Assembly (NCBI GenBank): GCA_026874595.1
Contig: CM049309.1
Span: 10,009,076-10,073,075 of the forward strand
Length of the DNA stretch: 64,000 nucleotides
Direction of reading: 5' to 3'
From: Sipunculus nudus
Lineage: Eukaryota > Annelida > Sipuncula > Golfingiida > Sipunculidae
The notes under the pieces were generated by a model, which saw nothing but the letters and a program-made list of their open reading frames with translations, was not told where the DNA came from and did not search any database. This document shows, piece by piece, positions 1 to 64,000 of this stretch (position 1 is the stretch's first letter; the number at the start of each line of letters is the position of its first letter). Position numbers and translations under genes: made by a program.

Positions 1-670
1 ACATGGGCTGTTATGGCATATGACTAAATTCAGCTTCCCATAACTCAGCCAAAAGTCACTGAACTGAGACCATTTGAACAAACTTGAATTATCAACATCT
101 GAGGATAATAAATGTGTGAGATTTAAGAATTTGGCCCTGTGGTTTTTGAGAAGAAGACCTTTGTAGCCACTGAGCTAAAATGGGCTGTTATGGCATATGA
201 CTAAATTCAGCTTCCAATAACTTAGCCAAAAGTCACTGAAAAGCGACCATTTGAACAAATTTCAGAAAGCACTACCCTAGGATTATTTCTGTGTGATATT
301 AAACATTTTTGCCATATGGTTTCAGAGAAGAAGTTATTTGTAGCCCTCAGTGTGATACAGGCACTGATGACCCCGTACAACAAAGGCCGATGCAGGTGGC
401 GCCACCAATACCTCAATTTCAGATATGACCTATGTGACCAACATTGGCATAAAATTTGGTGATGATAGCTCCAGCCGTTTCTGAGATTTAAATTTTAATA
501 TGCTTTTTTGCACAGTTAACAAAGTTCAACCTCCTGTAACTCGGCTAAAAATCTCCGAACTGAATTAATTCGAACAAACTTGAGAAAGATTGTTCCAGGG
601 ATCATTTCTGTGAAATATTGGACAATTTGACTGGACAGTTTCGGAGAAGAAGATTTTTAAAGCTTTTTTA
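1..670. repeat. Degenerate tandem repeat, about 177-bp unit
   Basis: TGGGCTGTTATGGCATATGA occurs at 4 and again at 181. A third, more diverged unit follows to ~660 (TAACTCGGCTAAAA, GAGAAGAAGATTTTTAAAGC). A palindrome GGTGGCGCCACC is at 395-406. Confidence 0.75.
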
Positions 671-1405
671 GCTTTTTCCCTACAAAATCTAAGAAAATGC
701 AGTGAGAAAAAAAAAAAAACAAAATCCAATATAGTTTTTTGGATGACTAATTATTTGCAAAAAATTGGGTGATGCTAGCTCCTGCCGTTTTTTAGATAAG
801 TATGGTTAACGTACAGACGATGCACGACGGACGCCGCTGCACAATCGCATAAGCTCACAGGTTCGCTAATAAATCTCTGTGTATTATTCAGATCTCACTG
901 TCACTGTTTTGTCTCACATTCTTAAGCTGAGCTCAAACCTTCTGCCCTTAAGTCCACTGCATTAACCATTTCAAAGTGTCCTACACAATAAAACTGAAAG
1001 TGTGGGTTTATACAAGCTGAACATCGTATACAGACCTATACAACACATGGCATGCAGTATGAATCCTGAGTTGAACTCAGTCAGGTGCTCCATAATAGTA
1101 AGTCCAGGGAAAAACTCAGGAAGGGGAAAACCTGGCATGTCTAAGCCACAGGTTCCTGACAATACTCCTGATTTATCACAACTCAACAGCAGTACTGAAG
1201 TCTCACTTCTCTTCCAGTCTGTGACCTCGGAAAGTTCAGTATCGGGTTCTGAGGGACCCTCATAATTAGTCGCTACATTTTGTAGTTAAAATGTGACCTC
1301 CAAACAAGGCATAGGGGACATTGTCATCACAGCATGGACATGCTACCACCACTTGCTTAAAATAAAATATCTTTTCCACCAAATATTCTTGTTTTGAATT
1401 TTCTA

Positions 1406-1660
1406 TACAGTGAATCCTATTTTATAAGCATATAAATAGGACTGGAAAAAAGGGGGCCTTAATACAAAGGTCATTTATAATACATAGATCATTTTATAAC
1501 TAATGTGAATGCTTTCATTTTACTCAAGGGTGACATATTAGACAGGTCATTTATAAGTTACCCCTTATAACAACATGAATGCTTTTGGTTAAATTAGGGG
1601 TGGTCTTAAAAGACAGATGGTCTTATAAGACAGGTGGTCTCTCAGACAGGTTCTGCTGTA
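1406..1660. mobile_element. Short TIR element (TACAGTG...CTGTA family)
   Basis: Ends TACAGTGAATCCTATTTTAT and GACAGGTTCTGCTGTA are imperfect inverted repeats. The inside has repeated GGTCTTATAAGACAG-like phrases. It is related to elements at 17393, 48433, 52604, 55508 and 59612. The TA-flanked CAG ends resemble pogo/Tigger-type elements; the class is inference. Confidence 0.6.
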
Positions 1661-1739
1661 CTCATGCTAGGTAAAATAATGCTTTGTAATGTTTCCACTG
1701 TAAGTGAAAAATGTTAAAAAGAGCACCACTTATGGTGAA

Positions 1740-2100
1740 TAATATGCCCGCTGCATATCTTGTGACCTCTGACCTCATTAAATATAAATGAATTTTGATG
1801 TGAATGTTTTCAGGTGAGACACTTTCATGAAAATCTATCAAATTTTAAGTAAGTCATCACACAGCCACCAAAGTCTGGTGACCTCTGACTTTGTTAAATT
1901 TGAATGGATTTTGCTGGAAATGAAACTAAGGTGAAATATTTTAATGATTAATATTTGTCTTTATTTTGATAAAAATCCATTATATTCCTGGTAAGTTATC
2001 ACAGTGACACCACAAAACAGTTCAGTGATCTCTGACCTTATTAAATATGCACAGATTTGGCCCATAACTGAACTCTGGCGAGATAATCTATTGGTAAGTA
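1740..2100 (-). repeat. Interspersed repeat, TTTAATGAGGTCAGAGGTCAC family
   Basis: Reverse-complement phrases CTGACCTCATTAAATAT and GACACCACAAA recur two to three times here. The same family lies on the plus strand in DEPDC1 introns at 27626, 33690 and 36540. Confidence 0.65.
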
Positions 2101-2389
2101 CAGACTTACGCTTAATTGCAGGCGGCTTTTGTCAAGCAAATTTGTTGCAATTAACAGAAGTTGCATTTAGGTGAAGTTCACCGTCCACCATGTGTAAGGG
2201 GAAGTCAAATGATCGATTGGACCACCGAATATCTAATTAATTTAGCATTTGTTTTGTAACACTATTCTATAGTAATAAAAAATAAAAACACCAGTATTAG
2301 ATGACTTTTATTAAAATATAAAATCTCTCGTTCTGAAACTGGCTTTAGCAAAGCAATGAACAACTAGAATAGGGGTAGTCGACAAGCGA

Positions 2390-2990
2390 CTACATGTATC
2401 CACTAAATCAGAGAGGTACGGGTGGAGTGGTGATAGGATATAGAGGTAAACGCCATCTGTCATATCAACAAAAAAGTCTATCCAAGATGTATACACGTGC
2501 AAAATTTCATGTGAATAAGTCAAACCACTGCAGAGATATGCATGATTTTATCCAAAGGCAGACAAACAGAAGGACGCTGTGCAAAAACGGTTGCAGGTGG
2601 CGCCACCAGTTTTTGGTATGTTAAAGGGCTATGTTAGACCTATACATATGCAAAATTTCAGGCTGATCTGTCAAACCAGTCCTGAGATATTAGCAATGAA
2701 TGTCTGGAGTGTAAACATGGAGATAAGTGGCGCCACCTGTCACAAGAATCGAAAACCAATCCAAGATATATAAACATTCAAAATTTCAGCCCAATCAGTC
2801 AAACGAGTCCAGAGATATGGGGGTTCATGTGTGAACACAGACGCATGGATGGGCGCAGAACACAGAGGAAAGGTCAGAGGTCAAAACAAAATCGGAGCGC
2901 AGCAGTTCACATGTGACCCGAACATAATCCTGGGTTTCGTAAAATTCCGCCCAGCGATTACGGAGGAGTTCTCTGGACACCTACGCGGCA
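2390..2990 (+). repeat. Interspersed repeat with GGTGGCGCCACC palindromes
   Basis: Contains GGTGGCGCCACC at 2596-2607 and AGTGGCGCCACCT at 2726-2738. Around them are the recurring phrases ATGCAAAATTTCA and CCTGAGATAT. Further copies are at 4120-4840, 25380-25600 and, inverted, 32520-33060. Confidence 0.7.
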
Positions 2991-4119
2991 GCAGCGGTGG
3001 GCTGAAAACATAGTATCCACAAAACCTGTTTTGGCGGATACAATGATTGAGGCACTAAGAGTAGCCCGAACATAAGGGGTTAAAGATGTAAGTTTATATA
3101 AGAGCCTTTGACAATTCTATTATGAGTATCATCAAACGAACAAACCATGGGACAGCTAGCACACAAAGTTTGTTTGACAAAAAAACTCAAGCTAATTAAG
3201 AGCTGTCTCATGATCAAGGTGTTAATATGTGTGACATATTTTTAACCTACCATTGTTAACCCACTTCAAAGAGATGTGTGCTGTGACTGTATTGAACTGC
3301 ATCACCGAGCACAGGGTAATTGAGGTCCTTTGTACACATGTGCACCTGCAATTACAGCCGCTACTTTTGAAGTTCCAGTCTATCATCATTATTGAGATAA
3401 CACAAACACAACTCACAGACTCATTGAAGTACTTGCATTTAATGTGAGTTTTCTACCTTTCTGCCCATATTTTCCCTTGCATTAATTGAAAGTTTGCGAT
3501 TATGAGGCTTCCGATTATGCATCACATTTTTAATGAAAACATATAGGAAATGATTTTGGTTTTCAGAATTTCTTGCAAATAAGCGGCATTTTCTGTTAAC
3601 CGACTTGCAAATAAGTGGCGTCATCTGTAGCTATGGTTAGTTTCTTGAAAATCCATCAAAGCCCCAGAAATTATAGTGGAGACACAAAAAGTGAATGGAC
3701 AGACCGCTGGTATACCATAATAAGCCCTGTCATAGACATTTGTATAATAAAAACAGAGTTATAAGAACAGCAGTTAAAGCTACTGCAATTCAGAAAATAA
3801 TAGACAGCACCTCTTGCTTCACCTTTCGGTTAGATGCCATACCATGAAGATTTATAGAACACTGAAATGTATAAATACTGTCCTAATATAGTTGTTGTCC
3901 TTAGTCCTCTTATGCCCGAACCTAACAAACTAAGACAAACAAGCAAACTCATGGAATTTATGTCCCTCACTTCCGCCTCTTGTTGCCCGTGCTTGCAGAT
4001 ATTGTCAACAGTAAGGAATATGAGATGGATGTATTTAAGATCAATGAACATGCACGATTTCAAGTCAATATGGCAAACTATTCCTGAGGAAAGGGCATCA
4101 ATGTATTCCACTAAAACAG
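2991..4119. other. OSBPL9 intron 3 segment without recognised features
   Basis: AT-rich sequence with several short open frames on both strands and no splice-framed coding similarity. I see nothing supportable here. Confidence 0.5.
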
Positions 4120-4840
4120 GAAGACCAATAAATTTAACCAATCCTGAAATATGAGCAATTTTCACCCAAAACAACGGTTGCAGATGGCGCCACCAGTTTT
4201 AAGTACCAGATTGAGGTATCCATGATCTATGGACACAATTTCAGCCCAATACTGTTTGAGAAAAGGACATTTATTTATTATTACAATGGAAATGGGCAAG
4301 TCCGTGGTGCCATCTGTCTGGTCTACTAGAGTACTCTCAAAGATGAATGAACATGCCAAATTTCAGACCAACACATTGAACCACTCTTGAGATGAGCAAT
4401 TTTCACCCAAAGCAAATGTATGGATGGATGCCATGCAAAAACCATTGCAGATGGTGCGGCCAGTCTTGAGTACAAGATTGAGGTATCAAAGATCTATGGA
4501 CATGCACAATTTTAGCCCAATACAACAAACCCCTACTGAGAAATGGGCATTAATTACAAAAACAGGAAGGTAGGTGACCCAATACATTGAACCAATAACT
4601 GAGACAAACAGATGGCTAATTCATGGATGGATGCCCCGTGAAAATCATTGTAGGTGGCACCACCAGTCTTGAATAAGAGATGGAGAGGTCCAAGATATAT
4701 GGACATGCTAAATTTCAGCTCAATACATTGAACCACTCATGAGATATGGGCTGTTATCACAAAGACACCCTGATTCATACTGCACATAAAGGATTGAAGG
4801 TGGTGCCACCTGTCTTTGTAAAGCACACTACAAACTTTGT
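4120..4840 (+). repeat. Degenerate tandem copies of the GGTGGCGCCACC repeat
   Basis: The phrase TTGCAGATGGCGCCACCAGT at ~4176 recurs, mutated, at ~4445, ~4648 and ~4793. Each is followed by a version of GATCTATGGACA and ATTTCAGCCCAATAC. Spacing is ~270 then ~200 bp. Confidence 0.7.
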
Positions 4841-5149
4841 TTTGGCGAATACAATAATGGGGCAATAATAAACTTTTCAGTAAAAATTGCTAAATGATCA
4901 TTACTTTGAAATTTAGGTCAAAGTAATAAAATGAACATCAGGTGCAAATCTGTCACCTGTGACTATTATTCTGACCAAACATTATTATTCTGGAAAATCC
5001 ACAGTGTATGCAACCTAGTGCCAACACAAGCAACAGTTAATTTCTTGAAGATGGTTTTGTAGTCAGAGGGATCTGGGAAAGCCTATCCCTCTGCTGGGGG
5101 CAGGTTTAATCAAAGGAGAAGGTACTCTGGATACTTTTAAAAGTACTCT

Positions 5150-5290
5150 GGAAACTAAGTACTCTCGATACCAGGGTTGGGGCTAGGTACTTGTACCTGT
5201 ACCTGGGTACACATTTCAGAGTACCTGTACCTGCCAGTCATGAGTAGGAAGTACCTTGAACCTGTACCTGTACCTGGTACAAGGTACTCC
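5150..5290. repeat. GTACCTG hexamer-like repeat, left copy
   Basis: Repeated GTACCTGTACCTG phrases, preceded by CAGGGTTGGGGCTAGGTAC at 5172. A matching array in the opposite terminal context lies at 12935-13079. Confidence 0.75.
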
Positions 5291-5307
5291 AGGTAAATTT
5301 TCATATT

Positions 5308-5600
5308 TTCATTGCTTGCCGGAATCAAAGATTTCGGCAAGCATATTGCTCAGTTGCGTATGTCTGTTTGTTACTTGCCGGAAATCTTCGATTTTCGCAA
5401 GTATGTTGGTCAGTTCCGTATGTTTGTTTGTTTGTTTGTCTGTCTGTCTGTTTGTTTGTCGGTGCTCTACAGGCCACAATTCTGAAGCAATCGCCCTGAA
5501 ACTTATAGAAAAAGTGTAAAATTGAAAACCCTGGGTGCCTATTGTTTTTGGCCTTGAACGGTTCAAGGTCAAGGTCAGGGTCCCTGAAAAACCTTAAAAC
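5308..5600 (+). repeat. Interspersed repeat head with GCTTGCCGG hairpin and TCTG array
   Basis: GCTTGCCGG and CGGCAAGC face each other around GAATCAAAGATTT, a possible hairpin. Then come TGTTTGTCTGTCTGT runs and AAGGTCAAGGTCA. The same head is at 10412-10640, and a variant (CCGGCAAGTGTTCGACC) is at ~8530 and ~12380. Confidence 0.7.
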
Positions 5601-7084
5601 GGATTTTCCTTCATATCTTTGTAAAAAATAATCGTAGCGGCTTATTCTTTAGCTCATTTTATTCCTCATCATGTTACCTTTCCACATGCTAGCAAATATC
5701 TCTGATCATTCGTTACCATAGTAACGTATTTTTGGGAAGAAATGATAGAATTCGATATTTTCTTTCTAAATTTTTCATTTTTAAAGCTAGAGAGTTCTAG
5801 TTTTCTGCATCAGGTAGTATTTCATGAGCTGTTGATGATAGAATTGTTAATCCCGCAAAACCTCGCACTATTTCTCGTCAAACGAGAGTTTTCGAGATTT
5901 CATTAAATATGACCTGCAGGTTGCATTTTATTAACAATGGCTTTGAAATTAATGTATTTTGTGTTATTTATAAATATCTCGAAATCGTTTTTTCATTTTT
6001 TTAAAAAAGCCACCAGGGGGCGTGGTACTGGTAACACTACAACTTATCATTTTTGCACAACATCTTAAAAAATATTAAGCATATAACAATTTCTTTTGTC
6101 GCATCTAAGACTAGGATCATTGGCTTATTCCTGGGTACATGTAGCTTTGTGCTGCCGTTACCATGGTAACCAAATTTTGGGGTAAAACTTGACAATCTGA
6201 AAATAATTAGTTTTTTGCTTCTATCTCTGTTGATATTTATACTTCAAGGGTCTAGTTTTCTGCATGAGGTAGCATTCCTTTGGCTCCAATCCAGTCAATT
6301 GGAAGTCTCGTAGAATCTCGATCTGTTTTTCCGTCAAACGAGAAATTACGAGATTTCGCAGAAATGCTGATAACTCGATCACGTTTTAGGTTAAAGAGTA
6401 TACGGTTTCAGCCTCTGGTAGCCTTTCGGAAGCTTAACATGATAAAACTGCAAATCTCGCCAAATCTCGCATCATCTACCGCCAAACGAGAATATTCGAT
6501 ATTTTGAACAAAATATTCAACAAATGTCTTTATCTCTTTCAATTTTATGCTAGAGATTTTATTTTTCTACTGTTCAACAATCATTTGATTAGTGTTAAGT
6601 GATATAAATGAATATCTCGTTATATCTCGCACCATTTGTCGTCAAACGAGAACAGTGGACCATTTAAACAAATGCCTATTATGCTGTCATTTTATACCCT
6701 ACAGACATATAGTTTTTAGCATTTGACAGCGTCTGACACTCTCATTCACATCATGTGATTTTATTGCAATTCTCGTCAAATCTTGCCTCGTTTTTCATCA
6801 AATGATGAAAATACATCCAATTGCCGTGAGCACAAGTGGCTTCAGGGTTGACCGGTAAGTGCCGGCAAGGCTATTACAGTTGCATGTTGGCGTGCGCGGT
6901 CGTCCATGAATCTCACAAAGCAGCATTGAATAGAGGACAAAAGCCGCTAAATGTGGAGGGAACACACCTGTGATTTTTATTGTGTCCCCTTGTGCGGCCA
7001 CTTGTGTTGCCAGGAACCACTGGCAAATCTTTGAAACCAGGGACGGATCCCCGATTTTGTAGTTGGGGGTGTCAAAATATGGGC

Positions 7085-7965
7085 TGATCCCTGGTTAAGC
7101 AGTTGGGGGCAGAAGTTAAATTTTAATTATACATCAAATATATATATTAAAATAAAATATCTGGAAATTTATTTTTTCCTTTTAGAAAATAGCCCCCAGA
7201 TGGCGCTGCAGCAATCATAATTGTGCCATATCTCCAAAACTATAGACAGTGTCACAACATTGATTGCAGCTTCTGAAACTATATTTAATGCGTTTAACCT
7301 CGTTGGGACTCTGTTGTATTCTGTGGGGGTTAAATTTTAGTTATACATAAAATATATATAATAAAAATTAAAATATCGCGAAACTATTTTTTTTCCCTTT
7401 CAGATGGCGCTGCAGCAATCATTATTGTGCCATATCTCCAAAACTATAGACAGTGTCACAACATTGATTGCAGCTTCTAAAACTAGATTTAAAGCGTTTA
7501 ACCTCGTGGGGACTGTCGTATTCCGCGGGGGTTAAAGTTTAATTATACATAAAATATATATAATTAAAAATAAAATATCTCGAAACTATTTTTTTTCCTT
7601 TCAGATGGCGCTGCAGTAATCATTATTGTGCCCTATCTCCAAAACTATAGACGGTGTCACAACATTGATTGCAGCTTCTGAACCTAGATTTAATGCGTTT
7701 TCCTCGTGGGGACATTGTCATATTCAGCAGAAGTTTAAATTTAATTATACATCAAATATTTATTATAAAAAAATAAAATATCTCAAAACTTACTTTTTGT
7801 CCTTTTAATAATAGCCGCCAGATGGCACTGCAGCAATCATTTTTTTGCCATATCTATAAAACTAGAGATAGTGTCACAACATTGATTGCAGCATCTGAAA
7901 CTAGATTTAATGGGTTTATCCTCGTGAAGACTGTCATATTCTTCCGTTACCATGGGGGCCTAATA
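7085..7965 (+). repeat. Tandem array, about 200-bp unit
   Basis: AGATGGCGCTGCAGCAATCA marks units at 7198, 7402, 7603 and (one change) 7820. Each is followed by CCATATCTCCAAAACTATAG and ACAACATTGATTGCAGCTTC. Spacing is 204, 201 and 217 bp. A further copy lies at ~8265-8470 (marker at 8410). Confidence 0.85.
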
Positions 7966-8676
7966 TAGGTTACAATTAAATTCTTCTTTTTCCTGAAATT
8001 CATAATATGAAGATTTATTCTAATTGACTGACGCTTATTTTATTCATGCTTTCCATTCTCCATGACAGGAGTACATTGCCTACACATGGAGTTATTTTCC
8101 GTCTGTCTGTCTACTCATTTGTGGCTATTGAAAATCAGCGAAATCACATAAAAATGTACTTCCATTTTAACCATGATAGCGGTTGTTCATTTGATCAAAT
8201 CCAAACGTTCCCTGTCTGCCTGACTAGTAACTGTCCGTCTGTTTTGCTGTCTAATTTTGTGGCCATTTCCGGAACTAGATTTAATGCCTTTAACCTCGTG
8301 GGGACTCTGTCGTATTCTGCGGGGGTTAAATTTTAATTATACATCAAATATATATAATAAAAAAATAAAATGTCTCGAAACATTTTTTGCCCTTTTAGAA
8401 ATAGCCGCCAGATGGCGCTGCAGCAATCATCATTGTGCCATATCTCCAAAACTATAGACAGTGTTATACGTTCCCTGTCTGTCTGCCTAGTAACTGTCTG
8501 TCTGTTTCGCTGTCTTATTACCGGCCATTTCCGGCAAGTGTTCGACCTCTGGTCGTCTAGTCTGTTTGTTTGTTTGTCTGCACTCTCCTGGCCACAATTT
8601 TGCCACAATCACCTTGAAACTTACAGGGATGATGAAAAACATAATTTCTAGGTGCCCTATTGTTTTTGGTTAAAAT

Positions 8677-8701
8677 AGGTCAAAGGTCAAGGTCAAGGTC
8701 A
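8677..8701 (+). promoter_or_regulatory. Cluster of four AGGTCA half-sites in a repeat
   Basis: AGGTCA at 8677, 8684, 8690 and 8696 (spacers 1, 0, 0). The first pair forms AGGTCAAAGGTCA, a canonical DR1 element of RXR/HNF4-type receptors. The same cluster is at ~10598-10621. Function is unproven; it is part of a repeat unit. Confidence 0.4.
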
Positions 8702-9639
8702 CGACAGGTATGGTTAACGGTTTTTGCACTATAACTTCGCCATAAATAGGCTTATCCACTTCTGCAATAGCTCATTTTTTTCGTCATCACCTGGCCTTTC
8801 TTTTGACATGTAGCTTACTTAAATTTGCTGTTACCATGGTTACGCAATTTTGGGGAGAAATCATGGAATTTCCTGATATTTTTCAAATTTGCAGCAATCG
8901 TACTGATTCTGAGATATTTTATGTAACACAAGAATATCTCGAAATTGTTTTTTCAGATTTTGGAAATGGCCGCCAGGGGGCGTTGCAGATGAAAAAACAT
9001 GAAAATTTGTTTTGGTGCTATACCTCCAGAACTATTAAACATTGGGCCATTTCCATCACAGCACCTTCAACTGGGGTCCATGGGCTTATTTTTGCGCATA
9101 GGTGCCAAAGTGCACTATTGCCAGATTTCTCTATTTTTGGGGTAAAACTTTTGAATTTTGAAAATATGCAGTTTTCAGCTTCTAACTCTGTCAGTTTTTA
9201 TGCTGGAGAGGTCAATTTTTTTGCATCTTGTAGCCCTTGGTGGGCTCTCGGTGATCCAATCAAAAATCTTGCAAAATCTCGCACCGTTTCTCGTCAAACA
9301 AGAGTCTTCGAGATTTCATTAAATATGACCTACAGGTTGCATTTTTTTAACAATGGCTTTGAAATTGATATATTTTGTGTTATTTATAAATATCTCGAAA
9401 TCAGTTTTTCATTTTTTGGAAATAGCCACCAGGGGGCGTGGTACCTGAAACACTGTAACATATCATTTTTCTGCAATATCTAAAATAATTTTAAACATGG
9501 CACAATTTTTATCGTTGTATCTTAAACTAGGAACATTGGCTTATTCCTCCACACATGTAGCTTTGTGCTGCCGTTACAATGGTTACCAAATTTGTGGGTT
9601 AAACTTGACGATCTGAAAATATGCAGTTTTTGGCTTCTA

Positions 9640-10400
9640 TCTCGGTTAATATTTATGTTTCAAGGGTCTAGTTTTTTGCATAAGGCTGCTTCCCCTTGGT
9701 TCTAAGTCATTCAATTGCAAGTCTCGTCAAATTTCGCTCGGTTTATCGTCAAACGAGAAAAAACGAGATTTCACGGAAATGCTTATAACTCGGCGACTTT
9801 TACAGCTACACAGGTCTAGTTTTCGGCATTTCATAACATATGACCAGCTTGACACGCCAGAAAAGAAATCAGGCCAAATCTCGCACCATATCTCGTCAAG
9901 CGAGAAAAAAACGAGATATCATGGAAATGCTTATAACTAGGCGACTTTTACAGCTACTCAGGTCTAGTTTTTGGCATTTGGTAACATTTGGCCAACTTGA
10001 CATAGTAAAACTGCGATACTTGGCAAAATCTCGCACTACATCTGGTCAAATGTGGAAAAAAGAGATTTCACAGAAATGCATATAAGTCGGCGACTTTCAC
10101 AGCTAGACAGGTCTAGTTTTTGGCATTCATTAACATTTGGACGGCTTGACATGACAAACCTGCAAGACTGGCCAAATCCTGCACCATATCTCGTCAAACG
10201 AGAAAACACGAGAGTACACGGAAATGCTTATAACTCGGCGACTTTTACAGCTAGACGGATCTAGTTTTCGCCATTTCGTAACGTTTGGCCGTCTTGACAT
10301 AATAAAACTGCTCGTCTTGCCAAATCTCGTACTATATCTCGTCAAGCGAGAAAAAAACATGATTTCACGTAAATGCTGATAACACGGCGACTTTTGCAGC
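9640..10400 (+). repeat. Tandem array, about 148-bp unit, with internal palindrome
   Basis: TCTCGTCAAGCGAGA-type palindromes lie at 9744, 9891, 10041 (degenerate), 10189 and 10337. Each is preceded by AAATCTCGCACCATA and followed by ACGAGATTTCACGGAAATGC. Spacing is 147, 150, 148 and 148 bp. Single related units lie at ~5870, ~6340, ~6480, ~6640 and ~9290. Confidence 0.85.
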
Positions 10401-10979
10401 TAGTTTGTTGCTTGCCGGAATCAAAGATTTCGGCAAGCATATTGGTCAGTTGCGTATGTCTGTTTGTCTGTCTGATTGTCTGTCTGTCTGTTTGTTTGTT
10501 TGTCTGCACTCTCCTGGCATTTTGCCACAATCACCTTGAAACTTACAGGGATGATGAAAACATAATTTCTAGGTGCCCTATTGTTTTTGGTTAAAATAGG
10601 TCAAAGGTCAAGGTCAAGGTCGTCAAAACTTCTCAAAACGGTTTTTCTTCATATCTTTGTGACTATTAGTCGTATCTACTTCAACAATAGCTTATTTTAT
10701 TTGTCATTCCAAGGCCTGTCATCTGGTGTGTAGCTGACTCAAATTTGCCGTAACTATGGTTACAAATTTTAGGGGAAAAGTCATGATATTCGAAAATAAT
10801 GGGTCTTATTTTTCTAACTTTGTCAGTTTTAAAATTAGAGTGATCTAGTTTTTTGCATCAGGTAGCATTCAACTAGTACAACAAGATTTTATTACAAGTC
10901 TTGCAGTATCTCGTAAAATATCTCGTGAATAGAGATATTTCGAGATTTCATTCATCTTGCGCCAAAGGCCACATTATTG

Positions 10980-12410
10980 CAGGTATCTTTTTGAAACTGA
11001 CATATTATAAGTCCTACACTAGTATCTCGAAATCTTTTTTTCAATTTTTGAATAGGGCTGCTAGGGGGCGCTGGATGCGAACCTCCCGAACATATCATAT
11101 TTTGGCCATACCTCCGAAATTATAAGCCTCAATTACATAAACTAAAGCTTATTTTCTTCCTCTGAGTTTTCTCCATAACCCAGTGTAGTCATCTGGTCAC
11201 AATTTTGTGATGCTTTGTCAGTGTGTCTGTCTGTTTGTCAGTTGTCCTATAATTCGCCTGCTTGCTCTTGCGTCTCACATATAGCATTCTACAGGCCACA
11301 GTTTTGAAAGAATCCTTTTGAAACCATTACATCTTGAGTCTTACACTAATATCTCGAAACCAATTTTTCATTTTCCGGATATGGCCGCTAGGGGGCGCTG
11401 AACTCGAACCTCTCCCAACATATCATGCTTTGGCAATATCTCCAAAACTATAAACCTCAGTTACATAAACTGTAGCTTTTTTCTTCCTTTGAGTCTTCTC
11501 CATAACCTGGAGTAGTCATCTGGACTCAATCTTGAGTCACTTTGTCAGTGTGTCCGTCTGTTTGTCAGTTGTCCTCAAATTCGCCTGCTTGCTGGTTTTT
11601 GCGTCTCACATATAGCATTCTATAGGCCACAGTTTTGAAGGAATCTTTTTGAAACTATTACATCATATGTCTTACACTAATATCTAGAAATAAATTTTTC
11701 ATTTTCTGGATATGGCCACTAGTGGGCGCTGCACACGACCCTCACACACATACCATTGTATTGGCCATATCTCTACACCAAAAGCCTCAGTTACATAAAC
11801 TATAGCTTATTCTTTTCCTTTGAGTCTTCTCCATAACTTGATTAAGGCATCTGGTTTCAATCTTCTATCACTTTGTCAGTGTGTCCATCTGTTTGTCCGT
11901 TATCCTCAAAGTCGCCTGCTTGCTGGTTCTTACGCCTTACATATAGCATTCTATAGGCCATAGCTTTGACGGAATTCTTTTGAAACTGGGACATCTCATG
12001 TCATACACTAATAATACGAAATGCATTTGTCGTCTTCGGAATATGTCCGCTAGAGGGCGCTACAGTCGAACCTCCCAAGTATATCATTAATTCGCCATAC
12101 CTCCAAAACTATAAATCTAAATTACATAAATTATAACTCATTTTCTTCCTTTGAATCTTCTCCATAACTAGGTTAAGTCATCTGGTGTCAATCTTGTCTC
12201 ACAAAGTCAGTATGTCTGTCCGTTCGTCTTTTGTAGTCAGCTTTGTCTGCTTGCCTGTTCTTTTGTCTCATATGTCATTCTACGGGCCACATATTCTCAG
12301 CAATGTACCTGAGAGTCCTTCCATTAATAGAAAACCGACAATATGTTCTGTCTGTCCATCTGTGTTTCACTTCCGATTTCCGGCAAGCGTTCGACCTATG
12401 GTCGTCTAGT
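10980..12410 (+). repeat. Tandem array, about 330-bp unit, with GGGGGCGCTG boxes
   Basis: The GGCGCT box lies at 11067, 11394, 11725 and 12056 (spacing 327, 331, 331). Units share CTAATATCTCGAAA, TCCAAAACTATAA, CTTTGTCAGTGTGTC and ACATATAGCATTCTA. Each carries a CTCF-like core motif. Confidence 0.88.
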
Positions 12411-12586
12411 TTTTTTAGTTTTTATCTCTTTGAGTATTAAATTTGGTTACATGTAGTGTAAAATAATCAGCAAGCCATCAGTGTGATAAACTGCTCATGA
12501 ACTGAATTGTTATAACACCTCTAGAATGGTCAAATATGTGAAATCAGCTGTAACCACTTATTAAGCAAATCTTTTGATTATACTAT

Positions 12587-12810
12587 ACTTGGTGCACTTA
12601 ATGAACATTTAGTACACAAATATCCTGTTTGTGAAGTATGGTTTCAGAATAATCCCTGTCTTACTGTACTTGGTATACTTAAAGGACTTTCAGTAGACTT
12701 GAATTTCATGTTTGTGAATGTATGGTGCCATACACTACTTTGTGCACTTAATGGACTTTAAATACACTTGCATATCATTTTTGTGAACGTATGGTGCCAT
12801 ACAGTTAATA
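12587..12810 (+). repeat. Short tandem repeat, about 70-80-bp unit
   Basis: ACTTGGTGCACTTAATG-like phrases at 12587, 12668 and 12737 alternate with TTTGTGAATGTATGGTGCCA. Confidence 0.65.
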
Positions 12811-12934
12811 AGTTCTAAAAAAATATACTTTAGCAAATGACTTTGGTAGTGTTTGATAGAAAAAAGGCATGTTAACTTGCATATACGTAAATTAATGCCG
12901 TAAAAACGTCTTTGAAGTGATCCTCAAATAAATG

Positions 12935-13079
12935 TACCTGTACCTAGGTACTTTCTAAAGTACCTGTACCTGTACCTCGGTACTCTGTGAAAATCAAGTA
13001 CCTGTACCTGTACCTTGCCAATTCACAAGTACCTGTACCTGTACCTAGGTACTTTCACTTGTACCTGGCCCCATCCCTG
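12935..13079. repeat. GTACCTG repeat, right copy
   Basis: Many GTACCTGTACCTG units end at GGCCCCATCCCTG, the inverted counterpart of the motif at 5172. Confidence 0.75.
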
Positions 13080-14466
13080 CCAGTGGATACTTACTGCTGA
13101 TCACTTTTGCAAGTTGTACAATAATGAAAGAAGAACTCCAGAGTCCAGTGAAGCATGGATGTATGATGGGAAAGTTTCTTAAAGGATTAAGAGTATATAT
13201 TAAACAGGTCAGATATGGAGAATTCTTACCAGGCTCACTGATCAACATCTGCTTAATAACCCTTGAAATTGGAAACTGGTCAAATAGTTAGAGGTTTTAA
13301 TTATGGTAAGCATATAAAGGTGAAAAGGGTGCTGAAAATAATAACATTTTGTTTTCATGATAAAAAAATTAATAAAAAACATTTATGTACATAATTTTGG
13401 AATGTATCTGATATTCCTATCACTGACACTGCCAAAGACTAAAGGCTAGGCATGCTGCTTATTGAAGCTTATGAGCAAAGTCTAACTAAATTAACACACC
13501 TGTTTTGGCAGGTGAGTTGTTATTCTAACCTAGCCATCCTAATTAGATGCAACTAGGGCAAACAATTCAACACACTTATTACTGTACAAACAGGGGCAGT
13601 GCTGAAGAGGATCAGTTGTCTGACAAGATTATCACTTCTATTATTTGTCACCCTTAATTGAAGAAAATAATACAAAATACAACCTTCTTGCACAAATATA
13701 AAGCCAACCACAGGATAATGTGAAAAACCTCCTACTATCTACTAGACTTTATGATTCACCCCTTTTTGGTCTGTCTTTTGTTTATTTGTTCAACACACAG
13801 AGTCCAGGGTTTTGCCTAACCAGGGTTTTTAGCATAAAGCCAACCCCAGTGTTTTTTTGGTTTTACGGGCAAATATGATGTCAATTAGAAATTGAATATG
13901 ATAATATGCAGTGGTAAATATGAGCCTGTGCTTTATATTTTTTAATATTAAGCAATAACAATTGCAGTGTCTGATATATAATACTTAACACATAAAGCAT
14001 TTTATTATGGTACACTTAACTAAAAAAAGGGAAAAAAATCATGAGTGTTAGACACAGTGAGTACTCATACCTCAGCCCATCATTTCACTTTTTTCAGGAC
14101 TTTTTCAGTGAAACATTGAAAGTGGATTGCTTTGTGGATGTAAAGACAAACTAATGTAGAAGTGGCTTCTGGCTGCCAAAACAAGGCTACTAGAATTATT
14201 TTATTTTGGATATAATGATATAAAATGTGGGTTATAACATTTATTTCCCGCCCGGGTAATAAGGAATATTACCCACCTGGGTATTAACCCACCCAACCCT
14301 GACAAAATCTCTAAAATTTATTATTAAATTCGAATGAAACTTAGATGCACATAGTATCTCCAAAATTTTTTAATGAATTCCACTGAAATTTTGTACAATG
14401 CCTCTGAATGGTGAGTCATGGTCCAAGGAACATCAATTCTTAGTTTTGAAAATAATTTTGTGGCAG
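13080..14466. other. OSBPL9 intron 3 segment without recognised features
   Basis: AT-rich non-coding sequence. No spliceable coding similarity and no clear repeat were seen. Confidence 0.5.
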
Positions 14467-14866
14467 GCCTGGAAAATTGCAGATTCAGCTACATTTACCC
14501 CATTTCTCTTTTGACCATACAATATCTCCTAAAGTTTTCCATGATTTTTAATTAAATGTTATAGAAAGGTGGACCATGTATCAAGAAGTTAGTTATGGGG
14601 TGGATCCATCCATTAAATTTTGGTCTGGTCCATTTTAGATTTTTGGGGAGGATCTAGTGGCTGTGGGCCTGGAAAATTGCAGATTCAGCTACGTTTACCC
14701 CCTTTTTCTTTTGACCATACAATTTCTCCTAAAGTTTTCCATGATTTTTAATTAAATGTTTTAGAAAGGTGGACCATGTATCAAGAAGGTAGTTATGGGG
14801 TGGATCCTTCCATTAAATTTTGGTCTGGCCTATTTTAGATTTTTGGGGAGGATCTAGTGGCTGTGG
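14467..14866 (+). repeat. Recent 200-bp tandem duplication
   Basis: GCCTGGAAAATTGCAGATTC starts at 14467 and again at 14667. The two 200-bp units are almost identical (I see only a few substitutions), both ending in TTTGGGGAGGATCTAGTGGC. Confidence 0.9.
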
Positions 14867-15037
14867 TGTTTGTGGAGATATGTGCTCTCTAATAATACTC
14901 AGGTTTATATTTGTGACTATTTTAGGTGTTCCATTAGCTGTGCTGTATATTATTACATCTGGTTCTGTATCAAGATCCACAGATATATCATTCACATAAT
15001 TAAGTGATTTATTAGTGTAAATATTGAAGAAACCTAC

Positions 15038-15116
15038 CTTGGAAGTGGAATGTTTTCTGGTCAACAGTGATGGTAAAAGTGCTGTCATCTTCATCATCAA
15101 TTCCTATTACAGCTCC
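15038..15116 (-). CDS. OSBPL9: OSBPL9-like coding exon 3
   Basis: 79 nt reading [20 protein letters not shown] then KTFHFQ, ending in phase 1 before GTAGGT. The acceptor is TTTGTCTCAG. The peptide matches vertebrate OSBPL9 as I recall it. Confidence 0.95.
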
Positions 15117-18100
15117 CTGAGACAAAAAACACAACAGACACTGAGTCCTGGAGAGGTGATATATCACCATAAATAGGTAAAAAGTAAATACAACAGTTGG
15201 AAGGCCTACAGTTAACTCCTACCCAGTCTTATCTTGGGCTGAGTACCAGACTAGAACATTCTTTTCCATGTTTTGATTTTTTCCAGTATATCAAAACTGA
15301 GAATAATGATAATTACAACCATATGTCAATTGAAATGTTACAATGAAATAAATCATTTGACAGTGAATGAATTTCCAAAGAACTAATGAACAGTGCACCC
15401 TAGAATAGCAATATATTTATATATACTGTTCAATGATATTGTAAAGACTAATTAATAATGATGTATTATTCTATGAACTAATCAGACAAAGCCCTCATGG
15501 TATTCTATTTAGAAATGTGACAGGCATCTTACCAGGGGCTTACAATGTTTATAACAACCCACAGCCAGAGGTAAACAGAGGAGCGGCAATTAACTAGCCA
15601 CCTGAACCTGATGATGTCATCAATCACACTGTTGCAGCTGGGTAAAGATAAGGTGTATATTGTTACAAATTTTATAGTCATACCGCTGTGACCTGACCAT
15701 CATGTATGATGCAACCTGTCCTCATAATACTCACAAATCTCATGAATACAATAGATATATCATATTTATTGCCTCTGCCGGGAAATAATCTATTCATTCC
15801 TGTTAATGTGTCTGTTTGTGTGTGTGTTTATTCACATAATAACTCATGCAATTATGAACAAAATCCCTTAACATTTTAGAGGCACCTTGGGAATTGGCCA
15901 ATGGAGAAGTGTAGGTCCAGCTCATGATCCAGATACAGGAAGGACTTCAAGGAATATTTACAAATGTGCAGTTACATATATGCACTATTGATGTAGGAAT
16001 ATGGGCTGAAAAAGTGAATGCAAACCCTTGTGGGGAGAATTTATGCACCATTGAACCTAGGAATATGGGCCAATTAGAGAAAGAAAACAGGGGTTTTGGA
16101 GTACTGGGCAAAATAAAAGACCCCTCCCCCATCCCCCCACCCCCCACATAGAAGAAGCCTGCATTCCTGAGAATGAATATTGCATATTTCTTTTATATTT
16201 GTGGGTAAATTATAAATCTAATATATTGACATCAACATGTGAAGAGTGAAAAAAAAAATTAGCAGGCAGGCACAGGTCTATTCAATTAAAACTGGAATAC
16301 AATGCAGGAAGTCATCCTAAGTTCAAATCTTGCATCACCAGTATTGCTAGAGATAACACAAGGCCACCTGACTACTTTGATTTACACCAATTATGCAGTT
16401 CTCCTTACATTGTTTGGATAAGTAATTGGACACTGGTCATCATGTATTAAGTCAATTTTCCTGCTAAACTGATTTGTGATTTTACCATTGATTGTGCAAT
16501 CCACAGAGCCTTTACACTTGCTTCAGGGTGACATTTAAGATGTTTATTTATTACTTCTAGTATTATACCCATAATTCTGACATGTGACCTGTGACGTCTA
16601 GGTTTTAGTGTGTATATAAAATGGCAGACCCCATGAGCAGTTAAAAAAAGGGGAAAATAAACATGCTGTGATGAAATTTTGATCTGTATTTTTATGTACG
16701 TCATTTAAGAATAATTTTACATTTCTGAAAATGCTATATAAAACCAATAAATGTAAAAGTAAAATGTAAAATCAGGGTAAAGGGATGCTACATGAAAGTG
16801 CTTCCAGGACAGCATCCAGGTGACAATCTATCTGTGGAGGGAGAGAGAAAGTTTGGTGGAAAGACAACATGTATTGGCACAGTTGAATGCCGAATAACAC
16901 TTTTTGTGGGCCATGCCCAAATCATCAAATTATAGATAAGCCATCTGAAGCAGGGACATTTTATTCATTAGTTAAATTCAGCTTTACAGCAGTAACTTAT
17001 CAGCCTGCAATGACATTGATCAGGTTTCTGTGACTTAATATATTGTGCTTGCATTATACCTGTACACAATTAGTAGGATGGCATTAAAACAAATGAAAAA
17101 AATAATAGTTTTTGTTACTGTTAACAAATATCATACAGAGGGTGATCGTACAGTCCCCACCTTGAGTCTCACGCAGCCTCTTCTTGCTCCCCTCATCATC
17201 TTCTCCTTCGACTGAAAATAAATAAACATTTTAAATCGAAAGTGCTGGCTCATTTAACTCCAAGTCTCCTACACAAAGTATTCACTTATAAAAATATATA
17301 TATATTTTTTTTTTTTGGTTAAAGATCACTGTATTTTAAAGTTAACTTTTCACACTTTACATGTACCTTATGCAGGTGGAACTACGGTAAAACCTCACCT
17401 AATGACCACCTCAGTTTAGTGACAACCTCAAGATAACGACCACTTTATCAAGGACCTGACTCCTGTTGGTGGTCGTAATAATACTAATATTGAGGTTTCA
17501 CTGTATGTACTGAACTGGAATGAAGATTTTTTTATCAAAATTGAATTATGTTCAAACATAAAACATTAGGATGTCATACTTTGATATGTGAATAATCCAT
17601 ATTTCAGACACTATTATGTGAATAAGATAATCCACATTAGAGACTTTGTTGTTCAGAAATTACAAAAACAGTGAATGTTTAAGGCTGCATCCTAAAATGA
17701 TTCTACAAAACAGCCACTCCTACATCTGCCACTAATATGTTTGCTTTTTTTATGAATGAGCCCCATGTCCTAAATAAAAACTCATGGAACGAAATACTCT
17801 TGGTGTTGTTCATAAGTACTACAGGAGAGCGCTGTTTTTCCGAAAGCGTCGGGGGACAAGCTTTTTGTTTGTAAAAACGAACATTCAGAAAGGTGGACAA
17901 GGGTCTAGCGGCAAGTAAGTACGACAGTTAATGATTAACTTAATGCCATTTTACCCGAGAAACACGGTGTTTCTTATCGATATTCGTAATTGACGAACTG
18001 GTCATATAAAAAATATTGGATTATTGGTTAGCATAATTGGGAAAGATCAGTCTAACCTGCATTTAAGGATACGTGCGTGCTCTTCAAATTCACTGGAGGG

Positions 18101-20010
18101 AAAGGTCGAATGACACCGCCAAGGAACACGGTGTTTCTTATCGATCTACATAATTAAAGACCGGGACATTTAAAAGCTGCTCGAGCACAAGCGTTTAATG
18201 AATTATACCTCATCAATGCTGATGTGAGTAAAATGCTCAGTTATATGGCATGGCATCCTGTCCCAAGCCGACAAACTTTGCTTGGTTGAGTACAAACGAG
18301 ATATGATTGAGAACACACAAGAGCTCTTGGATAAACTGCTCAGTTGCTTGCTAAGGGTACAGGGAGCCGAGCGTTGCGGGCTAGCTGTAGTTTTCACACC
18401 TTTGCCCCGGCGACAACATCGGCCCAGAACTAATTAATAGGGTCACCAATGGGCTTAACACATGATTGCAGGCCGTGTGACTTGTAATTACAATACTCAT
18501 TTTAGGTTTTTACATCCTTGAAATATATTTCGGAAATCTGAATACATTTTTGGTTCACCATTTTAATTTTCGGAGAAACGAATTTTCGGAAATTCGGCAT
18601 TCGGAAATACAGCGCTCTACTGTATGACCAAAAGTGAAGTACATTTAAATATACATATATATCAATAATAAGGACCATCACCTTTAAGGTGTAATGACAG
18701 TACAGTTGATTGACTTTTAGTTCAATAGTACCAGTATACTTTTACCATTTGAAACGTTTTACTGCATAGGTGAGCGCACTAAGTGACTGGTTATAGTGTC
18801 CTTAGGTGAGGACATAACAATGTAAATGAAATTCTACAAAGTAAAGATGCCTGCATCAAACTCTTTAAATGTAACAGGAAAAGGATTAATCTATTGGAAG
18901 TGCTTATTTCCACTCCCCCAGGGAGTGGAAATAAGGGATGCTTATTTCAACTCTCCCAATGAGTTACCAATCCCTATGATGTTAGATGCAACTCCTACAT
19001 CTGAAAGAATAACGCCCAAGTTTTGGTCACTTAATCTGCTAAAATACTCAAAACTTTACCAGCTTTTATCACAAGGGGAGTGGAAATGAGGCCTGCCTTA
19101 ATTTTTTATCAATTTTCAATTAGTGTTTGTATGTTTTCATAAGCATGTATTTGATTTTACTGACCAGCACGGCTTAGAACTGGAAATATCATAGATAAAA
19201 CAAGTGTTCGTTCAGATAAGCCCTTTAAGATCTTTCCCTTCAGTGGGTAGGTAATTCCTGCTGATTTTGCCAAGTGAAATGGTTTAAATCCAGCAAGCTT
19301 TCTGATAGTGAACAGTTTTCATAATATGGTATTCTTGTGTTGATGAGAACAATGCTGGCCCAACACAGTATTCAGCGGTACCTGTAATACCTAATTTAAA
19401 GCCAGACAAAAACTCAACAATAATCCATACACAAATGTACAATTAATACGGAATAAGTGGACATCTAGCTACACCCTTGGTTGACATGTATGCAATGTGT
19501 TACAAAGGCAGCCTTCATAAATCAAAATCATCTAGTGTTATTTTTTATAATCATGGAATAAACATAAATAATAAAATATGTCATTGAAATATTTATAATT
19601 AAATTACTTTATAATAAATGTTAAAATAAAATCATGTGGCTTCATAGGAGCATTATGACAGCTATAATCTTGTTCTAGTGAATGAATTTTTTTACATCCA
19701 CAAACGCAAACACTGTGGAAAGTTTATTATTTCATAGTCATTTCTTTCAATAAGTTTGTTTTGATCTGATTTGAAGGGGGGTGTACCACAGACACCGGTG
19801 ACCTGGGTATGAATCACTGCCTAGTGTCTGTCTGGTATTGCTGTTTTGCGTGTAAACACTGTGATTTTGATTACATCAGTGTGTAAAACTAAAACTTATT
19901 ACCGTATAGTAAGACAGTAATCCTGAATTTTCATCCAAAACGAACCAGCGATACTGCCAGCCTTTCATAACGTTTGTCCACTTGCTCAGTGGACCCTCCA
20001 TGATCGCCAT
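15038..20010 (-). CDS. OSBPL9: OSBPL9/ORP9-like oxysterol-binding protein, 5' coding exons (partial)
   Basis: Three minus-strand coding exons join in frame: 20010-19903, 17211-17161 and 15116-15038 (238 nt, then phase 1). The predicted protein starts [20 protein letters not shown] and continues through the first strands of an N-terminal PH domain. It is nearly identical to the start of vertebrate OSBPL9, and the exon joins fall at matching residues. ORP9 proteins have a PH domain, an FFAT motif and a C-terminal lipid-binding ORD, and move sterol or PI4P between ER and Golgi/endosome membranes; only part of the PH domain is in this window. The next exon should begin with the Ala-Arg-Asp part of the PH domain; I did not find it between 1 and 15037, so intron 3 probably runs past the left edge. 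An in-frame upstream ATG at 20064 could add 18 residues, but the start at 20010 fits the family. It is divergently paired with DEPDC1. Confidence 0.94.
15117..17160. other. OSBPL9 intron 2
   Basis: AT-rich intron. It has a C-rich run at 16127-16146 (G-rich on the OSBPL9 sense strand) and a possible SINE-like stretch at 16265-16440 that is too weak to call. No coding exon was seen. Confidence 0.55.
17161..17211 (-). CDS. OSBPL9: OSBPL9-like coding exon 2
   Basis: 17 codons reading [17 protein letters not shown]. The acceptor is TTTTCAG and the donor GTGGGG; both phases are 0. It matches the PH-domain segment after LLSYYT in vertebrate OSBPL9. Confidence 0.93.
17393..17505. mobile_element. 113-bp TIR element (TACAGTGAAACCTC family)
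   Basis: Starts TACGGTAAAACCTCACC and ends GAGGTTTCACTGTA, an inverted match. The inside holds ACGACCACTTT and GTGGTCGTAATA phrases. It belongs to the same family as 1406, 55508 and 59612. Confidence 0.7.
17820..18624. mobile_element. 805-bp TIR element (TACAGKAGAGCGCTG ends)
   Basis: Left end TACAGGAGAGCGCTGTTTTT then CCGAA; right end, reverse-complemented, TACAGTAGAGCGCTGTATTT then CCGAA. The inside is more GC-rich than the flanks and has no transposase frame. An inner phrase AACACGGTGTTTCTTATCGA is duplicated at 17961 and 18125. TA followed by CAG ends suggest a pogo/Tigger-like non-autonomous element. Confidence 0.75.
18903..18935. repeat. Perfect 15-bp inverted repeat with 3-base loop
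   Basis: CTTATTTCCACTCCC (18903-18917), loop CCA, GGGAGTGGAAATAAG (18921-18935). Partial copies of the arm follow at ~18940 and ~19074 (GGGGAGTGGAAATGAGG). Confidence 0.9.
19090..19902. other. OSBPL9 intron 1, proximal part
   Basis: AT-rich intron sequence next to the promoter. No exon or clear repeat was seen. Confidence 0.5.
19903..20010 (-). CDS. OSBPL9: OSBPL9-like coding exon 1
   Basis: 36 codons from ATG at 20010 to TACTATACG, followed by the donor GTAATA. It encodes the start of the PH domain, with [16 protein letters not shown] and GLLSYYT visible. It ends in phase 0. Confidence 0.94.
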
Positions 20011-20206
20011 TTTGACACATGTAGGCCACAAATATGGGGCGGAAACGATAAGTAGGTCAACCAATCAAGATTAAGTAGGTCACCCGTTATATCCAATCAG
20101 GCGAAATGTGCTTATTTTGAACACACACGCTATGATGGTTGCTGCCTGAGTGACGAGGAGCAGGCACGTTCAAAATCGATGGCACAACCTGCCGTCGGCA
20201 TTTGAA
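20011..20206. promoter_or_regulatory. Bidirectional OSBPL9/DEPDC1 promoter and 5' UTRs
   Basis: Only 196 bp separate the OSBPL9 start codon (20010, minus) from the DEPDC1 start codon (20207, plus). Two CCAAT boxes lie on the plus strand at 20061-20065 and 20093-20097, 32 bp apart. TTTGAA hexamers lie at 20116-20121 and 20201-20206, and the reverse form TTCAAA at 20169-20174. No TATA box is evident. Known from other animals: G2/M genes use NF-Y sites spaced about 31-33 bp plus a CHR element (TTTGAA) bound by MuvB complexes. That this layout drives DEPDC1 here is inference; transcription start sites cannot be placed from sequence. Confidence 0.75.
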
Positions 20207-20245
20207 ATGGATTCCAACCCAAACAAGTACAGAGCAACGAGATTG
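20207..20245 (+). CDS. DEPDC1: DEPDC1-like exon 1
   Basis: MDSNPNKYRATRL, then the donor GTAAGA in phase 0. The YRATRL|W junction matches the vertebrate start of the DEP domain, which supports this ATG. Confidence 0.92.
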
Positions 20246-23200
20246 GTAAGAATTATAACCCATGAAACAAATGTTACAACCCCATATACAATGTTTGCAA
20301 CTTAAAAACACAGTTTTATATTTTGATGCACCTGTGCGAGTACTGTTGTGGTTTCAATGTTGGACATGCGTAGCATCCACATGTTTAAATGTCTTCATGG
20401 TCTTATTTCAAGGCACCCGGTGGAATTCGAAACGTGCCATCAATACGGTTTCACGCAAAAAAATACCAAATGCTTCTTTTCCGAGCGTGTTTTTGCATAA
20501 TTTTATTAAGATGACATCAAATTTTGACAGTTCTGCCGTGTAATCCAGTGACAACTTGAAGGCGACCCCGAGGAGAGTTTGTTTACACGGGCCGTTACTG
20601 TCGTTTGATCTTGAGTGGGGGCGTCGTAACTGCTTTGCCCACAGGGGTGGTTTCCCAGATAAGAGCCATACTCAGATCTCTATCAGGCTTAGGGTCAAGC
20701 ACTTTGTAATCCCAAATACTGTTAGATGACAGACAAGCATCCAGGAAATAGATAATACTTGGTCATCGCATTTTTATTACTAAATTTAAATTATATACCA
20801 GTTGTAGTTGTACCTTTTTAAATTTGTAAAACTATAAACAGAATGAGTAAACAGGGAGCTAAATAAAAAGAGAATTAATTTTTATCTATTTTGAATTTTA
20901 TTATTATAATTGAACTGATAAAGTACATAAAAAATGTAACAATATTTTGATATTTTATGTAATTCTATAATATATTCATATTAATTTACTGGTAACTTAT
21001 AAATAAATAAGTTATCTCTCATGCAGGGGAGTGGTAAAAGGCATGCACTTCCTTACATATTTTATATGAATGATATAATAAAATAATTTGTTTATATAAG
21101 AGATATTTTTATCATAAACTTTAAAACAAATTTTATTGCCTAGGTACATCAAACATTTTAGTATTTAATTGATGTGTTTACATTTTGATGTTAGCATGCA
21201 AGAATCATGTACAGATTACATATGTATACTTATTTCATCGGAATTTTGGGAACTGGTTAAGTGGAAGGTTATATTGTAGACCAAAAATAAAAATTTCCCC
21301 ATGTTAGGCCAAGAAAATAAAAGGGTATGGTTCTCAGGCACTTTTTTTCAATGCGGGCGGGCGGTATTTTATTTTTGACCTTTTTTTGTATGTTTCAATA
21401 AAATGTCATTTGATCAGGGAAAAGCATGTAAATGACAGGTTTCTTCTTGCTAAGCAGGCAAAAGCACTATATAATAAAGGAAATTGTATCGAAATTGTAT
21501 TATTTTACCATTTTGAATGACAAAATCACAATAAAAATGTTTGATGCGGGGGGTTAAAATTGACGCGGGCGGTGCCTGAGAACCATACCTATTTTGGCCT
21601 TAGACACTGAGCATGAAATGAGTATATATCACCTAATATCTCCAGGGTCCTGTCATTATATACTGTAAATGAATTTCTTTTTTTTTTTCTTCATTTTTAT
21701 TAAGATCAAGTCTGTGGCCTTTATTTGATGTTCTCTCCCAAGTTTATATATGGCAGTATTGATAAGAATGGTATACATCTCCATTAAAAACTCAATTTCA
21801 GGTTTGCAGTATTTTAGAACATGTATACAAATTATACAAATGTCATGATCCTTTTTTATGAACTTGTTTGTTATTCTGTGTCATCAAACCATTTCTCAGT
21901 CCTTTGATTTATAATTTTTACCTTAGTATCTTTCTCCAAGATTATTCTTGGATCATTTATGATGTGCTTAACTCCGATCCAGAGGCTGTTACTACTTTAA
22001 AATTTTTTTCACCCCCACAGGTCCACCTGTTTTTTGCTCTGCAAATTTTTGTTAGTTACATTTTAAGGGAATTAAATGATAGTGTAGTTGAGGGGCTTTA
22101 TTTAAGAAACAGAATTATTAAAAAATATGAGAAATCAATCTACATGTTTCAACATATCAGACCCAATTATGGCAGTCAAGGTCATTGATAACTGTAAAAA
22201 CAGCATCAGTTGACACTTGACAGCTGTTGATTGGATGATATCATGTAAACACACTAATGATATAATTAGCCAAAAAGATGGTCACTCATGCAGGGACACA
22301 TCTGATCTGAAGGGTCAATGTCATGAGACTGTAAAGGTGTGAAACATAAACCGGAGATTTTTTGTAAAATATTGAATTTTCATATTAGGCTGTCACTTCC
22401 ATATGTGGTTTCCTAGGAAATTACTGCAAAATTTATACTTTGAAGAAAAATTGTCTAAAAACCAGTTGGACACAAGTTGGTTGAGTAGAGTACTGGTATA
22501 CTGGTAGTGGTAGGAATTGGTTATAAAACTGTTTAATGATTGAAAAAAAATTATTGATTATTTATGTACTTTCTATAAAATCAAGAAATCTGCTGTAAAG
22601 AATGACTTAAAACATCAAATGACAGGGTAAATAAAGATGCTATAAAGTCAAGGTTACAGCCTTACATATGTTTATATACACTTTTAGTATGCAAAGCACT
22701 TCTATATTAATTCTGTCTGATAAAAAAAATAGGGAATTGAAGCTAATTTTACTCTTGTTTTCCCCTCCTTTTTATTTCAAAGAACTCTTATTTTTTTTTC
22801 CAGGGCACTTACTCTTTTTATGTTCAATTACCTTTGGCAGGCCCGAAAAATGTTACATGAATAAATGCATATATTTTCCCCATTAAACCATCAGATTTAT
22901 TATGAATACTTTGAATTTATATTGTTTTGAATGTTAGTTTACGCTTATCAGCCATTTTATTTTTTTCCAGTGGAATGACATAATCAGAGGATTTCGTAAT
23001 GGCATGCCTGTGGGGCGCCACAGGCGCTACATGAAGTTGTATGAAAACTGTTTTATTTCGTGTGAGGGCGTCACCTGGGTACATGATTACCTGAGAGGAA
23101 ATCCTAACTTTGGAGGTGATGTGACCAGGTAAGCTGCACCAAAGACAGTGAAATATATTTGTTGTGGGCTTTGTGTCAACATTTATAGTTAAAGTGATAC

Positions 23201-26200
23201 AGTCATCTTACAGTGTTATCTGCTGTTATTAAAAGTGTGCTGATTTTATATGTTGAAGAGTTTTAAAGTAACATTCCATATTATTTGCATGTTGTATGTA
23301 TATATAATACAGGGTTTGAATTCCCACTAGCATAGAAGCAATTTTCCAGTCATTATATACATTTTGCCCATCTAAAATTCTGGTTCAACCAAAGTTAAGT
23401 TTTGCTAGTTACTTCACAACCAGACATTATATTAATCTGTACAGTTTTGACACAAATAATATAGATTTTTATCCAGGGAATGAGCCACAGTGATTTTTGT
23501 GTTTACAAAACAAGCCACAGATATATTTTCAAGGTCAGGGTCGTGAATAAGCAGCTTATCGGCAATAGAAATCACACTGACATAAAATATTTTGAAGAAA
23601 AATTGCTATTTGAAATTTCTAGTAAAAAAAATTACCACTAGCGAAACTTAACTAGTGGCAAAATAAAAAAAAAAATTATCTTTGATATGTATAAAACATG
23701 GGACTTATATTCGACACTTGCCTCTTGGAGTGATTCTGTATATGCAGCATGTTTAAGTCTCACTATAGCATTTAAAAATATGCATTGATATAGTTTGGGG
23801 GGGGGGGGGGGGGGGGGGCTTCACACTTTAGGGTAACTTTTGCTTATCAATATAAGAACTTGTGAATACCTGTTGCTTGCATCATGTATACACACTTTTA
23901 TAACTAGTGATAAAATGGTCTCTATGGCAACCACCAACACTTAGCATTCCCTGCCAGCCAGGGTGTACAGCTAAGTGGTGCTGTTGTGCTTCTTTGTGAA
24001 CATTTTAAAGGGACATAATCAGTAGCAATATTATACCTCTTCTTTCACACTGTCAGTTCAGTTTTGCTTTATACAAAAGTTTCCTGCTAAACTATCGTAG
24101 CACATTGTCTCAGTTCCTCGCATATGGCTGTTTAACACCTTGTTATGGCTCTTGGTATTAGGTAAACAAAGTCCATGTGTGCATGTTGACTAAAACAAGA
24201 CCGCATGATCTGAGTTCTGGTTGTGAGCGATGTTTCAGCCAGCGGGAACATGTATTACATTTTTATGGGCCCAGTCAGTCAGGGCATCTCCTGATTGACT
24301 AGTGTTGTGGCCCAGGCACTGTGTTTATATTGACACCTGTGATTGCGCCCCACTGTTTTTAACACTCATTTACAGGAGTAAGCAAACCATTTCAGGGTAA
24401 TATTTGGCAGGTACAAATTTAAATAAAAGGGGAGAAGCTATTTTCCATGTTACTTCAATATGCTTTATAGGTGATGAGGTCTCTTTAACCTAGTTTGAGT
24501 GTATGGTGGATTTCCTTCCAGGGAGCAGACCATACTGCTGCTACAGAAGCTACAGAAGGCTGGTGTCATCGAGGATGTCAGGGGACCTAAGTACAATAAA
24601 GATGCCTTCACTGACTCAAGCAGGCTCTTCAGGTAAATAAGTCATTCACTATAGTCCATCCAAAAGCCCTTGTCCCCATGTTTTTTCGCAATAATTATTT
24701 TAAGAATATTCTTGAAAAATGCCCTTTGGCCTGTAGAAGATAAACAGATATTCCGCAAATTTAGTGTATAGTTATATATGATGTATAACATATTCACTTT
24801 TGGACTCTTATGTGTTATTTAAGCTGAAATACTGTGGATGGCATTTTCCCATCACTGCTTGACAGTACATTCCTCCATGTTACACTTTCCATGTCTGTAG
24901 TTGCGTTTGGTGTTTGTTAGACAACAGTGACGTTACAAAGAAGTCACAGTGATCGGTCACGAGTCACCTTCAATTGACTGACATCATAAGTTTGACTGGC
25001 TTGTTAATTATCATTTCTCAGGCAAGAAATAAGTTGTAAATGCTGTAACTTGTTTTTTGTATTTTGGATTATTTGTCTCGTACAAAATAAAGGCAAGGTA
25101 AGGCATTACATTTTACGCAGGAAGTTGATGGAATAGCTCTTGCAAACTTTGGACCAGAAAGGTTTACACTTCTTTACTTGTATAAAAAATTATCCCAGAA
25201 TAACATGCGGACACAGGTTCTGGGACAGATTCAGGGTTCTCCACTAGCCAATATAGCCTGGCGCACCGCCAGCCTTTCATCTCTCACTGCCAGCCTATAA
25301 TCTTACCCGCCACTCTTTCATCTGTCCCCGCCACCCTTTCCCTGTCCCTGCCAGACATACAGTGGTCAGGGGTAACAAGGACTGGAGGTAACAGGTGGCA
25401 CCACCAGTTTTGCCTGTGATGAAGAGCTATGTGAGATCTATCCACATGCAAAATTTTGGCCCAATCAGTTAAACAGTTCCCGAGATATGAGCTTGGATGT
25501 CTGCAGAGTAAACCTGAGTGTAGGTGGCGCCATCTGTCATAAAATCAAGAAAGCTGTCCAGGATGTATAAACCTGCACAATTTCAGGTGGATAAGTCAAT
25601 TATAACTTCTGTGGTCTAGGGACAGAGCAAAGGGCTCAAAGCTGGAAGGGCAGGAGTTTGAAGCTATGCAGCCAGAGGAGCAGTCAGATTTTTTATGTTT
25701 GGCCCCACCAAGTATGAGCACTTTACAAACTTAGAAGGTTGTGCCCAATGGTTGGGTTTCATTCACAAAGGAGTGTGCTTTTTTGGGGTTCCATGGTGTT
25801 ATGACTGAGCAATGGGGTTGATTACACACCCAGGACCAACAGGTGTGGTACACTGAGTTGACACCAGGATAACTGTGCTCTTCTACCCTGTTACTTAGAC
25901 TGATATCAAATTGGAATTCACGGATGTACCTGGCACATGGTTTTTAGTTGGAGGTTGTCACCTGCACCAGAAAAAAGTATCCTGAAAACCAATCATTCAT
26001 AATAAGGCGGCCTGTTTGGGTCTACTGGTATGTCATGGATCAGTCTTTATGTTGATGCTGACTTGCTAGTTATTTTTATGCCAAAGGCCTTAGCATGTCA
26101 TTGATATGTTAATTTGTTGAGTTGTAATCTTATTAGTTGCTTACACAGTTGTTGCAGAGTATAGTGAGGCAAAGAATGATCCATTTTTAAGTTGCATTAG

Positions 26201-29200
26201 ATTTTGCATTTACAATTTCCAAAATATGCTTATTTGAAGGACCTTTATATTTTAAAAAAAATGGAAGCCCTTATGTAGCAGTTATTATTAGGGTATTTTG
26301 ATTTTGTGTGGTTGGTCATACTTAAAAAATATTTTGAGTTTCCATTGTGCAAATTTAACCACTGTTACTAGACAAAGTTGTTTTGTTATCCCTGTTTCAC
26401 AACTATTTCTCTTTTAAATCTGAGTACAACTAACTGGAAACTTGCAAATAAGTTTTCGTTGCCCACATAACCAGCAAAACTTAAATCCTTATCAGTATTA
26501 GTTAATTTACCAAATATCAGTGTTTAACAACTTATCTGTATCTTCGATGACAGAAGTTGTAAAAATTGTTGCAGAAAGATATCTACATGGAAGGACAACA
26601 TAGGTAATACAACTTTCTCTCATTTGCTTTCTTTGATATTTTTATTTGATTTTTAACAGGTTTACAGTCAGGACTAATAGTCCAGCCAAGCCTGTGGCAC
26701 CAGCACCTGCCAGGAAGCCTTTATCAAACATAAACACAAATGTAGCACCAAGGACGCAACCATTTAAGCCCGAAAAGCTTGACATGGACCCTGTCAAGAT
26801 GAAGGGGGCACCACTGGTAGAGCACAAAGTGAGAGTGCCGGAGAGAAAGATCCACAAGCCAGACCCTCCAATACGTATGTTACGCAGTGAGCCAGCCATT
26901 AATAAAGTCGGGCTGTCTGAGGTCCAGAGGATTCATAATGGTGGGCTGTCCGAGGTACAGAGAAATCATAATGGTGGGCTGTCTGAGATACACCGCAGCC
27001 GGGGCTTCAGTGGATGTCGGCTGGCAGCACAGGTTCAGCTGACCAAACAGGAGACTGAACACATCTACCATACTCTCACCTTAGACAGGTCAGTCACAAT
27101 GCTGTAAAATTCAAATACAGTGCTGTCATTAACCCGGCGGGTAGTGAGGGTTAGTTTTCACTTGATTATAGGTGTTTGTGTGTATCAGCAAGATATCCTA
27201 GGAACAGTTTCATGGATTGGATTGAAATTTGACATATAGTCTTATAGACTTATATTGTTAAAAATGAGTAATTTTAATGCACTGGGATGAGCATTTTATG
27301 AGGTTTGAAAGCATGTCTATATGTATACCACTATGTTTTATATTGTGTAATAAAACACCCATCCATGAAGAACGATTAAATATAGTTTGACATGATGTCA
27401 CTGAGAACAATGACATCAAAGGTATGGGCTGTTTTATGAAACAGAAAAGAGGCAAGACTCATTTTCATTGGCAAATCAGTCATGAGGAGGAATATATAGG
27501 TTGACATTCCTGGCTCCTATCATTACAAGGCAGGGTTTGCTTCCCCACGTAGTGCTTTAATTATTTTGATTGTTATTTTGGTAGTTTTCCTGCTGATTGT
27601 TATATGAACATATTGTTTTTATACGCCCATCATATGACGGGAGTATTATAGTTTACCCACCTCGATAACTTATCCGGGCTTTGATGGATTTTCTTGAAAC
27701 TCACCATAACTGTTTACTAACAGATCACCTTGCCCAAGTTTGATTGTGGGCAATATCCAAGCACATTTAATAAGGTGACAGTTGCTGGGCTACTTTGTGG
27801 TGTCGCTGCGATAATTTATGAAGAATATGAAGGTTTTGATTAAATTCAAGAGGAATGTGAATCAATAAAATATCTCGCCTTAGTTCATTTCCAGCAAAAT
27901 ACATGCATATTTAATGAGGTCAGAGGTCACTGCACTTTGGAGGCACCTTTGTGACTAACCAAAAATCCTATGGATTTTCATGAAACTCATTTTACATATT
28001 TATCAATGGAGTTTCTCAACTGAATTACCTTCTTATCAAAATTCACACATGTTTAATAAGGTCAGAGGTCACCAGATACACAACAGGCATATCATGCACA
28101 TTTGCCATGCTCTTGTTATTCTGGCAGTTGTCTTTGACAAATATTTGATTCTTCCCAGTGTTACACAGTGGATTCATGGAACATTAGGTCAACAGTTTCA
28201 TTTTCTTGCTATATTTTTAACATTTAAAGATGTAAATGTAATATTAACATTTTTATTTTCAGTTTGAAGAAGGTACTGGATTCAGATCACCTGGATCATA
28301 TTCTGGATGTGCATCACATAAACATCTCTCACGTCGTCCACAACATGATGCGGAGCAGTCGTGAAGGTCAGGTGACCAACATACCACAAAATGGTAAGAA
28401 CAAAAGTTACACACCAGTGAGTTGTGAGATGAAAACTATTAAGTATTTAAATTGTTGTGCCTGCTTTATTGGAAAAAGGTCACCTTAAATATCTTTGATT
28501 TTTTTAACAGCTGAAGGAAAAATGCTGATATTTATAACAGTAATGTATATTAAAACTTACTTATCATGCAAAGTAAATAACAGATGGCTTTTGCTTTTGG
28601 TGGTCAAAGCAGTCACAGTAAAATTGTAAATTTGCTAAAAAAGACATTTGATTCTTTCTTGGTTTAAGTTAATGTCTTTATTAGAATTTTGTAAATAATA
28701 TAGATGAACAAATGTCTGATTGTTCACTGTAATTAAAATGACAACTATTGCTTTTCTTAGTATAAAAATATTCATAGATTGGATTCTTTTTTTTTCATGA
28801 ACATTTTAAATTGGAAGTTACTGAACTTATTTACTTAATCCTATACTAATGTAAATGTGTTGTATAGTGACCCCTGGGATCTGATGTGATTTATATTAGA
28901 TACAGTAGAATGCCTCAGACTCCCCTGTAATGAGCTTTATGGTCAAACGAACAGGTTGCTCACGGTCACTGAACACTTAATCTGTCTACTTGCCCAGAAT
29001 CTGATAATGTGATCCTCCACTGTGATTGACAATTCAGTGTCACGCATGACTGGATATCTCCTTTCATACGTAAGCTGTCTGTATGGCAAGACATTAAGTG
29101 TCTAACTCTGTCAGACCATTGATCATGGGTCTTACATCATAAATGACCTCTGGACAGCTGAATGTATTCTGTCCCAGTTGAGCATGGCCTAATCTTTGTC

Positions 29201-32200
29201 AATAGGTCAACGTGTCTTTGATCAAGTTTATATTGCCTTTGGTGTTCTTCATGGATGGATATCTCACGACCTTGAAAAGTATTCTTTTTGATCAGCTGAA
29301 GTGAGATCCAAAACATTGTCATCCATTTACCAGATGAATCCCCAATAAATTTTAGATCATTGTATCAGCAGTAATAGCTTTATGTGAGTGATGTTGAAAT
29401 GATGCATATATTTCGTGTAGGAAACATCTATAATATATTTTTACCACATAAAATAAATGAATAGTTTTCTTTATTGCTTTTTTTGCCTTTGCTAAGCTCA
29501 CATATTACTTACAATATGGCCACATCAACCTAAAGTCCTAAAGAGGACTTTACTTGGGTGTTCTATTTTATATGTTTGAGAGTTTATTTTCATTAATTTA
29601 TGTATATTTTATTTTTGCAGACAAATTTTCGAGTTGGGTGACCGCTGCAATGAAGTGGCTGATGGGATGTAAGTAAAATATATTTTTTTCACATTTTATT
29701 TAAACATTCTCTGATTTGTAAATGTAATGTTTCATAAATAAATAAGGTCCTTTGGACCCAAAGTTGAGATGTTGACTGAAACTGAATGTTTATATTATTT
29801 TTGATGAAATAAGGTGTCAAATTGAGGTTTGGTAACTCATTGAAGACACCATGTCACAAAAGTTAGACTTAGAATAACTTTTAAAGGTTGTGATATATAC
29901 TGTTGAAGTGGTTTTATTAGCAGGGTTTTAATTTTTGCACTTTCAGCGGGAGCTAGATTTTTGCTAAAATAAGAACACGCATAAATTTGATGCAATCTTT
30001 CTGAAGATCACAGCATTCTCGCCTTACACACAATAATGTGGGCCAGGTAATCCCTCCGTGTATGGTCGCTTGAGTTGAGGCTTCTTCAACCAGAATTTTA
30101 GTAGTCATGTTGTCATAAGAGTTCATAGCAAGTGATTTCTCAAGAAAGACCCCTCTCACTTATGGTCATTTGTAGAAACAACTGTGAAACAATAAGAAGC
30201 CTTTTAAGACACCCCTAGCCCTTCCCATAGCTTTGAAGTACGACTGAGCTGAGAGCGACCTGCTACTGTTGTCTGTCCTGTTTGTTGTTCAGACATACTG
30301 TAGATTCAGAAATATTAGTTGGGATTTTATTTTCCTGGTTTTCGTGGATCAAAGTAATCCACGAATTCATGATCCCAACGATATAAAATCACATGGTTAG
30401 AGAATATCTTATATATAGATAACGGCAGTTGATGGTCGACTTCATCTATATTTATTATATTTTTTTACATTTGCGAATGTAAAGTGTGAAGGACTCATAT
30501 TTCAAATATTGCCGACTACAGCTGCGTGCATAAAAGTGAGCCATTAATAAGACAAGCGGTACTTCTTCCCAATATTGCCGATAGTTGTGCATAAATGTTC
30601 GCGTAAGCAGGCCAAAGCGTCGCAGTATACTTGTGTGCAAATTATATCACGCTATTTTTCAGACGAGTCAAAGTTCGGTCTAGTCGACCCATTAAACCGA
30701 TAACTACTTTTTTTAAATATCGAAAAAGTTGACACGTCGAATAACGAAGTAACCTCTTGTCCCAAGGCTGCGTCCAGGATTTACATGCAAGCGCCACATG
30801 TGAAAACCGCCATGATGAAAAAAAGTGGGTTGAAAACCTTCTTGCGGACGGGCCGCGTTTCATTTTCCTCCGATCAAGTGAGGGTTTAAGTTTTCTGTGA
30901 ACGTGATATGATCGGGCGTTATAATTAAAAGGCAATCTAACGTGTGCCATGGGTCAATCACGGCTGATTAATTCCTTTGTTAGGCTCTAGTTGGGCGAGG
31001 CTTGTATGACACGACTGACCGCGGTACAGACGCAACCGAGAGATAAACATCTCATTCGAACCTGCGGTATATTACCTGCTATCGTCTTCCTTGCGTAACT
31101 CATATGGAGATCTTTATAAACCATGATTTCCTTTCATTGTCTTTCCACGAATTCATGTACCCCACGATATGCGTTTTGTACAAAAACCCTGAAATTTTAA
31201 GCCCATGATATTATCTGAATCTACAGTAGTTGGCTGCTTCTGTTTAGTATAATCACAGTTGTTGTTGTAGAGAAATTCTATAACTTACTCAGATATCAAA
31301 CAACGTTTCTGGTTGCAGTACCATCGCATCATCAAACTTGATTTGTCCTGATTTATTAAGTATTGTTCACGCCTTGTAATCACAGTGCTCGACCAGTCGC
31401 CGATGTCATGTAAGTGGTCACCCGAGGGTTGTTAGGTGGGATGTTGGTTACGTTACAAACCTGTCTTTTATAAATATTTAAATAATTTGACACACATTTT
31501 ATTACCTTACATACAGCTTTGTGCAAAAATTAGAACTGTGCTAAAGCTATAAAAATGAAAAATGCTGAAAATTCAGACACACCAAATTAACCACTTCCAC
31601 AGTATATGTTGGTACTTGTCATGGAGTTTTTCATCTTGTATAATTATTGGGCCATTCACACCACAAAATATGTGATAGTAATCAATACTTTTATGACATC
31701 AGGGATCTCTGCATTGGTAAAGAGATAAACTGAATGTGGATACTGACTATTCTCTCCTAGGAGTTTGATCACGATAGTTTAAAATTTGTTATTTGGTTTG
31801 CCTGTTCGTCCGTTTTTCAGTCATAATTAGATTCCTTATTTATCTGTTCAGGGCCAGACAGTGTCCAGGAGAGTGGCCGCCCTCACTACCCAGGGTTTGA
31901 AAGGGATGTTTATCAGCAGGTGCTAGCGTACTTCAAAGAACAGAGAGACCCGCTCTTATCTTATCAGATGTATCATATATTCATGAATGTGCTAGGTGAG
32001 AATTTTTTTCAATTTGATTGATTAATAATTACTGTTATTGTTATTTTTATTTATTTCACAAAACTGGAAGTTAACATGTTGCATAAGCAAAATTCAGCAA
32101 AAAAAAACATTTTATTGTAATGGTTAAAATCTTGTACTTTGTGATTGAAAATTTAATGTAGCATAATTATTTTTATTCACCCCTATCTATGTATTATTGC

Positions 32201-35200
32201 ATGGCACAATAGCATGAAGTTATAGCACTGGCCTTTTATTCATAACCAAGTGGGTCAAGTGTCATTAAGAGTTTTTTTGTCCCCTGCTTCCTGGAACAGG
32301 GGACATTGATTTGGGTTTGTCTGTCCCTCTGTCTGTCCATCCTTCAGGTTTTCATTTCCCTGTGATATCTTTCCTAAATATTATCCAATTTTATTCAAAT
32401 TTTGGTCAGTGATTGCTTTCATGCATAACTTGGTTGGGATTGGTTTTGGAGTGTCTGTCTGAATAATTATTTTCCCTAGCTCCAAAAAAAATTAAATTTT
32501 GTTCCCATTGTTTTGACACTTTAACCCACATATCTTGGGACTCGTTTGACCAGTTGTGAAAGAAATTTGCACAAATGTAGCCCTTGGATAGCTTTATAAC
32601 ATACACAAAAATGGTGGCACCAACTGCAACCATTTTTGCACAGCATCCATTTGTTCATCTGCCTTGGGTTATAATCACTCATATCTCTGCAGTGGTTTGA
32701 TGAATTCACCTGAAATTCGTCATGCATATACATCCCAGATAGCTTTCTTGATTTTATGACAGGTGGTGCCACCTTTATTCATGTTCACACTGCAGACATC
32801 TATGCTTATTTCTCTAGACTGGTTTGACGTATCTTCCTGAAAATTTGCATGTGTTTAGATCTCAAAAAGCTCTATCATACACAAAACTGGTGGTCCCACC
32901 TGCAACCATTTTTTCACAGCGTCCATCTGTTTGTCTGCTTTGGGATAAAATCACTCATACCTCGGCAGTGATTTGACTTTTCCACCTGAATTTTTCATGT
33001 ATATACATCTTGGATAGTTTTCTCGTTCAAATAACAGGTGGCGCCATCTAAAGTCATGTTTATTAGCCAGACATTCATGCTAATATGTGACACATCTAAT
33101 TCTAACTCTTCTTGCCATTCAATCCATGCCTCACTTCATCCGTCCTACTCTGATTTTGGCAGATACACATAGTTGCTTGTCACCTACCAATATTCTAGTT
33201 TATACTTGGGGGGGGGGGGGGGGGGTATCAAGATTAACTCTTATGGCAAATGAAGCCTTCTTAAGGTATTGCATTTCTGTTATATTTAAGCAAAATAATA
33301 ATTTTCAGTATTTACTGTTATATTTTAATAAACCGATACCCTGGGTTTAAGTGAATGTCTACTTTATCCTCTGTTGTATAACATGGTATTTAATCAGTCA
33401 GTCAATATGTGTTGCACCTAAAATAAATGAAAATGAATATTTAAAATCATATATATCATTTTTTATTTTTTAGTTTTCATAGATAAACAGTATAAATATA
33501 AGAAAATTAAAGATATAACCTTTCAGAACTTATCAATCATTGCCTCCATAGGGCACCTTAACTGCAACAAAAAATAAAACCTCTAGAAAATCTTTTTTAT
33601 ATCTTTACTAATTGTCTGTTGCTTCCTTCAAAATCATTATAAATTTGGTCAGTGACTTAAGTGTCATTCATTTATATTGCAGGTCTTGGTTGAATATTCT
33701 TGTATTTAAATACAATTTAGTGAATTTTCATGAAACTCTCTACATATGGTTACCAATAGAGTTTCTTACCTCAGCCAAATTCACACATATTTAATTAGTT
33801 CAGAGATCACTAGGCTGCTTTATACAGGCCAATTGGTGGTAACACTGCAATAACATACAAGGAATATAATGGATTTTTATAAAACGCAGTAGAAATATTT
33901 ATCAAATAATATCTCGCGTAAGTTTTGTTTTCAGCAGAGTCCATGCATATTTAATGAGGTAAGAGATCACCACACTTTGGTGGCACCACCCTGACTTACC
34001 AAAAATCTGATGGATTTTCATATAACTCATGATGAATATTAACCAATACTGTTTTTTACCTGATTTACCTTCTCAGCAAATTCATGCATATTTAATGAGG
34101 TCAGAGGTCACAAAATATGCAACAGGCATATTATGCACCATTTGCAGTACTCTTTGTTATTACATAGTTTATAACTCATTAAATATAAACATTTTACAAA
34201 CATAAGAATTTAAAAAATGTACACTCCATTCATCAAAATTAAACAATTTTGTGAATTGTGATGCATGTATCCTATGTTTTGCAATCCTAATGCTTTTGTT
34301 GATCTGTCACTTTGTCTTGCATCTTGACAGCTTGTATCGAGCGACAGCATCAGGTGTACCATACCTCGCCAAGTAATGACGTCTTGGAAGGCATGACGTC
34401 ATATCACTCTGTAGAGAGTCTGCTGATGAATCTAACAGCTAACGCTCCAAATTCTCCGTTTAAAACCATGATTGCTTATCCTAAATCCTCGCATGGGTCG
34501 CATGTTCACTCTCCAGCTCATGCATGGCTTGAAACGTCTTTCTCTGTGGATAACAAAGCCCCAGAGACTACTTACCGCTATCAGATGGGTCCCCCTGACT
34601 ACCTGCTGAAACAGTATCAGCGGCGGTGCATGACAAGCCAAGAGCGAGCTCAGCTGTTGGCGAAAGTGAGTTCCATGGACGATGTGAACGTGAGAGACGT
34701 TATGCCTCAGAGGCCGATGCGTCCTCACAAACGTTGTTACTCCATGAATAATGTGCATGAGGTTGATCCGGTGCCTGAAAATAACCTTCCTCGTAAAACA
34801 CCGCTTGACTCACAATCCACGCTTACTAGTGATGACCAAGCTCCTTGTAACTATGGTTACTCTGTGGCCTTGACTAGCAAAACTCGTAGATGCCAAACCC
34901 TTGATAGAAAGCATCGTTTTGCAGATTCTGCAGAACTTGGTGCTATGAATAGAACAGATACCTTCTCGGATTTGCAAGAATGTGGACTTCTAGGTGATGA
35001 GGATGATGATGGTGATGTCATTCCCCCTCCCCGTCCTCCGCCTCCTTATATTCCTCCACCTGACTACAGAGATACTGTCAGTAACAGCGGTAGGCAATCA
35101 CGTAGCTCAAGTAGGCGGAGCTTGGACTGTCAATCACCTGGATCTGGTTCAGACCAATTCAGTCCTGAAAGGTATCACCAGTTGGACGTAACGCTAACTC

Positions 35201-35985
35201 CGGGACTGGACCGTGCATTTGTGACGGAGGAATCAACACGACCAACCCGCAGGAGAACCAGAAGGTCAACAGTTACTTGTAGTCGAGAAGTTGCCGAACA
35301 CATCAGTCCTCAGGAGTTTGACAGAACTGTGAGGAGTAACAGGAGTTACCGAGAGCTTCCCCGGGATTCCTCGTACTTGCAGGCTGTCAACAGGCATCAA
35401 TACAGTCCTATTCCTGGTGTACTCAGGCCACCGGCTCATTTTACTCCTCCGGTATTGGGTAAGTTTTTAAATCTGTAGTTACTTAATACATTGTAGTTGG
35501 CTCCATATTTGTGAGGTAAAATTTTTGCAGTGTTCACTTTTTCATTTTTTTGCGGAAGTTTTTGTGACCTCACTATGCATTAATCAAACTTTTTTTCAGC
35601 TTTTCTTAACAGAAGAGCACAGCATTGTGTTTGTTGTAGAAAATCTAGTGTACTTGAATAAACTCCTTTTGGATATAGAGACGGCATGCTTTCATTTTAA
35701 TATTACTATCAATTCATAAGATTTCTGTATGCTTTTGTGGTGAAACTGAATTCTTTTCGATAGGAAGATATTTGGGAATAATGGAACCCTTGAAACACCA
35801 CCAGGTTAAATTCTGTTGATCTTTAATGTTGATGAACCGTGTAAAAAACATGCAGTGGAAGAGAAAGATTTGATATTATTATGTAGTTCTTCACAGGTCA
35901 ACTTAATTTTCTTATAACATTATAAATGTATTCATTAGTGATACATGGAAAGGTTTATTTATTTTATAGGTCTTACCTTTTTAAA

Positions 35986-36023
<38 letters not shown>

Positions 36024-39000
36024 TTTTTGCCAGAGTTGCCCCCTCTGGGTAAGACAAAATTACGGGAAGCATTGCAGTTGGTCAGTTTACTGCTGCCCCC
36101 TGGTGGGAGGAAGAAACTTCAATACATCCTGCTGTTTCTGAGTACGTTGTCGGAACATCCACATCTACAGCTTTCACATGACTGCTCAAACAAAGAAACC
36201 GTGAGTACTTTGGCTTTGATAGTACTACTGCAGTTGTAATCTCATAGGGAATAATGATGTCCTATGCTTAAATCTGTATGATCTTGTCCTGGGAAAAAAG
36301 AACAGTATGGCTATTGATACCTGAAAACAGATTGTTTAAAAATTTAGAACAGGAACCTCAAACAGTGTGTTTTTTGTTATGCCTGAGTTTGTAAAATATT
36401 GACATATCTTGAACGATCCCCTGTCTAGGGATAAGCAAGGTCTTCAGCTCTGTCACCAAGAGACCTCACTCAGACAGCCCACCAGTGCATGCCAGATATT
36501 TTGTAACATTTAAAATCTCAAATTATTTGTAATTGTATACTGTGTTTGGCTTCATATTCATGAATCCATGTATATTCAATAAGGTCAAGGTCACTAGGCT
36601 ACTTTGTGGTGCGCCGCGATAACTTATGAAGAATACAATGGACTTTTTCAAGAGAAATATTAATCAGTATATCTTGCTAAGTGTGATTTCCAGCAAAATC
36701 CAGGCATATTTAATTGATGTCAGAGTTCACCAGACTTAAAAAAAAAATATTATGGATTTTCATAAATCTCATAATACCTAGTCAACATTTTAGTTTCTCA
36801 CCTTTATTGAATTCTCATCAAAATTCACACATTTAATGAGGTCAGAGGTCACAAGATATGCCACTTGCGTATTATGCACACTTTGTGGTGCTCTTGTTAT
36901 AGATGTCATAGTATTTCTTTTGTTTTGTTCTATATATTTATTTATTTTATATATTTATCTGTTTATAATTTCTCCCAGGTCATCTCTGATTTCACCTCTT
37001 GTTTGCTGGGCAATGAGAGCAGTCGGTCACCTGACATGTACTCTGCCAAACGATTGGTCGGTTTCTTGATAGAGATGCACGGTGATATAATGAAAATACC
37101 AGAAACACTCAAATTACAAATTGAAGAAAGACTGTCGTTTATGAGGCGTTCAAAGGTAACTGTCTTAATATATAATAAGATGCTAATTGATAAACATGTA
37201 AAGCAGGTCTCAACTGGTGCCACCTGGTGTTCATTTTTTTAAAAGATTTGTTACGTCATGTTCACATGAAAGTTGAAGGCTTCAGCTTTCTGTTATTTAT
37301 AATATTTGTATTTGGATGCTGATTAAGACAAAAAGAAAAGTTTATAACAATTTTTCAAGACAAAGATTATATGATAATGCTGCACTGTGCTCCCTGTTAA
37401 AAATGCAGAGTACATTAAAGTACACTTGACTGTACCAAATGGTTTGGTACAATGGATGGCACACAAAGCAAAGGAGGGTTTTTTTCCTCGCTTTGCAGTG
37501 CCTCCAAATGTATATCGGCCATTTTGCACAGCTGTGTAACAAAAGTGGAGATTTGCAGGGTTCATTGGCCTTCAGCCATGTTTCGATGATTTGCAGTATT
37601 TTATAATACCCTGTTTACACATGAATTATCAAAACAGTATTAGATGTCATCATTCTTTTAATAGATTATACAGGTAACTGCAGCTTTTAAAAAAACATGA
37701 ACAATTTCAGTCAGCACGCCTTTTGAGAGTACTAATGCTGTTCAGAATGTTTACATTATGTTAACTTGTTTAGAGGATTTTAGTGGTGAGTAGTTGATAT
37801 ATATTTAGTATTTATGGTAGTTGATGTTTTCATAGTAATTTTAGATAATTTATGGTTGTTGTTTAGATTGTATATGGTAGATGCTGCTGCCTTTGATGTT
37901 GTCCAATAGTGTTAGAACATGTCTGCAAAAGAACTGTGATACACATGGTGTAATACACCGGAAAATCCTACTACTTTGTAAATGTTTATTGGATATCATA
38001 TATTCACTTTTTCTTATAGAAAAGTTTAATATTCCTAGCTCATACTTAGCACTTTGATCAAGTTTACTCAAAGTAAAAAGCATTTATATTCATTATTGCA
38101 AGATTGTTAATAAGATTTTGTCAAAGAAACAAGTATCCATCCCCAAAGTGAACATATGATTATAAAACTAAATGTTTTCTATTTTACCTATTTTCTTTCC
38201 AGACATCATAAATTAAATATTGTGCATGTAGTTTGATAATATAATTGATGCTAACCATAACACCAAGTAATTTCAGTGAATTAATGATAATAACTGATCC
38301 TTCTAATAGTACCATAATTTTGTCAACAAGTGTGTCTTTTACTTTTACTTTATATTAACTATAACAGTAATATTAATTTTTTGTCTAACCAACGTGACTA
38401 GTGAAATTGAAAATAGTTCAGTTATCAAGTGAGTGTGATCACCATCAGTTTATGATTATACCATGGATGGATTTTAATACACATCAGCTAACCTGCTTTA
38501 CCAGAGACAGTTTATTCCTCATATCATTATTGCATTATAGTCAATCATTTATCAATCAGCTTTATATAATGACCCACATATCCAGTCAGCTCATCGTACT
38601 TAGTGATTGGTGATGGGTTTATCATAAAAACTGTATCTTGTAATTATTATTTAATGAATCAGAGCTGCCACTTCTATAACCCCTCACATTAGCAACTTTA
38701 ATGTTTTGGCATTAGTATGTGTGAATATATGTGTGTTATTTTCCAGAGCCAAATTATTTTTAACTGCATCAGTTGCAGTATCTCTGCACCAGTTTGCTCA
38801 GCGCAAGTCACAATTATAGGCTATATTTCTCTGAACAAGCTACTGTCCACTGTATTGAATTTTTTTCAACAGACCAGATCAGCATTCTGTAGAGTAATTG
38901 AATTTCTTAATGGATCTTGTAACCACAGGGATCCTCGAATCATTCCACATGTATGTAATTCTGGAGTTGCACAAGATCTCAAATGTTAAAGCCGAAATAT

Positions 39001-42000
39001 TTTAAAGTACATTATTAAGATTTTGTTTTGAACTTTGATGAAGTGGCAGCACTGACAATAGTGGTATATTAGTTGAGAAAAGTAGTGTTAGTTTTGTAAT
39101 AAAGAAAAGTTATTTTACTGGAACACTGTTATACTGTTTTCTCTCCCCCCACAATTGAATGCTTTAGTGGTAGTGTAGAACAGTAGAACTTAGAAAACTT
39201 GAACTGTTCAAGTAATTTCACACCTTAAACTAGAAAACAATACCATACTTTGAGCAGGATATACTATCAGAGACACTTGATTCTTTGTTTTCCACGGGTG
39301 GGTGATAATTGAAACACCTTTTAAGATTTAAACGTTTTAAAGTTAGATCCACTTCAGTATAAATGCCTATAAATTGTAAATGACACATGCCTGTAAAAGT
39401 TACAACTGTGTAGGTCAAATGGTTTTATCTAGAAAGGTAGTCTAACTGAAAAATGTTGAGTCATCTGTCTCATTTGGTTCTGCATGAGAGAATTCAAAGT
39501 GGTACCTCAGAAATGTTGGGAACCAGATATTATGGTAGGTTTTGCCTCTGTTTGTTTGTATGCCTTATTGATCACAAGAAAATCAACATTGGAAATCTTG
39601 AAAAATTGCACTTTTTGACCCCTGTGACCTTGAAAAAAAACAGGCCAAGGTCATTGAAGCTTGGTCAATTCAATTGGAGCATAGTTAGATATATCTTGAG
39701 TAAGTATCATTGAAATAAGATGAAAAAAGTTACAGAATAATAATAGAAGAAGAATGCCAAAAACAAATGTCTTCACCTGTGGATAGATGGAGATAATTAG
39801 TAATAGGTTTTCACTGGAACTAATTGTGAAGGAGAAATCCTTTATTGCTTTTGATATCACCCATCTAATGAAAAGATTGTCCAGAGCCTCTTGATATTCT
39901 ATAGAGATCTGGACTACTGCTAGAGTTAGAAGTGTCTATGGCATAGACTCTATGCACAATTTTCACAGAGCACCCTAACTTTGTGTTGGTTTTGGTTATT
40001 TTAGTGGTTGTGCTTTTTGTGTTGGTGGGTTTTCTTTGACACCTGTGTGTGTTGTGCCTCCTTGCTTCTAGATGCTTTCAAGCCAAGGTGACTCAAGCGG
40101 TTTGATCTATTGCCACCAGGTGTCACTAGAGCAGTATGAGCAGCAGAAACTGAGTAATTCACAGGTAGCACTCCACGAGCTACTGGAGACAATCGTTAAA
40201 GACCGCAGGATGGCGTCCAAAGAGAAGAAGAAGAAACTTAAGAAGGTGAGGTTTCTCAGTTTAGTGTTATCGTGTGATCTGCCAGATTTTACTCGTAGTG
40301 CATATTTGTGTCATAGCCACATAGTCCTGGCTTCGGAGGGTTCATTGAGGTTTCCTTGGAGATTTCTGCATGCTGACAGAATGACAATATATTTTGTGTG
40401 TAAAAGAGTCTTTCATAACAAATATGCTCTCAGTAGTGGTTAAAATTGATTGAAACTTTAAATCTAGAGAGAAACCATGAGCTTTATCTTTTTATACTTG
40501 ACCCAGAGTGTATTGAGTGAAGCCAAATTTAGAAATAGAGAAAGGCAGCTTAAATCTGAGTTTCCATGTAATTGCAAATCAGGCCCACATCAATTGATCA
40601 TCCGCTGTGATGAAAATGTTTCTGACTGACAAATTTTCACGAACCTTTAATGATGCTGCAAAGACAATTTAATTGAGAAGGTTATCTTACATCTGGACTA
40701 ACCTCATTGCAGAGTTGACAATCAGAGTGGAGTACTACTTGATACCCAGCTCTCATTGTATCATTCTTGGCCCTGTGCCAGCCTACTGGTAGTGAAACCC
40801 AGTAAATGGTGCAGTAGAAAGCAGTGGTGAAGGGGAAGGAGTTATAGAACAAATGTAGCGTGGACACTGCCTTAGTAGTATTGGATAATGTGGTTTAACA
40901 TATGGGAGTAGACTGTGCCACATGAGACATAAACAGTGTGCATTTCAGGCATTAAAAGATCAGTGATTTTAAAATTACAGGAAGCTTGATTACCAACATT
41001 CAGATGAGTATTTTAGTCATTCAACTGATTGCTTTTCTTAACTCTGACCTTTGCTTATTCAGGAAATAGCATTTCTCCAGTTTCGGGGGGGGGGGGGGGG
41101 GGGGGGAAACATATAGTGTTTGGCCTGTTTTCAGCGTGTATAGCAGTTGCTGTCTGTGTCATTTCTTGTGAAGGCAATAACTTTTGAGCCGTCAATATTT
41201 TTTTTGATATTTAATATTTGAATTGTTTATACCAGTATCTCAGATGAGTTTAAAAACCTGTGACCTCTACCTTTATCTTCAAGGTCAAATAAGCCCCAAA
41301 AAATTGTGAACCCCATAATATAGCATTTTTTTCCCTCAATGTTGATACATGGGTTGTTTCAACCAAATTCTCGGTTGAGTTAAAAAATTGGTGATCTTCA
41401 CCTGGATCTTCAAGGTCAGATCAGTGGATCTATCGCTCATTGTTTCTAGGATTTCTGGTGAATGTGGTAACTTTCGAAGCACTGCATATTCTTTTCTCAC
41501 ATTTGATATACAAGTTGTTTCAGCAAAGTTCTAGAACAGGATGGGGAAAACTAATGAACTTGACCATCTTTAAGGTCAAATCTGCTGAAATTTTATTTTT
41601 GGTGAACACTAGCTTTTGGACCACTCAGTATATATTTTCATGATATTTGATACATGATTTGTTTATTCCAGTGTCTTTGATGAGTTTGAAACCTGGTGAC
41701 TTTGACCTTCGTATTCAATGTTAAATATCTAGGATATTTGTGAACCCCACATCTTTTGAAGTTGTCTTTGTATTTTCCTTAAATTTGGGAAGGCGGGGGG
41801 GGGGGGGGGGGGGGTATGGGAAGGGGAGACATTTATCAAACTCATCCCAGTTGTAACCAAGATGTACTACTGCGTACATCAGTGGTCACTTAAGGCTTTT
41901 TAGCTCAGCATTGTCCGTCGTCCGTCCGTCTGTCGTGCCGTCCGTCCATCCGGATGTCCGTCCGTAAGACTGGCACGTTTCGACACTATTGGACCTATGA

Positions 42001-45000
42001 ATCTGAAATTCGCCATACAGTTAGATGTCCCCAAAATCTCCTACCATGCCGAAAATTGGGTCAGTAGGACTTCATTCCTTCGAGATATTAAGGAAAAACC
42101 TCAATTTTTTATTAGACATCTATTTTCACACTTCAGGACTGCCTAATACCAAACCACTTATCTGGATTGCTTCATATTTATCATAAATATTCCTATATAT
42201 AGTTCCTATGTACATGCCAAAAATTAAGTCAGTATTATTTAATTTAAAAAAAGTAATGGGCCCAAACATAATGGACTTTGTAAAAAAATCAGGAAAGATA
42301 TTTGGTCACTTAAGACCAAAAGTGTTAAAGGTTGGGACTTTTTTTCAGTAATACAACTTTAATTGACAAAATTTAATTGTATACCAAAAATTAGATCAAA
42401 ATCTGTTAATTTTTTTAAAATATTGGCAAAAATATAAAATTGGTACCTTAAATTTTGCCCAACTTTGACCATGGCACGTTTTTTCCTGTAAGTACTGTGG
42501 AATTAATTTTCACAGCATGTTTTTGTTAGCATTTTGTCTGTTGACACCAAAACTTTGAAACCAGTTGATCAAAAACTGTAGATTTTATTCAAGTTTTCAA
42601 GCATCAATGTCACATATTGTTTACATCAAGCTAGTGTTATGCAGTTTGCTAGAGCTCAGCTCCCCAGCTTCAGCTCTAAGTTCCTTAAATTTGGCATACA
42701 GTTAGATGTCTCCAAAATCCCCTACCATGCCAAGAATTTGATCACTAGGACTTAATTCCTTTGAAATATTAATGAAAAACTTCATTTTTCCATTAAAAAC
42801 CCATTGTTACACTGTAAGACTGCCTAATATCAAAACCACTGATCTGACTTTGATCATATATAATATACATATTTTTCTATACATTCGCTATGCACATGCC
42901 AGAAATGATGTCAGTATTGCATAATTGTTTTAAGTTATGGGCCCAAACATAATGCACTTTTTTTTAAAAATCAAGAAATATATTTACTCCCTTAACAAGA
43001 GGATTGCTGAAGCTAGAGATTTTTTGTCTGGGATGTAACATCAAATTATCAAGATTCAATTGAATACCAAAAATTAGTTCTGAATTTTTCAAATTTTATA
43101 AGTTATTAGTATAAATATAAAATTAGTACCTTAAATTTTTCCAACTTTGACCATGGCACGTTTGTTTCCTGAGAGCACTGTTGATATAATTTTCATATCA
43201 TGCACACATAAGGATTTCATCTTTGTAGTTTAGAAAGCTGAAAGAAATTGGCCAAATATTGTGGCTTTTATTAATGTTTTTATGAGACCATGTCAGACCC
43301 AGTCTCAATCCAGCCCCTCTTGAGTCACCTGTATGTTGACCTTGTTGACCTTTCATCAGATTATGCATGCTTGAGCGAAGCATTCACTGGGGCAGCCAGG
43401 CAGCTAATGCCCAGCCACAGTTGATCCAGGTGTACAACCCAACTAATCTAGTAGTTGTTTTGAAAAACAACATAACAATAAACAATAAATTAATAATTTT
43501 GAATTGGTTTTTTATAACAAATTAAATAAAAATTAATAGAAAAGGAATTTGTTAGTTGATGAGTAACAGAAAATTAACTTGCAGTTACTGATGATGTAAG
43601 AATCTTTTATGGATGGATAGAATGTCAATGTTATTCCAAATAACACCATGCAGTCACCTATGGTATTTTATCAGTTAAATTTTAATGATAAAAAAATAAA
43701 TCATATTATTCATTACTAATCATTAGGGATCATATGAAGGAAATAAATGATAGAAAAAGATGCAGTTGATAATATTAATCTAGATTCCTACTGTGTCTAG
43801 TGTGTAGATTGATGATAAAGTAGTCCAAAGTGAATACATTACATCTATTTTTTTTTAATATAAATAAAAGCCATAAAACCAGGTACTTATGATCATTATT
43901 TAAATTTGTGAATTTTGTATATTCTGGATTCTCAACATCATTGTTTGGCTAAAACTGAATAAATACTAGACATGGTGCGAATGCTTTGCAAATGTATTTC
44001 AATATGAATATGAATATGTACTGCATTAAAAAATTTTATTGCATAAGAATGGGAATTCAGGTAAAAATGAAAGTATTTGAATACCAGTGCAGATACTTTC
44101 AAAATGTATTCATGAATGCATTCATGAATATATTCTATAATATTATTTCAATAATCATTTCAGTTATATTTTATTTTAAAAAATCATATGATTTTCTTAT
44201 TTTTTTAAAATAAAAATTATATTGGCACAATATTTGTTATTAAATTTTAATAAATAGTTAAACTCTTTTATTATATGTGCTGCTTATAAATTATATGGCC
44301 AAGTCAAAATCTGTGTGACAATAGCACTCCATTTGTTTATAAAATAAATGAAATCAATCCTCTTCCCTGTCTCCAAAGATACTATCAAAATCATACATAA
44401 GCTAAACACCAACAACTCATAATGAAGCTTATATTTATTACCACACAAAACCAGCATGTGCCTCTTTCCCAAATCATATTATTTATCATATATAACAGCT
44501 GAACGCTGTGACCCATGGGTCCCTTGTTTTTTATGAAGATGTATACATGTGGTTTAGAAATATTTAAATCCTCTTTCATCCTGGTGAATCTCATGTTTCA
44601 TGCCTGTACCCTAGGAGCTGACTCTGTTAAATCAAAATGGACAATTATCATGTTCTGCTTTCCATAAATGTGTGTTTGACAAGTACACATAAAGGCGCTT
44701 GCTACAAAATTGCCACAAAAGGATAAGATAAGCCACAAGTTTCCTTCATTTTGACCAGTGGTTTGAAGGAACTTGGATTTTCTACCTGTGTCTTATCAGA
44801 AAATATATGTAGCAAGAAGTCCTGGCTTTCAGAGCTGTCAGTTTGAGATGCTTCAACCCTTTAAAGCATTATCAAAAAGAAAACCAATACTGTGTATTGT
44901 AATTTAATTTTCAAAATGTAATCACCTGTCATTTAACTAAATGATTATAATCTTAACTTTTATTCTGAAAGTAAATTTCAATCTTATTTTCTTGTCAGTT

Positions 45001-45374
45001 ATAGATGAGGAAATGATTGCATGATAGCATTTCTTAGACCCTTGAGTTGAGAATTTTAGATAAACACCATGCAATACTTGGTCAAAGACTATCTCTTTGA
45101 AGTTTCTATATATATAAGCATATCTGTTGTCTGTTTTTTGTACTGTATTATGTTATACACCAGTATAGTACAATGTTTCATGACATGGTGTATATGAAAC
45201 AAAGTATTACTTTATTCCTTATTTGCTTGACAGTTCAAGGAGACTCATCCAGACATCTACATGAAGCGATTTCCGACCAGTGCCAGTGAAGCAGAGCTTT
45301 TCCCTGGTAAACCAAAGATCAAGCAGCCCCTGTTGAAGAAACCTCTGCAGCGGCTGAAGAGCATCAGATTATAG
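20207..45374 (+). CDS. DEPDC1: DEPDC1-like DEP-domain protein, complete 12-exon gene
   Basis: Coding exons: 20207-20245, 22971-23128, 24522-24632, 26660-27088, 28263-28393, 29621-29668, 31852-31995, 34331-35458, 36034-36200, 36979-37155, 40072-40245, 45234-45374. They total 2847 nt (948 residues plus TAG), with every junction GT/AG and in phase. Residues ~8-103 are a DEP domain (YRATRL, GMPVGRHRRYMKLYENCF, NPNFGGDVTREQT, VIEDVRG, RLFRF). Residues ~225-355 match the RhoGAP-like region of vertebrate DEPDC1 (AAMKWLMGWP, PGFERDVYQQVLAYF); no G-x-x-R-x-S-G arginine-finger motif is seen, so GAP activity is unlikely. Residues ~360-730 are low-complexity and Pro/Ser-rich. Residues ~730-948 are the conserved C-terminal domain (LLPPGGRKKLQ, RLVGFLIEMH, EKKKKLKK, IYMKRFPT). 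Human DEPDC1 (811 residues) is a mitosis-associated regulator; the extra length here lies mainly in the middle. DEPDC1 and DEPDC1B split in vertebrates, so this may be the single invertebrate ancestor. Confidence 0.95.
21304..21602. mobile_element. 299-bp TIR element (GGTATGGTTCTCAGGCAC family)
   Basis: Begins TTAGGCC...GGGTATGGTTCTCAGGCAC and ends GTGCCTGAGAACCATACC...TTTTGGCCTTA. Just inside are GCGGGCGGGCGG and GACGCGGGCGG. A related copy lies at 63476-63823. It sits in DEPDC1 intron 1. Confidence 0.85.
22715..22845 (+). mobile_element. Right-end fragment of CAGGCCTGCCAAA element
   Basis: AAAAATAGGGAATTGAAGCT to ACCTTTGGCAGGCCCG resembles the right half of the element at 52643-53182. The left end is missing. 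Confidence 0.55.
22971..23128 (+). CDS. DEPDC1: DEPDC1-like exon 2 (DEP domain)
   Basis: Residues 14-66, from WNDIIRGFRNG to NPNFGGDVT. The acceptor is TTTTTTCCAG and the donor GTAAGC. This is the core of the DEP domain. Confidence 0.96.
23797..23818 (+). repeat. Poly-G run (22)
   Basis: A run of 22 G on the DEPDC1 sense strand in intron 2. Length may be inexact in any assembly. Confidence 0.8.
24522..24632 (+). CDS. DEPDC1: DEPDC1-like exon 3 (DEP domain end)
   Basis: Residues 66-103, REQTILLLQKLQKAGVIEDV to SRLFR. The acceptor is CTTCCAG and the donor GTAAAT. It holds the last DEP helix and strand. Confidence 0.96.
24633..26659 (+). other. DEPDC1 intron 3
   Basis: 2.0-kb intron. It contains a GGTGGCGCCACC-family repeat at ~25380-25600, with GGTGGCACCACC and GGTGGCGCCATC. 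A GC-richer stretch at 25610-25740 may be SINE-like. No additional exon was seen. Confidence 0.6.
26660..27088 (+). CDS. DEPDC1: DEPDC1-like exon 4 (linker with three coding repeats)
   Basis: Residues 103-246. A basic, Pro-rich linker is followed by three 11-residue repeats (GLSEVQRIHNG, GLSEVQRNHNG, GLSEIHRSRG) at 26910-27008. The exon then enters the RhoGAP-like region (LTKQETEHIYHTLTLD). The acceptor is TTTAACAG and the donor GTCAGT. Confidence 0.95.
26910..27008 (+). repeat. Three 33-bp in-frame repeats in DEPDC1 exon 4
   Basis: Units at 26910, 26943 and 26976 each start GGGCTGTC(T/C)GAG and encode 11 residues (GLSEVQRxHNG). The third has diverged at its end. Confidence 0.92.
27626..28130 (+). 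repeat. Interspersed repeat, TTTAATGAGGTCAGAGGTCAC family
   Basis: Starts at CGCCCATCATATGACGGGAG and repeats GATGGATTTTC, CATATTTAATGAGGTCAGAG and GGTCAC phrases. It lies in DEPDC1 intron 4, running close to exon 5. Confidence 0.7.
28263..28393 (+). CDS. DEPDC1: DEPDC1-like exon 5
   Basis: Residues 246-290, SLKKVLDSDHLDHILDVHHI through NIPQN, in the RhoGAP-like region. The acceptor is TTATTTTCAG and the donor GTAAGA; it ends in phase 1. Confidence 0.94.
29621..29668 (+). CDS. DEPDC1: DEPDC1-like exon 6
   Basis: 48-nt micro-exon encoding DKFSSWVTAAMKWLMGW, with the final Trp split. The acceptor is ATTTTTGCAG and the donor GTAAGT. It matches the HWVLSAMKCL segment of human DEPDC1. Confidence 0.95.
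30296..31228. mobile_element. 933-bp TIR element (TACTGTAGATTCAGA ends)
   Basis: The left end TACTGTAGATTCAGAAATAT and the reverse-complemented right end TACTGTAGATTCAGATAATA match. Nearby inverted phrases (CCACGAATTCATG in both ends) extend the similarity. The inside is GC-richer than the surrounding intron 6 of DEPDC1, and no transposase was recognised. It is probably non-autonomous. Confidence 0.8.
31852..31995 (+). CDS. DEPDC1: DEPDC1-like exon 7
   Basis: Residues 306-354, with YPGFERDVYQQVLAYFKEQ and DPLLSYQMYHIFMNVL. The acceptor is CTGTTCAG and the donor GTGAGA. It is the best conserved RhoGAP-like segment. Confidence 0.96.
32270..33060 (+). repeat. Interspersed repeat, GGGGACATTGATTTGGGTTT family joined to GGTGGC repeats
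   Basis: Begins with GGGGACATTGATTTGGGTTT and CTGTCTGTCCATC. It then holds inverted copies of the GGTGGCGCCACC repeat (GGTGGCACC at ~32605, GGTGGTGCCACC ~32763, GGTGGCGCCATC ~33040). An opposite-strand copy of the head is at 62040-62330. Confidence 0.7.
33208..33225 (+). repeat. Poly-G run (18)
   Basis: Homopolymer G on the DEPDC1 sense strand in intron 7. Confidence 0.8.
33690..34150 (+). repeat. Interspersed repeat, TTTAATGAGGTCAGAGGTCAC family
   Basis: Two to three degenerate units with TGAATTTTCATGAAACTC, CATATTTAAT and AGAGATCAC, ending ~200 bp before exon 8 of DEPDC1. Confidence 0.65.
34331..35458 (+). CDS. DEPDC1: DEPDC1-like exon 8 (large disordered region)
   Basis: 1128 nt, residues 354-730. 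It is rich in Ser, Arg and Pro. An acidic stretch (DEDDDGD) runs straight into PPPRPPPPYIPPPDY at residues ~585-599, which contains PPxY and PxxP motifs. The acceptor is CTTGACAG and the donor GTAAGT. Vertebrate DEPDC1 also has its disordered segment here; similarity in the middle is low. Confidence 0.94.
35986..36022 (+). repeat. ATT microsatellite beside a splice acceptor
   Basis: About 12 ATT units end 11 bases before the first base of DEPDC1 exon 9 (36034). The repeat therefore takes the place of most of the pyrimidine tract. Confidence 0.9.
36034..36200 (+). CDS. DEPDC1: DEPDC1-like exon 9
   Basis: Residues 730-785, ELPPLGKTKLREALQLVSLL then LPPGGRKKLQYILLFLSTL. It starts the C-terminal domain. 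The acceptor TTTTTGCCAG sits directly after an ATT microsatellite. Confidence 0.95.
36540..36880 (+). repeat. Interspersed repeat, TTTAATGAGGTCAGAGGTCAC family
   Basis: Phrases CATTTAATGAGGTCAGAGGT, GCATATTTAATTGATGTCAG and CTACTTTGTGGTGCGCCGC recur, in DEPDC1 intron 9. Confidence 0.65.
36979..37155 (+). CDS. DEPDC1: DEPDC1-like exon 10
   Basis: 59 codons, residues 786-844, with AKRLVGFLIEMHGDIMKIP matching human GRLVSFLMDHHQEILQVP. The acceptor is TCTCCCAG and the donor GTAACT. Confidence 0.95.
37156..40071 (+). other. DEPDC1 intron 10
   Basis: 2.9-kb AT-rich intron. An open stretch near 38747-38950 is bounded by TTTTCCAG and GTATGT, but it has no counterpart in DEPDC1 and is not called an exon. 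The rest is unremarkable. Confidence 0.6.
40072..40245 (+). CDS. DEPDC1: DEPDC1-like exon 11
   Basis: 58 codons, residues 845-902, with LIYCHQVSLEQYEQQKLSNS and a Lys-rich end EKKKKLKK. The acceptor is TGCTTCTAG and the donor GTGAGG. Confidence 0.95.
41085..41106 (+). repeat. Poly-G run (22)
   Basis: Homopolymer G on the DEPDC1 sense strand in intron 11. Confidence 0.8.
41795..41814 (+). repeat. Poly-G run (20)
   Basis: Second poly-G run in DEPDC1 intron 11, 0.7 kb after the first. Confidence 0.8.
41895..43180 (+). repeat. Two diverged 681-bp tandem copies of an interspersed repeat
   Basis: Starts with GTCCGTCCGTCTGTCGTGCC. TTAGATGTC is at 42021 and 42702, each followed by CCAAAATC, CCTACCATGCC and GACTGCCTAATA. 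ACTTTGACCATGGCACGTTT occurs near the end of both. Confidence 0.8.
43181..45233 (+). other. DEPDC1 intron 11, distal part
   Basis: AT-rich sequence without a recognised exon, up to the acceptor of exon 12. Confidence 0.55.
45234..45374 (+). CDS. DEPDC1: DEPDC1-like exon 12 (last coding exon)
   Basis: Residues 903-948 plus TAG: FKETHPDIYMKRFPTSASEA to a Lys-rich tail ending in RLKSIRL. The acceptor is GCTTGACAG. It matches the extreme C-terminus of vertebrate DEPDC1. Confidence 0.96.
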   Translation, partial: FKETHPDIYMKRFPTSASEAELFPGKPKIKQPLLKKPLQRLKSIRL

Positions 45375-47055
45375 TTCAACATTTCCATACCAGGTGGCGC
45401 TTGAAACAAAGGTGCTTGAAGGAGTGTCCACCAATTATTACTTTTTTTTTAATTGCTCCAGTTCATCTGCTTTTTGACCTTTCACCTGGTCATGACCCCA
45501 TTAAACTTTCAACCTAATCAGTGTTTACTGAAAAAATGTGAATATTTGCATGTTATTTCTGGATACATTATCATGGAAATTTTCTTAAGATTTTGGATTT
45601 ACTTTAAGACTAAGCCACTGTGATGACTTAGTAACAAAATGTAACAAGTTCTTAGGTTAAATCAAAGCTTGTTTATTCAGGGGTATTTTGCTAAATGCTC
45701 AGTAACAGATTTGAATTGATGTAGGTCTGCTAGGGTTTCACATTTTTGAGATGATTGGGGCATAATAAGACCTTGATACAGTTTGCTATACTGCTCAGAT
45801 TATCAGGGCTTTCAGGAACATTGGGTTAGTCTATGACACTATAAATCTCACTTTGACACTCAGTCCTGCTGGGCTGACTGGACATGCAAAATTTCTGGCT
45901 CTTGTGGCAGTCACTAACTATTGTCAACTACCTCAAAAACTAGCAAATATTGAAAACATGGTGCTGACAACTATCCTTTACATTTCACATTGTTTAAATA
46001 ATCTTATGATGACACAATATAAGATGATGTGAAAATTATGTAAAATTAAAAAAATTCAGTTTCACACAACCATTTAATTATTGACACAGATCACCCATCC
46101 CATTTGGACTCTCAAAACTTGCATGTGACATGCCAAAATTTTGTCCTGAGCATCAGTGTTCCTGTTGAAAGCCCTGGATAATAATATTTTTGCATTTCTA
46201 ATATCCAGTAATAACGTTGTTATGGTATGAAATGCAATCATCACTTAGAAAATATGAATATATGGAAATAACTGTTAGAATACGAAGCAAATAAAATTTG
46301 CACAAACTTGTACAGGTAAGTTTTAAATGTAAATACTCATGTTTATCTTGTATATATTATATATATCTTGTAAATTGGCATGTTTCTTTCTGGGATTATA
46401 TGTGAAGCATAGATCAGCTGATTTTATATGTTCAGAATATGAATGATGTGTAGTTAAGAATATATGAGATTCAGTGATAAGTTTAAGGCAGGCCTTGATA
46501 ATGTATGTAGTTCAGCTTAGTAAACATTCATTATAGAGTTTGTATAAAAAGAATAAATAAGATACCAAGTTTTCATTGAAATACATGTTTTTCAACCAAA
46601 TTATTTCAAATCTTGCAACTATGTTTCTGTTAATTAGACCACTTTAATTAGGGACATTTTTTATGTTAAACAAAAACCATGAAAGGAATCATGAGTGCTT
46701 TTATATACCCCTCATGTCTATATAAGTCTCATACAGGTATTTATGTGGAATCCTTAGCAGTAAAGGTTTAATATAAAATTACTTTTAATTACCTAAAAAG
46801 AAATTTTGAATGACAGTGTTTATAGTCACAAGTTAATTGTGGCTTCATAGGCATTAAATTTTTATATTCCACAACTTAAAAATCCACAATCCCTTTTATT
46901 CAGTGTCTCCTAAAATGCCTGGTACTCAGATGCTATGCTTTTGGGATTGTATCATTAAGTAATGACAGGTGTTTTATTCAACCTGTTAAGTCATGAAATT
47001 TAACAACAGAACTAACTTCCTAAAATGCAGTCTGCTGGAATAAGTGGGATGAGGA
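45375..47055 (+). other. DEPDC1 3' UTR and downstream region
   Basis: AT-rich sequence after the TAG. AATAAA candidates lie at 46290-46295 and ~46549. Which one serves DEPDC1 cannot be decided from sequence. Confidence 0.5.
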
Positions 47056-47199
47056 TGTCAGCTAGTGGCAGGGGAATGCTGGGATAATACAAATAGTACT
47101 GCCATCTAGTGGAGGAGGAATGCTTGGATATGATATACTGCACTGCCATCTAGTGGTGGGAAAGTGCTTGGATAAGCTGTTACATTGCCACCAAGTGAC
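47056..47199. repeat. 44-bp minisatellite with CTCF-like cores
   Basis: Units start at 47056, 47100, 47144 and 47186 (spacing 44, 44, 42) and share TGCCATCTAGTGG then GAATGCTTGGATA. Two units give a perfect CCACTAGATGGCA on the minus strand (47112-47100 and 47156-47144). Confidence 0.85.
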
Positions 47200-48180
47200 T
47201 CAACACTTTACTATTCCACACAAGTGCTTGATCCGTAATTTTAAGGTGTTCAGTGCTGTTTTTATACATTTGTACATTTATTATGACAACTAACACTAGT
47301 CCTTATTGAACAGGAGGCAGTATCATGTTCTTTGAACAAATCTGTTGTATCAAAGTGGCTAGTTATTAAATTTAAAACTGTTTTAATAGTATTATTAAGT
47401 TAATGAATGATCTCATAAAGTGCTTAGACTTAAGTGTTCAAGGTAGTCATCTGATGTTGTACAACTCATATTAAGCGAGTTCAGTCAGATTCTTTTCAAG
47501 AGTGAATTCTGTTTTACTCTTTATATTTCTTATTTTGAATCTGGCATTATTGTTCATGAACATATACTGATGTTAACTTATCAAGTTTGTATCATTGTTC
47601 AATATTTCTTTGTTCACACAAGTCTCCATTTTACCAGAAGCTGGCTAGCCTTTTTATCCACTGATGGAAGTTATGCTGTTGATAATGTGAAAACACCAAA
47701 TTGACTGATATCATTTTGTATACTTTAATCTTTCTACATTGTAAAGAGGCCAAAATAACTTGGTGCTGGCTGCAAGGAATCTTTTCATATTAGATTATTA
47801 AATCTTGATGATTAAAAAAATGCAAACTTTGAATTATATGTTCAGTTTATATATGCCAATTTGGTGGTCATTATTTCCTATGTACAACTTCATATTGTGA
47901 AAGAAAAGAATATTATGAAAGTTTTATTAAAATGACTTGAAAGTTGTAACATTTAAGGTGATGATGCCAGAAAGGATAAGGAAAAATTTATTTTTACTCT
48001 TAAATCTGCAAGTTATAAATGCTGTTCATGATTTTCACTTAGAGGGGAGTAGGATTTTGTTAAACTAACCTTGAATCACATTTTTTTTGGCACTGCAGTT
48101 GTAACAATAAGCTGGTGTTTCATATGGATGACAGGGTTTAAATATGACTTGACAGATATAAATACAGATTCTTCAAATAA

Positions 48181-48251
48181 ATGCAAATATAAATGCAAAT
48201 GTGATCAAGTTTGATCAAATGCACATGCCAAATCAGTTATCAAATGCAAAT
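48181..48251 (+). promoter_or_regulatory. Three octamer motifs in 71 bp
   Basis: ATGCAAAT, the POU-factor octamer, occurs at 48181, 48193 and 48244 inside a run of ATGCA-rich sequence. It may be simple-sequence drift. Confidence 0.3.
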
Positions 48252-48432
48252 GCAGTTACAAACGCAGTTGAAATTGACATTTTTTTAGCCACCTGATTTA
48301 AGTATATGTGTGTATATTGTAATAAATATTAAAACTTAAGTCATTGGGGGTGCCAGAACCATTCATGGTAGAATAATATTTTTTTGATAATTACAAAATT
48401 TTTAATGAACCTTTGTTTTATTTAATATAACA

Positions 48433-48725
48433 TTGTAACCTGTGCAATAAAACCACCAGTGAGGTTGTCTTAATTCACAGGTGACAGGTTGTGGGACAGG
48501 TCATCCAGTGTGAAAGCTTTCAGTTCGCCCAAGAGTGGTCTTAACAGACAGGTGGTCTAAACAGACAGTTGGTCTTATAGACAGGTGGTCTTATAGACAG
48601 GTGGTGTTATTAGACAGGTGGTCTTAACAGACTGGTGGTCTTAACAGACTGGTGGTCTTATAGACAGGTGGTCTTATAAGACAGGTGGTCTTATAGACAG
48701 GTGGTCTCTTAGACAGGTACCACTG
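48433..48725. mobile_element. TIR-family element expanded by a ~17-bp minisatellite
   Basis: The left part (TGTAACCTGTGCAATAAAAC) and right part (GACAGGTACCACTGAA) match the TACAGTG family. Between 48538 and 48718, GGTGGTCTTATAGACA-like units occur about ten times. Confidence 0.7.
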
Positions 48726-50592
48726 AATTTAATATTCTGAGATTTGAGCTCAGAAGTACATTTTTTCACCCCTGCATTACATGCTATAGTTTTGTATTTT
48801 GAAATATGAGATTCAAATACAAATGCATAGGAATCCAACAGATTGTAATGATTTTAGTTGTTTAGTTTGGTTTAATTATGGCAAGGCTGTATAGTAAAAG
48901 CTTAATGGTAAATGGATTATTTTCCAAAACTTTTACACCTTTTGAAAAATACTGTGGGACAAATATTTCATACTTTTCTTGGGAAAGCTTTTAACCCATG
49001 TGCATATATATGCATAGATAAAAAACTAAAAAACCTGTGTGCACAGATACATGTTTACCTGCACCGGTGTGTGGTTTGACAGTGGATCTGACAAGCTTTT
49101 CTCAGAGAAAATGCTGGGCGGAGGCATTTATTGGAGAATACCTCCATTCCCTGGGTGTGAAAATCATCCAGTGGAGATTTGTAGGCACATGCGCATAAAC
49201 AATGATGGAAACGTGGGTTTTACACAGAAATTTTGAGCAATTTTTCATGTACTTATGCAGTATATATGCACACATGGGTTTTAATTGATACAAATTTCTG
49301 AGAATTACCATGGTGGTGGTTCCTATTAGGACCACTGCCAGGTGTCACCACCAGTTTGTACAATCAACAATTGCCAATACATGTATTTCTTGATTCTGAC
49401 TTCCAGAATTGATTCTTAATTCTAGATGTTATATTTTCATGGGAATATTAGGTGAACTACACAGAGAATTATACTATATATGAAATAAATAATGAAATAA
49501 ATATATAGTATACTAAATATAGTATACTATATATGGAATAAATAGAAAGTCTTGAGGATTATACAGTTTGGTTTGTATTTTGTTGTATTTGTATGTGTAT
49601 ATTTATGGAACTTATATATGTAGCTATGCAGTACAATCCATGAATGTGCTGCATGTGCAGTTTTAGTCAAATTTATGTTCATGTGTTATGTACATAGATT
49701 ATTAAATATCAATATATTAAACTAGTTTAGGTTTTTGATTGTTATATACTGGTATATATTACAACCCATTGTAAACAGATATTTAATTATCAATCAACTG
49801 ATGGAACTTATTTTTGTGTTACATGTCCAATACGTTCAGCTCTTTCACTCTCTGCAGTTTGTAGATCTGTTAAAGATGAAATAGTTATACCTTTTTTTGT
49901 ACTACTCTCTTTGTACATTATCATCTCTTAAAGTACAGCTAATATAAGCAATAACAAGCTAAGCTCAAACATGTTTAAATTGTTGAAAGGGGCTTAAAAT
50001 TTCACTAAAAAACATTTATAGACAATATTATAAAAGAGATTATAATACACAAAGCTTCCCTGAAGCTTAAAATAGAGAAAGGTGCACTTTGATTTCACTC
50101 TATAAATTTATTACAAAATAGGTTTCACAGGTATTTAGTAAATACAACTAATGCACCAGTTTAGGAATTCCCTTTTCAGAAGTGTTAAGAAAAAAGCAGA
50201 TCGGATTTAACAGTTAAAGAGAAGATTGTACAAAACCTGGAATGACCCCCATATTATTTTGTAAAGTATGGTTTGTCTTTGCTGATGTGAGTGTACAGTT
50301 TTATCAATTTACTGAAACTGAGTTCACTTAATTTGTTAAGGACCATCTTAATAAATAAAATCAGCGATACAATTCCTTTAAAATTATCTTGGAAGTTATG
50401 GGAAAAAAATAATTTATATTATTTGAAATATCAGGCTATATATTGGCTTAAAAATGGTTTGCTCTCAGGGGCAAAAGTTTCTAGAACTCTTGAGATAAGA
50501 ATCTGATGTTCTGTTCATGAACAACCATAAATATATCACACATAGTTAGAATTCCATTATCCATTTTAAGATGTCAAGATCATCTGACCTTG

Positions 50593-50973
50593 TTAAAATG
50601 GTTTTAATTGTACCGTCTTACAAGTCAGCAGTGACACATTTGAAAATATTTTATTATGTGATGGTATATTTATATATAATAAAGTTTTAAAATTATCTTG
50701 GCTGTTGTCTTGTAGAGGTAGCTCTGACTTGGACGCTGATCCATTTTTACTTGACACAATAACACCAGTTGCTTTTGATATAACTTTAATCCAAGAAATA
50801 TTCACATCATGTAATCTTTTATCTGCAACTATACATTTATGATTAGTTCTCCATCCTGACAGTTTTCCTAATCTCTGAGAACCTGTTTTAACAGACCTCC
50901 ACCAGAGGTCTCTTGCAACACTAGATTCACTATTGACACAGCTGGATAATGGCTTTTGCTTGAGTTTTCTTTG
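50593..50973 (-). CDS. Candidate exon B of an unidentified gene
   Basis: An open frame of 126 codons ends at TAA (50595-50593). It opens after ACAGTAG, with a pyrimidine-rich stretch (CTTTATTTTCTCACACAG) just upstream, so it looks like a last exon entered from a splice acceptor. The peptide has balanced composition: basic and polar, with DLWWRSVKTGSQRLGKLSGW, HDVNISWIKVISKATGVIVS and SASKSELPLQDNSQDN. I do not recognise the family. In most of this AT-rich intergenic DNA such a long, complex open frame is unusual, but no homology supports it. It could also be a decayed gene. Confidence 0.35.
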   Translation of the reverse strand, partial: QRKLKQKPLSSCVNSESSVARDLWWRSVKTGSQRLGKLSGWRTNHKCIVADKRLHDVNISWIKVISKATGVIVSSKNGSASKSELPLQDNSQDNFKTLLYINIPSHNKIFSNVSLLTCKTVQLKPF

Positions 50974-51268
50974 CTACTGTGTGAGAAAATAAAGGGCAGC
51001 AGGCGTGGATTTGACTCCCCAAGGCTGTGGTGGCAAAGTTTAGTGGTTGTCTAATTTAGTTACAAAAGTCACCACTAGATGGTAGCAACTACCATGTGGA
51101 CCTGGCCTTGAAATATTCCTCATTGAGTGGAACAGATTTCTTTCATTTCTCACTGGTGCAAACTTTTAGCTTTGTTCTTACAAATATGGGACCTGATACA
51201 AAGTGATAAAACAGGAGACTCTGCACAGCATAAAAACTCTGGCGCAGGTGATGGAAAGTCCTGGTCAC

Positions 51269-51397
51269 CTCAAGTCTTATACCCTGTACAACTTTAATTG
51301 ATTCTGTTTTCAATGCACGGAGTGTTCCAATGCAGTCCAAAGTGTTTTCAAGTATTTTGGGCAGATAATTTGCTTGAACACCAAAATCATTACTCTT
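51269..51397 (-). CDS. Candidate exon A of the same unidentified gene
   Basis: 43 codons read KSNDFGVQANYLPKILENTL then DCIGTLRALKTESIKVVQGI and RLE. They lie between a possible acceptor (GAGTAG) and a possible donor (GAG|GTGACC), both phase 0, which would splice in frame to 50973-50593 across a 295-bp intron. The composition suggests a helical protein. Upstream exons were not found. The splice sites are my choice among several. Confidence 0.3.
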
Positions 51398-51679
51398 CTA
51401 CTCAGCAGAAATCATAAAAGATTCCCTGCCATTCAGATGATCCTAGTACACATGAGTGCATAAAACACTAAGAAAATATTTTCAGCCTGCACACTATGGT
51501 CAAAAACTGATTTAAGATTAAAGCATACCAGGCAAAAAAAAGACGGATTCTTGGGCACTTTTAAAAACAAGTGTGGGATAGCAAATGTTTTAAACCTTTC
51601 ATTACAATTTTTTAAAAATTCATATAACTAGGTAAAAGCAAGTCTTGAAAGAAGTGTCCTTGTAGCTACTGAAAAAAAA

Positions 51680-52030
51680 ATGTTGATGTTGGAGTCGAAA
51701 TGGATAGGCACTGTGCCTGAAAACCAACCTTTGATGTGGAAGTGAAACTTGGTGGGCTATGTGCCCAAGAAACCAACCTTTGTGGGAGTCAAAATTGGTG
51801 AGCACTGTGACTGAGAAACTAACCTTTGTGGGAGTCAAACTTTGTGGGCACTATCCATGAGAAACTAACCTCTGTGAGAGTCTAACTTGGAGGGCACTGT
51901 GCCTGAGAAACCAAACTTTGATGTGGGAGTCAAGGTTTAGGGGCACTGTGCCTGAGAAAACCAACCTTTGATGTGGGAGTCAAAGTTTGGGGGCATAGTG
52001 CCTGAGAAACCAATCTTTGATGTGGAAGTA
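51680..52030. repeat. Minisatellite, about 50-60-bp unit
   Basis: About six units contain GAGAAACCAACCTTTGATG, TGGGAGTCAAA and GGGCACTGTGCCT, with varying spacing. Confidence 0.85.
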
Positions 52031-52642
52031 AATATTTTTCAAATTTTGGTCTATCTAGCATTTTTGTCTCTTCTATTAAAGACTTCATTGGAAACCCAGA
52101 ACTACATTCTAATTTGAGTCACTATCTTTTTTCTAACTACCAATCTTGAACCATAGGTATTTCAGCTTGTGGATGTAGACTCTTTGTTTTATTTATTCCC
52201 TCAAATATAGCGTAAAATATTCTATGATAACAAGCTAGTACACTAGTTCTTATTTGCATAACTACAAATGTAAATGCATACATGTCAGCAATGAAAGACT
52301 ACAAATTGAGCAACTATATTTTCCCCAACATGAAAATCTTCAACAATTTATTAATTTTGCATAATATGAAATAATGACTCAAAATTATCTGTATATATTA
52401 CCAAGCACACATTGTTAAATTCTTAAAGATAACCTTTCTGATTAATGTTTTACATGAGAAACATACAAAATACACAAAATAACCTCTACAACCTGCATTT
52501 TATGACATAAATTACCTTTCATATTTTTTAATTTAACATCTGCTTAATCCTCTTCCATTTGTATTACATGTACAATTTTTGCACAGGTGATGAAGTATAC
52601 ATATACAGTGAAGCCTGTGTTATATGACCACCTGTGGGATTG

Positions 52643-53182
52643 CAGGCCTGCCAAATCACACTTTTTTAAAAGAGATGCTCTTTTTTTAGGATTTCCTGAA
52701 AATTTCGCTAATTACTCTTTTTTTTCAGCAGCACTTTTTCTCTTCTTTTTTTTTCATGACAGAATTCTGATATATACTTTTTCTCTCCTGCTTTAACAGT
52801 CCAGTTGGTACAAGTGGGACATTTCTCATTTTTGGTGTGGAAATGTCTAGCATGTGTCACAGCATGTCTAAAATATCCTTATCTTCATGTATTTGGATGT
52901 GTGCAATGTATATTTCTGACTTTAGGAATGATATGTATGTGTGTGTGGTATATATATATATACACACACACACACATACATATATATATATATCTATATA
53001 TATATACACACATATATATACAATTGTGCTATGCGATTTTTATTCAGTCTGTGATAACAAAAAAAACGGAGAATTGATGCTAATTTAACTCATTTTTTTC
53101 CACTCTTTATTTCAAAGATGTCTGCTCTTTTTTTCCCAGAGCACTTGCCCTTTATTTTTGTAATTTACCTTTGGCAGGCCTG
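52643..53182. mobile_element. 540-bp element with perfect 13-bp TIRs, nested
   Basis: CAGGCCTGCCAAA at 52643 and its exact inverse TTTGGCAGGCCTG ending at 53182. The flanks GATTG and GACTG could be a 5-bp target duplication with one change. It holds a TA/CA microsatellite at 52934-53021. A partial relative is at 22715-22845. Confidence 0.8.
52934..53021. repeat. TA/CA compound microsatellite
   Basis: Runs of TATATA, CACACA and TATATA inside the nested element. Open frames read through it are artefacts. Confidence 0.9.
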
Positions 53183-53591
53183 GACTGACCAAAAGTAGTC
53201 TTAATTCACAGGTAGTCTTTTTAAACAGGTCAGTTATAACCAGTGTGAAAGCTTCTGGTACACCTAAGGGTGGTCTTAATAGGGAGGTGGTCTTATAAGA
53301 TAGTGGCCTTTTAGACAGGTTCCACTGTAGTATGTTTTTAATATGCTTTATGTAGACATTTTCCTGTCATTTCTTTATACTTTCTAATATATCCATGTTT
53401 TCTATTTATTAATTAGCATGCCTCTAATGACACACAATTTCACAATAAGATACTTCACTCATAATACCATGGACGATATGATACATATAGGTAGTACCAT
53501 AGTTTAGATTTCAGGTAATTTCTCTTCAATGTTCAAGTTTACTGTACTGTTACTTCTTCACTTCATGTACACCCTTGCAGCAGTGGTTATT

Positions 53592-54006
53592 CACTGCAGT
53601 CGTCGAAAATATCCTTTCCTGTACCTGCTGCTTTGTATGGCAAGCTAGGTTCTCTGGGCTTGAACACCAGGGTGCACACAGAATTGAAACAGACAACTGA
53701 AAGCATGGTTTTGCTTGCATGCACCCAGCCCAAATTTTAAACATGTGACACCCACTCTTGCTGGTTTGATTACACCAAGACACAAGCTCTCATTGGTCTG
53801 ATTCTTGGCTTTACACCAGAATGGTGGTTAACAGACTAATGAGAGTGGTTGTCACATGTTTAAATTTTGGGCTGGATGCACAATGCAATGCCATGCTTCC
53901 AGTGGTCTGATTACAATTCTGTGCACACTCTGGTGTTCCAGCCCAGAGAAAATTACCAAATAAAGCAGTGGTTAGATGTAAGGATGTCTTGGACGACTGC
54001 AGAGTG
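53592..54006. mobile_element. ~415-bp fold-back element with long inverted arms
   Basis: Arms of roughly 170 bp are inverted copies around a ~75-bp centre. Outer ends: CACTGCAGTCGTC against GACGACTGCAGAGTG. Inner parts: GCACCCAGCCCAAATTTTAA and ACATGTGACA against TGTCACATGTTTAAATTTTG and GGCTGGATGCA. Arm identity looks high apart from small indels. No coding capacity. Confidence 0.85.
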
Positions 54007-55507
54007 AGGAGCATATGCTGCGTTAAGAGCATATGCTTCATGAATAATGGAACAGTACAATTTGTTTGATCCTGAAATGGGTCAATAAACCAGATTAACT
54101 GAATTGTGGTCAATCAAGTTTCCCATTAAATGCCCTGGTCTACTCATTATTAAATATTGGAGGTTACTAGTTATATGTAAAACTATATGTCAACAGTCAT
54201 ATATTTTCAGGTCTGCTCACTATTAATATTGGAGGAAACTAGTTATATGTCGGACTATTTGTGATAGAACTGATATACTGTCAAGGTATCAATACAGTTA
54301 CATGTGCAGATACCAATACCATATTTGACCTTGTATCGTGATGGATCAGCACACCTGCTAATCATTACAGCCCATTTTTGCACAGATGATGTCATATACA
54401 AATACTTTAAAATATAGTACATTATGTAAGCATTTACCCTATCATGTCTACATACTTTCTATATAATATCCATATTTTCTATATAATATCAAGACCTTTC
54501 AAACATTCTGATTGGTCATTTTGCCTTATTAATAGTGTATAAAATAAATTAAGATATCCTTCAATGAAACAGCTGGAGATCATGTCTCTTTGGTCATTTA
54601 GCCATACCCAAAAAAGTATTAAAAATATCCCATAGCTACCTTAGTTAAATCTTACCTTAGATCAAATTTTGCACTAAATAAAATACAGCACATGCTACGA
54701 TTCAACACAATTTGTAAAACACTTAATACAATACCCGGTACATCTTGAGGCCCTAAACTCAAATACAAAAGGCAGTGGTCCATAAAAATACATGAAAAAC
54801 AACTTTTTTTCATATTAAAGCTTCATCTAGCATATGCTGATTGGAAAAACCTCCATATCTTTATCTCTATCTCCATAATTTGTGCATTACTGTCTGTGAT
54901 TTGGTGTTCCACCCTGTAAGGTGGCATGTCTTATAAGTAGCATTCCAATGAATGTTCTCGGAGCTAAGTATGAACAAGTTTACAAGTTCCTTGGTATGAA
55001 TGTCTTGTAGGTAATGAGTTATGCTGTACTTAATATTCAGCATAAAAGGACACCTGTCTGAACTTGTATGACCAGTTTATATTCACTCAAATGTGACGTC
55101 CACCTTACAACATATTACCACATGATGTCGTCCTATTAACATTAGGTCTGTTAACTAAAAGCATACAATTATGTTGAATACTTTACAGGATAATTCTTCA
55201 CTCAATACTGGCATCTATGATTTGTGCATCTTGTAAATTTATCAAGTCAGCTAAACGAATAACAATTTTTCAAAGTCCAAATGTGACTGTACAAAACATT
55301 ACATGAAATACAATAAATAGGTGTTCTTTGATACTGATGTGACACAAAGTCACACAGTGCTTTGCTGCATTCAAACAACATAAATTTATTGCTTTTCAAA
55401 TCAAATAAAACATAACTCGTCACCAACATATAATTACAAACTAGTAGCAAGAATACAGGCCAAAAAAATTATCTCTGACATTAATGTTTACATGAATTAC
55501 ATGAATA
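54007..55507. other. Intergenic stretch
   Basis: AT-rich DNA between the fold-back element and the POMGNT1 3' side. A small local duplication (GGAGG..ACTAGTTATATGT, ~54165 and ~54235) is the only structure seen. Confidence 0.5.
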
Positions 55508-55593
55508 TACAGTGAAACCTGTGATATGAGACCACCCATGGGACTGGTCAAAAGGGTCTAAATAGGTGGTCTTATAAGACAGGTTCTTCTGTA
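55508..55593. mobile_element. 86-bp TIR element (TACAGTGAAACCTG family)
   Basis: TACAGTGAAACCTGTGATAT at the left and ATAAGACAGGTTCTTCTGTA at the right are inverted matches. It is the shortest and cleanest copy of the family here. Confidence 0.8.
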
Positions 55594-56501
55594 TACATCA
55601 TGTAACTTTCACCTTTAAACCACCAAGCCATTTTCTACTTGTAATTGGCACAGTGTTAACTCACAGCTTACAGATTTATAGATTACCTTGATGCAGAATA
55701 AGCTACCTTAATCAGTTAAATCAATAATTTAATTATTTTATATTTATTCATTAATTATGTTTCAGTGTTGCTCAAAAATCTAGATAAATATTCACTTAAT
55801 TATAACATCTGGAAATGATAATTGTATTTGTGATAGAAGCTGCCTTTCAGAAACTCATAACTTAAGCTCCCAAGCAAATAAATATATTAATATCTGGGTT
55901 CTTAAATTAACCTTTATAAATACAGCATTTAGTAAAATTCTGTTGTAAAACCAACAGGGAAACTATAGTGGTAATCAAAGCAGACAATCAGTAGGCAGGG
56001 TAGGCTCTACCATTGTTATGCAGCAGTCATGCTACATTCGCTCTAGTTTCCCTTCACTCAGTCACTGCTTTCTACAGAACTATTTGAGCACTGGGTATTG
56101 CCACCAGGGAAGTTGGCACAGGGCCAAGAATATTCCTCCAATTATAGGAATATTTTTTTCAAATGAGTCAAACCTGTGATACCAAGTACCTATTGGAAGC
56201 CTGTGGAAGAGTTCTAGAATGAATGTAGTGTGACCAATACACAAGTGACAGTCCACTCTCTTCTGAATTTTATAAGATAATCATTCTATCAAAATCAAAC
56301 CACCAAATAACTAAAGTATGATCCTGTGTGCATGACTGTGTGTTTGATCCCTTGCCTCTTCATTTTTACAACAGAAAAGACTAGCTCATATTTTTTATAG
56401 CTAAGTTTGATCTATTTCTTAACGTGTGTGTTGTGTGTGTGTATGCTTAGCCCTGGTGAATGTATTACACTGTACAAAAGTCAGTGATGACATGTTCATG
56501 G

Positions 56502-56568
56502 CTATGATTGACCAGGCTTCTCTGTCTGGGCTAAATATATTGGGGTCACTCCAGCTGGCATATACTTC
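56502..56568 (-). CDS. POMGNT1: POMGNT1-like last coding exon
   Basis: One base completes Ser, then [20 protein letters not shown], a final Ser and TAG at 56504-56502. The acceptor is [16 protein letters not shown] matches human VTPIFL near the C-terminus. A longer open frame through the same exon (ending near 56419) is not the coding frame. Confidence 0.92.
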
Positions 56569-59500
56569 CTGAAACAAAACAAAAAAATTATATTTTAATA
56601 CATTCAAAATTATACATAGATGGAATAAATGCATACATAAAAATTCATATAAAACACCTTGGCAATGGTTATCATGTATAACACAAAATTTCTCCATTCC
56701 TTCAATGCACATACTTATTCACCAGTAATCACCCATAAATTCTTGTGATTATCTTTAATATGTTAATTTAAATAAAAGCATCAACTGACTGCTCAACTGC
56801 AGTGAAACAATTCACAAAACCAATATTTTTACATTTTTCATTTTAAAAATTCTTATTTGTTACATAAACTCATTTATTTTACATGGATAGTACAAATAGT
56901 TATTGTAACTAATCTAGGCAATCTCCATGTCTCAGATACTGGCATTCAGTAGTCTGTAGGGTTGAGGAAACTTGAGAACCCGGAGAAAACCACTGACTTC
57001 GGACAGGAAATAATAACCCACACTCATAGCCAGACTGGGGATCAAACCTGGGCCGTCAGCTGAGAGAGCCGAGCATTTTACCACTTGACTATCCAGGCCC
57101 AAAACCCTTTATATAACACATGTGCACATTAAGCTTTAAGTTCACTTAATAAACTAGAATATCAGCAGAAGCTGACAAAAGCCCTCTGCCAAAAGAACAG
57201 TGTTTAAAGGTGGTAACAGCAACAAGTACAAAATATCTGTTCTCACATGGATGTATATCTGTACATGTCTCAGTTATAAATTTAAAATGGAGAGGTCTGT
57301 ACCATGATTCATAACAATCCACCAAATGCTTCCTGAAAAATAAGCTTCTAAGTTTTATTCTATTATAAGCTCTGTGACCTTGAAAAGTAGGTCAAGGTCA
57401 CCCATCTTCGAACTTTACCGAGATTTTGTCGATATACATCTTCATCAAAGAAATAAAATTCCTATTGTGAATCCTTTTAGAGATATCCCGCTCACAAGGC
57501 CAAAGTTGAAAAATCCAAGAAAAATTCATTAAAAATCAGAAATTGTAGGTGGCGCCCCCAAACTTGTGCAGCAGTTACAGACTATCAGTCCGTATGATCA
57601 TAGTAAGTATTGTGAAAATCCACCCAATGGTTCCTGAGAAATAAGCTTCCACATATTTTTTCTATAATCAGCTCTAAAACGTAGAAAAATAAGTCAAGGT
57701 CACCCATCTTCGAACTTGACCGAGATTTTGTCAATATACCTCTTCGCCAAAAAAATAAAATTCCTACGGTGAATCCTTTTAGAGATATCCCGCTCACAAG
57801 CCCAAAGTTGAAAAATCCGATAAAAATGGTTCCTGAGTAATAAGCATCTAAGTGTTTTTCTATAATCAGCTCTAAAATGTAGAGAAATAGGTCAAGGTCA
57901 CCCATCTTCGAACTTGACTTAGATTTTGTCAATATACATCTTTACCGAGGAAATAAAATTCTGACAGTGAATCCTTTTTCAGATATCCCGCTCACAAGGT
58001 AAAAGTTAACGGACGCCGGACGGACGGAATGACGGATGGATGGACAGACAGCTTGGGTGATGACAATAGCCCATCAGCATAAGGGCTGAGGGCTAACAAA
58101 AAAGAGAAATGCTTACGAGTATGGAGATGCTGGAACACCAAAGACTAATATATGGTTGCCTTTAAGAAAGAAACGCCACATGCTCTGAAACAACACAGCA
58201 CAATGATTTAAGTAAACATACACAGAAACATTACTGAATAATGTGAGAAGGATTATAAATCATGTACCATTATCATATAACCCTCACTATAAATTGCAAA
58301 CTATAAAAAGAATTGTCTGGCACCTTTTATCAAAGAGAATTCAGTGTTTAAACAGCCATCTGAAGTTATTTTATTTAAATTTGCCAAACCATTCTTAATC
58401 CTCCTAAAAGGTGATATTAAAATGTGTTTTATGTGACAGTTTTAATAAAACTTTGTGCATATGCCATGTGAACACTACAAAAATACTGCCTTGACATACT
58501 GATGTACAAATTCTAATAAAAGCAACTTGATGACTTACATGTGTGTACATTAACTCAGTAAATACAGTAGGGTTTATGTTCTATCTGTAGAAAATATGTG
58601 ACAAATTACTTTTAACTTCAGAATTTATTGACTGGTTAAACAAAACATTAACTCAAGAAAATCAAATGATGACTGCTTTAAATCACACTCATTTTTGGGT
58701 TAACAGATTTTCTGGTTAATTAGCAATTAGACAGATTTTTACATCACCTGAAACTAAATTATGAGAAAAGAATCTTATTTCTGGAGTTAATCAATGTTAA
58801 TGATTTGTTCTGATATTTTTTGGAATAGCCCTTACCTTGTGCACACCACGGACATCAAGGTCCCATAAATGGAAACACTACAAAATAAAACAATACATTC
58901 TTCTTGTCAGCATTTCCTGTACCACTAATTTCCCCTTAGATAAAATATTCCATTTTAAGTTTCCCTTATGAAAAGCAGATTACTTTTAAGTGTATATCAT
59001 GATATCATCTAACCAAAGTCTGCTGACAATCTGCGAACAAACCAATAAAAAGACATGCCAAATACCTTTTTCACATGGTAAATGCAAACTTGTTTCAAAC
59101 TGTTTTAAAAGTGTTTTAGAGCATTCACATGGCAAACAATGGGGTTTTCAAACCATTTTGGCCAAAGCATATTCGATCAAGCTCAGGAGGTGGTTTCCGA
59201 CCGTTTTGAATGTGAATCATTTTAAGTGTTGTGCAAATGCTCTAGAATGGTTTTGACTCAGTTTTCAAGCAGCAACTCTGTCACAGCACAAGTGTGAATG
59301 CTTGTGTCACTGTCAGTATGTTGTTACATTGTTCCACATGTGAAATGTACACAACACACATGTGTGAATGCACTAAATCAGTTTGAAAGCATTTTGTGTG
59401 TAAAAGGGGTGTAAAACTGGGGGTTTAAAATTACAATGTTGTACTGATATACTGCCGTATTTGGTAAAATATTGACATAGGCATGGAAACTGAATGGTAA

Positions 59501-62500
59501 TATTCCATACATGTATTGTATTATTGTATGTATCGTGACATGACCAATATGTGTCATTAATATCAGGAGATAATATACCAGGCTTCTCCGTCTGGGGCTT
59601 TGGGCCACGTATACAGTGGAACCTGCTTTACGACCATCTCATAATAACAACCACTTTTCTTGGTTCCGAATATATGATCCAGGTAACTAAGAATGTCAGA
59701 AATACGACCACCCCCAAATTACCACCACTTTGGTCAGTTCCAAAGTGGTCATAATTGTGGGGTTCTATTGCAGTTAGTTATTATTATAATATAATTATAA
59801 GGATGATTGCCTCAAGGCTTCCTTATGTTTATACATAATGGTACATATTTGCACTTTAATAAGTTTAATACATTTTCTATAATTGTCAGTGGAGATACTC
59901 AGTTGTTACATCATTGACAAAGATGCCAAGAGTGTCCTAAGTGGGGCTAATTTCAAAATTTTGCCACAGATCCTGAGAAAATTCACATTATTTTGCATTA
60001 ATATATCCCAGCAGCATACATCAGAAACTATGCTAGTGTATCAAGTGGGTGAACTTGCATTGCCATTTGTTTTATTTGTAATGGAATTAAATTGGTCACC
60101 AAGTGCAACATATAAACTAGTTTGACCTGCAGTAAGAAAGTTGTAAGAAATTTAGATGAGTTAAATTACCTTAGATAACTGTTTCCACGTTGTATATTCT
60201 GTAGCATGGTCCATTTTTATGTAAATGGCATATGTTTTCCCCTGAAATTAAACAAAATGTTCACATAAAAATATTTTCTTCATTAGACTATTTTACAGAT
60301 TTTATGTACAATTCAAAAGATTTTTTCTTAAACATTTGCTGCCATGAATCTATTAAAACTTGTTTTATACAAGCTGTTAACTATGTATAAGGATGACCAC
60401 AATGCCATGGATAAAAATCTTTGATATATGACTATTTTTTAAAATCGATCTATACTTGAAAATACTTATATGACTAGCATTAGGCCAATTAGGCTAATCC
60501 TTTTGATTTGAATGAATTATGCTAAAAATACCAACCAGCATAAGCTGCTATTTTATGGCATAATTCTTTTATCAATGGAGAATGAGTTCAAGCTGATTTA
60601 CCACAAGGTGTAACTGTTAAGCTGTATATCTGAAAAACAAGCTGGCTTAGCTATACTGAAACATATCAGTTTGAATTACTATAAAAGAATCTTGCTAAAA
60701 TTGGCAATTTGACAAATATGTCACAACAGATTCAAGGGGTAAATTCTACTTTAGGAAAACAAGATTGTAATGACCAGATTTTAAATATTCACCTTTGTTG
60801 AGGGGATAAAATTTTCCTCACAGGGAGACTTGCTGTGATCAACTGGGATGGCACTTTGAACTAGTTTGTGGACAAGGATTTCATAGGCATCCTTCTGCAT
60901 ACTGTAAAGTAAACGAAAATCAACAGTTAAATATACCCATTTCCAATAAGCAAAGCTCTGTTTCTGATGACACAAAAAATGTTTACAGTTATAGTTTTCA
61001 AGATAACTATATAAATGTTGAAATACAGGATCTTTTACTTGTAAAATATATTTAAGTGCAATAAGATGCCTATACAAGGGTATTGATGATGAATCAATTT
61101 TTTTAATATATATTTTAAAACCTGACATATATGAAGATACAAATACAGTTAAACATATATAAAGATACATATACAGTTACTTTATCAGTAAGATCATGAA
61201 GTTTGGTTGTAACAACATATTATATGATATGTATTGTAATCCTTCACTCACATTACAGAACATCAAGGATCCAAAATTATAACTTTTATTTGTTCAAGTA
61301 TGCTTGGTGCTTCATTAATAATAAATAATGAAAAAAACCCTCAATTAGCCAGTTTGATTGTGTAGCAACTAGCCAATCAGATAAAGATCAACAGAATATA
61401 AGCAACATTGCAACAAAAAATTTGTTTTGCCAAAGATCAAAACTGCCACAAAACCAAATGAGAATTAATGACAGAAGTTGTGTTTGTCTGTTTATCTGTG
61501 TACAAGATGTCTGAAGACTTTTTTTATGAAAAATTTTGAAGGCAATTAACATTTTGTTTTGATATCATAAATATTTCTGGTATGTGCTGCCTCAGTGTTG
61601 CCAAATTTGACCATATGGTGTATAACTTACCTGTCTACATCTTTTAACTTGACATGAGGTAGTGTGTTGAGTGAGTGTTTCTTAAAATATAATTCCTGGA
61701 AGTAGGCGTTCATATTTGTGCCTTTGGTGCCAAAATGGTAAGTACGAGAGACGTCAGGGATGATGCATTCACGCTCCTTACGAACTGAGGGAAGACGCAT
61801 CCACATATCCCAGTCCCAAAGCTGGAAATGATACAAAAATATTTAACGATTACATACACTTAAGTCACATTTTCACCCAGTTTTTAAACCATTCGATATA
61901 TAAACCATATGTATACTTAGGATAATAAGATAACAAGCAAATTTGTGGAATTTATGTCATCCACTTCCACCTCCTGTTGTCCCCTTTTGTCTTCTCAATA
62001 TGTTTTAGTTTTTATTTTCCCCTGAAGATGTCTCCACATGTCATAGTGCCTGTGAGTTAGTTTTCATTGTCCCATGAAGATGTCTCAACATGTCATAATT
62101 TTTTTGTGCATGGGGAACAAAAGGGAAAATTTTTGTTTGTTTTGGAGCTGGTGATAATAATTTTTCAGACAGACACTTCAAACCAATCCCAACCAAGGTA
62201 TGCATGAGAGCTATCACTGACCAAATTTTGAATGAAATCAGATAATATTTACTATAGTTATCACATGGAAACGAAACCCGATGGACAGACAGATGGGAAA
62301 AACCCAAATCAATGTCCCCATTCAATTATTTCCTCTGCACCTTATAGTACACAATCTGATGTATTATTTTTATCAATGAACATTCCTGAACTACCAAAGA
62401 ATTATTTAATTTGTGTAATGCTTTTCTTGCTATCTTTAAAAGAAACTCGAATGAATTTGATTTTGCACTTCTAAACCCACGAGAGGGGAGACATAATTTC

Positions 62501-63341
62501 CTAGTAATGTCCTGAGCCATTGGGCATACACCTTTACCCCTTACCCCCTGAGCATGAAAATCAAGGTCAAGGTTACCACTCATTATTCATGAAATAACTG
62601 ACTGTCTCTCGATTAAACAAGTTCTCTGAAAGCACAGCTGCCACAGCCTTGCTAATAGAGTATGTTCTCTACCTTTTCTGGTGTGGGCCAGTTAGGTTCC
62701 AGGTCCTGCTTATAAAGGGTTCGTTTGAGAATCCAGCCTAGTCCAGGCATCGTCTCTACGCGATACAGGAGGCTCGGATCCTGGCATGAATGTTCATAAC
62801 CCTGGAATATCAGGTATACAGGTTAGATGTAATCACCAGTTAATCATTCTCGAGTGTTAAACCAAGGTTTCATCAGGAGAACCATCATTATCACTATAAA
62901 ATACATCTATGAATTTCATTCTATCTAAACAGTTAAAATCACAACAATGCAATCAATAAATTGTCACCATTACATACACTTTATATTATAATTATACAAG
63001 TTTCATGAATTTGCCACTACTATTAAATTATTACACTATTTTCTTTTAACTTAATTGCATAATACATATGATTCTATTATCATCAGTTTATTATACTTTT
63101 CTTTTGTTACTGTGTCCACTAAACTTTCTAATTAACCAATATCATCATTTATGTTTTTCTAGTTTCATGATTATCATCACTATATTTTACTCTAGTTTCA
63201 CTAATACTAGATAGCCCTTCTAAGCCACATTTCAATAACAGTGGATTTAATATTTAGAATATACTTACCTGATCATTCCAAGCAGATACACAATAAATAC
63301 TGTCATCTTGTTCCAGCAGATGAAAGGTTTGGCTGAAATAA
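56502..63341 (-). CDS. POMGNT1: POMGNT1-like O-mannose beta-1,2-GlcNAc-transferase, 3' coding exons (partial)
   Basis: Eight minus-strand exons join in frame: 63341-63269, 62801-62673, 61821-61631, 60901-60793, 60241-60170, 58877-58836, 58184-58117 and 56568-56502. They give the last 249 residues plus TAG. The segment matches the C-terminal part of the GT13 catalytic domain of vertebrate POMGNT1: [14 protein letters not shown]-like start, [47 protein letters not shown] and a VTPI tail. The enzyme adds GlcNAc to O-mannose (on alpha-dystroglycan in vertebrates) in the Golgi. The Trp and Arg of WDLDVR correspond, from memory, to human W600 and R605, which help bind substrate; the Asp residues of WDWDMW include the proposed catalytic base. 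The stem domain, membrane anchor and metal-binding Asp motif lie beyond 64000. The exact 3' UTR end was not found. Confidence 0.94.
56875..57100 (-). mobile_element. tRNA-derived SINE
   Basis: Read on the minus strand it starts GGGCCTGGATAGTCAAGTGG. An A-box-like TAGTCAAGTGGTAAAAT lies at 57091-57075 and a B-box-like GGTTTGATCC at 57048-57039, as in a tRNA promoter. A central stretch GTGGTTTTCTCCGGGTTCTC follows, resembling conserved central domains of metazoan SINEs. It lies in the last intron of the POMGNT1-like gene, in its sense orientation. Family name not assigned. Confidence 0.75.
57343..58080 (-). repeat. Partly tandem interspersed repeat
   Basis: GTCAAGGTCACCCATCTTCG recurs at 57391, 57693 and 57891. 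TTTTAGAGATATCCCGCTCA and AATAAAATTCCTA also recur. The end near 58010-58080 has GGACGCCGGACGGACGGAAT and GGGTGATGACAATAGCCCAT. Confidence 0.75.
58117..58184 (-). CDS. POMGNT1: POMGNT1-like short exon
   Basis: 68 nt encoding [20 protein letters not shown] then PY, with TC left over for the next exon. The acceptor is TTGTTTCAG and the donor GTAAGC. It matches human LWRLFRKKNHFLVVGVPASPY. It has no ATG-started frame of useful size and is easily missed. Confidence 0.93.
58836..58877 (-). CDS. POMGNT1: POMGNT1-like micro-exon with substrate-binding residues
   Basis: 42 nt encoding [14 protein letters not shown]. The acceptor is TTTTGTAG and the donor GTAAGG. It is a well-conserved stretch; the Trp and second Arg-side residues align with human W600 and R605. 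Confidence 0.95.
59612..59774. mobile_element. 163-bp TIR element (TACAGTGGAACCTGC family)
   Basis: The left end TACAGTGGAACCTGCTTTAC and the right end GGGGTTCTATTGCAGTTA are imperfect inverted repeats; ACGACCACC phrases lie inside. It is in a POMGNT1 intron. Confidence 0.65.
60170..60241 (-). CDS. POMGNT1: POMGNT1-like exon
   Basis: 24 codons, [20 protein letters not shown] then QLSK. The acceptor is TAATTTCAG and the donor GTAATT. FTTWTQLAK is the human counterpart of the end. Confidence 0.94.
60793..60901 (-). CDS. POMGNT1: POMGNT1-like exon
   Basis: Completes a Ser codon, then [20 protein letters not shown] and [16 protein letters not shown]. The acceptor is ACTTTACAG and the donor GTGAAT. 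DHSK-PCE matches the vertebrate enzyme. Confidence 0.95.
61631..61821 (-). CDS. POMGNT1: POMGNT1-like exon (catalytic core)
   Basis: 191 nt with [31 protein letters not shown] and [19 protein letters not shown], ending in phase 2. The acceptor is ATTTCCAG and the donor GTAAGT. Confidence 0.97.
62040..62330 (-). repeat. Inverted copy of GGGGACATTGATTTGGGTTT repeat
   Basis: CCAAATCAATGTCCCC near 62320 and AATCCCAACCAAGGTATGCA at ~62185 are reverse complements of phrases at 32300-32440. Confidence 0.75.
62673..62801 (-). CDS. POMGNT1: POMGNT1-like exon
   Basis: 43 codons, [20 protein letters not shown] then [19 protein letters not shown] and TPEK. The acceptor is ATATTCCAG and the donor GTAGAG; both phases are 0. 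Confidence 0.96.
63269..63341 (-). CDS. POMGNT1: POMGNT1-like exon (5'-most in window)
   Basis: One base completes a split codon, then [20 protein letters not shown] and WNDQ. The acceptor is TTATTTCAG and the donor GTAAGT. It corresponds to the catalytic-domain segment just after the metal-binding motif. Confidence 0.94.
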
Positions 63342-63475
63342 CTGAAATAAAAAAAAGGATAAAATTAAAAAAAAAAAAACAAATATTCCAAATTCTCCGA
63401 TTCTCTACAACAATGAAATGCACAAATTACTTGATTTATATCTGAGCCTGTTGATACCAATATAAGATATGGAAA

Positions 63476-63823
63476 TTAGGCCCAAAAAAAATTAAAGGTA
63501 TGGTTCTCAGGCACCGCCCGCATCAATTTTTAACCCCTGCATCAAAAATTTTTATTTTGATTTTCAATAAAAACTTTTCAATATTGAGCTGCTGATGCTC
63601 CGACATTTCTTTCAAGAAGATAAAATCATACAATTTACTTTGTTTTGAAGTGCTTTTACTTATTTAACAAAATAAAACTGTTATTTTCATGCTTTTTCCT
63701 TTTCATTTGACATTTTTATCGAAACATACCAAAAAATTTAAAATAAAAAAAACGCCCGCCCGTATTGATTTCTGAAAAAAAAGTGCCTGAGAACCATGCC
63801 CCTTTTTTTTATTTTGGCCTTAG
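63476..63823. mobile_element. 348-bp TIR element (GGTATGGTTCTCAGGCAC family)
   Basis: Starts TTAGGCCC...GGTATGGTTCTCAGGCACCG and ends AGTGCCTGAGAACCATGCCC...TTTTGGCCTTAGG. CGCCCGC and CGCCCGCCCG sit just inside. It is a relative of 21304-21602. Confidence 0.85.
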
Positions 63824-64000
63824 GGTTGCAAAATTTATTAAAATTGCAACTGGTTCAAGAGGTTTGGTATAAATGCCACTGGAATGAATCAACTTTCAGA
63901 ATTACTTTACCATCTGTACTAGATAGAAAAAGATAAAAGAATCTGTAAAGGTTTCATTATGTACATATATCTATAATAAAGGCATACTCTTTTTTATGAA

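Follow-up and report, generated by a model that had tools for sequence, protein, structure and literature searches.

Why do ten sequences resembling the animal CTCF core lie in one orientation within about 6 kb of the Sipunculus nudus genome, and does this motif serve the host, the repeats that carry it, or neither? The original prediction placed ten such 13-mers on the plus strand between positions 6010 and 12059 of the 64,000-nucleotide stretch analysed here (the window), and all ten are present where it placed them. Scored with a CTCF matrix (JASPAR MA0139.1), the window holds 16 sites of >15 bits, far above chance (mean 0.42 and largest 2 in 100 shuffles). Ten of the 16 fall within positions 5401-13000 and are the listed ones (shuffle mean 0.035, largest 1; n = 200). 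By the matrix, these ten window sites qualify as CTCF cores, the best reaching 27.5 bits under a matrix ceiling of 32.2 bits. The strict 13-letter pattern CCASYAGRKGGCR fits 2 of the ten sites and 32 of the 224 module copies described below; with ≤2 mismatches, it matches the window 36 times, compared to a mean of 9.2 and a maximum of 20 in 100 shuffles. In the whole genome, CCASYAGRKGGCR has 11,362 matches and the same pattern read backwards 168, while GCCGCYAGGGGGCGCTG has 2,867 matches and its backward reading 0.

The ten sites had been assigned to three different repeat families. That assignment is ruled out by a profile hidden Markov model (HMM) in which the 19 core columns were masked (66 training rows, including the ten window copies), which groups all ten as one homologous module of ~125 bp. 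The window contains 12 copies, all on the plus strand. Eight of them run from module 1 (5970..6080; 19-mer AAGCCACCAGGGGGCGTGG at 6007; masked-core HMM 49.7 bits; PWM 20.8) and module 2 (7155..7247; TAGCCCCCAGATGGCGCTG at 7190; HMM 43.5 bits; PWM 21.3), through module 3 (7372..7451; HMM 32.9 bits) and module 4 (7573..7652; HMM 31.3 bits), to module 5 (7777..7867; TAGCCGCCAGATGGCACTG at 7812; HMM 25.5 bits; PWM 22.2), module 6 (8369..8460; TAGCCGCCAGATGGCGCTG at 8402; HMM 41.8 bits; PWM 23.6), module 7 (8921..9040; TGGCCGCCAGGGGGCGTTG at 8967; HMM 45.8 bits; PWM 24.2) and module 8 (9386..9484; TAGCCACCAGGGGGCGTGG at 9423; HMM 55.2 bits; PWM 23.2). Modules 3 and 4 were added by the masked-core profile; part of the core is deleted in each, and neither has a matrix hit >9. 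The remaining copies are module 9 (11008..11132; GGGCTGCTAGGGGGCGCTG at 11055; HMM 84.7 bits; PWM 16.7), module 10 (11337..11460; TGGCCGCTAGGGGGCGCTG at 11382; HMM 114.8 bits; PWM 27.5), module 11 (11666..11789; TGGCCACTAGTGGGCGCTG at 11713; HMM 69.1 bits; PWM 23.4) and module 12 (11998..12120; TGTCCGCTAGAGGGCGCTA at 12044; HMM 73.8 bits; PWM 23.0). A 245-aa open frame at 8746-9483 was rejected as coding content: two of the modules lie partly within it, and Pfam gave no match; no RNA genes were found at Rfam gathering scores, and no tRNA.

Arrays of this kind are found repeatedly along C1, the contig sampled. The proposal that the motif is repeat-borne and spread with the repeats is supported. 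The shared orientation extends beyond the window as well: neighbouring modules lie on one strand in 183 of 185 pairs, counted over the window plus 18 C1 stretches of 10 kb that were picked from anchor and core-pattern listings. After removal of 155 duplicate, short or gapped hits from 379 masked-core hits, 224 module copies were kept, and 208 of these copies, found with the core masked, score >14 bits. Nearly all come from contig C1 and they are mutually related, so that the p values given below are approximate.

The array is the interior of a composite of non-autonomous Helentron-like elements, as identified by anatomy. The composite (5312..12409, plus strand) is made of head-to-tail units resembling Helentron-associated interspersed elements (HINEs), with ends that match those in C1 stretches: unit A (5312-8560; left end 5315, right end 8560), unit B (about 8561-10407; without a left end) and unit C (about 10408-12409; left end 10411, right end 12409), all on the plus strand. 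Colinear copies of the composite show about 95-97% identity in three C1 stretches (L132, L138 and L140) and lower identity in others. The left terminal inverted repeat forms a hairpin (5313..5343, plus strand) of the subTIR GCTTGCCGGAATC and its complementary IR, with a 14-bp stem and a DNA fold of -13.5 kcal/mol (z -5.3) that 0 of 200 shuffles equal; a matching left end occurs at 20 places in 10 of the 18 C1 stretches (≤4 mismatches). Tandem Repeats Finder reported plus-strand microsatellites behind the left ends of unit A (TGTT-type, 5421..5459) and unit C (TGTC/TGTT, 10457..10506). The plus-strand right ends of unit A (8529..8560; palindrome CGACC-TCT-GGTCG) and unit C (12378..12409; palindrome CGACC-TAT-GGTCG) share the subTIR TTCCGGCAAG followed by CGACC-N3-GGTCG-TCTAG and finish in CTAG; taken by itself, the right end has an ordinary fold energy, which 20 of 200 shuffles equal. 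Between the ends lie satellite-like tandem repeats in 202-, 148- and 331-bp arrays. Four features of HINEs are present: a left subTIR with complementary IR, a left-flank microsatellite, a right subTIR with palindrome, and central repeats. Helentron-type insertion occurs between two T residues, and most of the unique flanks read here have T before TTG and T after CTAG, which may reflect such insertion.

The original prediction presupposed a CTCF protein, and the species possesses one. The gene at C11:67037578-67038510 encodes 11 fingers with 56% identity to those of human CTCF; compared to the human sequence, the contact residues of fingers 3-5 are identical and those of fingers 6-7 partly so. 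The protein also carries a YDF-like motif, SVYDFKEE. A genome search gave candidate second CTCF genes on C7 and C17, and the C7 locus was rejected because its contact residues differ from those of CTCF. Because the contact residues of fingers 3-5 equal the human ones, host CTCF should bind the module cores.

It is possible, although we consider it doubtful, that the likeness to CTCF sites is incidental, such that a G+C-rich part of the repeat, or a site for another zinc-finger protein or for the element's own machinery, became common through the element. In favour of this, a single module accounts for all ten sites, and 165 of 224 module copies have CCG in place of the matrix-preferred CCA. 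Moreover, the genome holds >2,000 dispersed sites whose form does not occur in the modules; these have a longer vertebrate-like motif and a TTAGT-like box upstream. TAGT lies upstream in 13/40 and 5/16 dispersed sites (background 3.1%), and the upstream TTAGT box or TAGT was found in 0 of 224 modules, which again favours an incidental likeness. Exact TAGT is missing from most dispersed sites too, and core-only sites without the upstream box may still be bound. Dispersed CTCF-type sites in the window include two on the minus strand that face the array, have no module hit and lack upstream TAGT (36091..36109, PWM 24.8; 37215..37233, PWM 22.8), and one on the plus strand with TTAGTT upstream (51069..51087, PWM 18.1). 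Against an incidental origin, module scores reach up to 27.5 of 32.2 bits, and the pattern of core changes bears on it from both sides.

Slower change in the core than in the rest of the repeat, anticipated as a sign of function, was not borne out. Inferred changes per column on the tree were 8.7 in the core and 8.4 in the flanks, private non-CpG rates were 0.021 and 0.025 (p 0.24; computed with one misaligned 4-member cluster included), and mean column conservation was equal. We therefore set aside a slower core as evidence of function; the absence of a clear difference is compatible with an incidental likeness, and a core that changes as freely as its flanks is half of what the original prediction had named as counting against it. 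Descriptively, the subfamily consensuses differ slightly less in the core (0.155 versus 0.184), and an early look at non-CpG changes in young copies gave 3/420 in the core versus 36/2,335 in the flanks and 13/584 versus 123/3,480 in overlapping samples.

By contrast, the kind of change differs between subfamilies and single copies. The 47 subfamily consensuses have a mean matrix score of 20.5, compared to 17.3 when the changed positions are block-permuted (p 0.002), and restricted sets gave p 0.009 (18 consensuses of two or more members), p 0.008 (17 at 80%) and p 0.033 (11). These later permutation tests used ungapped cores only; an earlier one that contained the misaligned 4-member cluster gave p 0.11. 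Private changes cost -3.34 in matrix score, the same as when permuted (-3.34; p 0.53). Thus, core changes between subfamilies are biased to the kind that CTCF tolerates, whereas private ones are random (p about 0.002-0.03 versus 0.53). Both the lean of subfamily changes to loose matrix positions, relative to permuted positions, and its absence from private changes argue against an incidental likeness. The favoured positions are 2, 8, 11, 12 and 17, and A9, G10 and G14 are spared; positions 5, 6 and 15 also vary, and the constrained positions 5 and 15, both within CpGs, are changed in 10/47 and 8/47 subfamilies. On the tree, inherited changes cost -1.5 bits and terminal ones -2.8 (p 0.004-0.04 over 20 reconstructions). 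CpG mutation was half as frequent in the core (26/518) as in the flanks (64/652; p 0.003, or p 0.037 counted as events; the misaligned cluster again included). With single-member clusters left out, a count of consensuses >14 bits gave weak results: 16/18 versus 14.6 (p 0.21) and 11/11 versus 9.2 (p 0.11), and 17/18 (p 0.05) in another such set. In a McDonald-Kreitman-like contrast, inherited changes appeared to be too few in the core (Fisher p about 0.003), but flank sequence had been used to build the tree, which biases the comparison. With flank blocks held out, it shrank to a small difference (core fraction 0.28-0.32 versus 0.33-0.45 in 15 overlapping blocks), and we dropped it as support.

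The reading to which we lean, with slightly better than even confidence, is that spreading HINE-like lineages kept the CTCF motif and that tandem amplification produced the one-way arrays as a by-product. The central tandem repeat unit of these elements contains a CTCF core site; as the anatomy shows, the unit has multiplied in tandem within the element and whole elements are chained head to tail, which yields many sites in the same direction. Diverging, spreading lineages appear to have retained CTCF-compatible sequence while the motif in single copies decays at roughly the pace of its flanks, so that the most likely beneficiary of the motif was the element, without broad retention by the host. 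A possible benefit to the element is open, unmethylated or cohesin-rich chromatin that would aid its persistence and replication. In vertebrates, the orientation of a CTCF site sets the direction of the loop. If occupied, each array would halt cohesin from one side, and the forward sites of the one described here would form loops toward higher window coordinates, to reverse sites like those at 36091 and 37215.

A further reading, which we regard as rather unlikely, is that a Helentron-type lineage keeps the CTCF site because recruitment of CTCF and cohesin aids its spread, thereby sowing one-way barriers; if so, the direction of element insertion would shape chromosome folding in Sipunculus nudus. 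It is improbable that the 6-12 kb array was retained by the host as a boundary that insulates genes on both sides. Twelve same-direction modules, ten with a strong core, would suit a boundary, and the dispersed sites of opposite orientation at 36091 and 37215 could form convergent pairs with them. However, private core changes are unfiltered, and similar arrays, some of them 93-97% identical, occur at many C1 places, so that the array in the window looks recent and nothing specific favours a boundary at this particular locus. We give very little credence to a sink, in which thousands of strong predicted sites titrate CTCF or cohesin and the host tolerates or methylates the load: high copy number and decay of single copies fit it, but the lower mutation of core than flank CpGs argues against heavy core methylation.

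An insertion of these elements could deposit a ready-made one-way array of predicted CTCF sites, whose effect on folding is now testable. One-way arrays beside dispersed single sites with the longer motif form an internal experiment on one-sided stopping of cohesin, and comparing inherited with private changes offers a simple way to ask whether a transposon-borne site serves the element or the host. The literature searched contained no report of Helentron-carried CTCF sites, nor of any spiralian genome with CTCF arrays.

HINEs include Cg_HINE of Crassostrea gigas, Pearl of bivalves and DINE-1 of Drosophila, and comprise a left subTIR with complementary IR, a microsatellite, satellite-like tandem repeats, a right subTIR and a terminal palindrome; their microsatellites are mostly 4-base, with GTCY, GTCC and GTCK in several (PMC7492417). 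Likened by anatomy, the Sipunculus nudus array matches this plan from left end to terminal palindrome. It differs in that its repeat unit bears a CTCF core and chains of its units make up one-way arrays of several kb; the term CTCF is absent from the main text of PMC7492417. The DXZ4/Dxz4 macrosatellite likewise holds a one-orientation bank of CTCF motifs, whose inversion flips long-range contacts (PMC5899087). Such a bank is common to both systems, but Dxz4 is one X-linked locus, whereas the arrays described here lie dispersed as parts of mobile-type elements. In rodents, the B2 SINE is a mobile element that carries and multiplies a CTCF motif. The Sipunculus nudus element shares with B2 the carriage of a CTCF motif; unlike B2, which deposits single sites, it is of the rolling-circle type by anatomy and deposits arrays.

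The ten CTCF-like cores of the original prediction lie at the predicted coordinates, all on the plus strand, and the window is enriched for such sites. At ≤2 mismatches to the core, there were 36 matches in the window compared to a shuffle mean of 9.2, and 16 window sites scored >15 bits compared to 0.42 in shuffles by the JASPAR CTCF matrix (MA0139.1). Ten of these 16 sites fall in 5401-13000, compared to 0.035 in shuffles. Alignment of the ten window sites with 60 genome copies picked solely by the downstream anchor ATATCTCCAAAACTAT (66 distinct rows) revealed one homologous unit, a module of ~125 bp. A module profile with the 19 core columns masked was searched against the window together with 18 stretches of contig C1, each ten kb long, which were picked from anchor and core-pattern listings and whose module density is therefore not representative of the genome. 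This profile gave 204 matches, 201 of which spanned the core. In the window, it detected 12 modules from 5970 to 12120, on the plus strand throughout, and its best E in the rest of the window was 2. Since the masked-core profile joins all of the sites, the repeats of 202 bp, 331 bp, and longer are related to one another and do not form the three different repeat families that had been proposed. Neighbouring modules share a strand in 183 of 185 pairs, and 166 of the 185 matrix sites >14 bits in the C1 stretches lie inside modules; some of the non-module sites are a weak opposite-strand site in a shared CTCTCCTGGCCA stretch.

The modules are carried by three consecutive plus-strand units: A (5312-8560) and C (10408-12409), with repeated ends and colinear copies, and between them B (8561-10407), which has colinear copies and lacks its left end. 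Elsewhere in the genome, unit A occurs three times in tandem in one stretch (94.7-97.0% identity), units B and C are colinear in two others (95.3 and 96.3%), and identity to other stretches falls to 72%. This tandem and head-to-tail growth implies that the one-way direction is a by-product. On C1 (283609-306504), fourteen CCACCAGGGGGCG cores occur on one strand, mostly at 1.3-kb spacing with two larger gaps, and more anchors and cores continue to ~327 kb, making this array several times the length of that in the window; a 10-kb piece from each of these parts was retrieved and scored. Near-palindromes of the CTCGTCAAACGAG type lie in a 148-bp tandem repeat of unit B (9746-10402), in which the CTCF matrix found no site >9 bits. 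Runs of GGTCAAGGTCA occur within the units (5561-5580, 8681-8700, and 10601-10620) and resemble nuclear-receptor half sites, such that other binding sites may also be present in the element.

We compared the core with its flanks in 224 kept copies found with the core masked, 208 of which scored >14 bits. A core that clearly changes more slowly than the rest of the repeat was not observed: column conservation was no higher in the core, and within-subfamily non-CpG changes numbered 55 of 2,582 in the core versus 342 of 13,489 in the flanks (p 0.24; p values are approximate, the copies being related and nearly all from C1). The share of positions at which consensuses of module-copy clusters (subfamilies) departed from the majority was 0.155 in the core versus 0.184 in the flanks. 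The mean matrix score of 47 such consensuses was 20.5 versus 17.3 upon block permutation among same-letter positions (p 0.002; between 0.008 and 0.033 at other cut-offs), and positions changed between subfamilies were biased to those tolerated by CTCF. Counting consensuses >14 bits, a weaker test, gave p <0.005 with single-member clusters and 0.05 to 0.21 without them. Private changes showed no bias to tolerated positions (-3.34 versus -3.34, p 0.53). On a tree built from the flanks, inherited changes cost 1.5 bits versus 2.8 for terminal ones (p 0.004-0.04, 20 reconstructions), and constrained positions were hit by 21 of ~55 inherited versus 59 of ~110 terminal changes (p 0.03-0.06). In 15 overlapping held-out blocks, the inherited share was 0.28-0.32 in the core versus 0.33-0.45 in the flanks. 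A core-versus-flank deficit of inherited changes (p ~0.003) was discarded as strong evidence, because the flank-built tree inflates this count contrast. The CpG mutation rate of the core was half that of the flanks (p 0.003 counted by copy and 0.037 counted by event, with one misaligned cluster in the data); lower methylation of the core would have this effect, among other possible causes.

In the 1.43-Gb genome, GCCGCYAGGGGGCGCTG has 2,867 matches and none when read backwards, CCASYAGRKGGCR 11,362 versus 168, and CCASYAGRTGGCA 2,364 versus 46. The CCASYAGRTGGCA form occurs in none of the 224 module copies, and its sites are scattered among the first 100 matches listed. Of the 20 dispersed regions retrieved first, one was a module and two shared another repeat. 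In a sample of 40 dispersed sites with 40 distinct 53-mers, two of which are copies of one repeat, six unsearched positions scored a mean of 0.65 versus -2.88 bits by the vertebrate matrix, and none of 10,000 draws was as high. Position -6 of these sites is A in 27 of 40, and positions -15 to -11 form a TTAGTT-like box, in which 31 of 40 have T at -12. TAGT lies upstream in 13 of 40 sites and 5 of 16 in another set (background, 3.1%) and at that position in 0 of 224 modules. These patterns define an extended CTCF-type motif in two parts in this genome, of which the modules carry the core half only. An extended motif near TGGCCACCAGRTGGCAGCA is shared by dispersed sites of C1 (L161-L200 plus 16 from L141-L160); with A at -6, a TTAGT-like box, and a host CTCF whose fingers 9-11 partly differ from human, it is a candidate lineage-specific two-part CTCF motif. 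Among six non-module window sites checked, the upstream TTAGTT box was found only at 51069-51087 (+). The window also contains a 44-bp tandem repeat with two CTCF-type cores, unmatched by the module profile (47097-47159, -), and a coding-like, proline- and serine-rich open frame of 391 aa without a Pfam match (34303-35478, +).

A CTCF gene is present at C11:67037578-67038510, which matched residues 2-309 of 314 of a human query, including all eleven fingers, at 56% identity. Base-contact letters are identical to human CTCF in fingers 3, 4, and 5 and partly different in fingers 6-7 and 9-11. SVYDFKEE precedes the fingers and resembles the human cohesin-binding YDF motif. A runner-up on C7 was rejected for contact residues unlike those of CTCF.

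Host CTCF probably binds the modules, binding may have aided the element, and the arrays would then halt cohesin from one side. The strongest facts against this CTCF reading are the absence of the upstream box from modules, the replacement of CCA by CCG in 165 of 224 copies, and an overall rate of core change that is unremarkable. The difference between inherited and private changes is consistent with a motif that was important to the spreading lineages and was not preserved copy by copy. The same difference argues against general host use of the motif, and argues more strongly against the window array being a kept boundary.

Literature searches confined to one open library revealed no description of Helentron-borne CTCF sites or of such sites in spiralian repeat arrays. 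The carrier itself resembles a known type of element, which taken by itself would point to a mollusc as host. Its left end, repeated between stretches, is TTG-CTTGCCGGAATCAAAGATTTCGGCAAG with a 14-bp stem (fold z -5.3), followed by a TGTT/TCTG microsatellite, and its right end, likewise repeated, is TTCCGGCAAG plus CGACC-N3-GGTCG-TCTAG, then T. Oyster HINE elements comprise a subTIR with its complementary IR, a microsatellite, tandem repeats in the centre, and a right subTIR plus palindrome (PMC7492417), and these listed parts match the ends and repeats found here.
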